Part shown: positions 1-44,691 of the stretch, one piece after another
How positions within the stretch are numbered: position 1 is the first letter of the stretch
Layout: every line of letters starts with the position of its first letter
Source: an uncultured Chloroflexota bacterium
Lineage (GTDB): Bacteria; Chloroflexota; Anaerolineae; Promineifilales; Promineifilaceae
Direction: 5' to 3'
Length of the DNA stretch: 44,691 bases
Assembly (NCBI GenBank): GCA_900696625.1
Contig: CAADGU010000239.1
Location: 1-44,691 of the forward strand
The notes under the pieces: generated by a model
What the model saw: the letters and a program-made list of their open reading frames with translations, nothing else
Databases searched by the model: none
What the model was told of the DNA's origin: nothing
Translations under genes and position numbers: made by a program

Positions 1-288
1 CAGTATGACGCCTACATTCCCTTCATGCTCAGCATCTACTACCTGATGGCCTACGAAGGCGGCGAGATTGTACCCGGCGACGATATGACCGGCAGTGCCT
101 GGCGTTGGTGGCGGGTAGACGAGTTGTTTGCCAGCGGCGAACTGCTGCACCCTTCGGCCAACGATGCCTGGCTGCTGCGCCGCGCTGTCGAACTGTACCA
201 TCTGTGGCATAATCACCGCGACCGTGAAATTGAACTCCAAACTGATTTGACTCAGGAACGGCATGGTGAACCATTTACCAGAAAATGA
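1..288 (+). CDS. NUDIX-like hydrolase, C-terminal fragment
   Basis: The reading frame is open from base 1 to the TGA at 286-288, so the 5' part lies off the window. The visible 95 residues have the look of the C-terminal half of a NUDIX hydrolase: a beta strand (MLSIYYLMAYEG), a short acidic loop, then a W-R-W-W-R-V-D-E-L stretch like the 'arWfsldEL' segment of that superfamily, then a C-terminal helix. The NUDIX box itself is not in view, so the family call is tentative and no substrate can be given. The next gene starts 26 bases before this stop. Confidence 0.5.
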   Translation, partial: QYDAYIPFMLSIYYLMAYEGGEIVPGDDMTGSAWRWWRVDELFASGELLHPSANDAWLLRRAVELYHLWHNHRDREIELQTDLTQERHGEPFTRK

Positions 289-706
289 TCATCAACTAGA
301 AAGAAAAGAAGTCCCAGATATTCACTCACCAAGTGTGACCTATTATGCTTTTTTGACCCTAATCCTTACCCTTTCAGTGATCTCGAGCATAATTGGCTTT
401 ACGAGTATGGGTGCAATTTTATTGAAGAATCCTACATTTCTTTGGGATACTTTGTCGCCAATATATGTTGGTCTTTACATGGTTGCTGCCGTCCTGAACA
501 TTGTTTCTGCCTATGGCGTCTTACGTTGGCCTAAATGGGGTGTAGTTGGGTTGATAATCGGCGTATCCACAATGATGACAATAGGATCAACCAAGTCCTT
601 TACTGCCGGATCACCCTCGTTACTCATTCAATTCATCAGAAATCTAATCGTTTTAAGCATATTGCTGAGCGCCTTTTTCTGGTCATATAGGAAACAGTTT
701 AGTTAA
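263..706 (+). CDS. small four-helix membrane protein of unknown function
   Basis: This 147-residue protein was not recognised. It has a short polar N-terminus (about 25 residues) followed by four hydrophobic segments at roughly residues 28-52, 66-88, 92-110 and 120-140, ending in a basic tail (YRKQFS), so it should be an integral inner-membrane protein. It overlaps the preceding gene by 26 bases, and its stop is directly followed by the ATG of the hydrolase at 707, so it sits inside a tightly packed unit. Its base composition is visibly more AT-rich than its neighbours and it contains no ACGGCCGT octamer, which fits a recent arrival. Confidence 0.65.
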   Translation: MVNHLPENDHQLERKEVPDIHSPSVTYYAFLTLILTLSVISSIIGFTSMGAILLKNPTFLWDTLSPIYVGLYMVAAVLNIVSAYGVLRWPKWGVVGLIIGVSTMMTIGSTKSFTAGSPSLLIQFIRNLIVLSILLSAFFWSYRKQFS

Positions 707-1675
707 ATGAAACCTATTCGTATTGAACTGCCCACGCCTTTTGACGTTGGCCCGGTGAATGTGTACCTCTTCACCGAACCGGAACCGGTGCTGGTGGATA
801 CCGGTGTGGATTCGGAGGAAAGTTGGGCGGCGTTGCAGGCCGGGTTGGCGGCACACGGTCTGGCAGTGGCCGATTTGCAGCGGGTCATCATCACCCATGC
901 CCATGTAGACCATTTGGGCGCGGCCGCCCGGCTAACGGCCCACGGCAACGCCCAAATCCACATTGCCGACCTGGGCTATGAATGGCTGGCAGCGCCTAAA
1001 CGGAAGTGGGAGCAGCGGATTGCCTTTTACCGTGACTACTTTTTAGTCCCGTGTGGGCTTGCCGCGCAGGCGCAGCAAATGGTCATTGCCTACATGACCT
1101 ATGCGGCCGAAAGCTCCACACCGGTAGAACCAAAACGCATCACCCCATTCAAAGTGGGCGACCAACTGGCGATGGGTGGGCTAAAATGGGAGGTGCTGCA
1201 TATGCCCGGCCACGCCAGCCACCAGACCTGCTTTTACCAGCCAACCACGCGCCAGTTTATCAGCGCCGATATGCTGCTGCACAAAGCGCCCACGCCGATT
1301 GTGGAAGAGCCACCGGATGGGAAAACACGACGGCCGTCGCTGCCCCTCCTCCTCAATTCTTTCACCGTCCTCGAAGGGTTGGACATCGCCATTGCCTACC
1401 CTGGCCATGGCCCACTCATCCACAACGCCCACGAACTCATCCGGCAGCAGCGCCAGCGCCTTCAGTCCCGCAAACAAGAAGCACTCGACCACATCCGGCA
1501 AGGCTGCCAGACCGTCATCGAACTGGTCAACACCATGTATGCCCACTACCCCGAAAACGCCCGTATCGCCGGCCTGTGGATGGTCGTCGGCTACCTCGAT
1601 TTGCTCAAAGCGGAAGGGGTGGTTGAAGAGCGAGAGATTGGCGGCGTCTGGCGGTATTTTGTAAAAGGAGATTAG
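707..1675 (+). CDS. metallo-beta-lactamase-fold hydrolase
   Basis: A 322-residue MBL-fold protein. The zinc-binding motif HAHVDH is at residues 64-69 (H64, H66, D68, H69), followed by MPGHASHQ, a DMLLH segment and a late AYPGHGPL strand, which supply the other family ligands. The last 70 residues look like the small helical or winged-helix domain seen in LACTB2/GloB-like MBL proteins, often acting on thioesters or nucleic acids. The ATG abuts the previous TAA, so translation is probably coupled. The downstream thioesterase and acyl-CoA ligase make a thioester or acyl substrate plausible, but this is inference. Confidence 0.85.
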   Translation: MKPIRIELPTPFDVGPVNVYLFTEPEPVLVDTGVDSEESWAALQAGLAAHGLAVADLQRVIITHAHVDHLGAAARLTAHGNAQIHIADLGYEWLAAPKRKWEQRIAFYRDYFLVPCGLAAQAQQMVIAYMTYAAESSTPVEPKRITPFKVGDQLAMGGLKWEVLHMPGHASHQTCFYQPTTRQFISADMLLHKAPTPIVEEPPDGKTRRPSLPLLLNSFTVLEGLDIAIAYPGHGPLIHNAHELIRQQRQRLQSRKQEALDHIRQGCQTVIELVNTMYAHYPENARIAGLWMVVGYLDLLKAEGVVEEREIGGVWRYFVKGD

Positions 1676-1683
1676 TCGGCGAG

Positions 1684-1716
1684 AGACATCCGATTTTTCA
1701 AAAAAATCGGATGTCT
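1684..1716. repeat. inverted repeat, ACATCCGATTT family, copy 1
   Basis: Perfect 15-bp arms (1684-1698 and 1702-1716) surround a 3-nt loop. The core ACATCCGATTT recurs in a second hairpin at 9572-9602. It lies between the MBL hydrolase stop and the thioesterase start. The run of T and A inside the stem does not give the usual terminator layout of GC stem followed by a T tract, so it is annotated as a repeat. Confidence 0.8.
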
Positions 1717-1726
1717 GACATACACC

Positions 1727-2230
1727 ATGAAAGACATCCTTAAATCCCTCACCCTCCGTCAACTGGAACAACTGCCGCTCACTTACCGCGTCACCGTCAC
1801 AGACGGGCATCTAGATTTGATGGGGCATATGAATGTGCGCCATTACCTGGGCTTTTTTGACGATGCTACCTGGCATCTCTTTGCCAGCTTTGGCATGGAT
1901 CACCACTACTACACCACCAGTGGCAACGGCTCCTTTGCTTTGCAGCAGTTCATCTTTTATCTGGCAGAAGTGCGCACGGATGAAACCATCGGGATACGGT
2001 CGAGGGTGTACGGCCGTAATGACAAACGCATCCACTTCATGCACTTCATGGTCAACGAAACCACCGGCCAACTGGCCGCCACCGTGGAAATGCTCGGTTC
2101 CCACGCCAACCTGGCCATCCGCCGCACCTCACCCTTCCCACCCGCCATCGCCGCTGACATTGATGCCCTCCTGGCGGAGCATAACCGTCTTGACTGGCCC
2201 ACACCTTTGTGTGGCGCTATAAGTTTGTAG
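1727..2230 (+). CDS. hotdog-fold acyl-CoA thioesterase
   Basis: A 167-residue protein of the 4-hydroxybenzoyl-CoA thioesterase type. The diagnostic stretch D30-L-M-G-H-M-N36, followed by VRHYLGFFDDA, matches the 'D.x.GHvNn..Y' active-site helix start of this family, with Asp30 as the likely catalytic residue. Family members hydrolyse acyl-CoA in the cytoplasm. It sits just upstream of an acyl-CoA ligase and a class III CoA-transferase-fold enzyme, so it probably balances CoA ester pools in that pathway. Its stop codon TAG (2228-2230) falls inside the 55-bp repeat element that follows, so the last residues are set by the repeat. Confidence 0.8.
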   Translation: MKDILKSLTLRQLEQLPLTYRVTVTDGHLDLMGHMNVRHYLGFFDDATWHLFASFGMDHHYYTTSGNGSFALQQFIFYLAEVRTDETIGIRSRVYGRNDKRIHFMHFMVNETTGQLAATVEMLGSHANLAIRRTSPFPPAIAADIDALLAEHNRLDWPTPLCGAISL

Positions 2231-2277
2231 TAGGCGATTTATCGCCGTGAAAGGGCAATAAATTGCCTACTACAAAC
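2223..2277. repeat. 55-bp three-way-junction element, copy 1
   Basis: Outer arms GTTTGTAGTA (2223-2232) and TACTACAAAC (2268-2277) enclose two hairpins: GGCGAT-TT-ATCGCC (2233-2246) and GGCAAT-AA-ATTGCC (2254-2267), separated by a 7-nt spacer. A second copy at 22989-23043 has exactly the same geometry and length but different inner stem bases that still pair. It supplies the stop codon of the thioesterase gene. Confidence 0.85.
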
Positions 2278-2291
2278 GAGAAAGGAGAACT

Positions 2292-3926
2292 ATGAACGGC
2301 CTCATGATGGATTACCAGTTGACGCTGGATCGCATTCTGGAACATGCCAACCGCGTCAGCCCGCACAAGCGCATCAGCACCTTGCAGCCCGATGGATCGC
2401 TGCACCGCTACACCTATGCCGACCTGTACGGCCGTGCCAAACGACTGGCAAAGGCACTGGTCGGGCTGGGTGTAGAACCCGGCGACCGCGTGGCTACCTT
2501 TGCCTGGAACAACTTCCAACACCTGGAACTGTATTACGCCATTCCCGGCGCGGGCGCAGTTTGCCACACGCTCAACATTCGCCTCTTCCCGGAGCAGTTG
2601 GCCTACATCGTCAACCACGCCGAAGACAAGATCGTCTTCGTTGAGGGGTCGCTGCTGCCACTGTACGAACGGGTGGCCCACGAGATTGATGGTGTGCAGC
2701 ATTACGTGTTGTTTAATGCCCCCCGCGATGTGCAAACCAAATTGACCAATGTCTTGTTTTATGAGGATTTGATCGAGAGCAGCGATGAAGCATTTACCTG
2801 GCGCAGTACCGATGAGCAAATGGCCGCCGGATTGTGTTACACCAGCGGCACCACCGGCGAACCCAAAGGTGCGCTCTACAGCCACCGCTCCATGTACTTA
2901 CACGCCATGGGCGCGGGGCAGGCCAACGCCCTGGGGGTAAAGGAAACGGATGTGGTGCTGCCCGTTGTGCCTCAGTTTCATGCGATGGCCTGGGGCTTGC
3001 CCTATGCCTGCGCCGCCGCCGGAGCCGAAATTATCATGCCCGGTTTGCATTTGAAGGCGGAGCCGTTGGCCCGCCTGATTGAGGAAGAGCGCGTCACGAT
3101 TGCCGCCGGTGTGCCTACCATCTGGACAGGGTTGTATCACGAGTTGAAAAATAATCCGCGCGATATTTCCTGCATCCGGGCGCTGGTGGTGGGTGGTTCG
3201 GCCATGCCCCGCGCTCTGACGAAGGCGTATGAGAGCGAATTGGGCGTGAACGTGCTGCACGCCTGGGGCATGACGGAAATGTCGCCATTGGGCAGTGTGT
3301 GTAACCTGAGCAGCCAACACGCCAACCTTTCCGACGAGGAGAAATGGGACATCAAAGCCAAACAGGGCTACCCCATTTCTGGCGTGGAGATGCGGATTGT
3401 GGATGAGGTGGGGAAAGAACTGCCCTGGGACGGCCGTCAGATGGGCGAATTACAGGTGCGCGGCCCCTGGATTATTCGCCAGTATTTCAAGCGCGAGGTG
3501 TCGGAAGAGAGCTTCACCAAAGATGGCTGGTTTCGCACCGGGGACGTGGTGACGATGAGTCCTGACGGCTATATGCAGATCATGGATCGCACCAAAGATT
3601 TGGTGAAGTCGGGCGGCGAATGGATTTCTACGGTGGAACTGGAAAACGCGATTATGGCCCATCCACAGGTGATGGAAGCGGCCGTCATCGCCATACCAGA
3701 CGAGAAGTGGCAGGAACGGCCGTTGGCCGCCGTCGTGCCCACCCCAGACGCCCTCAACCTGACCACCGCCGACATCACCGCCTTCCTGCAAGACAAAGTC
3801 GCCCACTGGTGGATACCGGAAACGATCCTGTTCGTAGACGAAATCCCCAAAACCAGCGTGGGCAAATTCGACAAAAAAGTGCTGCGTGGCCGGTATGCGG
3901 CCGGGCAGTTGGTTAGTGAGCAGTAA
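2292..3926 (+). CDS. acyl-CoA synthetase (AMP-forming, fatty-acid ligase type)
   Basis: A 544-residue ANL-superfamily enzyme that activates a carboxylic acid with ATP and CoA. The P-loop [11 protein letters not shown] is at residues 183-193; the A5-like segment [10 protein letters not shown] and the A8-like GWFRTGD are present, and the C-terminal [11 protein letters not shown] carries the adenylating lysine K525. Overall it resembles medium- or long-chain fatty acid ligases. The start at 2292 has AAAGGAG five bases upstream; internal ATGs at 2304 and 2307 are possible. It ends QLVSEQ within a heptamer repeat array that supplies its TAA. The next gene is a CoA-ester racemase-like enzyme, supporting a role in branched or fatty acid breakdown. 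Confidence 0.9.
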
Positions 3927-3971
3927 GCAGTGAGCAGTGAGCAGTAAGCAGGTGTACTGCTCACCGCTCAC
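3914..3971. repeat. heptamer array GTGAGCA/GTAAGCA with inverted copy
   Basis: Five consecutive 7-bp units run from 3916 to 3950 (GTGAGCA, GTAAGCA, GTGAGCA, GTGAGCA, GTAAGCA). An inverted partial copy (TACTGCTCACCGCTCAC) at 3955-3971 can fold back on them. The TAA of the upstream acyl-CoA synthetase is inside unit 2. Confidence 0.85.
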
Positions 3972-3981
3972 TTTCTTTACA

Positions 3982-5175
3982 ATGCCCCCTCCTCTTTTCT
4001 CCCTCAAAATCCTTGACTTTAGCGCGCTGCTGCCGGGGCCGTTTGGCAGCATGATGTTGGCCGACCTGGGCGCGGATGTGCTGCGCGTGGAAGCGCCCAC
4101 CCGCCCGGACATAGTGCGTTTTGTGCCGCCATATGACGGTGACGCTTCCGCCTGGCACCGGCTGTTGAACCGCAACAAACGCTCTATTGCTCTGGATTTA
4201 AAGCAGCCGGAGGCGGTGGAGATTGTGAAACGGCTGGTGGGCGCGGGCGGCTATGACATTGTCTTGGAGCAGTTTCGCCCCGGTGTGATGGGCCGGTTGG
4301 GTATTGGCTACGAGGCGCTGCGGGCGGTGCAGCCGGGGTTGATTTATTGCGCCGTCACCGGCTATGGGCAGACGGGGCCGTACCGCGACCGGGCGGGGCA
4401 TGACAATAACTACCTGGCGCTGGCAGGGGTGATGAGCCACAGCGGGCGCAAGGAGGGCGGCCCGCCGCCGCTGGGGGTGCAGGTGGCGGATATTGGCGGC
4501 GGGGCCATGGGGGCAGTAGTGGGGATTCTCACGGCCGTCATCCATCGTCACCACACCGGCAAAGGGCAGTTTGTGGACATCAGCATGTTGGATATGTCCA
4601 TTGCCTGGCACGCCCATGCCGTCAGCCATTACCTGGTGGGGGGCGAGACGCCAGCGCCGGAAAGCTGGCAGCTAAACGGCGGTGGGTATTATGATTTTTA
4701 CGAAACGGCCGACGGCCGTTACCTCTCTGTGGGCAGCCTGGAACCAAAATTTTGGGAAGGGTTTTGCCAGGCCATCGCGCGGCCTGATCTTATTCCACGC
4801 GGTATTGACCAGTCGGCGGCCAACCAGCAGGCGCTCAAGGCAGAAATTCGGGCAGCGATTGCGGCCAAAGAGTTGAGTGCGTGGACGGCCGTATTTGCCG
4901 ATTATGATGTGTGCGTGGAGCCGGTGCTGACCATCCCGGAAATGGTGGCCCACCCGCAAACACAGGCGCGGCAGATGATTGTGGATGTGCCCAAACCGGA
5001 CGGTACCGCCCAACCCCAGGTGGGCAGCCCGTTCAAATTTTCGGGAACAACGGCCGTGTACCATCATGCGGGCGGGGATGTGGGGGCGGACACAACGGCC
5101 GTGCTGCACGAATTGGGCTATACGGACGCAGAGATTGAAGGATTGCGGGGGCGGGGGTATGTCGGTAATCCGTAG
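3982..5175 (+). CDS. CoA-transferase family III enzyme, alpha-methylacyl-CoA racemase-like
   Basis: A 397-residue CaiB/BaiF-fold protein. The start is set at ATG 3982, because the in-frame GTG at 3937 lies inside the heptamer array; the family N-terminus (LKILDFSALLPGPFGSMMLA) begins just after 3982. Two features match the racemase branch: AGHDNNYLAL with H140, and VADIGGG with D170, the positions of the catalytic His and Asp pair in mycobacterial MCR. It would epimerise 2-methylacyl-CoA esters so that they can enter beta-oxidation; CoA transfer is the alternative. It follows the acyl-CoA synthetase on the same strand. The stop TAG is in unit 2 of a heptamer array. Confidence 0.82.
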   Translation: MPPPLFSLKILDFSALLPGPFGSMMLADLGADVLRVEAPTRPDIVRFVPPYDGDASAWHRLLNRNKRSIALDLKQPEAVEIVKRLVGAGGYDIVLEQFRPGVMGRLGIGYEALRAVQPGLIYCAVTGYGQTGPYRDRAGHDNNYLALAGVMSHSGRKEGGPPPLGVQVADIGGGAMGAVVGILTAVIHRHHTGKGQFVDISMLDMSIAWHAHAVSHYLVGGETPAPESWQLNGGGYYDFYETADGRYLSVGSLEPKFWEGFCQAIARPDLIPRGIDQSAANQQALKAEIRAAIAAKELSAWTAVFADYDVCVEPVLTIPEMVAHPQTQARQMIVDVPKPDGTAQPQVGSPFKFSGTTAVYHHAGGDVGADTTAVLHELGYTDAEIEGLRGRGYVGNP

Positions 5176-5227
5176 TCCGTAATCCGTGAACCGTAATCCG
5201 TTATCCGATTACGGTTCACGGATTACG
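5165..5227. repeat. heptamer array GTAATCC/GTGAACC with perfect 21-bp inverted repeat
   Basis: Six 7-bp units (5165-5206: GTAATCC, GTAGTCC, GTAATCC, GTGAACC, GTAATCC, GTTATCC) are followed by inverted copies at 5207-5227. Arms 5178-5198 and 5207-5227 are perfectly complementary over 21 bp with an 8-nt loop. The upstream gene stops in unit 2 (TAG 5173-5175). A folded transcript could act as a terminator, but there is no T tract. Confidence 0.85.
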
Positions 5228-5243
5228 AAATTTTCCGGCGTGG

Positions 5244-5273
5244 GGAACCAAACAGCCATACGCGGTGTATAGT
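5244..5273 (+). promoter_or_regulatory. possible ECF-type or leaderless promoter of the sigma gene
   Basis: GGAACC at 5244-5249 resembles the -35 of ECF sigma promoters, and TATAGT at 5268-5273 ends 7 bases before the ATG at 5281. Transcription would then start at or next to the start codon, giving a leaderless message. No Shine-Dalgarno sequence is visible, which agrees. An autoregulated ECF promoter is an inference. Confidence 0.35.
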
Positions 5274-5280
5274 GTGGTAG

Positions 5281-5877
5281 ATGACGCTTTCCGGCAAGAT
5301 CGAGGGTGAAGAAAGCGACCGGGCTGTGGCCGACGAACGGCCGTGGCTGCGGCTGGCGCGCCAGGGAGATGAGGCTGCCTGGGAGTGGCTGGTGGCTGCT
5401 TACCAGCAGCCGGTTTTCCGGCTGGCGTATTTGATCCTGGGTGATGGGGCTGAAGCCGAGGAAGTAGCGCAAGATGTCTTTGTGCGCGCCTATTTTTCGC
5501 TGGGCCGTTTTGATGAGTCACGGCCGTTGCGCCCCTGGCTGCTGCAAATTACCCGGAATCTGGCGCGGAATAAACGGCGTAGTTTGGGACGTTATTGGGC
5601 GGCTGTGCAGCGTTGGTGGCAGCACCAGCCGGAAACGGTGGGGACGGCAGAGGAACAGCAGGAGTCCCAATTGTTGTGGCAGGCGGTGCGGCAGTTACGG
5701 CCGTCGGCGCAGGAGATTATTTATTTGCGCTACTTTTTGGAGATGAACGAGGCGGAAACGGCCGTAGCCCTGAGCATTCAACCGGGCACGGTCAAGTCAC
5801 GTCTGCATCGCGCTCTCAAGCAGTTGCAAACGGTGGTGGAACGGGATTTTCCAGAGTTAGGTGAACACAGACCCTAA
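5281..5877 (+). CDS. RNA polymerase ECF-type sigma factor
   Basis: A 198-residue sigma-70 family regulator. Region 2 covers about residues 35-100 (AYQQPVFRLAYLIL, then EEVAQDVFVRAY and PWLLQITRNLARNKRR), and region 4 covers about 140-190, with the recognition helix in SIQPGTVKSRLHRAL. The region 3 linker is short, as in ECF sigmas. The following gene encodes a membrane protein that probably holds this sigma at the membrane, and overlaps or closely follows it. The pair would control envelope or redox genes, perhaps including the adjacent cytochrome, which is inference. Confidence 0.92.
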   Translation: MTLSGKIEGEESDRAVADERPWLRLARQGDEAAWEWLVAAYQQPVFRLAYLILGDGAEAEEVAQDVFVRAYFSLGRFDESRPLRPWLLQITRNLARNKRRSLGRYWAAVQRWWQHQPETVGTAEEQQESQLLWQAVRQLRPSAQEIIYLRYFLEMNEAETAVALSIQPGTVKSRLHRALKQLQTVVERDFPELGEHRP

Positions 5878-5911
5878 GGGTTTCAGAAAACCTTTAAGGT
5901 CTTACCAGAGC

Positions 5912-6682
5912 ATGAAAGAACAAAACGAGTTAGAGCAATGGGCAGAGCGGGTGCAGGGGTTGGCGGCTTCATTTCCCTACCCGCCGACGCCGGATACCCG
6001 GATAGTGGTGCGGCAGCGGGTGGGGTCACGGCCGTCTGTGTATTTCACCCGCTCTCCCCGGCTGGCGTGGGTAGTCATCCTGGTGGCGCTGGTATTGGCG
6101 TTGCTGGCTGTGCCGCAGGTGCGGGCGGCGATGTTGCGGCTGTTCCAGATTGGGGCCATCACTATTTTTGAGGTGGATGAGCCGCCACTGCCCAGCGCGG
6201 AGATTTGGGCGACCAAACCGGCCCGGCTGCCATTGGTGGCGCAAGGTTTGGCCAGGGAGATTTCATTGGCGGAGGCGCAGACGGCCGTGCCGGGTGGCCT
6301 TTATTTACCCACCTATCCGGCTGATCTAGGCGAACCGGATGTAGTGTATCTGGCGGAAACGGGCTGGCCGCAAACGGTTATCTCTGTCTGGAATGAGCCA
6401 ACCGACCTGGCGCTGTACCAGATTGGCGCAGAGCAATTTGCTTACAAAGGCGCGCCGGTCATAGAAGAGACGGCCGTGAATGGGCAGTGGGCGCTCTGGC
6501 TGGAAGGGCCACATCGGTTTATGTTGGCGGACGGCCGTTGGCAGGAGTGGCAGTTCATCGAAAGCAACGTCCTCATCTGGTGGACACGCGATGGGCTAAC
6601 GTTCCGCCTGGAAGGGGCGGAATCATTAGCGGAAGCCATACGCATGGCCGAGTCGTTACACAAATTTGAAGACGGTGGTTAG
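5912..6682 (+). CDS. membrane-bound anti-sigma-factor-like protein
   Basis: A 256-residue protein with a cytoplasmic N-terminus, one membrane helix near residues 50-70 (LAWVVILVALVLALLAV) and a large outer domain of about 185 residues. The topology and position directly after an ECF sigma gene point to an anti-sigma factor; I see no H-x3-C-x2-C zinc motif, so it is not a ZAS type. The outer domain resembles DUF4367-like domains. The ATG at 5912 is preferred; a GTG at 5861, overlapping the sigma gene by 17 bases, would add 17 residues. The TAG stop lies in the heptamer array at 6675-6707. Confidence 0.7.
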   Translation: MKEQNELEQWAERVQGLAASFPYPPTPDTRIVVRQRVGSRPSVYFTRSPRLAWVVILVALVLALLAVPQVRAAMLRLFQIGAITIFEVDEPPLPSAEIWATKPARLPLVAQGLAREISLAEAQTAVPGGLYLPTYPADLGEPDVVYLAETGWPQTVISVWNEPTDLALYQIGAEQFAYKGAPVIEETAVNGQWALWLEGPHRFMLADGRWQEWQFIESNVLIWWTRDGLTFRLEGAESLAEAIRMAESLHKFEDGG

Positions 6683-6707
6683 TGGCTGGCGGCTGGTACC
6701 AGCCACC
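6675..6707. repeat. heptamer array GTGGTTA/GTGGCTG with inverted arm
   Basis: Units GTGGTTA (6675-6681), GTGGCTG (6682-6688) and GCGGCTG (6689-6695) are followed by GTACCAGCCACCA, the inverted arm. The stop codon of the anti-sigma-like gene (TAG 6680-6682) is formed by units 1 and 2. Confidence 0.7.
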
Positions 6708-6725
6708 ATTTTGGAGGCAACTATC

Positions 6726-7607
6726 ATGGTTAAGAAATGGATGTGGGCATTGTTGGGGTTGGTTGGTATTTGGTGTTTGTGGATGGGGGCGGTGTGGGCC
6801 GGTGGTTGGGCCGTGCTGACGTTGGAAAGTTGGCCGGAAAATGTGGTAGCCGGGGAGCCGTTTACGGTGCGTTATGCGCTGCGCCAACACGGGAATCATC
6901 TCATTTCCGGGGTGGAAGGGAAAGTCACGGCCGTACACACGGAAACAGGTGAGCGGCTGCAATTTGCGGTCACAGACGCCGGTGACGCCGGCTATTATGC
7001 GGCGACGCTGCTGCTGCCCACCGCCGGTGAATGGGGCTGGCACATTGAGAGTTTTGGCCGTTTTGAGATGCCGCCTTTGCAAACGGGTACGGCCGTGCCC
7101 ACTGCGGCAGCAACACCCATGGCGTTGCTGGCCAAACCAATGTGGTTCCCCTGGCTGTTGGGGTTAATGGGCGTGGTGGTGATGGGCACGGCCGTTGGCT
7201 TGTGGCGGCGGCAGCAAACCCGCTTTGCGCCGGTAGCGGCGCTGCTGGGCGTCACCTTGTGCCTGGCCGGATTTGTGGTTACACCTGTAGTGGGGACCGG
7301 GGCTTCTGAAACGGCCGTGCCGCCGACGGCCGAACTGGGTGAAATCCTGTTTGTGGCTAAAGGATGCGCTACCTGCCACCAACATGATGGCGTGGCCTAC
7401 AATGGCATTCGCACTTACATGGGGCCAAACCTGACCGATCATCAAGTTGGCGCGGAGTTTCTACGGCTGTGGCTGCGCGACCCGGCGCAGGTGCGCCCGC
7501 AAACGCTCATGCCCAACCTGGAATTGTCAGACCGTGAAATTGAGGCGCTTATTGTGTTTTTGAGTGGGGATGGGGAAACGGGTGTGAAGGAAACGGCCGT
7601 TAAATAG
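6726..7607 (+). CDS. membrane-anchored c-type cytochrome with an N-terminal Ig-like (FixH/YtkA-type) domain
   Basis: A 293-residue exported protein. GGAGG at 6713-6717 fixes the start at ATG 6726. Residues 1-25 form a signal or anchor segment (WMWALLGLVGIWCLWMG); residues 30-115 form a beta-rich domain resembling FixH/YtkA-like domains; two hydrophobic segments follow at about 135-155 and 170-190. The C-terminal domain binds one haem c through C214-A-T-C-H218, with M262 (TLMPNL) as the likely sixth ligand. It probably carries electrons at the outer face of the membrane. The domain order, with the haem domain after the helices, is unusual. Confidence 0.82.
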   Translation: MVKKWMWALLGLVGIWCLWMGAVWAGGWAVLTLESWPENVVAGEPFTVRYALRQHGNHLISGVEGKVTAVHTETGERLQFAVTDAGDAGYYAATLLLPTAGEWGWHIESFGRFEMPPLQTGTAVPTAAATPMALLAKPMWFPWLLGLMGVVVMGTAVGLWRRQQTRFAPVAALLGVTLCLAGFVVTPVVGTGASETAVPPTAELGEILFVAKGCATCHQHDGVAYNGIRTYMGPNLTDHQVGAEFLRLWLRDPAQVRPQTLMPNLELSDREIEALIVFLSGDGETGVKETAVK

Positions 7608-7624
7608 AGTTAGCCCAGGTTCAT

Positions 7625-8284
7625 TCACACAGGTGCATCCATACCGGCCATCAGGTCGTCAGCCAGCTTTAGAAAATACGCCTGTAAATTGGCTATAGAC
7701 AATGGCTTTACCATGCGCGGTAATAACTTGACCTGGCGTACACGCTGTAAAGAAATCGCCAGCCAGTAATCATCCATCCCCACATGCTTTTGGCGGGCGA
7801 GCGGCAGCATCTCCGCAAATGCCATCCGTTCCTGGTTGATGAAGTAGATGTCCACAAAATCCTTCTCAGCCGAGCGGTCGAACAGGGCAGAGAGTTTGTT
7901 GCTGGCAATATCCAACAAGTTATCAACCTGCAAACCAAATGCCACATTTAATTCAGTTGGCTGGAGACGATAGGGTGTGTCTTGCGCAAAATCCAGCTTG
8001 ACGCTTTCACCCTCAGGTTGCGTAACAAAACACTCAATAAACGTGTTAAATGTGCGCGAGAAGTGGAGCGTTGCGCCCAACTGCTGGCAAGCATCGGTTA
8101 AAGACGGTTGCACCAGGCGGAGAGCATTGGGATCAGCCGTGAAAAAATCTAAGTCCTCAGAGAAACGATGTTGCAAATAGAATGCTGCCAGAGCCGTTCC
8201 CCCTGTCAGGTAGAAGTTTTCGGCCAGTTTGGTTTGCCCAATGGCGCTAAGTAGCTGTTTCTGAAAGGGGGTCAAAATTTCCAT
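7625..8284 (-). CDS. nucleotidyltransferase, AbiEii/AbiGii toxin-like
   Basis: A 219-residue protein of the nucleotidyltransferase superfamily. The signature GGTAL (28-32) followed by HRFSEDLDFF (39-48) gives the G-[GS]-x-hR.S.DlD metal-binding pattern, with D44 and D46 as likely ligands. AbiEii-type enzymes transfer nucleotides to tRNA and act as toxins in abortive-infection modules. The start is placed at ATG 8284 because the residues upstream overlap the preceding gene in another frame and do not match the family. It overlaps its upstream partner by 38 bases, typical of a toxin-antitoxin pair with the partner first. Confidence 0.82.
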   Translation of the reverse strand: MEILTPFQKQLLSAIGQTKLAENFYLTGGTALAAFYLQHRFSEDLDFFTADPNALRLVQPSLTDACQQLGATLHFSRTFNTFIECFVTQPEGESVKLDFAQDTPYRLQPTELNVAFGLQVDNLLDIASNKLSALFDRSAEKDFVDIYFINQERMAFAEMLPLARQKHVGMDDYWLAISLQRVRQVKLLPRMVKPLSIANLQAYFLKLADDLMAGMDAPV

Positions 8285-8525
8285 ATCGCTGTTTGGCGTG
8301 GGGTTGCGAAAAGTACCAATCCCAGAATTCACGAATATCCTGAGGCAAGTATAGATGTGGCAGATAAGCGTGAATGGTTTCCAGACCAATGGCGCGAATG
8401 TCATCGGCCGTGCCATGCGTGAGTACCCGTTTGACATACCATTCACGGAAGGCTTCGTTGGTTTGCGCGTCGGGGGGGATATCGTAATCCCAGACCAATT
8501 TTTCGTTGATGGGTATGGGTTTCAT
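8247..8525 (-). CDS. small protein upstream of the AbiEii-like gene (possible antitoxin, DUF6922-like)
   Basis: A 92-residue, mostly helical, aromatic-rich protein (YVKRVLTHGTADDIRAIG in the middle). It is cotranslated with the nucleotidyltransferase by a 38-base overlap. Small proteins of this look, which I associate with DUF6922, occur beside AbiEii-like genes; the antitoxin role is inferred from position and size only. The classic AbiEi antitoxin has a winged helix and is larger, and this is not one. The message may be leaderless (see 8532-8537). Confidence 0.65.
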   Translation of the reverse strand: MKPIPINEKLVWDYDIPPDAQTNEAFREWYVKRVLTHGTADDIRAIGLETIHAYLPHLYLPQDIREFWDWYFSQPHAKQRYGNFDPLSETAT

Positions 8526-8531
8526 AGCATT

Positions 8532-8537
8532 ATTATA
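8532..8537 (-). promoter_or_regulatory. -10 box TATAAT giving a probable leaderless transcript
   Basis: On the minus strand TATAAT is followed by six bases and then the ATG of the small gene at 8525, so transcription would begin at the start codon. No Shine-Dalgarno sequence is present. No good -35 is seen; it would lie inside the 3' end of the YitT gene. Confidence 0.4.
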
Positions 8538-8542
8538 ACAGG

Positions 8543-9436
8543 TTACTTGGGCATGGGCGTAAAGCCGCTGCCCATGGCCTCGTGGCTGATGCCAATGGTC
8601 ACAAACGCCTCTCTGTCTACTTCGGCTATTACTTCCTTCAATTCATTGACTTGCGGTCGGGTGACGGTACACAGCACCAGATACCGCTGCTGCCCGGTAT
8701 AACCGCCGGTAATGGGCCAATACGTCACACCCCGGTGAATGCGCTGCATGAGGGATTGAATCATCTCATCCGGTTTGTTGGTGATGATGGTGGCGGTGCG
8801 GGTGGTGCTGGGGCCTTCTAATGTGTAGTCAGACGCCAACCCGTTCAGGAACAACATCAAAAAGCCGTACAGCACCATGACGGGGCCAAACACCACCCCG
8901 CCCAGCAAAATGATCAGACCATCCGAGTAAAAATAGACCTGGCTGAGGGGGCGGCCTGTACGTTTTTGCAGCACCCGCCCCAAAATGCCGGTGCCGCCCA
9001 TGGTGCCACCGGCGCGGTAAATGAGGCCACCACCAATACCACCGACGATGCCGCCATAGATAGTGTTCAGCAGCAGGTCATCGGTGAGGGGGAATTCCGG
9101 TAAAACTTGTGGCAGATAATACAGCATGAGATCGGTACTGACGGAAAAGATAGTGGCGGCGATGAGGGTGCGGTACAAAAAGCCCCATCGCCCCAGTTGG
9201 AAAAAGCCCAACAGCAGCAGCGGCAGATTCATGATCCAATACATCAGACCCACAGGCCAGCCGGTGAACTGGTTGATGATGATGCCCAGGCCAGAGATAC
9301 CGCCGGCGACGATGTTGTTGGGCACCTGAAAAATGACGTAGGCGGCGGATACAATCAAAACGCCAATGGTGAGCAGAAATAAGGTTTTTGTTTCATGCCA
9401 GATGGTGGCGCGTGACGGCCGTGACCATGTTTTCAT
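8543..9436 (-). CDS. YitT family membrane protein
   Basis: A 297-residue integral membrane protein. It has about five hydrophobic helices in the first 200 residues, with family features VPNNIVAGGISGLG near residue 40 and a glycine-rich GGIVGGIGGGLIYRAGG stretch near 130-150. A soluble C-terminal DUF2179 domain covers about 215-290. Members are widespread, with poorly defined transport roles. AGGAGAG nine bases before the ATG supports the start. The AbiEii-like pair begins 17 bases downstream but may have its own promoter. Confidence 0.88.
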   Translation of the reverse strand: MKTWSRPSRATIWHETKTLFLLTIGVLIVSAAYVIFQVPNNIVAGGISGLGIIINQFTGWPVGLMYWIMNLPLLLLGFFQLGRWGFLYRTLIAATIFSVSTDLMLYYLPQVLPEFPLTDDLLLNTIYGGIVGGIGGGLIYRAGGTMGGTGILGRVLQKRTGRPLSQVYFYSDGLIILLGGVVFGPVMVLYGFLMLFLNGLASDYTLEGPSTTRTATIITNKPDEMIQSLMQRIHRGVTYWPITGGYTGQQRYLVLCTVTRPQVNELKEVIAEVDREAFVTIGISHEAMGSGFTPMPK

Positions 9437-9461
9437 CTACTTTCTCTCCTCTATGAATGTA

Positions 9462-9512
9462 GTTGGTGGCTGGTGGTTGGCGGCTTGTGCCCACCAACAG
9501 CCACTAACAACT
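9462..9512. repeat. heptamer array GTTGGTG/GCTGGTG with inverted arm
   Basis: Four 7-bp units at 9462-9489 are followed by the partly complementary CCCACCAACAGCCAC and CTAACAAC. It lies upstream of YitT and downstream of nothing convergent, so here the array is in a promoter region rather than at a gene end. Confidence 0.65.
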
Positions 9513-9571
9513 CTACTTTTCACTTAACGGATTGGCAATAATCAACCATTAGCAAAAACCGGGTGATGGTG

Positions 9572-9602
9572 GACATCCGATTTCTCCAAGAAATCGGATG
9601 CC
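9572..9602. repeat. inverted repeat, ACATCCGATTT family, copy 2
   Basis: CATCCGATTTCT (9574-9585) pairs with AGAAATCGGATG (9589-9600) around a 3-nt loop. The core and loop size match copy 1 at 1684-1716; stem positions that differ remain paired. Confidence 0.75.
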
Positions 9603-9786
9603 TGGCCGGGGCGCGCTCCGCCTTACGGCGAAACAGGGTGTGATTTGTGCCTGTAGCCAAGACAGATACAATGGTGAACATGGCCGATATGTTTGGTTCT
9701 GCAATCGGCAGCAAGTCTTGGAATCTTTTATGAGAGTCAATCTCCTATGGTAATCAATCTTCCCATCTCCCATCTCATCCAACCGC

Positions 9787-10725
9787 ATGAACATTGAGCG
9801 TATCCAGCGTGATTCCCCATCCACGGCCAAACGCCGTTTTCGCCTGGGTTATGACAAAACCACTGGTTTGCTGCTCATTTCACCCTGGCTGGTAGGATTT
9901 TTCCTGTTTAAGCTGCTGCCCATCCTGGCTTCGTTTGGCCTTTCCTTCACCAACTTTTACCTGCTGGAACCAGGCCAGACCCGGTTTGTGGGGCTGGAGA
10001 ATTATGCCCGGTTGCTAGAGGATGAAGCGGTTGGGTTTCTGATTGTGGCTACCATCAGCACCGCCATCAGCACTATTCCCTTACAGTTGGTCGCGTCCAC
10101 ATTATTGGCCGCATTGTTGAGCAGCCCCCGGCTCAAAGCGCGCACCGCCCTGCGCACCCTCTTTTTCCTGCCGAGCATTATCCCCGGTGTGGCCATTCTC
10201 TTCATGTGGTTTGGTTTTACCGATCCCAATATCGGCTGGTTGAACCGGTTTATTTTACGGCCGTTGGGCCTCACCGGCTTCAACGACCTCTATTCCGATG
10301 CTGCCTATGCCCTGCTCATTGCCATCAACTCCCTCTGGGCCATTGGCCCCGGTATGCTCATCATGCTGGCTGCCATGCAAAGCGTCTCCTCTGAAATACA
10401 GGAAGCCGCCCGTGTAGATGGCGCTGGGCCGCTGCTGCGCTTCTTTCGCATCACCCTGCCACTGATTACCCCCGCCATCTTCTTTGCCCTGGTCATCAAC
10501 CTCATCGCCGTTTTTGGCGGCGTCATCCTGCTCGATAGGGGCAGCACCTTTCGCGGCGGCGCATCCCCCTTCGACAGCTACATTACCTACTGGATATTTG
10601 AACGATGGCAGTTAGGGTATGCCGCCAGCCTGGCCTGGCTCTTTTTTGCGCTGGTCATGGTCGTCATCGTTATTCTTTTCACCACCTCTCGTCGTTGGGT
10701 CTATTATCCAGATCGTGGGGATTGA
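9787..10725 (+). CDS. carbohydrate ABC transporter permease (MalF/CUT1 type)
   Basis: A 312-residue permease with six hydrophobic helices. The ATPase-contact EAA loop is EIQEAARVDGAGPLLRFF near residue 205, followed by RITLPLITPAI. It pairs with the MalG-type permease 64 bases downstream. Neither a solute-binding protein nor an ATPase gene is adjacent, so the pair must use partners encoded elsewhere, or a shared MsmK-type ATPase. No Shine-Dalgarno sequence is visible before the ATG. Confidence 0.9.
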   Translation: MNIERIQRDSPSTAKRRFRLGYDKTTGLLLISPWLVGFFLFKLLPILASFGLSFTNFYLLEPGQTRFVGLENYARLLEDEAVGFLIVATISTAISTIPLQLVASTLLAALLSSPRLKARTALRTLFFLPSIIPGVAILFMWFGFTDPNIGWLNRFILRPLGLTGFNDLYSDAAYALLIAINSLWAIGPGMLIMLAAMQSVSSEIQEAARVDGAGPLLRFFRITLPLITPAIFFALVINLIAVFGGVILLDRGSTFRGGASPFDSYITYWIFERWQLGYAASLAWLFFALVMVVIVILFTTSRRWVYYPDRGD

Positions 10726-10735
10726 AAAAGCAATT

Positions 10736-10780
10736 GGGTAATTGAGCAATTACTCAATTACCCAATTACTCAATTACCTG
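10736..10780. repeat. inverted CAATTAC-type repeat between permease genes
   Basis: GGGTAATTGAG (10736-10746) pairs with CTCAATTACCC (10753-10763) around CAATTA, and further CAATTACT/CAATTACC copies with an 8-bp period follow to 10780. It begins 10 bases after the first permease stop and ends 10 bases before the second permease start, so the hairpin would form in the shared transcript. Confidence 0.8.
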
Positions 10781-10789
10781 AACTAACCC

Positions 10790-11869
10790 ATGCAAACCCA
10801 TTCCACGCCACCAAAAGCCGTTGTACCCCATACCTACATCAGTCTGCGCCGCTGGGAATTATTGGGGACGGCGTTATTTAATCTGCTGATATTTACGCTG
10901 CTGATTGCCTATCTATTTCCCATTCTGTACATCATTTCCACCGCCTTCATGGAGAGCGCCCAACTGCGGGACCGCAACGCGCCGCCGTACCCTGCCCGGC
11001 AGGTGCGCTTTGAATATGAAGGCAAGGAACGTATGATCTATAACGTGCCTTATGCCGAAGGTCAGCGCCAATTAGCGTTGGTAGCGCCCGGCCGTACCAG
11101 CAGCGAATTTGTTGATCCGCAAAACCCGGAAGCCGGGTTGATTCAATGGGAAGGTAACTGGCGCATTCTCGTTGGGGTATATGAATTTCACTGGACATGG
11201 GAGAACTTTAACCTGCTCTTCCGTTCCCTTCGTTTGCCGCAAATGCTCAAGAACACCTTATTGCTGGCCTTCATCACGGAAATAGGGGTGCTGCTTTCTT
11301 CGATTGTGGTCGCTTATGGTTTTGCCCGCTTCCCCCTACCCGGCGGTAATTTCCTTTTTTACCTGATGATCGCCACCATTCTCATCCCGGAAAACGTGAC
11401 ACTGATTCCCACTTACTACATTTTTGTGCGTGTGCTGCATTGGGATGGTTCCTGGCTGCCGCTTGTTGTCCCCTTCTTTTTCGGCAATGCCGTCTACATT
11501 TTCCTGCTGCGTCAGAACTTCAGGAGTATCCCCAAAGAGATGGACGAGGCAGCCATGCTGGATGGTGCCGGGCCGATCCGCACCTTGGTTTCGGTCATTT
11601 TGCCGCAGTCCTGGCCGGTGGTTATAACCGTTTCTCTGCTGCACTTCTTCTACATGTGGAATGAAACACGTCAGGCAGCGCTTTATCTCAGCACCCGCCG
11701 CGACCTGATTCCCATTTCCTTTGGCATCCAAAATTTTCAATCACTCTCCCCGGTGATCAACCAGCTTGAGGCCAGCGCGCTGTTGATTATGATTGTGCCG
11801 GTGTTAGTGCTGCTGCTCTCGCAGCGCCACTTCATGCGCAACCTGGTCATTACCGGCGCCGAAAGGTAA
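10790..11869 (+). CDS. carbohydrate ABC transporter permease (MalG/CUT1 type) with enlarged outer loop
   Basis: A 359-residue permease. The EAA loop is EMDEAAMLDGAGPIRTLV near residue 250, and the six helices include the family features FARFPLPG and MWNETR. Between helix 1 (about 25-45) and helix 2 (about 155-175) there is an extracytoplasmic segment of about 100 residues; MalG proteins usually have a clearly shorter loop. The insert has a beta-strand look (KERMIYNVPYAEGQ, GNWRILVGVYEFHW). It probably works with the preceding permease. Confidence 0.88.
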   Translation: MQTHSTPPKAVVPHTYISLRRWELLGTALFNLLIFTLLIAYLFPILYIISTAFMESAQLRDRNAPPYPARQVRFEYEGKERMIYNVPYAEGQRQLALVAPGRTSSEFVDPQNPEAGLIQWEGNWRILVGVYEFHWTWENFNLLFRSLRLPQMLKNTLLLAFITEIGVLLSSIVVAYGFARFPLPGGNFLFYLMIATILIPENVTLIPTYYIFVRVLHWDGSWLPLVVPFFFGNAVYIFLLRQNFRSIPKEMDEAAMLDGAGPIRTLVSVILPQSWPVVITVSLLHFFYMWNETRQAALYLSTRRDLIPISFGIQNFQSLSPVINQLEASALLIMIVPVLVLLLSQRHFMRNLVITGAER

Positions 11870-11878
11870 GTAGGATTT

Positions 11879-11929
11879 GTTCGGAGGGGAGGCTTTAGCC
11901 GATAGTCGGCTAAAGCCTCCCCTCCGAAC
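11879..11929. repeat. perfect 24-bp inverted repeat (GTTCGGAGGGGAGGC arms)
   Basis: Arms 11879-11902 and 11906-11929 are fully complementary around TAG. It starts 9 bases after the permease stop and ends 13 bases before the glycosyltransferase ATG. There is no T tract, so it is annotated as a repeat, though it could stop or stabilise the message. Confidence 0.85.
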
Positions 11930-11942
11930 GACAACAAAGTTT

Positions 11943-13259
11943 ATGCCATCATCTCCTTCAAAACGCACTATTTTTTTCATCTGGGCAGGTTGGGCGGCCA
12001 TTATGCTGCTTTACCATATCTGGGCGCCGGCCCGGTTGACGGTACAGCGACCAGACAGCGCGTTAAGCTGGACGGCCGAATCTACCCGTTCAGGTGGCCC
12101 CCAAGACAATAAGTATTATTTGCAGGAGCCATTCCTCAACCGGCATGTGGCCTGGGACTCCGAGTATTACCTGGCTATTGCTCTTGGTGGTTATGAAGAC
12201 CCGCACCCAGATCGGGTGGGGGAAACGTTTGGCGTCGTGCGTACCGGCGGTGGGTTTTGGCCCTTTGTCGTGCCCGAAAGTCAGGGAGAAGCCCGTGCTG
12301 GCATTTCGCTTAGTTATGCTTTTTTCCCGTTTTATCCCTTCCTGATTCGGCTGTTGATGCCCCTGTTGGGGTTATTGGGACTGACGCCGTTGGCGGCGGC
12401 GGCCTTAGCCGGGGTGACTATTTCGCTGTTGGGTACTCTGGCGGCAGCCATGTCCCTGTTTGAATTGGGCCGGGATGAATTGGGGGCGGAAGGTGGGCTG
12501 CGGGCGGCTTTTTATTTACTCATCTTCCCCAGTGCCTTTTTCCTGGCAGTGGTGTATACGGAGGGATTGTTTTTAGGGTTGGCCTTTTCCAGCTTGCTGC
12601 TGCTGCGGCGGGGCTATTGGGGGTGGGCGGCGCTGCTGGCGGTGCTGGCGACCTTTACGCGGGCGGCTGGTGTGCTGCTGGTGGTACCACTGTTGATGTC
12701 TTGGGTGAAACAGGGGGAATGGCTGGAATTGGATATGGAATGGCGACAGATTTATTTTCGGGGGTTGCCCTGGAAAGCAATCGGCCATGCGTTGGTGGTG
12801 TTTGCGCCGCTGCTGGCGTTTGTGGTCTGGCGGCTATCTTATTTTGGTATGGCTTTTAGCCGGGTGGAGGATGCGTTTTTTGGGCGTGGTTTTCTCGATT
12901 TGCCTGGAACCTATTGGGCCTGGCGGCAGGCGTTTTACAATATGGTGGGCAGTAATCCGCAGGCGACGGCATATTATGTGGTGGAATTTGGGGCGATTGT
13001 GCTGGCGTTTACGGCCTGTATTGCCGGGCTGCGCCAATATCCTGATCTGGCCTGGTTTGGGCTGCTGGTTGTGGTTTTGTCGTTTGCCAGTGGCCCGGCC
13101 CAGGGAATGTACCGCTATGTGCTGGCGGCGCCACCGATCTTTTTGTTTTTGAGCCGGTGGGGGGCACGGCCGTCCTTTGACCGCGTCTGGACGATTGCCA
13201 GTGTACTGCTGATGGGGGTGATGGCGATGATGTTTATGTTTGATATGTGGGCCGGGTGA
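11943..13259 (+). CDS. integral membrane glycosyltransferase, PIG-V-like mannosyltransferase
   Basis: A 438-residue multi-pass protein. The start is placed at ATG 11943, because upstream codons fall in the inverted repeat. After helix 1 comes a loop with HVAWDSEYYLAIALGGY near residue 60, the 'WDs.yYl.iA..GY' pattern of PIG-V-like and related GT-C enzymes; the acidic residue there is the usual catalytic candidate. AFFPFYPFLIRLL follows, then about nine more hydrophobic segments. It would use a lipid-linked sugar donor at the outer membrane face. The acceptor cannot be told. Confidence 0.75.
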   Translation: MPSSPSKRTIFFIWAGWAAIMLLYHIWAPARLTVQRPDSALSWTAESTRSGGPQDNKYYLQEPFLNRHVAWDSEYYLAIALGGYEDPHPDRVGETFGVVRTGGGFWPFVVPESQGEARAGISLSYAFFPFYPFLIRLLMPLLGLLGLTPLAAAALAGVTISLLGTLAAAMSLFELGRDELGAEGGLRAAFYLLIFPSAFFLAVVYTEGLFLGLAFSSLLLLRRGYWGWAALLAVLATFTRAAGVLLVVPLLMSWVKQGEWLELDMEWRQIYFRGLPWKAIGHALVVFAPLLAFVVWRLSYFGMAFSRVEDAFFGRGFLDLPGTYWAWRQAFYNMVGSNPQATAYYVVEFGAIVLAFTACIAGLRQYPDLAWFGLLVVVLSFASGPAQGMYRYVLAAPPIFLFLSRWGARPSFDRVWTIASVLLMGVMAMMFMFDMWAG

Positions 13260-13338
13260 GCCGGGTGTGACAATCTTCATGGAAAAACAGGCTAAAGAGC
13301 ATAACGGCCGTACCCCCATCTCCGGTATCATCTTGAAA

Positions 13339-15071
<1,733 letters not shown>

Positions 15072-15110
15072 TGAAGGTGGCTCTTGGGGAATTCATGGGG
15101 TTGACAAGCC

Positions 15111-15158
15111 GTGATGCGTGACACGTGATGCGTGACCAGAGAGACCTCACGCATCACG
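15111..15158. repeat. heptamer array GTGATGC/GTGACAC with inverted arm
   Basis: Units GTGATGC (15111), GTGACAC (15118) and GTGATGC (15125), then GTGACC, with the inverted arm TCACGCATCACG (15147-15158) pairing perfectly with 15124-15135. It begins 39 bases after the malic enzyme stop. Related units occur at 21550-21623 and 36502-36554. Confidence 0.8.
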
Positions 15159-15185
15159 CTGGACCCCACAAAACCATGAAGAACC

Positions 15186-15821
15186 ATGAAAATCTATGAT
15201 CTGACCTTATCCATAACGCCTGATCTCATCGTCTGGCCCGGTGATCCGCCGCTGCAATTTTCGCAGCCATACCATCTGGAACGCGGCGACATTTGCACTG
15301 TCACCCGGCTGAGCCTGAGTGTGCATACCGGCACCCATCTGGATGCCCCCGCCCATTTTGTGCGCGGCGGCGCCGGCGTGGAGGCGCTGGCCCTGTCCAC
15401 CCTCATTGGCCCGGCGCTGGTGGTAGAGGCATTGGCGGTACCGGCGCTGACGGCGGCCGTGTTGGCGGCGCTGCCCATTCCGCCCGGCGTTGAGCGTCTG
15501 CTGGTGAAAACGGACAATGCCGCCCGCTGGACGGCTGGTGAGACCACTTTTTATGAGGAGTATGTGGCGGTTACGGCCGATGGCGCCCGCTGGTTGGTGG
15601 ACAACGGCATCAAACTGATTGGCGTGGATTACCTGTCGGTGGCGCCATTTGCGGAACTGGTGGCGCCGCACGAGATTTTGTTGAATGCGGGCGTCATCCC
15701 GGTGGAGGGACTCAACCTGGATGGCGTTCCGCCAGGCCCTTACCAATTGGTGTGCCTGCCACTGCTCATTCCCGGCAGTGACGGCGCTCCCTGCCGGACG
15801 GTGCTGCTGGCAGCGGATTAG
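15186..15821 (+). CDS. cyclase family protein (kynurenine-formamidase-like)
   Basis: A 211-residue metal-dependent hydrolase of the cyclase family (PF04199 type). The signature H47-T-G-T-H-L-D-A-P-A-H57 gives the metal and catalytic residues H47, H51, D53 and H57. MKIYDLTLSITPDLIVWPGD is the usual start of the family. Bacterial members include arylformamidase (KynB) and isatin hydrolase, and the substrate cannot be set from sequence. No tryptophan pathway gene is nearby. Its last four bases overlap the end of the convergent FHA gene. Confidence 0.85.
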   Translation: MKIYDLTLSITPDLIVWPGDPPLQFSQPYHLERGDICTVTRLSLSVHTGTHLDAPAHFVRGGAGVEALALSTLIGPALVVEALAVPALTAAVLAALPIPPGVERLLVKTDNAARWTAGETTFYEEYVAVTADGARWLVDNGIKLIGVDYLSVAPFAELVAPHEILLNAGVIPVEGLNLDGVPPGPYQLVCLPLLIPGSDGAPCRTVLLAAD

Positions 15822-16831
15822 AGCTGTGTGCGGGCAATTTCCAGTGGACTGACGGCCAGGATGGCCAGCGCCGCCTCCAGGCGTTGGCGCAGGTTGGCAG
15901 GTGCGGCAAGGGTGGGGGAGAGGGCGGCCATCATGTTGTCGGCAAGTTCTTCGATGGCCTGTTCCAGCAAAGTGATGGGATGTTTGCGATCCCGAATGGT
16001 GAATTCGGTGTACTGATCGCGCCAGGGAGCGAGGCGCCGCTGGAGCAGATGCAGCGTTTGCGGATTGAGTTCCAGGTTGATGGCGATGCCGTTTGGTTTT
16101 TCCTGGATTTCAAAAATGTAGATGTCGCGGGGTGGCTGCCCCTGAGAGAGGGCGACGATTTCTTGTAGTTCGTTGACGGCTTGCAGAAAGGGGGACAACT
16201 GCATGAGCAAATAGGGGGGGCGTAACAGGTGGGGGTGATTATCCAGAGTGTTGCGCCCTTTTAGGAGGATGGTCAGCCGTTTAACGGCCGTATGCGCGGC
16301 CTTGAAACAAACAACGACCGTAAGCAGCCCCAACCGTATCTGATCGCCGCTTTGAAGGTGGTAAATTTTGCCGGGTTCCAACATTTGCTGGTTAAGCCAG
16401 GTGCCGTTGGTGCTGCCCAGGTCACTGCACGTGAAACCACCTGCGGCCGGCAAGATAACGGCATGGCGGCGGGAAACGCTGTGCCCCAACTGGCTGAGTT
16501 GGGAAATATCCACCATCTGTTCGCCGGTGTTGGCCGCGTCGCGTCCCAATATCAGATTTCTAACGATGGGAAAGATGAGGGGTTCGGCGCTGCTGCTGAT
16601 AAACAGGGCCAGACTGCCGTCAGGCAGGCTGTTCAAAGTTTTGTCGTATTGGGCTTTGTATGTATTGGTACCCCAGATTGTTTCCTGCCGTTTTCGTTCC
16701 GTTTCTAATTGGGGGTCTTGGGCTACCAGCGGTGCGCCGCAATGTTGGCAATGGGTGGCGCGCCATTGGTTGGTGTGCTGGCAAAAAATACAAAACAGGC
16801 CGTCCTTTCCATTTGGTGATTGATTCATCAC
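15818..16831 (-). CDS. zinc-ribbon and FHA domain protein
   Basis: A 337-residue cytoplasmic protein. The N-terminus carries a zinc ribbon (C14-x2-C17 and C28-x2-C31). A forkhead-associated domain spans about 85-175, with LILGRDAAN, SVSRRHAVI and DLGSTNGTWLN as the phosphothreonine-binding core (Arg, Ser-Arg-Arg-His and Asn). The last 160 residues are helical and were not recognised. FHA domains bind phosphothreonine made by Ser/Thr kinases, such as the one at 39425-41626. Two ATGs (16831, 16828) are possible starts. Confidence 0.85.
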   Translation of the reverse strand: MMNQSPNGKDGLFCIFCQHTNQWRATHCQHCGAPLVAQDPQLETERKRQETIWGTNTYKAQYDKTLNSLPDGSLALFISSSAEPLIFPIVRNLILGRDAANTGEQMVDISQLSQLGHSVSRRHAVILPAAGGFTCSDLGSTNGTWLNQQMLEPGKIYHLQSGDQIRLGLLTVVVCFKAAHTAVKRLTILLKGRNTLDNHPHLLRPPYLLMQLSPFLQAVNELQEIVALSQGQPPRDIYIFEIQEKPNGIAINLELNPQTLHLLQRRLAPWRDQYTEFTIRDRKHPITLLEQAIEELADNMMAALSPTLAAPANLRQRLEAALAILAVSPLEIARTQL

Positions 16832-16897
16832 CAGTATTGTATGGATGAGGGACGGCCGTGAAAATGAGAGAAAGATGCTATGGGGTGGGCAGCGCGG

Positions 16898-17299
16898 TTA
16901 AGCCGACATCCTTTTGTCGCGCAGCAAGATCAGGTCAATGTGGTGTTCATGGGCATAATCGAGCAGGGAAACGGCCGTGTCTTCCACCAGGCTATCTACC
17001 GTCACCCCCGCCTGCTGTGTCTGCGCCTGCAAACCACGCAGCGCTGTAAACAACGCTTCCTCATCCAGATCATCATCACGCCCCACATGCAGCAGCACCA
17101 ATTCGGCCGATGGCGTCATCTCCAGCGCCACTTCAATGTCTGGGCTGTCCATACATTCGCTGTCAAACGGCAGCAGCAAACGCCGAAAAGCCGGTTTATC
17201 CGCCGCCGACAATAGTGTTTTGGCTGAATTCACCGGCAAACACGGTACCAATTCAGGTTTTTCAGAAAAACGTGCATCTTGTTTTGTATAAACAGCCAT
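16898..17299 (-). CDS. universal stress protein-like, no canonical ATP motif
   Basis: A 133-residue protein with a UspA-like alpha/beta layout after a 37-residue N-terminal extension: FRRLLLPFDSECMD (strand 1), AELVLLHVGRDD (strand 2), and ending LLDYAHEHHIDLILLRDKR (strand 4). The G-x2-G-x(n)-G-S/T nucleotide loop that follows strand 4 in ATP-binding members is missing because the protein ends there. GGAGGAG before the ATG supports the start. Compare the full UspA at 23752-24198. Confidence 0.65.
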   Translation of the reverse strand: MAVYTKQDARFSEKPELVPCLPVNSAKTLLSAADKPAFRRLLLPFDSECMDSPDIEVALEMTPSAELVLLHVGRDDDLDEEALFTALRGLQAQTQQAGVTVDSLVEDTAVSLLDYAHEHHIDLILLRDKRMSA

Positions 17300-17503
17300 T
17301 TTATTCTCCTCCGCAACTTCTTCAGTGCGTACCGCCTCGTTCGCAGTGGTGGCAACCCCTCAGGCGGAAATGTAAGAACTTCATGCAGTGCCTACAGTGT
17401 AAAAGATTCCTGTCCCTGGCACAACAAATTTTCAGGGTTTCCCGGTGGCTTAATGGTGGTCTAATGGGGCTATTTGTGATCGGGCTATAGTGCTAACGTA
17501 TTG

Positions 17504-17532
17504 TTGACACCTGCCGGTTTCCCTTGTTAAGC
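17504..17532 (+). promoter_or_regulatory. probable sigma70 promoter of the Flp pilin gene
   Basis: A perfect -35 TTGACA at 17504-17509 lies 16-17 bases before a weak -10 (GTTAAG/TTAAGC, 17526-17532). This would give a leader of about 45 bases before the ATG at 17585. Confidence 0.4.
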
Positions 17533-17584
17533 TTTGTTCATTAACAATTTATCCTTTTCTGTTCTAATTTTTGGAGATGGTTTC

Positions 17585-17734
17585 ATGTTATTCATAAAGG
17601 AAGGACAGGAAGGCCAGGGATTGATGGAATACGCGCTGGTGTTGGTGTTTGTTGCGGTCGTGATCATCGCCATTCTGACGGTGTTAGGCCCGCAAATAGG
17701 CAACATGTACAGCCGGGTCACCGTCGCCTTTTAA
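17585..17734 (+). CDS. Flp/Fap-type (type IVb) pilin
   Basis: A 49-residue pilin precursor. TTGGAG at 17571-17576 places the start at 17585; upstream in-frame codons are not needed. The prepilin cleavage region is KEGQEGQGLMEYALVLV: cleavage after Gly leaves a mature protein with Glu and Tyr near position 5-6 and a hydrophobic helix (VLVFVAVVIIAILTVL). Flp pilins form Tad adhesive pili. No tad/cpa assembly gene is near, so it is an orphan here. A strong terminator follows directly. Confidence 0.88.
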   Translation: MLFIKEGQEGQGLMEYALVLVFVAVVIIAILTVLGPQIGNMYSRVTVAF

Positions 17735-17751
17735 GGTGTATCCTCTGGCCA

Positions 17752-17781
17752 GCGCCTCGCCAACGCGAGGCGCTTTTTTTT
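17752..17781 (+). terminator. rho-independent terminator after the Flp pilin gene
   Basis: GCGCCTCG (17752-17759) pairs with CGAGGCGC (17766-17773), followed by eight T residues. It is 17 bases past the pilin stop. Confidence 0.9.
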
Positions 17782-17823
17782 GTGTTATAATCGCCGCCTA
17801 AATGGTGAGGAACTTGACGATAC

Positions 17824-18363
17824 ATGACAATCCCTTCATTTGAGACCATCCAATCCTACCTGACAATTTTTGCCGCCGTTACCGGCGCGCTGCTGGCAGC
17901 CTTGTGGATTAGCCTGGTGATTTGGGCGTTTCGGGATATGCGTGCCCGCTCGCGTGACCCGTTTGCGCAACTGCTGGCGGCATTGGTGGTGGCGGTGCTG
18001 CCGGTGGTGGGCATCATCATCTACCTCATTTTGCGGCCGCGTGAGACACTGGCGGAGGCATATGAACGGGCGCTAGAAGAGGAGGCGCTGCTGCAAGAGA
18101 TCGAGGAACGGCCGCGCTGCCCTGGCTGCTCCCGCACGACGGAATCGAACTGGTTATTGTGCCCCTACTGCCACACGCGCCTCAAAAAAGCCTGCCCAGA
18201 CTGCAACTCCTTATTGGATTTGCAATGGAATATCTGCCCGTTTTGCGGGAATCACCACATTGATCCCTATCAGGCAGAAGCGGGTGAGGGCACGGCCGTG
18301 CCGCCCGCACCCACGCCTACCAACGGCAACTTTCCACTCCCCATCCAGGAACCTGAACAATAA
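17824..18363 (+). CDS. membrane protein with double zinc ribbon
   Basis: A 179-residue protein. Two hydrophobic helices (about 10-38 and 54-75, VLPVVGIIIYLIL) are followed by a charged helix (ETLAEAYERALEEEALLQ) and two tandem zinc ribbons: CPGC/CPYC at about 99-119 and CPDC/CPFC at about 124-144. The tail is proline-rich. The first part resembles the phospholipase-D-nuclease-like N-terminal membrane hairpin. Function unknown. TATAAT at 17786-17791 and GTGAGGA before the ATG may serve it. Confidence 0.75.
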   Translation: MTIPSFETIQSYLTIFAAVTGALLAALWISLVIWAFRDMRARSRDPFAQLLAALVVAVLPVVGIIIYLILRPRETLAEAYERALEEEALLQEIEERPRCPGCSRTTESNWLLCPYCHTRLKKACPDCNSLLDLQWNICPFCGNHHIDPYQAEAGEGTAVPPAPTPTNGNFPLPIQEPEQ

Positions 18364-18399
18364 CAAAACGACCTGCCACTGGCAGGTCGTTTTGTTTTA
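18364..18399 (+). terminator. rho-independent terminator after the double zinc-ribbon gene
   Basis: AAAACGACCTGCC pairs with GGCAGGTCGTTTT around a 3-4 nt loop, followed by GTTTT. The A-rich 5' side makes it usable in both directions, but the next minus-strand gene ends 49 bases away. Confidence 0.88.
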
Positions 18400-18447
18400 G
18401 GGAAAATGTAATCGTTCTCAGGTCTACCGTGAATAGATAAAGTAAGG

Positions 18448-18858
18448 TTATGCCTTTGAAGGGCCGATGTATTGGGCGTCGCCAAAACCCAAAAGCAGAT
18501 ACCCGATTGCCTGGAAAAGCCACAACAAAACAACGCCATACAACGCATCTTTCCCAAAAGCCTTGGCTACATCAATGGCGATGAGTAGGGATACGACGAT
18601 ATTGACGAAAGGAATGAAGTACAAAAGAACCCACCATCCGGGGCGTCCGGCAATCAGGCAGAGTACGTACAAATTATAGATGGGGATGATGGCGGCCCAA
18701 CCTGGCTGCCCGGCTTTTTCAAAGGTTTTCCAAAAGCCGGCGATGATCAGCACGATTATGGCCAGCCAGCAGATAAAACTGAAACCGCCAAACAAAAAGC
18801 CGATGATACCCCCACCGTCGTCTTGTAAGATATTGGCTAGAATTGGTAAGAAGGTCAT
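18448..18858 (-). CDS. DUF5684-like membrane protein, paralogue 1
   Basis: A 136-residue protein with about four helices. The family pattern is clear: WKTFEKAGQPGWAAIIPIYN, then AGRPGWWVLLYFIPFVN and AIDVAKAFGKD. Such proteins are common next to signal peptidases or alone, and their function is not known. AGGAGAG before the ATG supports the start. A paralogue follows upstream at 19127-19498 on the same strand, with a large inverted repeat between them. Confidence 0.8.
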   Translation of the reverse strand: MTFLPILANILQDDGGGIIGFLFGGFSFICWLAIIVLIIAGFWKTFEKAGQPGWAAIIPIYNLYVLCLIAGRPGWWVLLYFIPFVNIVVSLLIAIDVAKAFGKDALYGVVLLWLFQAIGYLLLGFGDAQYIGPSKA

Positions 18859-18954
18859 TGTTTACTCTCCTGTGTTTTGCTCTGCAGCCAGAGACGATTA
18901 CATACCTATTGTATTATGTTAGTCAGCAGTCGCGCTAGAAGTTACATAAAGGGT

Positions 18955-19048
18955 GTGCGGAGTTTTTGTTGATACCAGAGAGGAGTTCGCACGCCCACGT
19001 GCGAACGGACACGTGGGCGTGCCCTACTCCTCAACAAGAAATCCGCAC
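18955..19048. mobile_element. 94-bp nested inverted-repeat element (MITE-like)
   Basis: The 18-bp outer ends (18955-18972 and 19031-19048) pair with two mismatches. Inside are AGGAGT/ACTCCT (18981-18986, 19026-19031) and GCACGCCCACGT/ACGTGGGCGTGC (18989-19000, 19011-19022). There is no coding capacity. It sits between two paralogous genes. No target duplication was identified, so transposition is unproven. Confidence 0.5.
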
Positions 19049-19126
19049 GCCGGCCATAAATAACAGGGCAGTGGATGGGAAATTGAGCGGATAGATGATC
19101 TGTACGGCCGTGACCGTGGTTGCCGC

Positions 19127-19498
19127 TCAACTCCCCGACGGTTTCCGATAAGTCGCCTCTGAAAAGCCCAACACCAGATACATGATCCAGGGCAGGAAAA
19201 AGAGCAAAATGCCGGTGAGCGTCGTCTTGCCAAAGGCGTAAGCTGTGTCCAGCGCCACCATCAGCCAGATGACGAGGTTCAGGATGGGCACAAAAAACAA
19301 GAGCATCCACCAGCCAGGGCGGCCTGCCAGCTTCACCATGAAATACCAGTTGAGAATGGGGATCACGGCCGTCCAGCCCGGCTCCCCCGCTTTTGCCAAC
19401 GTTTTCCACAAACCGGCGGCAAACACAACGTACAGCGCCAGACCAAAAAAAGAACTCAGGGTTGTAATCGTAGCGATATTGTCAGCGGATAAAGTCAC
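19127..19498 (-). CDS. DUF5684-like membrane protein, paralogue 2
   Basis: A 123-residue protein with the same pattern as its neighbour at 18448-18858: WKTLAKAGEPGWTAVIPILN, AGRPGWWMLLFFVPILN and ALDTAYAFGKT. It begins with GTG at 19498, with AAGGAGA six bases upstream. The two genes look like a tandem duplication that has diverged. Function unknown. Confidence 0.8.
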   Translation of the reverse strand: MTLSADNIATITTLSSFFGLALYVVFAAGLWKTLAKAGEPGWTAVIPILNWYFMVKLAGRPGWWMLLFFVPILNLVIWLMVALDTAYAFGKTTLTGILLFFLPWIMYLVLGFSEATYRKPSGS

Positions 19499-19638
19499 GA
19501 AATTTCTCCTTTATGTCATGTTCCCGGTTACTTATATCTCATTATGGGCAGGCTGACAATGGCGTTTTACGTTTCGGCTTTTTGCCAATATACTTGGGGC
19601 GCAAACCCTTACAAATTGACAACGCGAAGGAGGCTGAG

Positions 19639-21549
19639 ATGGCTGAAAACAAAAATATGGTAGGCGAAGTGTACTATCCGGCGCCGGAAGTGATTACCCG
19701 CGCCCACATTTCCGACTATGACAAAGTCCATGCGGAAGCGTCGGCAGACCTGGCTGGCTTTTGGGGCAAAATTGCTGCCGAAAATTACGAATGGTACAAG
19801 CCGTGGGAAACCGTTTTGGATGACAGGAACGCCCCCTTTTACAAATGGTTTGTAGGGGCCAAAGTGAACATCATCCACAATGCGCTGGATAGACATATGC
19901 GCACGGCCGTGCGCAACAAAGCCGCCCTCATCTTTGAAGGGGAACCGGGGGACGTGCGTACCTACACCTACCAGCAGCTCAATTTTGAAGTATGCAAATT
20001 TGCCAGCGTCCTGCGCTCCATGGGCGTCAGCAAAGGCGACCGTGTCACCATCTACATGGGCCGCATCCCCGAACTGATCATCGCCATGCTCGCCTGCGCC
20101 AAAGTAGGCGCGATGCACTCCGTCGTCTATGGCGGTTTTTCCACCGAAGCCCTGCTGGGGCGCATTGATGACAGCAAATCCAAACTGCTCATCACCTGTG
20201 ATGGCGCCTGGCTGCGTGGCAAAATTGTGGAACTCAAACAAATTGCCAACGAAGCCGTAGACCGTGCCGGTACCATCCAATCAGTCATTTGTGTCAAGCG
20301 TACCGGGCAAGAGGTGGAAATGGTGTCCGGGCGTGATTACTGGTACCACGACCTGATGAACCTGCCCATTGCCGACCCCAAAGCAGCCACACAGGTTATG
20401 GATGCGGAAGACCCGCTCTTCATCCTCTACACCTCCGGCACCACCGGCAAACCCAAGGCTATTTTACACACCCATGGCGGCTACATGGTCTGGACGAGTA
20501 CCACATTGAAATGGACATTTGACGTGAAACCGGATGATGTCTGGTGGTGTGCCGCCGATCCGGGCTGGATTACCGGACACAGCTACATCGTCTATGCGCC
20601 GCTGATTTTGGGCGCGACCAGCGTGATGTATGAAGGCGCGCCTACCCAGCCCTATCCGGATCGCTGGTGGTCTATCGTGGCCAAATACGGCGTTTCCATC
20701 ATGTACACCGCGCCTACAGCCATTCGTGGCCTGATGCGGTTCGGCGAAAGCTGGCCGAACAAACACGATCTCTCTTCGCTGCGGCTGCTCGGTACGGTGG
20801 GGGAACCCATTAACCCCGAAGCGTGGCGGTGGTATCATCGCGTGATTGGCAAGGAACGCTGCCCCATTATGGACACCTGGTGGCAGACGGAAACGGGCGG
20901 TTTTATGATTACCCCACTGCCCTGTGTGCCCTTAAAGCCGGGGTCAGCCACCCGCGCCTTCCCCGGCGTCCAGATAGATGTGGTGGATGAAGAAGGCGAT
21001 CCCGTCGCCGCCAACGAGGAAGGCTACCTGGTCATCCAATCTCCCTGGCCTGGTATGCTGCGCACCGTTTATCAGGACCCTGACCGGTATGTGCAGCAGT
21101 ATTGGAGCCGTTTTGCCGAACAGGGCTGGTACCTGCCCGGTGACAGCGCCCGCAAGGATGAAGATGGGTATATCTGGGTGATCGGCCGTATAGACGATGT
21201 GATCAAAGTGTCCGGTTATCGCCTGGGCACAGCCGAGATTGAAAGCGCCCTGGTCAGCCATCCGGCTGTGGCCGAAGCAGCCGCCATTGGCATTCCTGAC
21301 CCTAACGAAGTGAAAGGGAATATCATCAAAGCGTACTGCATTTTGCGCCAGGGGTATGACGCCACCGAAAAACTGGCCCACGAACTGCGGGACCATGTGG
21401 GGCATGAAATGGGGCCGATTGCCAAACCGGAAACAGTGGAATTTGTCACTTCCCTCCCCAAAACGCGTTCCGGCAAAATTATGCGCCGCGTCCTCAAAGC
21501 CCGCGCCCAGGGCCATGATGAGGGCGATCTTTCTACTTTGGAAGAATAA
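19639..21549 (+). CDS. acs: acetyl-CoA synthetase
   Basis: A 636-residue AMP-forming enzyme making acetyl-CoA from acetate, ATP and CoA. GAAGGAGG at 19625-19632 sets the ATG at 19639. Seen in order: the ACS N-terminal domain (ISDYDKVHAEASADLAGFWG), the P-loop YTSGTTGKPKA, WWCAADPGWITGHSYI, DTWWQTETGG, and the C-terminal TRSGKIMRRVLK with the reactive lysine, often controlled by acetylation. Full length. It is separated from neighbours on both sides by repeats. Confidence 0.93.
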   Translation: MAENKNMVGEVYYPAPEVITRAHISDYDKVHAEASADLAGFWGKIAAENYEWYKPWETVLDDRNAPFYKWFVGAKVNIIHNALDRHMRTAVRNKAALIFEGEPGDVRTYTYQQLNFEVCKFASVLRSMGVSKGDRVTIYMGRIPELIIAMLACAKVGAMHSVVYGGFSTEALLGRIDDSKSKLLITCDGAWLRGKIVELKQIANEAVDRAGTIQSVICVKRTGQEVEMVSGRDYWYHDLMNLPIADPKAATQVMDAEDPLFILYTSGTTGKPKAILHTHGGYMVWTSTTLKWTFDVKPDDVWWCAADPGWITGHSYIVYAPLILGATSVMYEGAPTQPYPDRWWSIVAKYGVSIMYTAPTAIRGLMRFGESWPNKHDLSSLRLLGTVGEPINPEAWRWYHRVIGKERCPIMDTWWQTETGGFMITPLPCVPLKPGSATRAFPGVQIDVVDEEGDPVAANEEGYLVIQSPWPGMLRTVYQDPDRYVQQYWSRFAEQGWYLPGDSARKDEDGYIWVIGRIDDVIKVSGYRLGTAEIESALVSHPAVAEAAAIGIPDPNEVKGNIIKAYCILRQGYDATEKLAHELRDHVGHEMGPIAKPETVEFVTSLPKTRSGKIMRRVLKARAQGHDEGDLSTLEE

Positions 21550-21626
21550 TGATGCGAGATGCGTGACGAGTGATGCGTGAATGGATGTTACGGGTCACTT
21601 GTCACGCATCACTCGTCACGCATCAC
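21550..21626. repeat. heptamer array GTGATGC/GTGACGA with perfect 22-bp inverted repeat
   Basis: Arms 21559-21580 and 21602-21623 are perfectly complementary, built from GTGATGC- and GTGACGA-type units. It begins at the acs stop and lies between the convergent acs and dctM genes, so it may act as a bidirectional end signal. Confidence 0.85.
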
Positions 21627-21631
21627 AGGTT

Positions 21632-22969
21632 TTACGACGACAGATTAACCAGCCACAACACAGTCGCCGGGATTAGCATGACGATAATCAGCGCCACCGC
21701 TTGTAAGCCCATGAAGGGCAGCGCGCCTTTGTGAATGTCCAACGTGGGTACTTCGGGTGGGGCCACACTTTGCAGATAAAATAGGGAAAACCCAACCGGC
21801 GGTGAAATAAACGCCATGTTCAGGTTTATAGCCATCATCACCGTAAACCAGATCAAATCTACGTTTAACAAGATGGCGGCGGGGATAAAGATGGGCAGGG
21901 CGATAAAGCTGATTTCCAAAAATTCCAGGTTGATGCCTAACAAAAAGATGGCGATGTTGGCCACAATGATGAAACCCCAGTAACCACCTGGTATGTTAGT
22001 CAGCAGTTGGGTGGCAAATTGCTGCCCGCCCAAATTGTCAAAAACCAGGCTAAACAAATTGGAACAGAAGAGGATCATCAAGACCAGTGAGGTGATATTG
22101 GCGGTGGAGCGGGCGGCCTGGGTGATGACTTTCCAGGTGAAATTGCGATTGAAGGCCGCCAGGACGCAGGCGCCAAATGCGCCGACGGCGCCGGCTTCGG
22201 TGGGGGTAGCCAGGCCGGTAAAAATGCTGCCCAACACGGCAAAGATGAGGATGAGGGGCGGCACCACCGCTACCAGGGTGCGGCGGGCCAATGCCCACCC
22301 TTTCAGGGTACGCGCTTCTTTGGGTATGGGGGGGGCCAGCGACGGCCGTAAAAAACCCACCACCAACACATAAACCGCATACAAACCGGCCAAAATCAGA
22401 CCAGGGATCAGCGCCCCCAGGAAAAGTTTGCCCACAGACACCCCCACTTGCTGGCTCAGCACAACCAATACCAGACTGGGCGGGATGAGCTGCGCCAGTG
22501 TGCCAGAAGCAACGATGACGCCGGTAGAAAGCTTGTTGTTGTAGCCGTACCGCACCATGATGGGCAGCGCCAGCAGCCCCATGACGATCACCGTAGCGGC
22601 TACCACGCCGGTAGCGGCGGCCAGCAGCGTGCCCACAATCACCACCGCTAACGCCAGCCCGCCGGGTAATGGCCCCATCAACAGGCCAATCGTTTCCAGC
22701 AGTCGCTCGGCCAAACCGGACTTCTCAAATATGGCGCCCATAAAGACAAAAAATGGTATCGCCAGCAAGGTGAAGTCTGACATGGAGCCAAACCAGCGGT
22801 TAGGCAGCAGCCGGAGGATATTCAAATCAAAGGCGCCCAGCGCCAGCCCAATCGCGCCAAAGACGATGGCGGTACCGGCAAATGAAAAAGCGACCGGATA
22901 TCCGCTCAGGATGAGGAATAAGAACAAGACAAACATGATGATGGCTACCCATTCAAATCCCGATCCCAT
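21632..22969 (-). CDS. dctM: TRAP transporter large permease (DctM type)
   Basis: A 445-residue protein with about 12 hydrophobic helices, the large membrane subunit of a sodium-driven TRAP uptake system. GAGGAGAAGG just before ATG 22969 sets the start; the 13 residues upstream come from the 55-bp repeat. Typical features include [24 protein letters not shown] and [12 protein letters not shown]. It follows the small permease DctQ with a 108-base gap holding the repeat. No periplasmic binding protein (DctP) gene is in the window, so the substrate is unknown. Confidence 0.9.
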
Positions 22970-22988
22970 ACCTTCTCCTCGTAAATAC

Positions 22989-23043
22989 GTTTGTAGTAGG
23001 CGATTCATCGCCTGCTGACGGCACTAAAGTGCCTACTACAAAC
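22989..23043. repeat. 55-bp three-way-junction element, copy 2
   Basis: Same outer arms as copy 1 (GTTTGTAGTA 22989-22998, TACTACAAAC 23034-23043), with inner hairpins GGCGAT-TC-ATCGCC (22999-23012) and GGCACT-AA-AGTGCC (23020-23033) and again a 7-nt spacer. It lies between dctQ and dctM, inside the likely operon. Confidence 0.85.
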
Positions 23044-23077
23044 GATTAAGACCGGTTGCCAACCGGCGTTGCAATTA

Positions 23078-23677
23078 TCACTCAATGCGCAGCGGTGCTT
23101 CCTTATCTTCGGGGCTGGTGCGCTGCAATTCTTCAATGTCACGCAGTGTGCCGTATAAGCGGATGAGTTCAACAATGGCTTGCAGCAGCAGCGTGAAAAA
23201 GCCAACCAGAATCATAGTTTTAATGGGAGCGCGGGGCAGACCGCTGGGGTCAGGCGACATCTCCCAGGTTCCCCATGTGCCATCAAAGCGACGCCCCCAG
23301 GAGAGCATGACCGGATTGTAGGTGACATATAGACCCAAAAGGCAGAAGGGCACGAGGGCGATCAGATGCCCGACAAAATCTATGATCGCTTTACGTTTCA
23401 GGCTTTGCTGACCGTACCAGAAATCTACGCGGACGTTGATGTTGTGTTTGAGGATATAGGCGAAGCCAAAAAAGAAGATGAGGGAGTAGAGGTACCACTG
23501 AATTTCAATGATGGCGTTGGACGTCAGCCTGACACCCACAAACCTGCCGGCATACCGGAGGACCACATTGGCAAAACCGATGAAGACGGTGGGCAGTACC
23601 AGGTACATGGAGATAGCGCCTAGCCCTTCGGTTAGTTTGTCAATCGCATTCGCATAGAGACGGAGGATGCGGATCAT
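23078..23677 (-). CDS. dctQ: TRAP transporter small permease (DctQ type)
   Basis: A 199-residue protein with four hydrophobic helices (about 20-40, 60-80, 100-125 and 155-175), matching the small TRAP membrane subunit. The segment EIQWYLYSLIFFFGFAYILK, followed by VRVDFWYG, is characteristic. The loop between helices 3 and 4 is longer than usual. No Shine-Dalgarno sequence is visible before the ATG; instead a heptamer array abuts the start. It is upstream of dctM on the minus strand. Confidence 0.85.
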   Translation of the reverse strand: MIRILRLYANAIDKLTEGLGAISMYLVLPTVFIGFANVVLRYAGRFVGVRLTSNAIIEIQWYLYSLIFFFGFAYILKHNINVRVDFWYGQQSLKRKAIIDFVGHLIALVPFCLLGLYVTYNPVMLSWGRRFDGTWGTWEMSPDPSGLPRAPIKTMILVGFFTLLLQAIVELIRLYGTLRDIEELQRTSPEDKEAPLRIE

Positions 23678-23678
23678 G

Positions 23679-23708
23679 GATTAGGAATTAGGAATTATGA
23701 ATCAGGAA
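23679..23708. repeat. heptamer array TTAGGAA/TTATGAA
   Basis: Four 7-bp units (TTAGGAA twice, TTATGAA, TCAGGAA) run from 23681 to 23708. The array touches the dctQ start codon, so it lies in the 5' leader of that gene. No inverted arm is seen. Confidence 0.7.
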
Positions 23709-23751
23709 GCGTGAGAACAAGGATACTTTATGTTAGTTAATCCGGCAATTT

Positions 23752-24198
23752 TTAGTTGTCGGGGGGGCGAATGAGCAAGACAGGAATGGTGGCGCGGCTG
23801 ATTACTTTTTCGGCGACGTTGCCAAACATGAGCCGTTTGAGGCCGGTAAAGCCGTGTGTAGACATGATGATGGTATCGGCGTTTTCCGTCACGGCCGTGT
23901 CCAATATCATCTCATGTACCGGTTCACCTTTGCGGATAACGGCCGTGACCATATACCCCTCATCCCGTAATGCCTGTTCTTTTTCGCGCAGATATTGGCT
24001 GGCATCCTGGGTTTCGTGTGCCTGGGCCGCACGCTCCGCCGATGGCATCTCTGCCCGCATTTCCCCTTCCCAACCTGATGTGGTCACATGCAGCAGCAGC
24101 AGGTGACTTTGATACTGCCCGGCCAACGAGCGCGCATAACGCAGCGTGAGTTCACCAAAAGGGGAACCATCTAATGGGATGAGCAGTTTTTGGAACAT
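23752..24198 (-). CDS. universal stress protein
   Basis: A 148-residue UspA-family protein. It begins FQKLLIPLDGSPFGELTL and ends with the nucleotide loop and last strand, STHGFTGLKRLMFGN then VISRATIPVLLIR, the ATP-binding type of the family. GGAGG eleven bases upstream of the ATG supports the start. It lies 74 bases upstream of the TRAP genes; Usp proteins often accompany TRAP systems and can bind their membrane subunit, so a functional link is plausible. Confidence 0.92.
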   Translation of the reverse strand: MFQKLLIPLDGSPFGELTLRYARSLAGQYQSHLLLLHVTTSGWEGEMRAEMPSAERAAQAHETQDASQYLREKEQALRDEGYMVTAVIRKGEPVHEMILDTAVTENADTIIMSTHGFTGLKRLMFGNVAEKVISRATIPVLLIRPPDN

Positions 24199-24349
24199 GG
24201 CAGATTTTCCTCCTTACTTATGCTAGGCACAATGTTACGCTATACCTGACCAGGTGACAAAAATCAACAAAGAACAGGCCATGCCCCTGTCCCTTTTACC
24301 TCACAATTGGTATAAACAAGGGAAACCATCCACGAGAGGAGAATTGATC

Positions 24350-25219
24350 GTGAAACTTGTTACTTTTACCCACAAAGGCCGTGCCGCCATCGGCGCAGTC
24401 GTGCATGACCAGATTGTAGACCTGAGCCACCTGGCCCCAGATATGCAGACGTTCATCGAGTCAGGGGCAGAAGGGTTGGCGGCGGCCCAAAAAACCATCG
24501 CCACCGCCGGCCATACCATCCTCCTCACGGCCGTACACCTGCTGGCCCCCATCCCCATCCCCCGCCGCAACGTCATTTGCCTGGGGCTGAACTATAGCGA
24601 ACACGTCAAGGAGTCGTATGGCGCGCGCGGGCAGGAGGCTAAATTGCCGGAAACGCCGGTGGTGTTTACCAAAGCGACAACGGCCGTCACCGGCCCCACC
24701 GGCCCCATTCCCTATGACCCTGCCGTTACCACCCAACTGGATTGGGAAGTGGAACTGGCGGTCATTGTGGGGCGCGCGGGCAAAAATATCCCGGCAGCCG
24801 AAGCCATGTCTTACGTCTACGGTTATACCGTGCTGAACGACATCAGCGCCCGCGACCTGCAAATGGCCGGTAAACAATACTTCAAAGGTAAAAGCCTGGA
24901 TGGCGCCTGCCCCATTGGCCCCTGGATCGTCACCGCCGACGAACTGCCCGACCCCCACAACCTGCGCCTGATCTGTCGCGTGAACGGCGTTGTCAAACAA
25001 GACGGCCGTACCGACATCATGATTTTCAACATCCCCGCCACCATCGCTTACCTGTCACTAGGCATGACCCTGCTGCCCGGCGACATCATCGCCACCGGCA
25101 CTCCGGACGGCGTCGGTTTTGCCCGCACCCCACCTGAATTTTTGCAGCCCGGCGATGTGCTGGAAAGCGAGATTGAGGGGATTGGCGTCTTACGAAATCC
25201 GGTAATCGGTAATCGGTGA
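24350..25219 (+). CDS. fumarylacetoacetate hydrolase family protein
   Basis: A 289-residue FAH-superfamily enzyme. AGAGGAG at 24334-24340 and family alignment place the start at GTG 24350; an earlier GTG at 24254 would add 32 unrelated residues. Seen: ICLGLNYSEHVKES, the metal ligands in DWEVELAVIVG, LNDISARDLQ, CPIGPWIVTADEL, and the C-terminal PGDIIATGTPDGVG. Members hydrolyse or decarboxylate beta-keto acids or isomerise hydroxy-dienoates; the substrate is not set. The final residues VIGNR and the TGA are encoded by a heptamer array. Confidence 0.85.
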   Translation: MKLVTFTHKGRAAIGAVVHDQIVDLSHLAPDMQTFIESGAEGLAAAQKTIATAGHTILLTAVHLLAPIPIPRRNVICLGLNYSEHVKESYGARGQEAKLPETPVVFTKATTAVTGPTGPIPYDPAVTTQLDWEVELAVIVGRAGKNIPAAEAMSYVYGYTVLNDISARDLQMAGKQYFKGKSLDGACPIGPWIVTADELPDPHNLRLICRVNGVVKQDGRTDIMIFNIPATIAYLSLGMTLLPGDIIATGTPDGVGFARTPPEFLQPGDVLESEIEGIGVLRNPVIGNR

Positions 25220-25251
25220 ACGGTTTCCCGACCGCCGATTACCGTTCACGG
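25202..25251. repeat. heptamer array GTAATCG/GTGAACG with inverted copies
   Basis: Units GTAATCG (25202-25208, 25209-25215) and GTGAACG (25216-25222) are followed by inverted units CCGATTA and CCGTTCA (25235-25248). It covers the stop codons of both convergent genes: FAH (TGA 25217-25219) and the HlyD-like gene (ends 25246). Units differ by one base from those at 5165-5227. Confidence 0.85.
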
Positions 25252-27957
25252 TGACACATCCACAAACACCGTCATACCCCAACGCAGGGGCAGGTCGCCG
25301 GCATCCCCCAGTTCTATTGTTACCACGTAGGTCACATCGCCGCGCATTGGGGTGGCGACGCTGTCAATATCGGTTATAACGCCGCGCAATAAGGCGCCAG
25401 GGATGGCGTCCACGTTCAGTTCGGCTGCATTTCCCGGCTGAATGTTGATCACATCCAGTTCGGTCAGGTCACTGGTCTTCACCAACCAGTTACTCAAATC
25501 GGCCAGGCTAAGCACGGGTACACCCGGCGCTGCCAGTTCCCCCAACTCCGGCCGAATGCTGGCGACAATACCGGTAAAAGGGGCGCGCAGGGTGGTACGT
25601 GCCAGTGCCAATTCCGCTGCCCGCACGTTAGCCTGGGCCTGCAAGAGGGCTGCCTCCGCCTGGGCTACGCCCGCCTGAGCCTGGGTGACGGCCGTTTCTG
25701 CCTGGGCTACGGCCGTTTGCGCCAACTCCACCGCCACTTCCGCTTGCTTAATCTGTTCTGGCGTTGCCCCGGCCTCAGCCAGCGCCAGCCGCGCCTCTGC
25801 CAGATCCCGGTTCGCCTGGGCAATGGTTACGCCGCCGCTGGCTGCTGCCCGCTGCCCCGCCGTTGGCCCTACCAGCAGCGCATCCAACATAGCCTGCGCC
25901 GCCGCCACCTGCACCTGCGCCTGCTCCAATTCAGCGCGTTTTGTCTCCTCCACTGTGCCATACAACGGGCAAACTGTTTGCCCAGAACCATCCGGCAGGG
26001 CCACCTGCGTGCAACTGTCCAAAATAGCGTCGTATTCATCCTGGATGGCGCGCAAAGCGGCCTGGCTGGCGGCCACATTGGCCTGTGCTGCCGAAATTTG
26101 CGACTGTGGAATTTGCAAAACAGCATCCCGGTTGGCCGCGGCCTGGGCAATGCCGGCAGTGGCAGCCGCCACATCAAACTGAGCGGCAGCCACGGCCTCC
26201 GGGCGTGGCCCTGCCAGCAGCAGCGCCAACTGCGCTTCGGCCGCATTGACGCCGCTTTGTGTCGTTTGCACCGCTGCCTGCGCTGCCGTCAGGCGTGTCT
26301 GAGCCGCGGCCAGGGCGGCTTCAGCCATAGCCACCTCTGCCTCTGCCTGGCGCAGGCCAATTTCCTGGCTGCTGCTTTCTAATTGCAGCAGTGGGTCGCC
26401 GGCCTGCACGGCCTGGCCTTCTGACGCCAGGATTTCCGCCAACCGCCCGCCGCTTTGAAAAGAGAGGTCTACCTGGCGTTGGGGCACAATCACCCCTTCG
26501 GCGGTCACAATCTCGTTAGTGGGCGCCGTATTCTGGCGGGTGCTGGCGCCGGGTGCGGCGGCGGCGGTGGCAATGTCTACAAAGGCGGTCATGCCCCAGC
26601 GCAGCGGCAAACCGGCTGTGTCCGGCAAGGTGATGCGGACGCGGTAAGTCACCTCGCCCTGCGTCAGGCCGGCGATGCGGGCAATATCACGCACTGTGCC
26701 CGTCAGCGGGTGGGCAGGCAAGGCGTCAATGGACACGGCCGTACCAAACCCATCGGCAATCGCTACCACATCCTGCTCGGTCAGGTCGGTTGTTTCTACC
26801 AGCCATTGGCTGAAGTCGGCCAGCGTGACAACCGGCATGCCGGCGGTGACCACTTCGCCCAATTCAGCGTCTAGCCGGGCGATGGTACCGGCAAAGGGGG
26901 CGCGGAGTGTGCGTTGGGCCAATGCTTCCTGGGCGGCAGCCACCAGCGCTTCGGCCTGGGTAACGGTGGCCTGTGCCTGGGTAACGGCCGTTTCTGCCTG
27001 TTGTAGTCCAATGTCGGCCTCCGTTTTCGCTGCGATGGTGCGGGTGACGGCCGTTTCCGCAATGGCAATTTGCTCCGGCCTGGCCCCTGCCAACAGCAGG
27101 CTTAACTGCGCCTGAGCCGCGTCGCGCTGCGCCTGGGCAGTGCTGATGGCGTTGGCGGCGGCGGTGCGTTCGGCGGCAGTAGCGCCCGCATCCAGGTCGG
27201 CCAACGCGGCTTCGGCCGCCGCCAGATTGGCCGCCGCGGCATTGTATTGGGCCGTAATCTGGTCAATGGTATCCTGGGGCGCTTCTAGCCGGGTGGCTGT
27301 GTCCAGGGCGTCTTGCACCGGTTTTTGCGCTGCTTGCGCGGCCAGGATTTGGGCTTCGGCCAGCAGCCGCTCCCCGGCTGTGGCGCCTTCCAATGTCAAT
27401 GTCTGGCTGCCGGTGGCGGCGCTGATCTGCGCCTGGGCCAGGGCGACAACCGCTTCACTGACGGCAATTTGCGCGGCGGTGGGTGGCGCCTGGGCCAGCG
27501 CCAGGGCGGCTTCGGCGGCGTGAATGTTTACCTCAGCCGCGGCCACGCTGGCGGCGGCGGCTTCTCGCCCGGCCTGGGCTGCCGCCAGGCCGGCCTGGGC
27601 CAGGGCCAGAGCGGCTTCTGCCTGCTGCAAGGCAATCTCCTGGTCGGCGCTGTCTAGCCGTAGGATAGGGTCGCCGGGCTGTACCAGGCTGTCTTCCGGG
27701 GCCATGATTTCCACCACCTCGCCGGCAGCGGCAAAGGAGAGGCTGGCGTGGCGGATGGGCACTAGCTGGCCTTCGGCGGAGACTTTGCTGGCGCCGGTGT
27801 TGCCGACCTGGCTGTTGGCGTCAGGGGCGCCGGCAGTGAGCGTAGGGGAAACGGCCGTGCCTGCCCCGGTGGTGGCTGTAGGCTGCATTTGCCGGTAAAG
27901 ATAGTAGCCTCCCGCCAGGCTCAAGATGATGACGATGCCTATGATAAATTGCTTCAT
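25246..27957 (-). CDS. tandemly duplicated HlyD-type membrane fusion (adaptor) protein
   Basis: A 903-residue protein. GGAG before ATG 27957 sets the start. Residues 1-20 (MKQFIIGIVIILSLAGGYYL) form a membrane anchor. Two full adaptor modules follow, each with a half-lipoyl segment (GDPILRLDS / GDPLLQLES), very long Ala/Gln/Glu coiled coils, a second half-lipoyl (LRAPFAGTIARL near 349 / LRAPFTGIVASI near 787), a beta-barrel part (WLVETTDLTE / WLVKTSDLTE) and an end (PLRWGMTAFVD / PLRWGMTVFVD). The modules are about 440 residues apart. Module 2 has an added two-cysteine loop (DSCTQVALPDG to TVCPLYG). Such proteins link inner-membrane exporters to the outside. No exporter gene is adjacent. Confidence 0.85.
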   Translation of the reverse strand: MKQFIIGIVIILSLAGGYYLYRQMQPTATTGAGTAVSPTLTAGAPDANSQVGNTGASKVSAEGQLVPIRHASLSFAAAGEVVEIMAPEDSLVQPGDPILRLDSADQEIALQQAEAALALAQAGLAAAQAGREAAAASVAAAEVNIHAAEAALALAQAPPTAAQIAVSEAVVALAQAQISAATGSQTLTLEGATAGERLLAEAQILAAQAAQKPVQDALDTATRLEAPQDTIDQITAQYNAAAANLAAAEAALADLDAGATAAERTAAANAISTAQAQRDAAQAQLSLLLAGARPEQIAIAETAVTRTIAAKTEADIGLQQAETAVTQAQATVTQAEALVAAAQEALAQRTLRAPFAGTIARLDAELGEVVTAGMPVVTLADFSQWLVETTDLTEQDVVAIADGFGTAVSIDALPAHPLTGTVRDIARIAGLTQGEVTYRVRITLPDTAGLPLRWGMTAFVDIATAAAAPGASTRQNTAPTNEIVTAEGVIVPQRQVDLSFQSGGRLAEILASEGQAVQAGDPLLQLESSSQEIGLRQAEAEVAMAEAALAAAQTRLTAAQAAVQTTQSGVNAAEAQLALLLAGPRPEAVAAAQFDVAAATAGIAQAAANRDAVLQIPQSQISAAQANVAASQAALRAIQDEYDAILDSCTQVALPDGSGQTVCPLYGTVEETKRAELEQAQVQVAAAQAMLDALLVGPTAGQRAAASGGVTIAQANRDLAEARLALAEAGATPEQIKQAEVAVELAQTAVAQAETAVTQAQAGVAQAEAALLQAQANVRAAELALARTTLRAPFTGIVASIRPELGELAAPGVPVLSLADLSNWLVKTSDLTELDVINIQPGNAAELNVDAIPGALLRGVITDIDSVATPMRGDVTYVVTIELGDAGDLPLRWGMTVFVDVSP

Positions 27958-28009
27958 AGATTGACTCCATATGTGTAACTGCGTGACGGCCGTGCCGGTC
28001 GCGTTAAAA

Positions 28010-28038
28010 TTGACAAGCCCAGAGTGTACCGCTATAAT
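28010..28038 (+). promoter_or_regulatory. consensus sigma70 promoter
   Basis: TTGACA (28010-28015), a 17-bp spacer and TATAAT (28033-28038) match the consensus at all twelve positions. Start of transcription is expected near 28045. It drives the structured RNA and possibly, by readthrough, the S1 and infA genes. Confidence 0.85.
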
Positions 28039-28044
28039 CCCCCG

Positions 28045-28252
28045 CTTGGGTACTGTTGGCTGGATCATTCTCATTTTGGCGTTGTTTACCAATTGTTAAC
28101 CTGTGAAATACTTGAAACTGCACAGTTTGGGTATTGTCGGAGGCGCTTGTACCACTAAGTATAAACTTGAATAGCGGTTCGTAAACGACACATATTTTGG
28201 AAATGACTCGGCCAGTCCCACAAAAAAACTCGTGCGACGGTCGAGTTTTTTT
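28045..28252 (+). ncRNA. structured small RNA, possibly 6S-like, upstream of the S1 gene
   Basis: A region of about 208 nt from a consensus promoter to an intrinsic terminator, with no reading frame. Its ends pair over about 17 bp (28047-28069 with 28202-28220: UGGG/CCCA, ACUG/CAGU, UCAUU/AAUGA and pairs between). An 11/12-nt internal bubble follows (28070-28080, 28190-28201), then a 9-bp helix (28081-28089 with 28181-28189) and an inner hairpin (28107-28111 with 28131-28135, 28115-28119 with 28124-28128). Size, paired ends and central bubble fit 6S RNA, which binds RNA polymerase. The alternative is a regulatory leader of the S1 operon. The SRP RNA tetraloop motif is absent. Confidence 0.55.
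28222..28252 (+). terminator. rho-independent terminator or attenuator before the S1 gene
   Basis: AAAAAAACTCG (28222-28232) pairs with CGAGTTTTTTT (28242-28252) with a 9-nt loop. It ends 33 bases before the S1 ATG, so it either ends the small RNA or attenuates the S1-infA message. Confidence 0.8.
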
Positions 28253-28285
28253 ATCCTAAACCACTTGAGAAGAGAATTTATTAGC

Positions 28286-29782
28286 ATGATGGAAGATACC
28301 AATTTTGAAGAGTTCTTGGAAACACATGATTATGAGCTGCCCCAGGTTGGTGATATCCGCAAGGGGATCATCGTCGCGGTAACGCAGCAGGGGGTAATCG
28401 TTGATTTGGGCCTGAAGCGGGATGGGATTGTGCCCAGCACAGACCTGGGGAAACTGGAACCGGAGGAGCGGGCTGAACTTCATGTCAATGATGAAATTTC
28501 CGTTTATGTGATGAATACGGAAGCTCCAGATAGCTTGCAAGTATCTATCCATCTGGCCAAGATGAATCAGGATTGGGTCGAAGCCGAGCAATTGATGGAA
28601 ACGGGCGATATTTTTGAAGGGGAAGTGATTGGTTATAACAAGGGTGGCGCGATTGTGCCTTACGGCCGTTTGCGTGGTTTTATTCCCGCTTCCCATCTGG
28701 CAGCGCTGACGCGCGGTTTGAATGACCGGCAGCGCCAGCAAAAACTGGCGAAACTACGCGGTCAGAAAATCCCTTTGAAAGTGATTGAAGTGGATCGCCA
28801 CCGCCGTCGTCTGGTTTTTTCGCAGCGCGACGCCCAGAAAGAGTGGGACGAATTGCAGAAAGGCGAACTGCTGGACAGATTACAAGAGGGTGATGTGCTG
28901 CACGGCCGTGTGAGCGGCCTGCGTGACTTTGGCATCTTTGTAGATTTGGGCGGTGTTGACGGTCTGGTTCACATTTCCGAACTTGCCTGGCATCGCATTG
29001 ACCATCCCCGCGAAGTGGTGAAGGTAGGCGACGAGGTTGATGTCTATGTGATGAAAATTGACCGCGACGACCAGCGCATCAGCCTCAGCCGTAAAAAATT
29101 GCTGCCCAATCCCTGGGACACAGTGGAGCAACGGTATCATATCAACCAGTTGGTAGAAGGCTGCGTCACTCGCATTGTGGATTATGGCGCGTTTGCCGAA
29201 ATTGAGCCGGGCGTGGAAGGTTTGCTGCATCTTTCCCAGCTTTCGCGGGGTCAGGTGGAAAACGCCGGCGAGGTCGTTAAAGAAGGGGAAACCCATCTGC
29301 TGCGCGTCGTCAGCATCGAGAAAGACCGGCAGCGTATCGGTTTGAGTCTGCGGCAGGTCAGCGCCAATGAACAGATTGATTGGATGTCTCGTAAACAAGC
29401 CGAAGCGGGTACACCTGCTCCGGCGGAAACAAAGATTGACCAGACTGATGATGCTGTTGAGGAAGTAGCGGAAGCGGAAACGGTCGTACCGGTTGTGGCC
29501 GAAGTTGAAACTGCTGCCGAAATGACAACAGATAGCATCGAAAGTGAAGAAGTGACCGCCGTTGAGATAGACACCGACGTTGCCGTCGAGATGGATGCCG
29601 ACGTTGCCGCCGAGATGGACACCGACGTTGCCGCCGACGTTGCCACCGAGATGGACGCCGACGTTGCTGCTGAGGTGGAGACTGAGGCTGCCGTTGCTGA
29701 GGCTGTGGTGGATGAAGGCCCACTTCCCGAATCGGAATCTGTGATTGAGGAAACTGAACCACAGGAAGCTGAAGAAAACTAA
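28286..29782 (+). CDS. rpsA: S1-domain RNA-binding protein, ribosomal protein S1 type
   Basis: A 498-residue protein with four S1 domains at about 22-92, 105-175, 195-265 and 282-352; the third and fourth are most typical ([20 protein letters not shown] and [19 protein letters not shown]). S1 brings mRNA to the ribosome. GAGAAGAGAA upstream supports ATG 28286; the next codon pair gives a second ATG at 28289. The last 110 residues are very acidic and include tandem octads (D-x-D-V-A-x-E-M) at 429-464. infA follows two bases later. Placing the symbol rpsA rests on domain count and context. Confidence 0.82.
29570..29677 (+). repeat. 24-bp tandem repeat in the S1 gene tail
   Basis: Units at 29570-29593, 29594-29617, 29618-29653 (with a 12-bp internal duplication) and 29654-29677 each carry the core GCCGACGTTGCC or a close variant and keep the reading frame. 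They encode Asp/Val/Ala/Glu/Met octads. Confidence 0.85.
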
Positions 29783-29784
29783 GT

Positions 29785-30042
29785 ATGGCAAAAAACGATA
29801 AACTGGAAGTGGAAGGCACGATTATTGAACTGCTGCCCAACACCCAATTTAAAGTGGAATTGGATAATGGGCATCAGGTATTGGCATACTTGTCGGGTCG
29901 TATGCGCAAGTATTACATTCGCATTTTATTGGGAGACCGGGTGCGGGTGGAAATGACGCCATATGATCTGGCACGCGGCCGGATTACTTATCGTTACCGT
30001 AACCGGGCTGATGCTCCATCCAGCAGTAGTAGCGAAGAGTAA
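29785..30042 (+). CDS. infA: translation initiation factor IF-1
   Basis: An 85-residue OB-fold protein: [19 protein letters not shown], then [32 protein letters not shown] and RGRITYRYR, matching IF-1 along its full length; a serine-rich tail (SSSSSEE) is added. It binds the ribosomal A site during initiation. It starts two bases after the S1 stop, so both genes are cotranscribed; this arrangement differs from the usual infA site beside rpmJ in the ribosomal protein cluster. Confidence 0.93.
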
Positions 30043-30086
30043 ACCTGCTCCACTTTCTTGTTTGCCAGCCTGAATGAAATGATGAA

Positions 30087-30120
30087 CACGCTGCGAAATC
30101 TTCGCAGCGTGTTTTGTTTT
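30087..30120 (+). terminator. rho-independent terminator after infA
   Basis: CACGCTGCGAA (30087-30097) pairs with TTCGCAGCGTG (30101-30111) around a 3-nt loop, followed by TTTTGTTTT. It ends the S1-infA unit. Confidence 0.92.
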
Positions 30121-30128
30121 GAACCGAG

Positions 30129-31577
30129 ATGAACATGCAGAATGACTGGCTTAAGAGCCGGGTGCAGGCTTCACCTAGCCAAACGGCGCTGCTGATGGGT
30201 GATCGGCAGTGGAGTTATGCCGAATTAAACCGGCTGGTGAATGGCTGCTGTGTCCGGCTGGCGGCGCTGGGAGTGCAGCCGGGTGATTTTGTGGCGGTGC
30301 TGCTGCCTAATTCGCCGCTGTATGTCTGTCTGATTCATGCGTTGGCGCGGTTGGGGGCGGTATTGGTTCCCCTCAACACGCGGTTGACCCTGGCTGAATG
30401 GCAATGGCAGGCGGCGGTTGTGGACTGCCGGTTGGTCTTTTGTGAACCAGAGATGGCGGCGGCTGCCGGACAGGATTTCCGGCTTGTGCCGGTGGATGAA
30501 ACCTGGCTGAATGCGGAATCAGCGGTGTGGGAAAGCCGACATTTTGGGTTGAACCGGGTGCAGGCAGTGGTATTCACTTCCGGTACATCCGGCCGGCCGA
30601 AGGGGGCGATGCTGACTTTTTCTAACCACTTTTACAGCGCCCTGGCTTCAGCCTACCGGGTAGGGGTACTGCCGGATGATCTCTGGTTGAGTTGTTTGCC
30701 GCTGTATCATGTGGGTGGTCTGGCGGTGATCTGGCGCAGTTGTTTGTATGGCACGGCCGTAGACCTGCATCCAAAATTTGACCTGACGGCCGTGAACGAC
30801 AGCCTGAACCACAAACCTATCAGCCTCATTTCCCTGGTGCCGACGATGTTGGCGCGGCTGCTGGAAAGCCGGCAGACCTGGCCGGAAACGCTGCGGTTGG
30901 CGTTGATTGGCGGGGCTGCCGCTTCCCCGGATTTACTGGCACGGGCGCTGGCAGCGGGTGTGCCGGTGGCCATCACCTATGGCCTGACGGAAGCGGCGTC
31001 ACAGGTGGCGACGATGCGACCTGAGGATGTCAGGCGGAAACCGGGCAGTGTGGGACGGCCGTTGCTCTTTACCACTGTGCGTATTGTGAATGCGGACGGC
31101 AGTGATCTGCCGCCTGACGAAATGGGCGAGGTTGTGGTCAGTGGGCCGACCCTGATGGTGGGTTACGCAGGTGAAGACGCGCTAACGGACAACACGTTTC
31201 ACACGGGGGATATGGGGTATGTGGATGCGGATGGCGATTTGTGGGTGGTGCAGCGCCGCAGTGACCTGATTGTGACGGGCGGCGAAAATGTATACCCGGC
31301 GGAGGTGGAAGCGGTGCTGAAAAATCATACGGCCGTGATCGCGGCCTGTGTGGTGGGGCTGCCAGATGGGGAATGGGGGCAGGTGGTGGTGGCCGCGGTG
31401 GTGGTGAAAGAGGGGACGGCCGTGACCGCCGCCGAACTGACCCAATTTTGTCGGGAGCGGCTGGCCGGCTACAAACTCCCCCGCCAGATTTATTTTGTGC
31501 CTGACCTGCCGCTAACGGCCTCCGGCAAAATTGCCCGCCAGGAGGTGGCGCAGAATTTGGCGATTGCGAGAGATTAG
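30129..31577 (+). CDS. menE: o-succinylbenzoate-CoA ligase (MenE)
   Basis: A 482-residue ANL enzyme. The P-loop is FTSGTSGRPKGAM near residue 150. LALIGGAAASPDLL, followed by VPVAITYGLTEAASQV near 260-290, is the MenE-type active-site stretch; FHTGDMGY and the C-terminal LTASGKIARQEV complete the family set. It would activate o-succinylbenzoate to its CoA thioester in menaquinone synthesis. No other men gene is near, and a related acid-CoA ligase is the alternative. The start is ATG 30129 (or 30135), nine bases past the infA terminator, so its promoter is probably upstream of or within that region. Confidence 0.82.
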   Translation: MNMQNDWLKSRVQASPSQTALLMGDRQWSYAELNRLVNGCCVRLAALGVQPGDFVAVLLPNSPLYVCLIHALARLGAVLVPLNTRLTLAEWQWQAAVVDCRLVFCEPEMAAAAGQDFRLVPVDETWLNAESAVWESRHFGLNRVQAVVFTSGTSGRPKGAMLTFSNHFYSALASAYRVGVLPDDLWLSCLPLYHVGGLAVIWRSCLYGTAVDLHPKFDLTAVNDSLNHKPISLISLVPTMLARLLESRQTWPETLRLALIGGAAASPDLLARALAAGVPVAITYGLTEAASQVATMRPEDVRRKPGSVGRPLLFTTVRIVNADGSDLPPDEMGEVVVSGPTLMVGYAGEDALTDNTFHTGDMGYVDADGDLWVVQRRSDLIVTGGENVYPAEVEAVLKNHTAVIAACVVGLPDGEWGQVVVAAVVVKEGTAVTAAELTQFCRERLAGYKLPRQIYFVPDLPLTASGKIARQEVAQNLAIARD

Positions 31578-31740
31578 CTACCGTCAGACAGTGACGGCCG
31601 TGCTTTTTTGTGGTGGGGGCACGGCCGTAGCGCCAATTTTTTGTACCTCCACCTCTGGTGGGGGTATTTTTTTGTCTGTGGGTTGTTTGTGGGCACGGCC
31701 GTAGGGAACGCCGCGTTTTCTCGTTGGGGAAAATTCGTGG

Positions 31741-31770
31741 TTGACGGCCGTTCGCGGCTTATGCTATACT
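31741..31770 (+). promoter_or_regulatory. sigma70 promoter of the LacI-type regulator with extended -10
   Basis: TTGACG (31741-31746), an 18-bp spacer and TATACT (31765-31770), preceded by TGC, which gives an extended -10. Confidence 0.65.
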
Positions 31771-31771
31771 C

Positions 31772-31800
31772 ATCGAAGCGATTCGACTATGCGCTTCGAT
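31772..31800 (+). promoter_or_regulatory. probable LacI-family operator
   Basis: ATCGAAGCG (31772-31780) and CGCTTCGAT (31792-31800) are perfect inverted arms, and TCGAAGCGATTCGA (31773-31786) is itself a near-palindrome close to the GAAnCGnTTC core that LacI proteins favour. It lies at the expected transcription start, where binding would block the regulator's own promoter. Confidence 0.55.
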
Positions 31801-31863
31801 GGATTTCCTGACCATCCGCGCTAACGGTAATAGAAGAGAAAAACGGTAAAAGAAGAGAATCTT

Positions 31864-32895
31864 ATGCCTACCATGCAAGACGTTGCCAAACATGCCGGTG
31901 TTGCCCTCAGCACAGTTTCCTATGCCATTAACGGCACACGCCCCATTTCTGAAGAAACCCGGCAGCGCATTTTTACGGCCATGGAGGAGTTGGGCTATCA
32001 CCCCAATGCGTTGGCGCGGGGATTGGCCAGCAAGCGCAGCCGCATTATTGCCCTGCTGCTGCCGACGACAAAACGCGGTCTGGGCTTAACGGAACTGGAG
32101 TTTGTCATTGGCGCCAGCCGAACGGCCCGCGACCTCAACTATCACCTGGTGCTTTGGTCTACAGAAATTCGAGACCCGGATGAATTGCGGCAGTTTATGC
32201 AGCAGGGATTGGTGGATGGCGTGGTACTCATGGAAATTCATGAACAGGATGCGCGCGTACAATTGCTAAAAGAGATCAATTTCCCCTTCACCATGATTGG
32301 ACGCTGCGCGGACAACAGCCATATCAACCACGTGGACATCAATTTTGGCCAGACGATGCAGGTGGTGGTGAATCATTTGCAGGAGTTGGGGCATACGCAT
32401 ATTGCCTTTTTGAACCATACGCAAGAGGAGTTTACGGCCGGGTATGGGCCGGCCGTGCGTACCCAGCGCCATTTTCTGGAAGCAATGGCGGCCCATAACC
32501 TGTATGGTCTGACGCGATTTTGTGAATCGCACCCGGAGGCTGGTTACACGGCCGTGAATGAACTACTACTGGAAGACCCGGATCTGACCGCCATCATTGT
32601 GATGAATGATCAGACGGTGCCGGGCATTATGCGGGCTGTCCAGGATAGAGGCTGGCGCATTCCAGACGATTTTTCGCTGGTGGCCATTGTCTCTTCGGCG
32701 CAGGTGGCGGAAATGATGACCCCCACCATTACCACCGCCGAAGCGCCCGCTTATGAACTGGCACGGCTCAGTACGGAAATGCTTATTCAACAACTGGATG
32801 GGCAAAAAAAATATTTTTCCGAGATGTTGGTCCCTTGTGAACTGGTTGTCAGGCAAAGTTCTGGCGCGCGCCCCCAAGAGCGGACCGCCAGGTAA
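31864..32895 (+). CDS. LacI family transcriptional regulator
   Basis: A 343-residue repressor. The helix-turn-helix and hinge are at 1-60 (MPTMQDVAKHAGVALSTVSY, NGTRPISEETRQRIF, LGYHPNALARGLAS), followed by a sugar-binding periplasmic-like domain (IALLLPTTKRGLG onward) ending in the dimer segment. It precedes a sugar ABC transporter and an alpha-xylosidase on the same strand, so it most likely senses an oligosaccharide and controls them as well as itself (operator at 31772-31800). Confidence 0.93.
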   Translation: MPTMQDVAKHAGVALSTVSYAINGTRPISEETRQRIFTAMEELGYHPNALARGLASKRSRIIALLLPTTKRGLGLTELEFVIGASRTARDLNYHLVLWSTEIRDPDELRQFMQQGLVDGVVLMEIHEQDARVQLLKEINFPFTMIGRCADNSHINHVDINFGQTMQVVVNHLQELGHTHIAFLNHTQEEFTAGYGPAVRTQRHFLEAMAAHNLYGLTRFCESHPEAGYTAVNELLLEDPDLTAIIVMNDQTVPGIMRAVQDRGWRIPDDFSLVAIVSSAQVAEMMTPTITTAEAPAYELARLSTEMLIQQLDGQKKYFSEMLVPCELVVRQSSGARPQERTAR

Positions 32896-33256
32896 CAGGG
32901 ATAAAAAAAGAAGTGAGGATACTGCCTACCGCCAAGTAAACCAGTATCCCCAGGCTTCGTGAAGACATTTGGAAAGCATTACCCGTTGCGGGAATGAAAC
33001 CCTGCTCCACTTTGTTTGATTGTATCCGCCTCTCCTGAGGTTTGCACCTGTGCAAAGGAGCAGAAACGGAAACAGGGTTCGTCTACAGCTTGTCCAATGT
33101 CCGATGGGGTGGGAAACGGCCGTTTCCCACCCCATTCACAACCATTTCTGGTAAAGGAGGTATCTTGATTGGACAAAGCCCCTGATTTGGGTAACTGCTC
33201 ATAAGCGATAGAAAAACCGTGTAAAAAAACAACCTTAACTGGATAGGAGAACCGAG
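32896..33256 (+). other. 361-bp structured leader region before the sugar ABC operon
   Basis: No gene is supported here. Inverted repeats are dense: CATTACCCG/CGGGAATG (32977-32996), CTGCTCC with GGAGCAG (about 33002-33008, 33057-33063), TTTGCAC-CT-GTGCAAA (33041-33056), TTGTCCAAT with ATTGGACAA (about 33091-33099, 33168-33176), and between these last arms a perfect 32-bp palindrome (33104-33135). Some are candidate operators for the LacI-type regulator. I could not identify a known riboswitch or a convincing promoter. Confidence 0.6.
33104..33135. repeat. perfect 32-bp palindrome centred on ACGGCCGT
   Basis: The half-site ATGGGGTGGGAAACGG is followed directly by its exact complement, so the octamer ACGGCCGT (33116-33123) is at the centre with no loop. 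It lies in the leader upstream of the sugar-binding protein gene. Confidence 0.88.
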
Positions 33257-34618
33257 ATGCAAACCTCATTATTAAGAAAATTACCCTTCACCCTGATCAT
33301 CGTCCTGCTGCTGGCGTTAGTAGCCTGCCAGAGCAGCAGCACCACCGAAACAACAACCGGCAGCACAGACACCCCCACAAGCGCAGAAGTCGCCGACTCG
33401 CCCACAACCAGCGCCGGCCGTGTACTCAAAATCTGGCATTACGAACCGGCCGATAACGCCATTGGCGCGTCCTGGGGCAAAGCCATGGAAGAATTCCAGG
33501 CCGCCCATCCCGATGTAACCATTGAATTTGAGCTAAAAACCTTTGAACAAATTCAACAAACAGCGCAGATGATCCTCAACACCAATGATGTCCCTGATGT
33601 CATGGAGATCAACAAAGGCAACGCCACTGCCGGTTTGTATGCCAAACAAGGGCTGCTCACCGACCTCACCAGCATCGCCGCTGAACGGGGTTGGAATGAT
33701 TTGCTGGGCACCAGCCTGCAAACCACCGCCCGCTATGACGAGCGCGGCATTATGGGCAGCGGCCCGCTGTATGGCATTACCACCTACGGCGAATTTGTGA
33801 TGGTTTACTACAACAAAGACATGTTCACCGAATATGGTCTGGATGTGCCCACCACACTGGCCGAGTTTGAAGCTGTTGCCGACGCTTTTGTAGAAGCCGG
33901 GGTGACGCCCATCTCTTTAGGCGCTTCCAGCGTCTGGCCGCAAACACAAAACTTCTATGAACTGGTTCTTTATGAAGCCGACCGTGACTTAATTGAAGCG
34001 TACCAACTCTTTAAGGACGACGTGGATTTCCAGGGGCCAGAGTTCACGTTTGGCGCTGAGAAATTCGCCGAGCATATTGCGCGGGGTTATTATGGCAATA
34101 ACGCCAATGGCGTCATTCAGGATGACGCCACCGCCGCTTTTGCCCAGGGCCAATTTCCCATGATCCTCACCGGCAGTTGGATGTTTGGCAGCTTTCAGGA
34201 ACAAATTAAAGATTTTGAATGGGGCATCTTCTTGCTGCCCGGCAAAACGTATAACACCGGTTCTGGCGGAAACCTGCTGGTTGTGCCGCAGAATGCCAGA
34301 AACAAAGACCTGGCCTACGAATTCCTGGAGATCGCCTTGGGGCAGGAGGCGCAGACCCACATGGCTAACGCCGGCGGCATTCCCGTCAATGCGGATGTTT
34401 CCCAAATTGAGGATGAAAAGATCCGTGAGCTAAACGAAGCCTTTGCCACCATTGTGGCCAATGACGGCCTGGCTTTCTATCCCGATTGGCCGGCGCCGGG
34501 GTATATGGATGTGTTGGGTGGTAGTTTGCAAGAGCTAATTGCCGGATCCATTACCCCACAGCAATTCCTGGATCAGATAGCTGGCCCGTGGCAAGAATAC
34601 AAAGATTCTCTCGAATAA
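33257..34618 (+). CDS. sugar ABC transporter substrate-binding lipoprotein
   Basis: A 453-residue exported lipoprotein. The signal peptide (LPFTLIIVLLLALVAC) has its lipobox cysteine at C24, followed by a Ser/Thr-rich linker to about residue 53. The binding domain begins RVLKIWHYEPADN and has family 1 solute-binding features (FQAAHPDVTIEF, PDVMEINKG, GITTYGEFVMVYYNKD, LTGSWMFG). TAGGAG before the ATG supports the start. It heads a unit with two permeases and a GH31 enzyme, so its ligand is probably a xylose-capped oligosaccharide, which is inference. Confidence 0.92.
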   Translation: MQTSLLRKLPFTLIIVLLLALVACQSSSTTETTTGSTDTPTSAEVADSPTTSAGRVLKIWHYEPADNAIGASWGKAMEEFQAAHPDVTIEFELKTFEQIQQTAQMILNTNDVPDVMEINKGNATAGLYAKQGLLTDLTSIAAERGWNDLLGTSLQTTARYDERGIMGSGPLYGITTYGEFVMVYYNKDMFTEYGLDVPTTLAEFEAVADAFVEAGVTPISLGASSVWPQTQNFYELVLYEADRDLIEAYQLFKDDVDFQGPEFTFGAEKFAEHIARGYYGNNANGVIQDDATAAFAQGQFPMILTGSWMFGSFQEQIKDFEWGIFLLPGKTYNTGSGGNLLVVPQNARNKDLAYEFLEIALGQEAQTHMANAGGIPVNADVSQIEDEKIRELNEAFATIVANDGLAFYPDWPAPGYMDVLGGSLQELIAGSITPQQFLDQIAGPWQEYKDSLE

Positions 34619-34643
34619 CGTATCGAGTTAACTTTGTTAACCG

Positions 34644-34677
34644 AAAGGGCGGCGTTCTGCAGGACACGCCGCCCTTT
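34644..34677 (+). promoter_or_regulatory. intercistronic hairpin between binding protein and permease genes
   Basis: AAAGGGCGGCG (34644-34654) pairs with CGCCGCCCTTT (34667-34677). Only TTT is on the 3' side, so partial termination or protection of the upstream message from decay is likely. This would keep the binding protein in excess over the permeases, as in other sugar operons. Confidence 0.75.
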
Positions 34678-34690
34678 CAGGAGAACTATC

Positions 34691-35635
34691 ATGACGACGG
34701 ATCGGTTGGTGGAGACCAGCGTCAACAGAAAAGAGCGCACCAAACGGGCAAAACCGGCCGGGGATTCTGGCTACGGCTACTTCTTAATACCCGGCATCAC
34801 CATTTTCCTGTTTCTGATTATCTTGCCATTTCTGGCCAACATTGGCCTTAGTTTTACCAAATGGCAAGGAATTGGCACGCCTGAATGGATTGGCCTGGAT
34901 AATTATCGGCGGGCGATGGGTGACAACATCTTTTGGATGTCGTTTAAGAACAATCTCTATTTGATTATTGCCATGACCGTCGTGCCCACCATCATTGGCC
35001 TGCTGCTTGCCGTCGTGCTATTTGACTATATCCACAACCGGTTTGGTTCCAAATGGTCGAGCTTTTTTCGCGCCGGGTTTTATTTGCCGCAAATTGTACC
35101 TGTGGTGGTGGCGGCCATTGTCTGGAAATGGATATACCAGCCGAATTGGGGGGCTTTGAATTGGTTTTTGAGCAGCATTGGTTTGGAAAACCTGACGCAA
35201 AACTGGTTGGGAGATGCCCGGCTGGCTTTGCCTTCGGTGATGGTGATGCTGATCTGGTTTCAAATTGGCTATCCGTTGGTCATTTTCATGTCTGGTTTGC
35301 AGCGTGTTGACCCCCAAATTTACGAGGCCGCAAAAATGGATGGCGCGAACTGGTTTCAGACGTTTCTCTATGTCACCATCCATTTGATTCGGCCGGAAAT
35401 CGCGGTGGTAGTGGTAACGACGATGATTGCGGCGCTCAAGACCTTTGGCCCCATTTATGCCATGACCAGCGGTGGGCCGGGCAATGCCACGACGGTGGCT
35501 TCGTATTTTGCCTGGAAAAATTTCTTTGAGCGGTCGAATGTGGGTTATGGTTCGACGATGGCTACCGTTCTAACGCTGATTGTCCTGGTAATGACCTATT
35601 TCTTTATTCGGGTGCAGCAGCAGCGGGAGGATTAA
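34691..35635 (+). CDS. sugar ABC transporter permease (MalF type)
   Basis: A 314-residue CUT1 permease with six helices. The start is ATG 34691, with AGGAGA just upstream; the in-frame codons before it lie in the hairpin. The EAA loop is QIYEAAKMDGANWFQTFLYV near residue 215. YAMTSGGPGNATTVASYFAW is typical of the family. It works with the next gene and the preceding binding protein. No ATPase gene is in the unit. Confidence 0.93.
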   Translation: MTTDRLVETSVNRKERTKRAKPAGDSGYGYFLIPGITIFLFLIILPFLANIGLSFTKWQGIGTPEWIGLDNYRRAMGDNIFWMSFKNNLYLIIAMTVVPTIIGLLLAVVLFDYIHNRFGSKWSSFFRAGFYLPQIVPVVVAAIVWKWIYQPNWGALNWFLSSIGLENLTQNWLGDARLALPSVMVMLIWFQIGYPLVIFMSGLQRVDPQIYEAAKMDGANWFQTFLYVTIHLIRPEIAVVVVTTMIAALKTFGPIYAMTSGGPGNATTVASYFAWKNFFERSNVGYGSTMATVLTLIVLVMTYFFIRVQQQRED

Positions 35636-35638
35636 GAG

Positions 35639-36499
35639 ATGGCTATGGTGCAAACAGGACGAAAAACGAGCGGTGCATCTGATTTTGTCACGAAGTATTT
35701 GAGTTTGTTTGGCTTGTTGTTTTTTTTAGGACTCATGCTGTTCCCGTTTTTTATGATTGCTATCAATTCGTTTAAGACGGAGACGGAATATCTGGCGAAT
35801 GGCCCTTTTAGTCTGCCGGAAAGTTTGAATTTGGGCGCCTTAAGGGAAACATGGGTAAAGACCGATTACTCGACGAAGCTGGTGAACAGTCTGGTGATCA
35901 GTGTGGGCACGGCCGTGTTAGCCGTATTTCTCTCCTTGTTTAATGCCTTTGCCATCGGCATTGGCAAGATAAAGGGGCGCACCTTTTACCTGCTGTTTTT
36001 CCTCATGGCCATGACGCTGCCGGTAGAATCGTTGGTTTATCCGCTTTATTACCTTTTTAAGCAGATTGGCCTTTATAACTCGCGTCTGGGGGTGATCATC
36101 GTCACGGCCGCATTGCATACCGCGTTTGGCACCTATTTGCTCACCTCCGTTTTCCGTTCTTTTAACAAAGACTTGCTGGAGTCGGCCCGCCTGGATGGCT
36201 GCAATAAGCTGCAACTGCTGTTTAAGATCATCGTGCCGCTCAATATGCCCACGCTTTCCGTGTTGTTTGTGTTCTTTTTCATCTGGACGTGGAACGACTT
36301 TTTCCTGCCGCTCATTTTCCTGATTTCCAACGCCAATCAGACCGTGCCCATTGCCATGGCCCTGGCGCGCGGCGAGCGCGGCATGGTCATTACCACCCAA
36401 AGCGCAGCTGCCTTTTTAGGGGTGGTGCCGGCGCTTCTCTTCTTTATCCTGTTCCAACGGACGTTAACCAAAGGCATTATGGCCGGCGCCACGAAATAG
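35639..36499 (+). CDS. sugar ABC transporter permease (MalG type)
   Basis: A 286-residue CUT1 permease starting three bases after the previous stop, with GGGAGGA upstream. The EAA loop is DLLESARLDGCNKLQLLFKI near residue 180, followed by IVPLNMPTLSVLFV and TWNDFFLPLIFL. Six helices. Part of the putative xylo-oligosaccharide uptake system. Confidence 0.93.
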   Translation: MAMVQTGRKTSGASDFVTKYLSLFGLLFFLGLMLFPFFMIAINSFKTETEYLANGPFSLPESLNLGALRETWVKTDYSTKLVNSLVISVGTAVLAVFLSLFNAFAIGIGKIKGRTFYLLFFLMAMTLPVESLVYPLYYLFKQIGLYNSRLGVIIVTAALHTAFGTYLLTSVFRSFNKDLLESARLDGCNKLQLLFKIIVPLNMPTLSVLFVFFFIWTWNDFFLPLIFLISNANQTVPIAMALARGERGMVITTQSAAAFLGVVPALLFFILFQRTLTKGIMAGATK

Positions 36500-36501
36500 A
36501 A

Positions 36502-36554
36502 GTACGTGAGGCGTGAAGCGTGACTAAAGGGATCTCACGCATCACACCTCACGC
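36502..36554. repeat. heptamer array GTGAGGC/GTGAAGC with inverted arm
   Basis: Units GTGAGGC, GTGAAGC and GTGACTA start at 36506; the inverted arm TCACACCTCACG (36542-36553) pairs with 36505-36516 with one mismatch. It starts three bases after the permease stop and lies inside the operon before the GH31 gene. Confidence 0.75.
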
Positions 36555-36607
36555 CATATCCTCAGCAAACCGGAAAACACAAATATAAAAATAATGAGGA
36601 ATCTACA

Positions 36608-38959
36608 ATGAAATTTACAGATGGTTACTGGCATTTTCGTCAGGGCATGACGCCCCACTTTCCCATTCATGTGCATGATGTGGAATTAGAGCCGGATGCG
36701 CTGGTGGTCTATGGGACCACCCGGCGGCTTACGCATCGGGGCGATACGTTGAACATTGGCCTGCTCACCGTGCGCTTTTCGTCGCCCATGCCGGACGTGA
36801 TTCGGGTGCAACTGACGCATCACAAAGGGCAACGGCCGTCCCCTCCCACCTTCCCCCTCCACACCCAACCCACACCCGACCTGCGCATCCAAAATGAAGC
36901 CGATTACGCCAGCCTGACCAGCGGCAGCCTGACCGCGCGCGTGGACAAGGGCGAAAACTGGCGCGTAGATTTCCTGGACGGCGAACGACTGCTGACGCAG
37001 AGCGGCTGGCGTGGCATGGGGTATGTGGATACGGCCGACGGTCACTTCGGCCTTACTCAGTGCAGGCGTTACATCCACGAACAACTCAACCTCGGCGTCG
37101 GTGAATGTGTCTACGGCCTGGGTGAACGGTTTACCCCCTTCGTCAAAAACGGGCAGGTGGTGGATTTGTGGCACGAAGATGGCGGCACCAGCAGCGAACA
37201 GGCGTATAAAAACGTGCCCTTCTACCTGACCAATCGCGGCTACGGCGTCTTCATTAACCACCCCGAACTCGTCTCATTGGAAGTGGCTTCGGAAAAAGTG
37301 GAGCGGGTGCAGTTCAGCGTCGCCGGAGAGACGCTCGACTACTTCATCATCAACGGCCCCACGCCCAAAGAGGTACTCAGCCGCTACACGGCGCTGACGG
37401 GGCGGCCCGCCCTGCCGCCCGCCTGGTCATTTGGCCTCTGGCTCTCTACCTCCTTCACCACCGATTACGACGAAGCCACCGTCACCAGCTTTGTGCAGGG
37501 CATGGCCGACCACGACCTGCCGCTGCACGTCTTCCACTTTGACTGCTTCTGGATGAAGGAGTTTCACTGGACCAATCTGGAATGGGACGGCCGTGTCTTT
37601 CCCGATCCCGAAGGCATGCTGCGGCGGCTCAAGGAGCGCGGCCTGCACATCTGCCTCTGGATCAACCCCTACATCGCCCAACGCTCGGCCCTGTTTGACG
37701 AAGGCATGGCCCACGGCTACCTGGTGAAACGGGCTGACGGCAGTGTGTGGCAGTGGGATCGCTGGCAGGCGGGCATGGCGCTGGTGGATTTCACCAATCC
37801 CGACGCCTGCCGTTGGTTTGGCGACAAACTGCGCGGGCTGCTGGACATGGGCGTAGACAGTTTCAAAACGGATTTTGGCGAACGCATTCCCACCGATGTC
37901 GTCTACCACGACGGCGCTGACCCACACAAGATGCACAACTTCTACACCCAACTCTACAACCAGACTGTGTTCCAGGTATTGGAAGAGGCGCGGGGGCGAG
38001 GCGAGGCGGTGGTTTTTGCCCGTTCGGCGACGGCGGGCGGGCAGCAGTTCCCGGTGCATTGGGGCGGCGACTGCACGGCCACGTTTGAATCTATGGCCGA
38101 AAGTTTGCGCGGCGGACTGTCGTTGGCGCTCTCCGGTTTTGGCTTTTGGAGCCACGACATTGGCGGCTTTGAGCAAACGGCCGCGGCCGAGGTTTACAAA
38201 CGGTGGTGCGCCTTTGGTTTGCTCTCCTCCCACAGCCGGCTGCACGGCAGCAGTTCCTACCGTGTGCCCTGGTTTTATGATGAGGAGGCGGTGGATGTGC
38301 TGCGCCACTTTACGCAGTTGAAGTGCCGGTTGATGCCCTATTTGTGGGGCACGGCCGTTCAAGCCCACACCCTCGGCCTGCCCACCATGCGCGCCATGAT
38401 GCTGGAATTCCCCGACGACCCCGCCTGTGACTACCTGGATCGCCAGTATATGCTGGGCGACTCGCTGCTGGTCGCCCCCATTTTCCGGCAGGATGGGGTG
38501 GTGGATTATTATCTGCCGCACGGCCGTTGGACACATTTTCTAACAGGTGAAGTGGTAGAAGGCGGCGGCTGGCGGCGGGAAGCCTATGACTTTTTCAGCC
38601 TGCCGCTGTGGGTGCGGCCGAACAGCATCATTCCGGTGGGCGACAACAAGACTCGTCCCGATTATGACTTTGCCGATGGGGTGACGTTTCATTTGTTTGG
38701 ACTGGATGAGGGTACGGCCGTGTCCGTTTCCATTCCCACCTTAACCGGCGATGTAGACATGATTTTGCACGTTCGCCGCGAAGGGGAGATGCTGCACATT
38801 CAGGCAGAGGGGGCGACGAAGCCCTGGAAAGTGTTGTGGCGCGGAGAGAGGACAGCCGGCGCCGCCATAACCGGCGGCGCTGGCCAACGTGATGAACAGG
38901 GGATATTGTTGCTACCGGATGCGGTGGACGGCCGTGTTACTGTGCAGCTTTATTTGTAA
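36608..38959 (+). CDS. yicI: alpha-xylosidase, GH31 (YicI type)
   Basis: A 783-residue glycoside hydrolase of family 31. The nucleophile is D422 in SFKTDFGERIP, and the acid/base is D488 in VHWGGDC; their 66-residue spacing equals that of E. coli YicI (D416, D482). WLSTSFTTDYDE, FHFDCFWMKEF and GFWSHDIGGFE are further YicI-type features. It removes non-reducing alpha-xylosyl units, as from isoprimeverose or xyloglucan fragments. It has no signal peptide, so it acts in the cytoplasm after uptake by the transporter encoded just upstream. TGAGGA before the ATG supports the start. Confidence 0.93.
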   Translation: MKFTDGYWHFRQGMTPHFPIHVHDVELEPDALVVYGTTRRLTHRGDTLNIGLLTVRFSSPMPDVIRVQLTHHKGQRPSPPTFPLHTQPTPDLRIQNEADYASLTSGSLTARVDKGENWRVDFLDGERLLTQSGWRGMGYVDTADGHFGLTQCRRYIHEQLNLGVGECVYGLGERFTPFVKNGQVVDLWHEDGGTSSEQAYKNVPFYLTNRGYGVFINHPELVSLEVASEKVERVQFSVAGETLDYFIINGPTPKEVLSRYTALTGRPALPPAWSFGLWLSTSFTTDYDEATVTSFVQGMADHDLPLHVFHFDCFWMKEFHWTNLEWDGRVFPDPEGMLRRLKERGLHICLWINPYIAQRSALFDEGMAHGYLVKRADGSVWQWDRWQAGMALVDFTNPDACRWFGDKLRGLLDMGVDSFKTDFGERIPTDVVYHDGADPHKMHNFYTQLYNQTVFQVLEEARGRGEAVVFARSATAGGQQFPVHWGGDCTATFESMAESLRGGLSLALSGFGFWSHDIGGFEQTAAAEVYKRWCAFGLLSSHSRLHGSSSYRVPWFYDEEAVDVLRHFTQLKCRLMPYLWGTAVQAHTLGLPTMRAMMLEFPDDPACDYLDRQYMLGDSLLVAPIFRQDGVVDYYLPHGRWTHFLTGEVVEGGGWRREAYDFFSLPLWVRPNSIIPVGDNKTRPDYDFADGVTFHLFGLDEGTAVSVSIPTLTGDVDMILHVRREGEMLHIQAEGATKPWKVLWRGERTAGAAITGGAGQRDEQGILLLPDAVDGRVTVQLYL

Positions 38960-39025
38960 GAGCCGTTCAGTCATGCTTTGTCCCGCCCCATCATCACGCC
39001 AGGTTTTGTTGGCATTTCGCATTAT

Positions 39026-39075
39026 GCCTGGGAATGAATTCCCAGGCTGAGATAAAAAGTACGCTAAAGCGTACT
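39026..39075. repeat. double hairpin between convergent genes
   Basis: GCCTGGGAAT/ATTCCCAGGC (39026-39035, 39038-39047) and AGTACGCT/AGCGTACT (39058-39065, 39068-39075) form two adjacent compact hairpins in the gap between the GH31 gene and the YciI-like gene. They may end transcripts from either side, but lack T tracts. Confidence 0.7.
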
Positions 39076-39099
39076 GAAAGCGACCTTTTTTACGTGCTT

Positions 39100-39414
39100 T
39101 CAGGCAGCGGATGTGTTTGCCTTCACAGGGGTGGCTGCCTGGTCGCCGACGACGGTTGTCCAGGGGCGCACACGCCACTTCGTGACGAGGCCGTTTTGCA
39201 CAAAGGGGTCGGCTTCGGCAAAACGTTCGGCAACCTCTGGCGATTCACCTTGAAAAAGCAAGACCGCGCCATCCACCGGATCGGCCAGCGCCCCGCCCAG
39301 AATGAGTTCACCTCGTTCACAGGCTTGCCAGGCCAGGGCTAAATGGGCGGCCCGGAACTCACCCCGCCGTTGCAGGTAGTCTGGAACAACGTCATAAAAT
39401 AACAAGTAGTGCAT
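39100..39414 (-). CDS. YciI-like protein
   Basis: A 104-residue protein with the YciI dimeric ferredoxin-like layout: MHYLLFYDVVPDYLQRRGEF, then AHLALAWQACERGELILGG, DGAVLLFQGESPEVAERFAE and ADPFVQNGLVTKWRVRPW. The His and Asp of such proteins (H20 and D49 regions here) are thought to be catalytic, with unknown substrate. AAGGAGA upstream sets the start at 39414. It follows the kinase gene by ten bases and is probably cotranscribed. Confidence 0.85.
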   Translation of the reverse strand: MHYLLFYDVVPDYLQRRGEFRAAHLALAWQACERGELILGGALADPVDGAVLLFQGESPEVAERFAEADPFVQNGLVTKWRVRPWTTVVGDQAATPVKANTSAA

Positions 39415-39424
39415 GATTATCTCC

Positions 39425-41626
39425 TTAAGGCTGGTATATCCTGATCTCATAGGCGCCCACACCAGGGCCGGTGTCATTGCCCACGATCACGGTATAGTTC
39501 CCCCCTTGATCGAGCGTTTTGATGCCGGGGTCGCCACATTGTAGGCAAGTGTTAAAAACCTCGCTACCCACCGCATCCACCACGCGCCATCTGATTAACT
39601 CGTTGCTTTGTGGAGCTTGCACAACCTGAAAATAAACATCTTGGCCGGCTGTCGCTGTGAAAGTGTACTCATCTTTTGCGCCCGGAGACTCAATTGTGCC
39701 CGCGCCTGGCCCTGGTGTATCTTGGCTAACTGTGTCGCCGATGTTGATGGTGAACTGGTTGGATGGAGGCACCGGCCAGATTTTGAACCCGTAGGTGCCG
39801 GTGGCTGGGCCGCTATCATTGCCCACGACCAGGATGTAGGCGCCGCCCTGGTCGAGTGTTTTGACGCCTGGGTCGCCACATTGCAGACAGGTGTTGAAAA
39901 TTTCGCGCCCAACCTCATCCACCACCCGCCATCGCAGCAAGTCGTTGGACTGAGGTGGCTGTGTTACCTGGAAGTAAACGGGCTGGCCGGACACGGCCGT
40001 GAAACTGTATTCATCTCTGCCCCCCGGCGTCTCGATGAAACCAGCCCCCTGGCCAGGGACGCCATTTGTTACTTCTTCGTCAATCTGAATGGTAAAGGTG
40101 TCGGCCGTGGGCACATCCCACAATTTGAACTCATATGTGCCAGAGCCAGCGTCCTGATCATCACCAACGACCAGTGTGTAAGTCCCACCGCGATCTAACG
40201 ACTTCACGCCGGGGTCACCGCATTGCAGGCAGGTTCTAAAAATTTCGCTCCCGGCTTCGTCAACCAGCCGCCAGCTTACCAGTTCGGCGGCGTTGGGCAC
40301 TTCTTGCACCTGGAAATAAACGGATTGCCCCGGTGTGGCGGTAAAGGTGTAGATGTCTAGAGTCCCTGGGTTTTCGATGAAACCGGCCCCCGTTTCTGGT
40401 GTATCTCTGGACACTGTATTGCCAATGGTGATGCTAAATCGCTCGCCTTCTAGATTGTCCAGGTCATTCCCTATGTTCTCTGGCCTGGTATCGCCAGACA
40501 TTGATTCGGCCGGTTGGGTATCCAGCAACTCTATCACGGCCGTGCCATCCGCTAATAGTGGTTCGGCCGTGGCCTGGAAGTTGGCCACGGCCCGTTGTCC
40601 CCAATTCACAATGAGGCCAATGCCGACAACGGCCGTGAGCAGCAAACAGGCGCTGAGCAGCAGGCAGCCTATCAGAACGCTTTTACCTCCCCTTTTGCCA
40701 GCGGTTGGTTTGGGTAGGGTTTCCTCTGTGCCCGATGTTACCATGGGCGTTGAGCTTTTTTGTGTTGGTAGTACATCAGACCGGCGGGTGGTATCACCCT
40801 GACCGGCTAAAGCCTCTTTCCAGGCGGCCACAAATTCGGCGGCCGTGGCAAAACGATCCACCGGATCCTTGGACAATGCCTTGAGAATCACATTTTCAAT
40901 CGGGGGAGGCAGGTCAGGTTTGAGGGATGACGGTAAAGGCAGTGGGTCGGCCACGTGCTTGAAAATCACCGCCATCGGCGTCTCGGCCGTGAAGGGTACA
41001 CGCCCCGTCACCATTTCATAAAGTATGATGCCCAACGAATAGATGTCTGAGCGGGCACTTGCCGGTTTTCCCTGCCCCTGTTCCGGACTGATGTAGGCCG
41101 GTGTGCCGATGATGGCGTCGGTTTGGGTGAATTTGGCGTCCCCTTCCAACAGTTTGGCAATGCCAAAGTCAGTCAGGAACACATTACCCTGCGCGTCAAC
41201 CAGCACATTGGACGGTTTCAGGTCGCGGTGGATGACGCCTTGTGCATGGGCATAACCCAGCGCTCCGGCCAGTTGGGTAAAGAGCCGATCAATCTCCGCC
41301 AGCGGCAATGGGTCGGCTTCTAATTTGTCCTTGAGCGTCCCCGCCTCCAGATAACGCATTACCAGGTACGAAATGCCGTCGCTCTCGCCATAATCAAACA
41401 CTGGCAGGATATGGGGGTGTTCCAGATTGGCGATGATGCGCGCTTCTTGATGAAAGCGACCGGTGAATTCAGCCGTTTGCGCCAGGTGAACGGGCAAAAT
41501 CTTGAGGGCTACGTGGCGGTCCATGGCGGGCTGGTAGGCTTTGTAAACCGTCGCCATCCCTCCCTTGCCGATCTGGTTGATGATGCGGTATGGGCCAACC
41601 ATTTGCCCAGGTTGCAGATTGCTCAT
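39425..41626 (-). CDS. Ser/Thr protein kinase with three extracellular CxxC repeats
   Basis: A 733-residue membrane kinase. Kinase domain 10-270: GKGGMATVY (20-28), K42, E61, HRDLKPSN (133-140, catalytic D135), DFG (153-155) and SPEQ (180-183). One membrane helix at 317-341. The outer part has three repeats of exactly 114 residues, each with a C-L-Q-C-G-D-P-G core (466-473, 580-587, 694-701) and a preceding beta-rich YFQV segment, like bacterial pre-peptidase C-terminal domains. It should sense something outside and phosphorylate Ser/Thr inside; the FHA protein at 15818-16831 is a possible reader. Confidence 0.92.
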   Translation of the reverse strand: MSNLQPGQMVGPYRIINQIGKGGMATVYKAYQPAMDRHVALKILPVHLAQTAEFTGRFHQEARIIANLEHPHILPVFDYGESDGISYLVMRYLEAGTLKDKLEADPLPLAEIDRLFTQLAGALGYAHAQGVIHRDLKPSNVLVDAQGNVFLTDFGIAKLLEGDAKFTQTDAIIGTPAYISPEQGQGKPASARSDIYSLGIILYEMVTGRVPFTAETPMAVIFKHVADPLPLPSSLKPDLPPPIENVILKALSKDPVDRFATAAEFVAAWKEALAGQGDTTRRSDVLPTQKSSTPMVTSGTEETLPKPTAGKRGGKSVLIGCLLLSACLLLTAVVGIGLIVNWGQRAVANFQATAEPLLADGTAVIELLDTQPAESMSGDTRPENIGNDLDNLEGERFSITIGNTVSRDTPETGAGFIENPGTLDIYTFTATPGQSVYFQVQEVPNAAELVSWRLVDEAGSEIFRTCLQCGDPGVKSLDRGGTYTLVVGDDQDAGSGTYEFKLWDVPTADTFTIQIDEEVTNGVPGQGAGFIETPGGRDEYSFTAVSGQPVYFQVTQPPQSNDLLRWRVVDEVGREIFNTCLQCGDPGVKTLDQGGAYILVVGNDSGPATGTYGFKIWPVPPSNQFTINIGDTVSQDTPGPGAGTIESPGAKDEYTFTATAGQDVYFQVVQAPQSNELIRWRVVDAVGSEVFNTCLQCGDPGIKTLDQGGNYTVIVGNDTGPGVGAYEIRIYQP

Positions 41627-41751
41627 ATTGACCTCTGAAATAAGGTGACTACACCCTTAAACTTGACTGTCACAGTTCTGGAATAGGACCCGGAAAAACG
41701 CAGATTTTGCGGAATTTTGCTGATAAGAATCATCTAAAGCGGCTTTGTTCA

Positions 41752-42768
41752 TTATGAACTTCGGTAAGCCATGACGATTTCGGCCATGACGGATAGGGCG
41801 ATTTCTTCGGGGGTCACGGCCGTGATGTTCAGACCAATCGGCGCGTGAATACGGCTGATCTGGTTGGCCGTGATGCCCATTTCTTGCAGGCGGGCCACTC
41901 GTTTGGCGTGGGTTTTGCTGCTGCCCAACGCGCCAATGTAAAAGGCCGGGCTGTTCAGCACCACTTCCAAGGCGGGATCGTCAATTTTGGGGTCGTGGGT
42001 GAGCAGGGCCACGGCCGTTTCCGGCGTCACCTCCACCTCGGCAAATGCTTTGTTCGGCCAGGCCTGGATCAATTTGTCCACGTGTGGGAAACGGGCTTCG
42101 CTGCCAAAGGCGCGGCGCGGGTCTATGACGGTGGTCTGGAAACCCAATACTTTGGCGTACTGCGTCAGAGCCACGGCAATATGTACCCCGCCGACCATGA
42201 TGAGGGTGGGCGACGGCCGTACCGTGTCCACAAACACCTCTACCTCATCCGTCAACTGCACCCGCTGCGGCGACTGCAACTTCTTCTCGGCGGCCAGGGC
42301 CAGCGCGTCTAGTTCAGGGCCGAGTGTGCCCAGGGTACGGCCGTCGCGCGCCACCGTCAGCTTTTGCCCCACCGTGCCTTCCGGCCCACGAATGATGGTG
42401 ATAGACGCGCCCGCTTTGTCCTGGGTGATCAATTCGTGCATCAGGGCGTAGGCGTTGGCGTTCAACGCCTCGACAAAAATTTCAATGGTGCCGCCGCAGG
42501 CCAGCCCCACATCCCAGGCGGTCTCGTCGGCCACGCCGAAGTGGAGCAGTTTGGCACGGCCGTTTGCCAATGCCGCCACCGCTTCCTCAAAAACCGCCCC
42601 CTCCACACAACCGCCAGAGACAGAGCCAGCCATACGGCCGTCGGGCGTCACCGCCATCTTGGCCCCCTCTTTGCGCGGCGCCGACCCCCACGTCTGCACC
42701 ACCGTCGCCAGGGCAATTGGCAGGTTCTCAGCCTGCCATCTGTTGATGTCAGAAATTACCTCTTGCAT
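41752..42768 (-). CDS. XdhC/CoxF family molybdenum-hydroxylase maturation factor
   Basis: A 338-residue protein of the XdhC family, which sulfurates and inserts the molybdenum cofactor into xanthine- or CO-dehydrogenase-type enzymes. The N-terminal domain has ALATVVQTWGSAPRKEGAKM, SVSGGCVEG and GLACGGTIEIF, with conserved cysteines; the C-terminal Rossmann domain has LIMVGGVHIAVAL, then VIDPRRAF, YIGALGSSKTHAKR and IHAPIGL. ATG 42768 with GGAG upstream is preferred over the ATG at 42795, which lies in a repeat. CoxE is encoded 0.8 kb away on the same strand. Confidence 0.9.
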   Translation of the reverse strand: MQEVISDINRWQAENLPIALATVVQTWGSAPRKEGAKMAVTPDGRMAGSVSGGCVEGAVFEEAVAALANGRAKLLHFGVADETAWDVGLACGGTIEIFVEALNANAYALMHELITQDKAGASITIIRGPEGTVGQKLTVARDGRTLGTLGPELDALALAAEKKLQSPQRVQLTDEVEVFVDTVRPSPTLIMVGGVHIAVALTQYAKVLGFQTTVIDPRRAFGSEARFPHVDKLIQAWPNKAFAEVEVTPETAVALLTHDPKIDDPALEVVLNSPAFYIGALGSSKTHAKRVARLQEMGITANQISRIHAPIGLNITAVTPEEIALSVMAEIVMAYRSS

Positions 42769-42790
42769 GGATTTCTCCGGTTTTCCAACT

Positions 42791-42872
42791 GTCATTCCGA
42801 GGTCTTCCGAGGAATCTTTCTACTGCCTGCCCTGTAGAGATTCCTCATTCCGAAGACTTCATTCGGAATGAC
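42791..42872. repeat. 82-bp inverted repeat (GTCATTCCGA ends)
   Basis: GTCATTCCGA (42791-42800) and TCGGAATGAC (42863-42872) are perfect ends; inside, GAGGAATC and GATTCCTC, and CTAC and GTAG, pair as well. It lies between xdhC and nth, in the same transcript direction. Its sequence type (GTCATTCCGA, AGATTCCTC) resembles dispersed repeats I know from several bacterial genomes. Confidence 0.75.
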
Positions 42873-42905
42873 ACGTCATTCGTTCCGTACTCAACTTCGC
42901 TGTTC

Positions 42906-43571
42906 TCACCGATAAGATTTTACACCCACGCGCGGGCACATGTCGAAGAGGGGACAGGTGGAACAACGCGGGATGTTGCCCTGGCAAATGTGTTTGCCGA
43001 ATGGTACAAGCAGCCGGTTGATCTCGATCCAATATTTCTTTGGCAGCTTTTGTTCCAGGGCGGCCATTGTCTTTTCCGGGGTGTTGGCCTGCACGTAACC
43101 CCAGCGGTTGGTGACGCGGTGGACGTGAATGTCTACGCTGATGAACGGTTGGCCGCAGGCGATGCCCAACGCCAGGTTGGCACACTTGGGGCCGACGCCT
43201 TTGAAGGAGAGCATCAGCTCCCGGTCACAGGGCAGTTCACCGCCAAATTCATCTGCCACCCGTCGGGCGATGGCCTGAATTTGCGGCGCTTTGCTTTCGG
43301 CAAAGCTGCTGTCGGTGATGAGAGTGGCAATTTCGGCCGGGGTGAGATTGGCTACAGTCTGCGCGGTGCGCGCCCGTGCAAACAGCTTGTGGGCCACCGG
43401 GATGCTCACTTCGTCGTAGGTGCGAATGGAGATGATGCAGGCGATCAACTGCTCAAAAGCAGAACGATACCCTTCGTTGGCGAGTTGGAACATGGCCGCG
43501 GGTGGATACGGCCGTACCGCTTCCGCAATTCTTTCCATCACCACGTCAATATCAAAGTTCATCATTTTCAC
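42906..43571 (-). CDS. nth: endonuclease III-type DNA glycosylase
   Basis: A 221-residue HhH-GPD enzyme that removes oxidised pyrimidines and cuts the abasic site. The helix-hairpin-helix carries the catalytic K129 (KGVGPKCAN) and D147 (VDIHVHRV) follows, 18 residues apart as in E. coli Nth. The [4Fe-4S] cluster ligands C196-x6-C203-x2-C206-x5-C212 match exactly. The segment usually SxQxTD reads SIRTYD, so the usual Gln is replaced. The start is GTG 43571 or ATG 43565/43562. It begins five bases after the coxE-like stop. Confidence 0.92.
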   Translation of the reverse strand: MKMMNFDIDVVMERIAEAVRPYPPAAMFQLANEGYRSAFEQLIACIISIRTYDEVSIPVAHKLFARARTAQTVANLTPAEIATLITDSSFAESKAPQIQAIARRVADEFGGELPCDRELMLSFKGVGPKCANLALGIACGQPFISVDIHVHRVTNRWGYVQANTPEKTMAALEQKLPKKYWIEINRLLVPFGKHICQGNIPRCSTCPLFDMCPRVGVKSYR

Positions 43572-43575
43572 TCAT

Positions 43576-44691
43576 TCAGCGGTTGTTGATAAAAGCCGCC
43601 CCTTTCAGAGCGATGGGTTGGCGCGACGGCCCGAAGCCGCTGCGTGGCCGCCACGCCGTTCGCCGTTGCGCCGCCGTCACGGTTTGCAAATGCAGGGCCA
43701 AATCTTCCAGGCTGGCTAAGTTGTGGACGGGCAGGAAGTCATCAATGTGGGGCAGGGCGGCCTGCATTCCCCGCGTTAATGGCTCATATTGCGCCGAGCC
43801 AAGCAGAGGGTTGAGCCAGATGAGGCGGTGGCAGGTGCGGTGCAGCCGGGCCATTTCGCTGCGCAGCAGTTCCGGGTCGCCACGATCCCAGCCATCGCTG
43901 ATGAGCAGCACAATCGCGCCGCGTCCCAGTACGCGCCGCCCCCACTCGTAGTTGAACGTTTTCAGGGAATCGCCAATGCGGGTGCCGCCGGCCCAATCGT
44001 GGACGTGCCCGGCAACTTCGGTGAGAGCGTGATCCAGGTCACGGCCGTGTAGTTGCTGGGTGATGCGCGTCAGCCGGGTGCTGAAGATAAAGGATTCCAC
44101 CTTTTGCGTCAGGCTCTGGGCCAGACCGTAGGTGAAGTGCAGCAGCAGGCGGGTGTACTGCTCCATACTGCCGGAAATGTCGGCGATGATGATGAGCGGA
44201 CGGGGTTTAAATTTGGGTTCGCGGGAGGGCCATTCCAGCAGTTCACCGCCGTAGCGCAGGTTTTTACGCATCAGGCGGCGCAGGTCTGGCTGATGGCCGT
44301 GCCCGGCCCGCATCCGCCGCGTTTGCCGCAGCCCCAAATCCCACACCATTTGGGCCATCAGCCAGCGCACGGCCGTGAGTTCCTCCTTAGTCAGCGTGGC
44401 AAAATCCTTCTGGCGCAGCAGTTCGCGCTGGCTGTAGGTGCGGGTGATTTCGATGATCTCTTGGGTCTCTTCGTCGCCCTCTTCGGCGGCGCTGTCTCGC
44501 TCATTTTCGGCGGCGTTGATCTCTGGCTGCGGCGGGGTGATTAAGGTGGGCGGTGGCTCCTCTGGGCGAAAACTGTTTAAGTCTAGCCAGACCCCTTCAC
44601 CCGCCGGTTTGCGCCAGAAGAGGTCAAACGCCTGGTCAAAGAGAGGCAAGTCGCCCCGTTCATGCACCAGCAGGCTGCGGGCGGTGAAGTA
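43576..44691 (-). CDS. coxE: CoxE-like VWA domain protein, N-terminus beyond the window
   Basis: The frame is open to the window edge, so the first residues are missing; 371 residues are visible. The von Willebrand factor A domain carries the MIDAS motif DISGSM, a GGTRIGDSL threonine loop and LISDGWDRGD. The N-terminal half has the CoxE-type FDQAFDLFW, an acidic linker and KNLRYGGELL. CoxE works with the AAA+ protein CoxD to mature or activate aerobic CO dehydrogenase-like enzymes. nth and xdhC follow, so the right flank probably holds a coxD-type ATPase and possibly the hydroxylase subunits. Confidence 0.88.
   Translation of the reverse strand, partial: YFTARSLLVHERGDLPLFDQAFDLFWRKPAGEGVWLDLNSFRPEEPPPTLITPPQPEINAAENERDSAAEEGDEETQEIIEITRTYSQRELLRQKDFATLTKEELTAVRWLMAQMVWDLGLRQTRRMRAGHGHQPDLRRLMRKNLRYGGELLEWPSREPKFKPRPLIIIADISGSMEQYTRLLLHFTYGLAQSLTQKVESFIFSTRLTRITQQLHGRDLDHALTEVAGHVHDWAGGTRIGDSLKTFNYEWGRRVLGRGAIVLLISDGWDRGDPELLRSEMARLHRTCHRLIWLNPLLGSAQYEPLTRGMQAALPHIDDFLPVHNLASLEDLALHLQTVTAAQRRTAWRPRSGFGPSRQPIALKGAAFINNR

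Follow-up and report, generated by a model that had tools for sequence, protein, structure and literature searches.

A conserved leader upstream of the S1 gene in one Anaerolineae family, probably a transcription attenuator

Directly upstream of the gene for ribosomal protein S1, an uncultured Chloroflexota bacterium carries a compact unit of promoter, structured RNA and terminator, and we asked whether this RNA acts on its own, as a 6S RNA would, or governs transcription of the gene that follows it. The window (the whole stretch of DNA analysed, 44,691 nt) was examined by promoter scanning, RNA folding and covariance searches, and the region before S1 was compared across the genus, the family and the class.

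A structured RNA between a promoter and S1

The promoter (TTGACA-N17-TATAAT, 28010–28038) matches at 12 of 12 positions with a 17-base spacer, and it is the only one of that kind found by a promoter scan of 26.5–30.5 kb. Like all features of the leader and operon described here, it lies on the forward strand. The leader RNA (28045–28252) presumably starts at about 28045 and ends with the U-run of its terminator (28246–28252), 33 bases short of the S1 start codon (ATG at 28286). The S1 gene (28286–29782) encodes a protein with four S1 domains followed by a repetitive, acidic tail, and infA (29785–30042; IF-1, TIGR00008, 115.8 bits) starts two bases past the S1 stop, an order of genes found in 29 of 30 loci. 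A 14-bp terminator-like hairpin 3′ of infA (30084–30114) probably ends the operon. Tandem repeats of 24, 36 and 60 bp make up the acidic C-terminal tail of S1 (29564–29693), and the open frame over S1 ranges from ~385 to 753 aa across relatives.

The gene upstream is divergent (mechanical open reading frame 25246–28092 on the minus strand, with a likely start near 27957). By eye, its product (25246–27957) is a protein of ~900 aa with an HlyD/biotinyl-lipoyl-like architecture that is seemingly duplicated. Because this gene points away from S1, no transcript from upstream can have its 3′ end at the leader terminator. The promoter scan found no second good promoter between the leader terminator and S1, and given this, the divergent neighbour and the shortness of the gap, S1 needs readthrough of the terminator.

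Folding of the RNA (28044–28253) gave −66.4 kcal/mol, compared with −50.3 ± 4.3 kcal/mol for shuffled sequences (z = −3.7; equalled by 0 of 200 shuffles). The ends of the leader pair in a closing stem (GGGUACU..GGCUGGAUCAUU with AAUGACUCGGCCAGUCCC), and fold and alignment place a 9-bp helix, P2, further in (28081–28089, GTTGTTTAC, pairing with 28181–28189, GTAAACGAC; the 5′ strand reads GTCGCTTTAC in neighbouring genera). The fold also contains a terminator (AAAAAAACTCG/CGAGTTTTTTT) and an inner hairpin, P3 (28103–28140), for which compensatory changes appear both within the genus and in a model-fitted alignment. On all of these points, namely a perfect promoter, a structured RNA with paired ends and a terminator ending just short of S1, the initial annotation had described the locus correctly.

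Conservation across the genus and family

By DNA similarity, the full element was found in six genomes of the genus, in one copy each and always 5′ of S1; conservation does not extend beyond the promoter, and the DNA upstream differs in several members. The family sample, collected via the S1 protein, comprised 46 usable S1 upstream regions and covered 21 genera. A 12/12 promoter (TTGACA-N16/17-TATAAT) lies ~270–420 nt before S1 in 43 of these regions and a terminator-like hairpin precedes S1 in 45, a count that includes one region with a more distant S1 and an unrelated hairpin (G032) and leaves out one missed by the script, in which a comparable hairpin has an interrupted U-run (G060). By computation, promoter and terminator 5′ of S1 are conserved across the family: an intrinsic terminator stands between promoter and gene, as in an attenuator, and the element keeps a 5′ UTR position before a ribosomal protein gene across relatives, as ribosomal protein leaders do.

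The terminator is mostly one recognisable sequence (CTCGGCY...RGYCGAGTTTT). Across 51 genomes, the pattern CTCGGCYN{12,42}RGYCGAGTTTT occurs in 24 and is sited at the S1 leader in 22; stray matches numbered five, in three genomes, and a reversed control pattern matched once. In whole genomes, a covariance model built on one genus (R1) had no matches at E < 0.01 other than S1 leaders from genera g1 and g5, and it is convincing for these two alone because the leader interior diverges so far that genera of one family no longer resemble each other there. No effector site was recognised in this fast-diverging interior.

Beyond the family, 38 regions from the class were checked and 10 have a terminator-like hairpin before S1; the other family of the order supplied four of the regions, two of which have the hairpin (G035 and G037). 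Two loci from another family of the class (L134 and L138, in G120 and G088) have two tandem terminator-like hairpins before S1. For a paralogous S1 gene, 12 upstream regions were checked and showed no 12/12 promoter and no such layout; two had any hairpin, in both cases >150 nt away. In the genome of the window, the second S1-type gene (G000:C88:16055-17116, 39% identical) is without a terminator leader, and a weaker promoter-like site (11/12) lies ~118 nt upstream of it, at a position conserved in many relatives.

This distribution bears on whether the promoter and terminator could serve an independent small RNA, with S1 expression left to constitutive leak through the terminator. A perfect promoter and a terminator do bound a discrete 208-nt unit, and in the window genus the closing stem and a local terminator can coexist. 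However, the element stands before S1 in six of six genomes of the genus, every homologous leader recognised in the family does likewise, and the interior is poorly conserved beyond the nearest genera, unlike that of most trans-acting RNAs, which together make this reading unlikely.

Alternative pairing of a shared strand

In most genera the terminator is formed by strands B (AACUCGGCC) and C (GGCCGAGUU), and B is also complementary to strand A (GGCUGAGUU), which lies in roughly the first 25 nt of the RNA. With B able to pair with either partner, the leader RNA can form a putative antiterminator (A:B) or a terminator (B:C). Of 44 leaders folded with the RNA ending after B, 34 had at least 4 of 10 B bases paired to the first 60 nt, and mostly to the first 25; scored by genus, the A:B complementarity gave a Fisher p of ~1e-7, a value to be read with the shared ancestry of the genera in mind. 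Freeing B costs 5–12 kcal/mol in most leaders and forming B:C gains 12–26 kcal/mol. These modelled energies match an attenuator in which A:B would form first and B:C would be the stabler end state in most genera.

The B:C arms coevolve between genera, each genus's own duplexes being stronger than swapped ones (p = 5e-5). The swap test gave a weak signal for A:B alone (p = 0.04, 0.14 and 0.21), because the cores of A and B are nearly invariant. In the three nearest genera (g1, g5 and g16), the extensions of B are wholly different (AGUCCC, UAUGCC and UUGUACC), and each matches its own genus's A and its own C. About a third of genera (g6, g8, g10, g12, g18 and others) have no clear A. In the fitted alignment, which leans towards the structure and is misaligned in the interior for g16, changes on both sides affected 25 of 63 pairs, against 15.5 ± 2.3 when shuffled and 4–10 when slid.

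In the window, strand A (GGGTACTGTTGGCTGGATCAT, 28048–28068; family consensus GGCTGAGTT) pairs with B when the RNA is folded up to B. Strand B and its extension (GACTCGGCC AGTCCCAC, 28205–28221) serve two structures, as the 3′ side of the closing stem and as the 5′ arm of a longer terminator hairpin shared across the family, a double use that the initial annotation had missed: the "closing stem" that it took for 6S architecture is the A:B pairing. The 3′ arm of the terminator is strand C with its extension (GTGCGAC GGTCGAGTT, 28232–28247), as indicated by the B:C pairing and its coevolution, and B:C comprises 15 pairs, with 100% of cells paired across the six genomes of the genus. Because they share strand B, the closing stem and the long terminator are alternatives.

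In g1, g5 and g16, the loop of B:C repeats the 5′ arm as B′ (AAAAAAACTCG, 28222–28232 in the window), which forms a shorter, local terminator with C that is compatible with the closing stem. For the window RNA, A:B and B′:C together are the minimum (−66.4 kcal/mol), and forcing the long terminator gives −57.9 kcal/mol. As B′:C can coexist with A:B, A:B would weaken, not abolish, termination in the window genus, where the modelled switch would trade a strong terminator for a weak one instead of turning termination on or off. B′ is probably real, because one genome (G005) preserves B′:C through A-U to G-C/G-U changes that keep the pairs (GGAAAACTCG with CGAGTTTTCT). A pairing that competes with the terminator is present in the family; about a third of genera do not show it clearly, and B′ makes it incomplete in the window genus.

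Proposed control of the S1–infA operon

The best explanation, and in our judgement a probable one, is that the RNA is a conserved 5′ leader of the S1–infA operon acting as a transcription attenuator; most likely, these bacteria decide on making S1 by stopping or continuing transcription. The initial annotation had raised attenuation of S1 and infA as a possible second role, and conservation of promoter and terminator across the family, together with the alternative pairing of B, makes that case stronger than it was then. We infer that A:B is the antiterminator and that the choice between the two pairings is regulated. From the perfect promoter, RNA polymerase would first make ~160 nt of self-folding RNA, in which strand A at the 5′ end (GGCUGAGUU-like) would pair with strand B (AACUCGGCC-like). 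Once strand C (GGYCGAGUU) emerges, B would swap A for C, creating a strong intrinsic terminator and a stop before S1; alternatively, the A:B domain would hold and polymerase would continue into S1 and IF-1.

The likeliest candidate effector is S1 itself. In gamma-proteobacteria, rpsA is under autogenous control in which S1 represses its own mRNA at translation initiation, and S1 is described as preferring AU-rich single strands (PMC10931766) and as unfolding structured mRNA (PMC3858243). Free S1 in excess might open the A:B domain and bring about termination, turning off its own operon, a proposal that we advance tentatively. A protein with little sequence specificity would be compatible with the poor conservation of the leader interior. 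Feedback by S1 through its own mRNA leader is the likely shared logic, but in gamma-proteobacteria it acts at translation initiation, whereas here the site would be a premature terminator 5′ of the gene. There is also a slim chance that the terminated 208-nt leader accumulates as a discrete small RNA that binds S1 or 30S subunits in trans, making it an operon switch and at the same time a sponge that reports and buffers free S1.

Comparable devices are known elsewhere. The B. subtilis L20 infC and L10(L12)4 rplJL leaders adopt two alternative folds, one of them an intrinsic terminator (PMC10931766, PMC4538822), and share with the S1 leader their place before a ribosomal protein operon; here, however, the operon is S1–infA, the phylum is another, and no rRNA-like binding site was recognised. 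The rimP-leader and rpsL-leader, found by comparative genomics, are likewise premature terminators before translation genes, and the rimP terminator is conserved in sequence too (PMC2965389), but sequence and layout are unlike those of the S1 leader. That 2010 survey of premature terminators mentions neither rpsA nor Chloroflexi, rpsA is not mentioned in a 2020 list of 20 ribosomal leaders, and an rpsA attenuator was not described in any of the open-access papers found. Searching the whole window against Rfam 15 at gathering cut-offs gave no match of any family, so the leader matches no described leader family there, and at E ≤ 5 the region around it gave just one unrelated minus-strand chance match. 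It is a new ribosomal protein leader, absent from Rfam, in a setting where S1 feedback is otherwise translational only in the literature found; the device itself is ordinary and, as far as that literature shows, previously undescribed at this place. If the attenuator reading is true, the S1–IF-1 operon can be controlled by stopping transcription across one whole Anaerolineae family, and Rfam would gain a leader family that it lacks, from a phylum in which RNA biology is sparse; the leader also lets the RNA-melting activity of S1 be tried in vitro as a genetic switch. In genus g11 (L075 and L076), a bS21-like gene, identified by eye, lies downstream of S1 and before infA; by that call, the attenuated operon would there be common to three initiation-related proteins.

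An ON-type metabolite riboswitch, in which a small ligand would stabilise the A:B-closed domain and prevent termination, is another reading. ON riboswitches are laid out with a closing stem whose 3′ strand is common to the terminator, and these leaders have that layout. Nevertheless, the interior, where an aptamer would sit, is unrecognisable between genera of one family, the gene encodes a translation protein, and no Rfam riboswitch matched, so that a riboswitch seems very unlikely.

Little probability also attaches to ribosome-mediated attenuation, in which translation of a short leader open reading frame would choose between A:B and B:C. GGAGG/TGAGG-like motifs occur at 70–140 nt in 9 of 21 genera (3.4 ± 1.6 in shuffled sequences, 1 of 300 being as high), and tiny open reading frames follow some of them. 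That interval was chosen post hoc, however, start codons after the motifs are no commoner than in shuffled sequences (4 vs 2.8), and they are lost within the genus (G004 and G005). A leader peptide was rejected, as short open reading frames with SD-like motifs are not enriched over shuffles. The window has such a motif at 28139–28143, and the leader motif is possibly a 30S contact or a decoy.

The initial annotation had favoured a 6S RNA, and that the leader is one, or a second 6S copy binding RNA polymerase, has next to no probability: a length near 200 nt, paired ends and a promoter and terminator of its own recall RF00013, but the leader matched that model at no threshold tried (neither gathering nor E ≤ 5), homologous leaders in other genera retain the terminator and 5′ strand and not a 6S-like bubble, and this genome has a genuine 6S RNA on a different contig (G000:C453:6865-7071, 67.5 bits vs a cut-off of 46.4). 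The negative result is informative because the model works in this clade, where 53 of the 59 genomes searched have a match that exceeds its cut-off. The main 6S identity was rejected on the covariance search and the location of the real 6S RNA, and no evidence was found for one RNA serving both as 6S RNA and as leader. At ~207 nt, the 6S RNA of this genome (L050) is longer than in most other genera searched.
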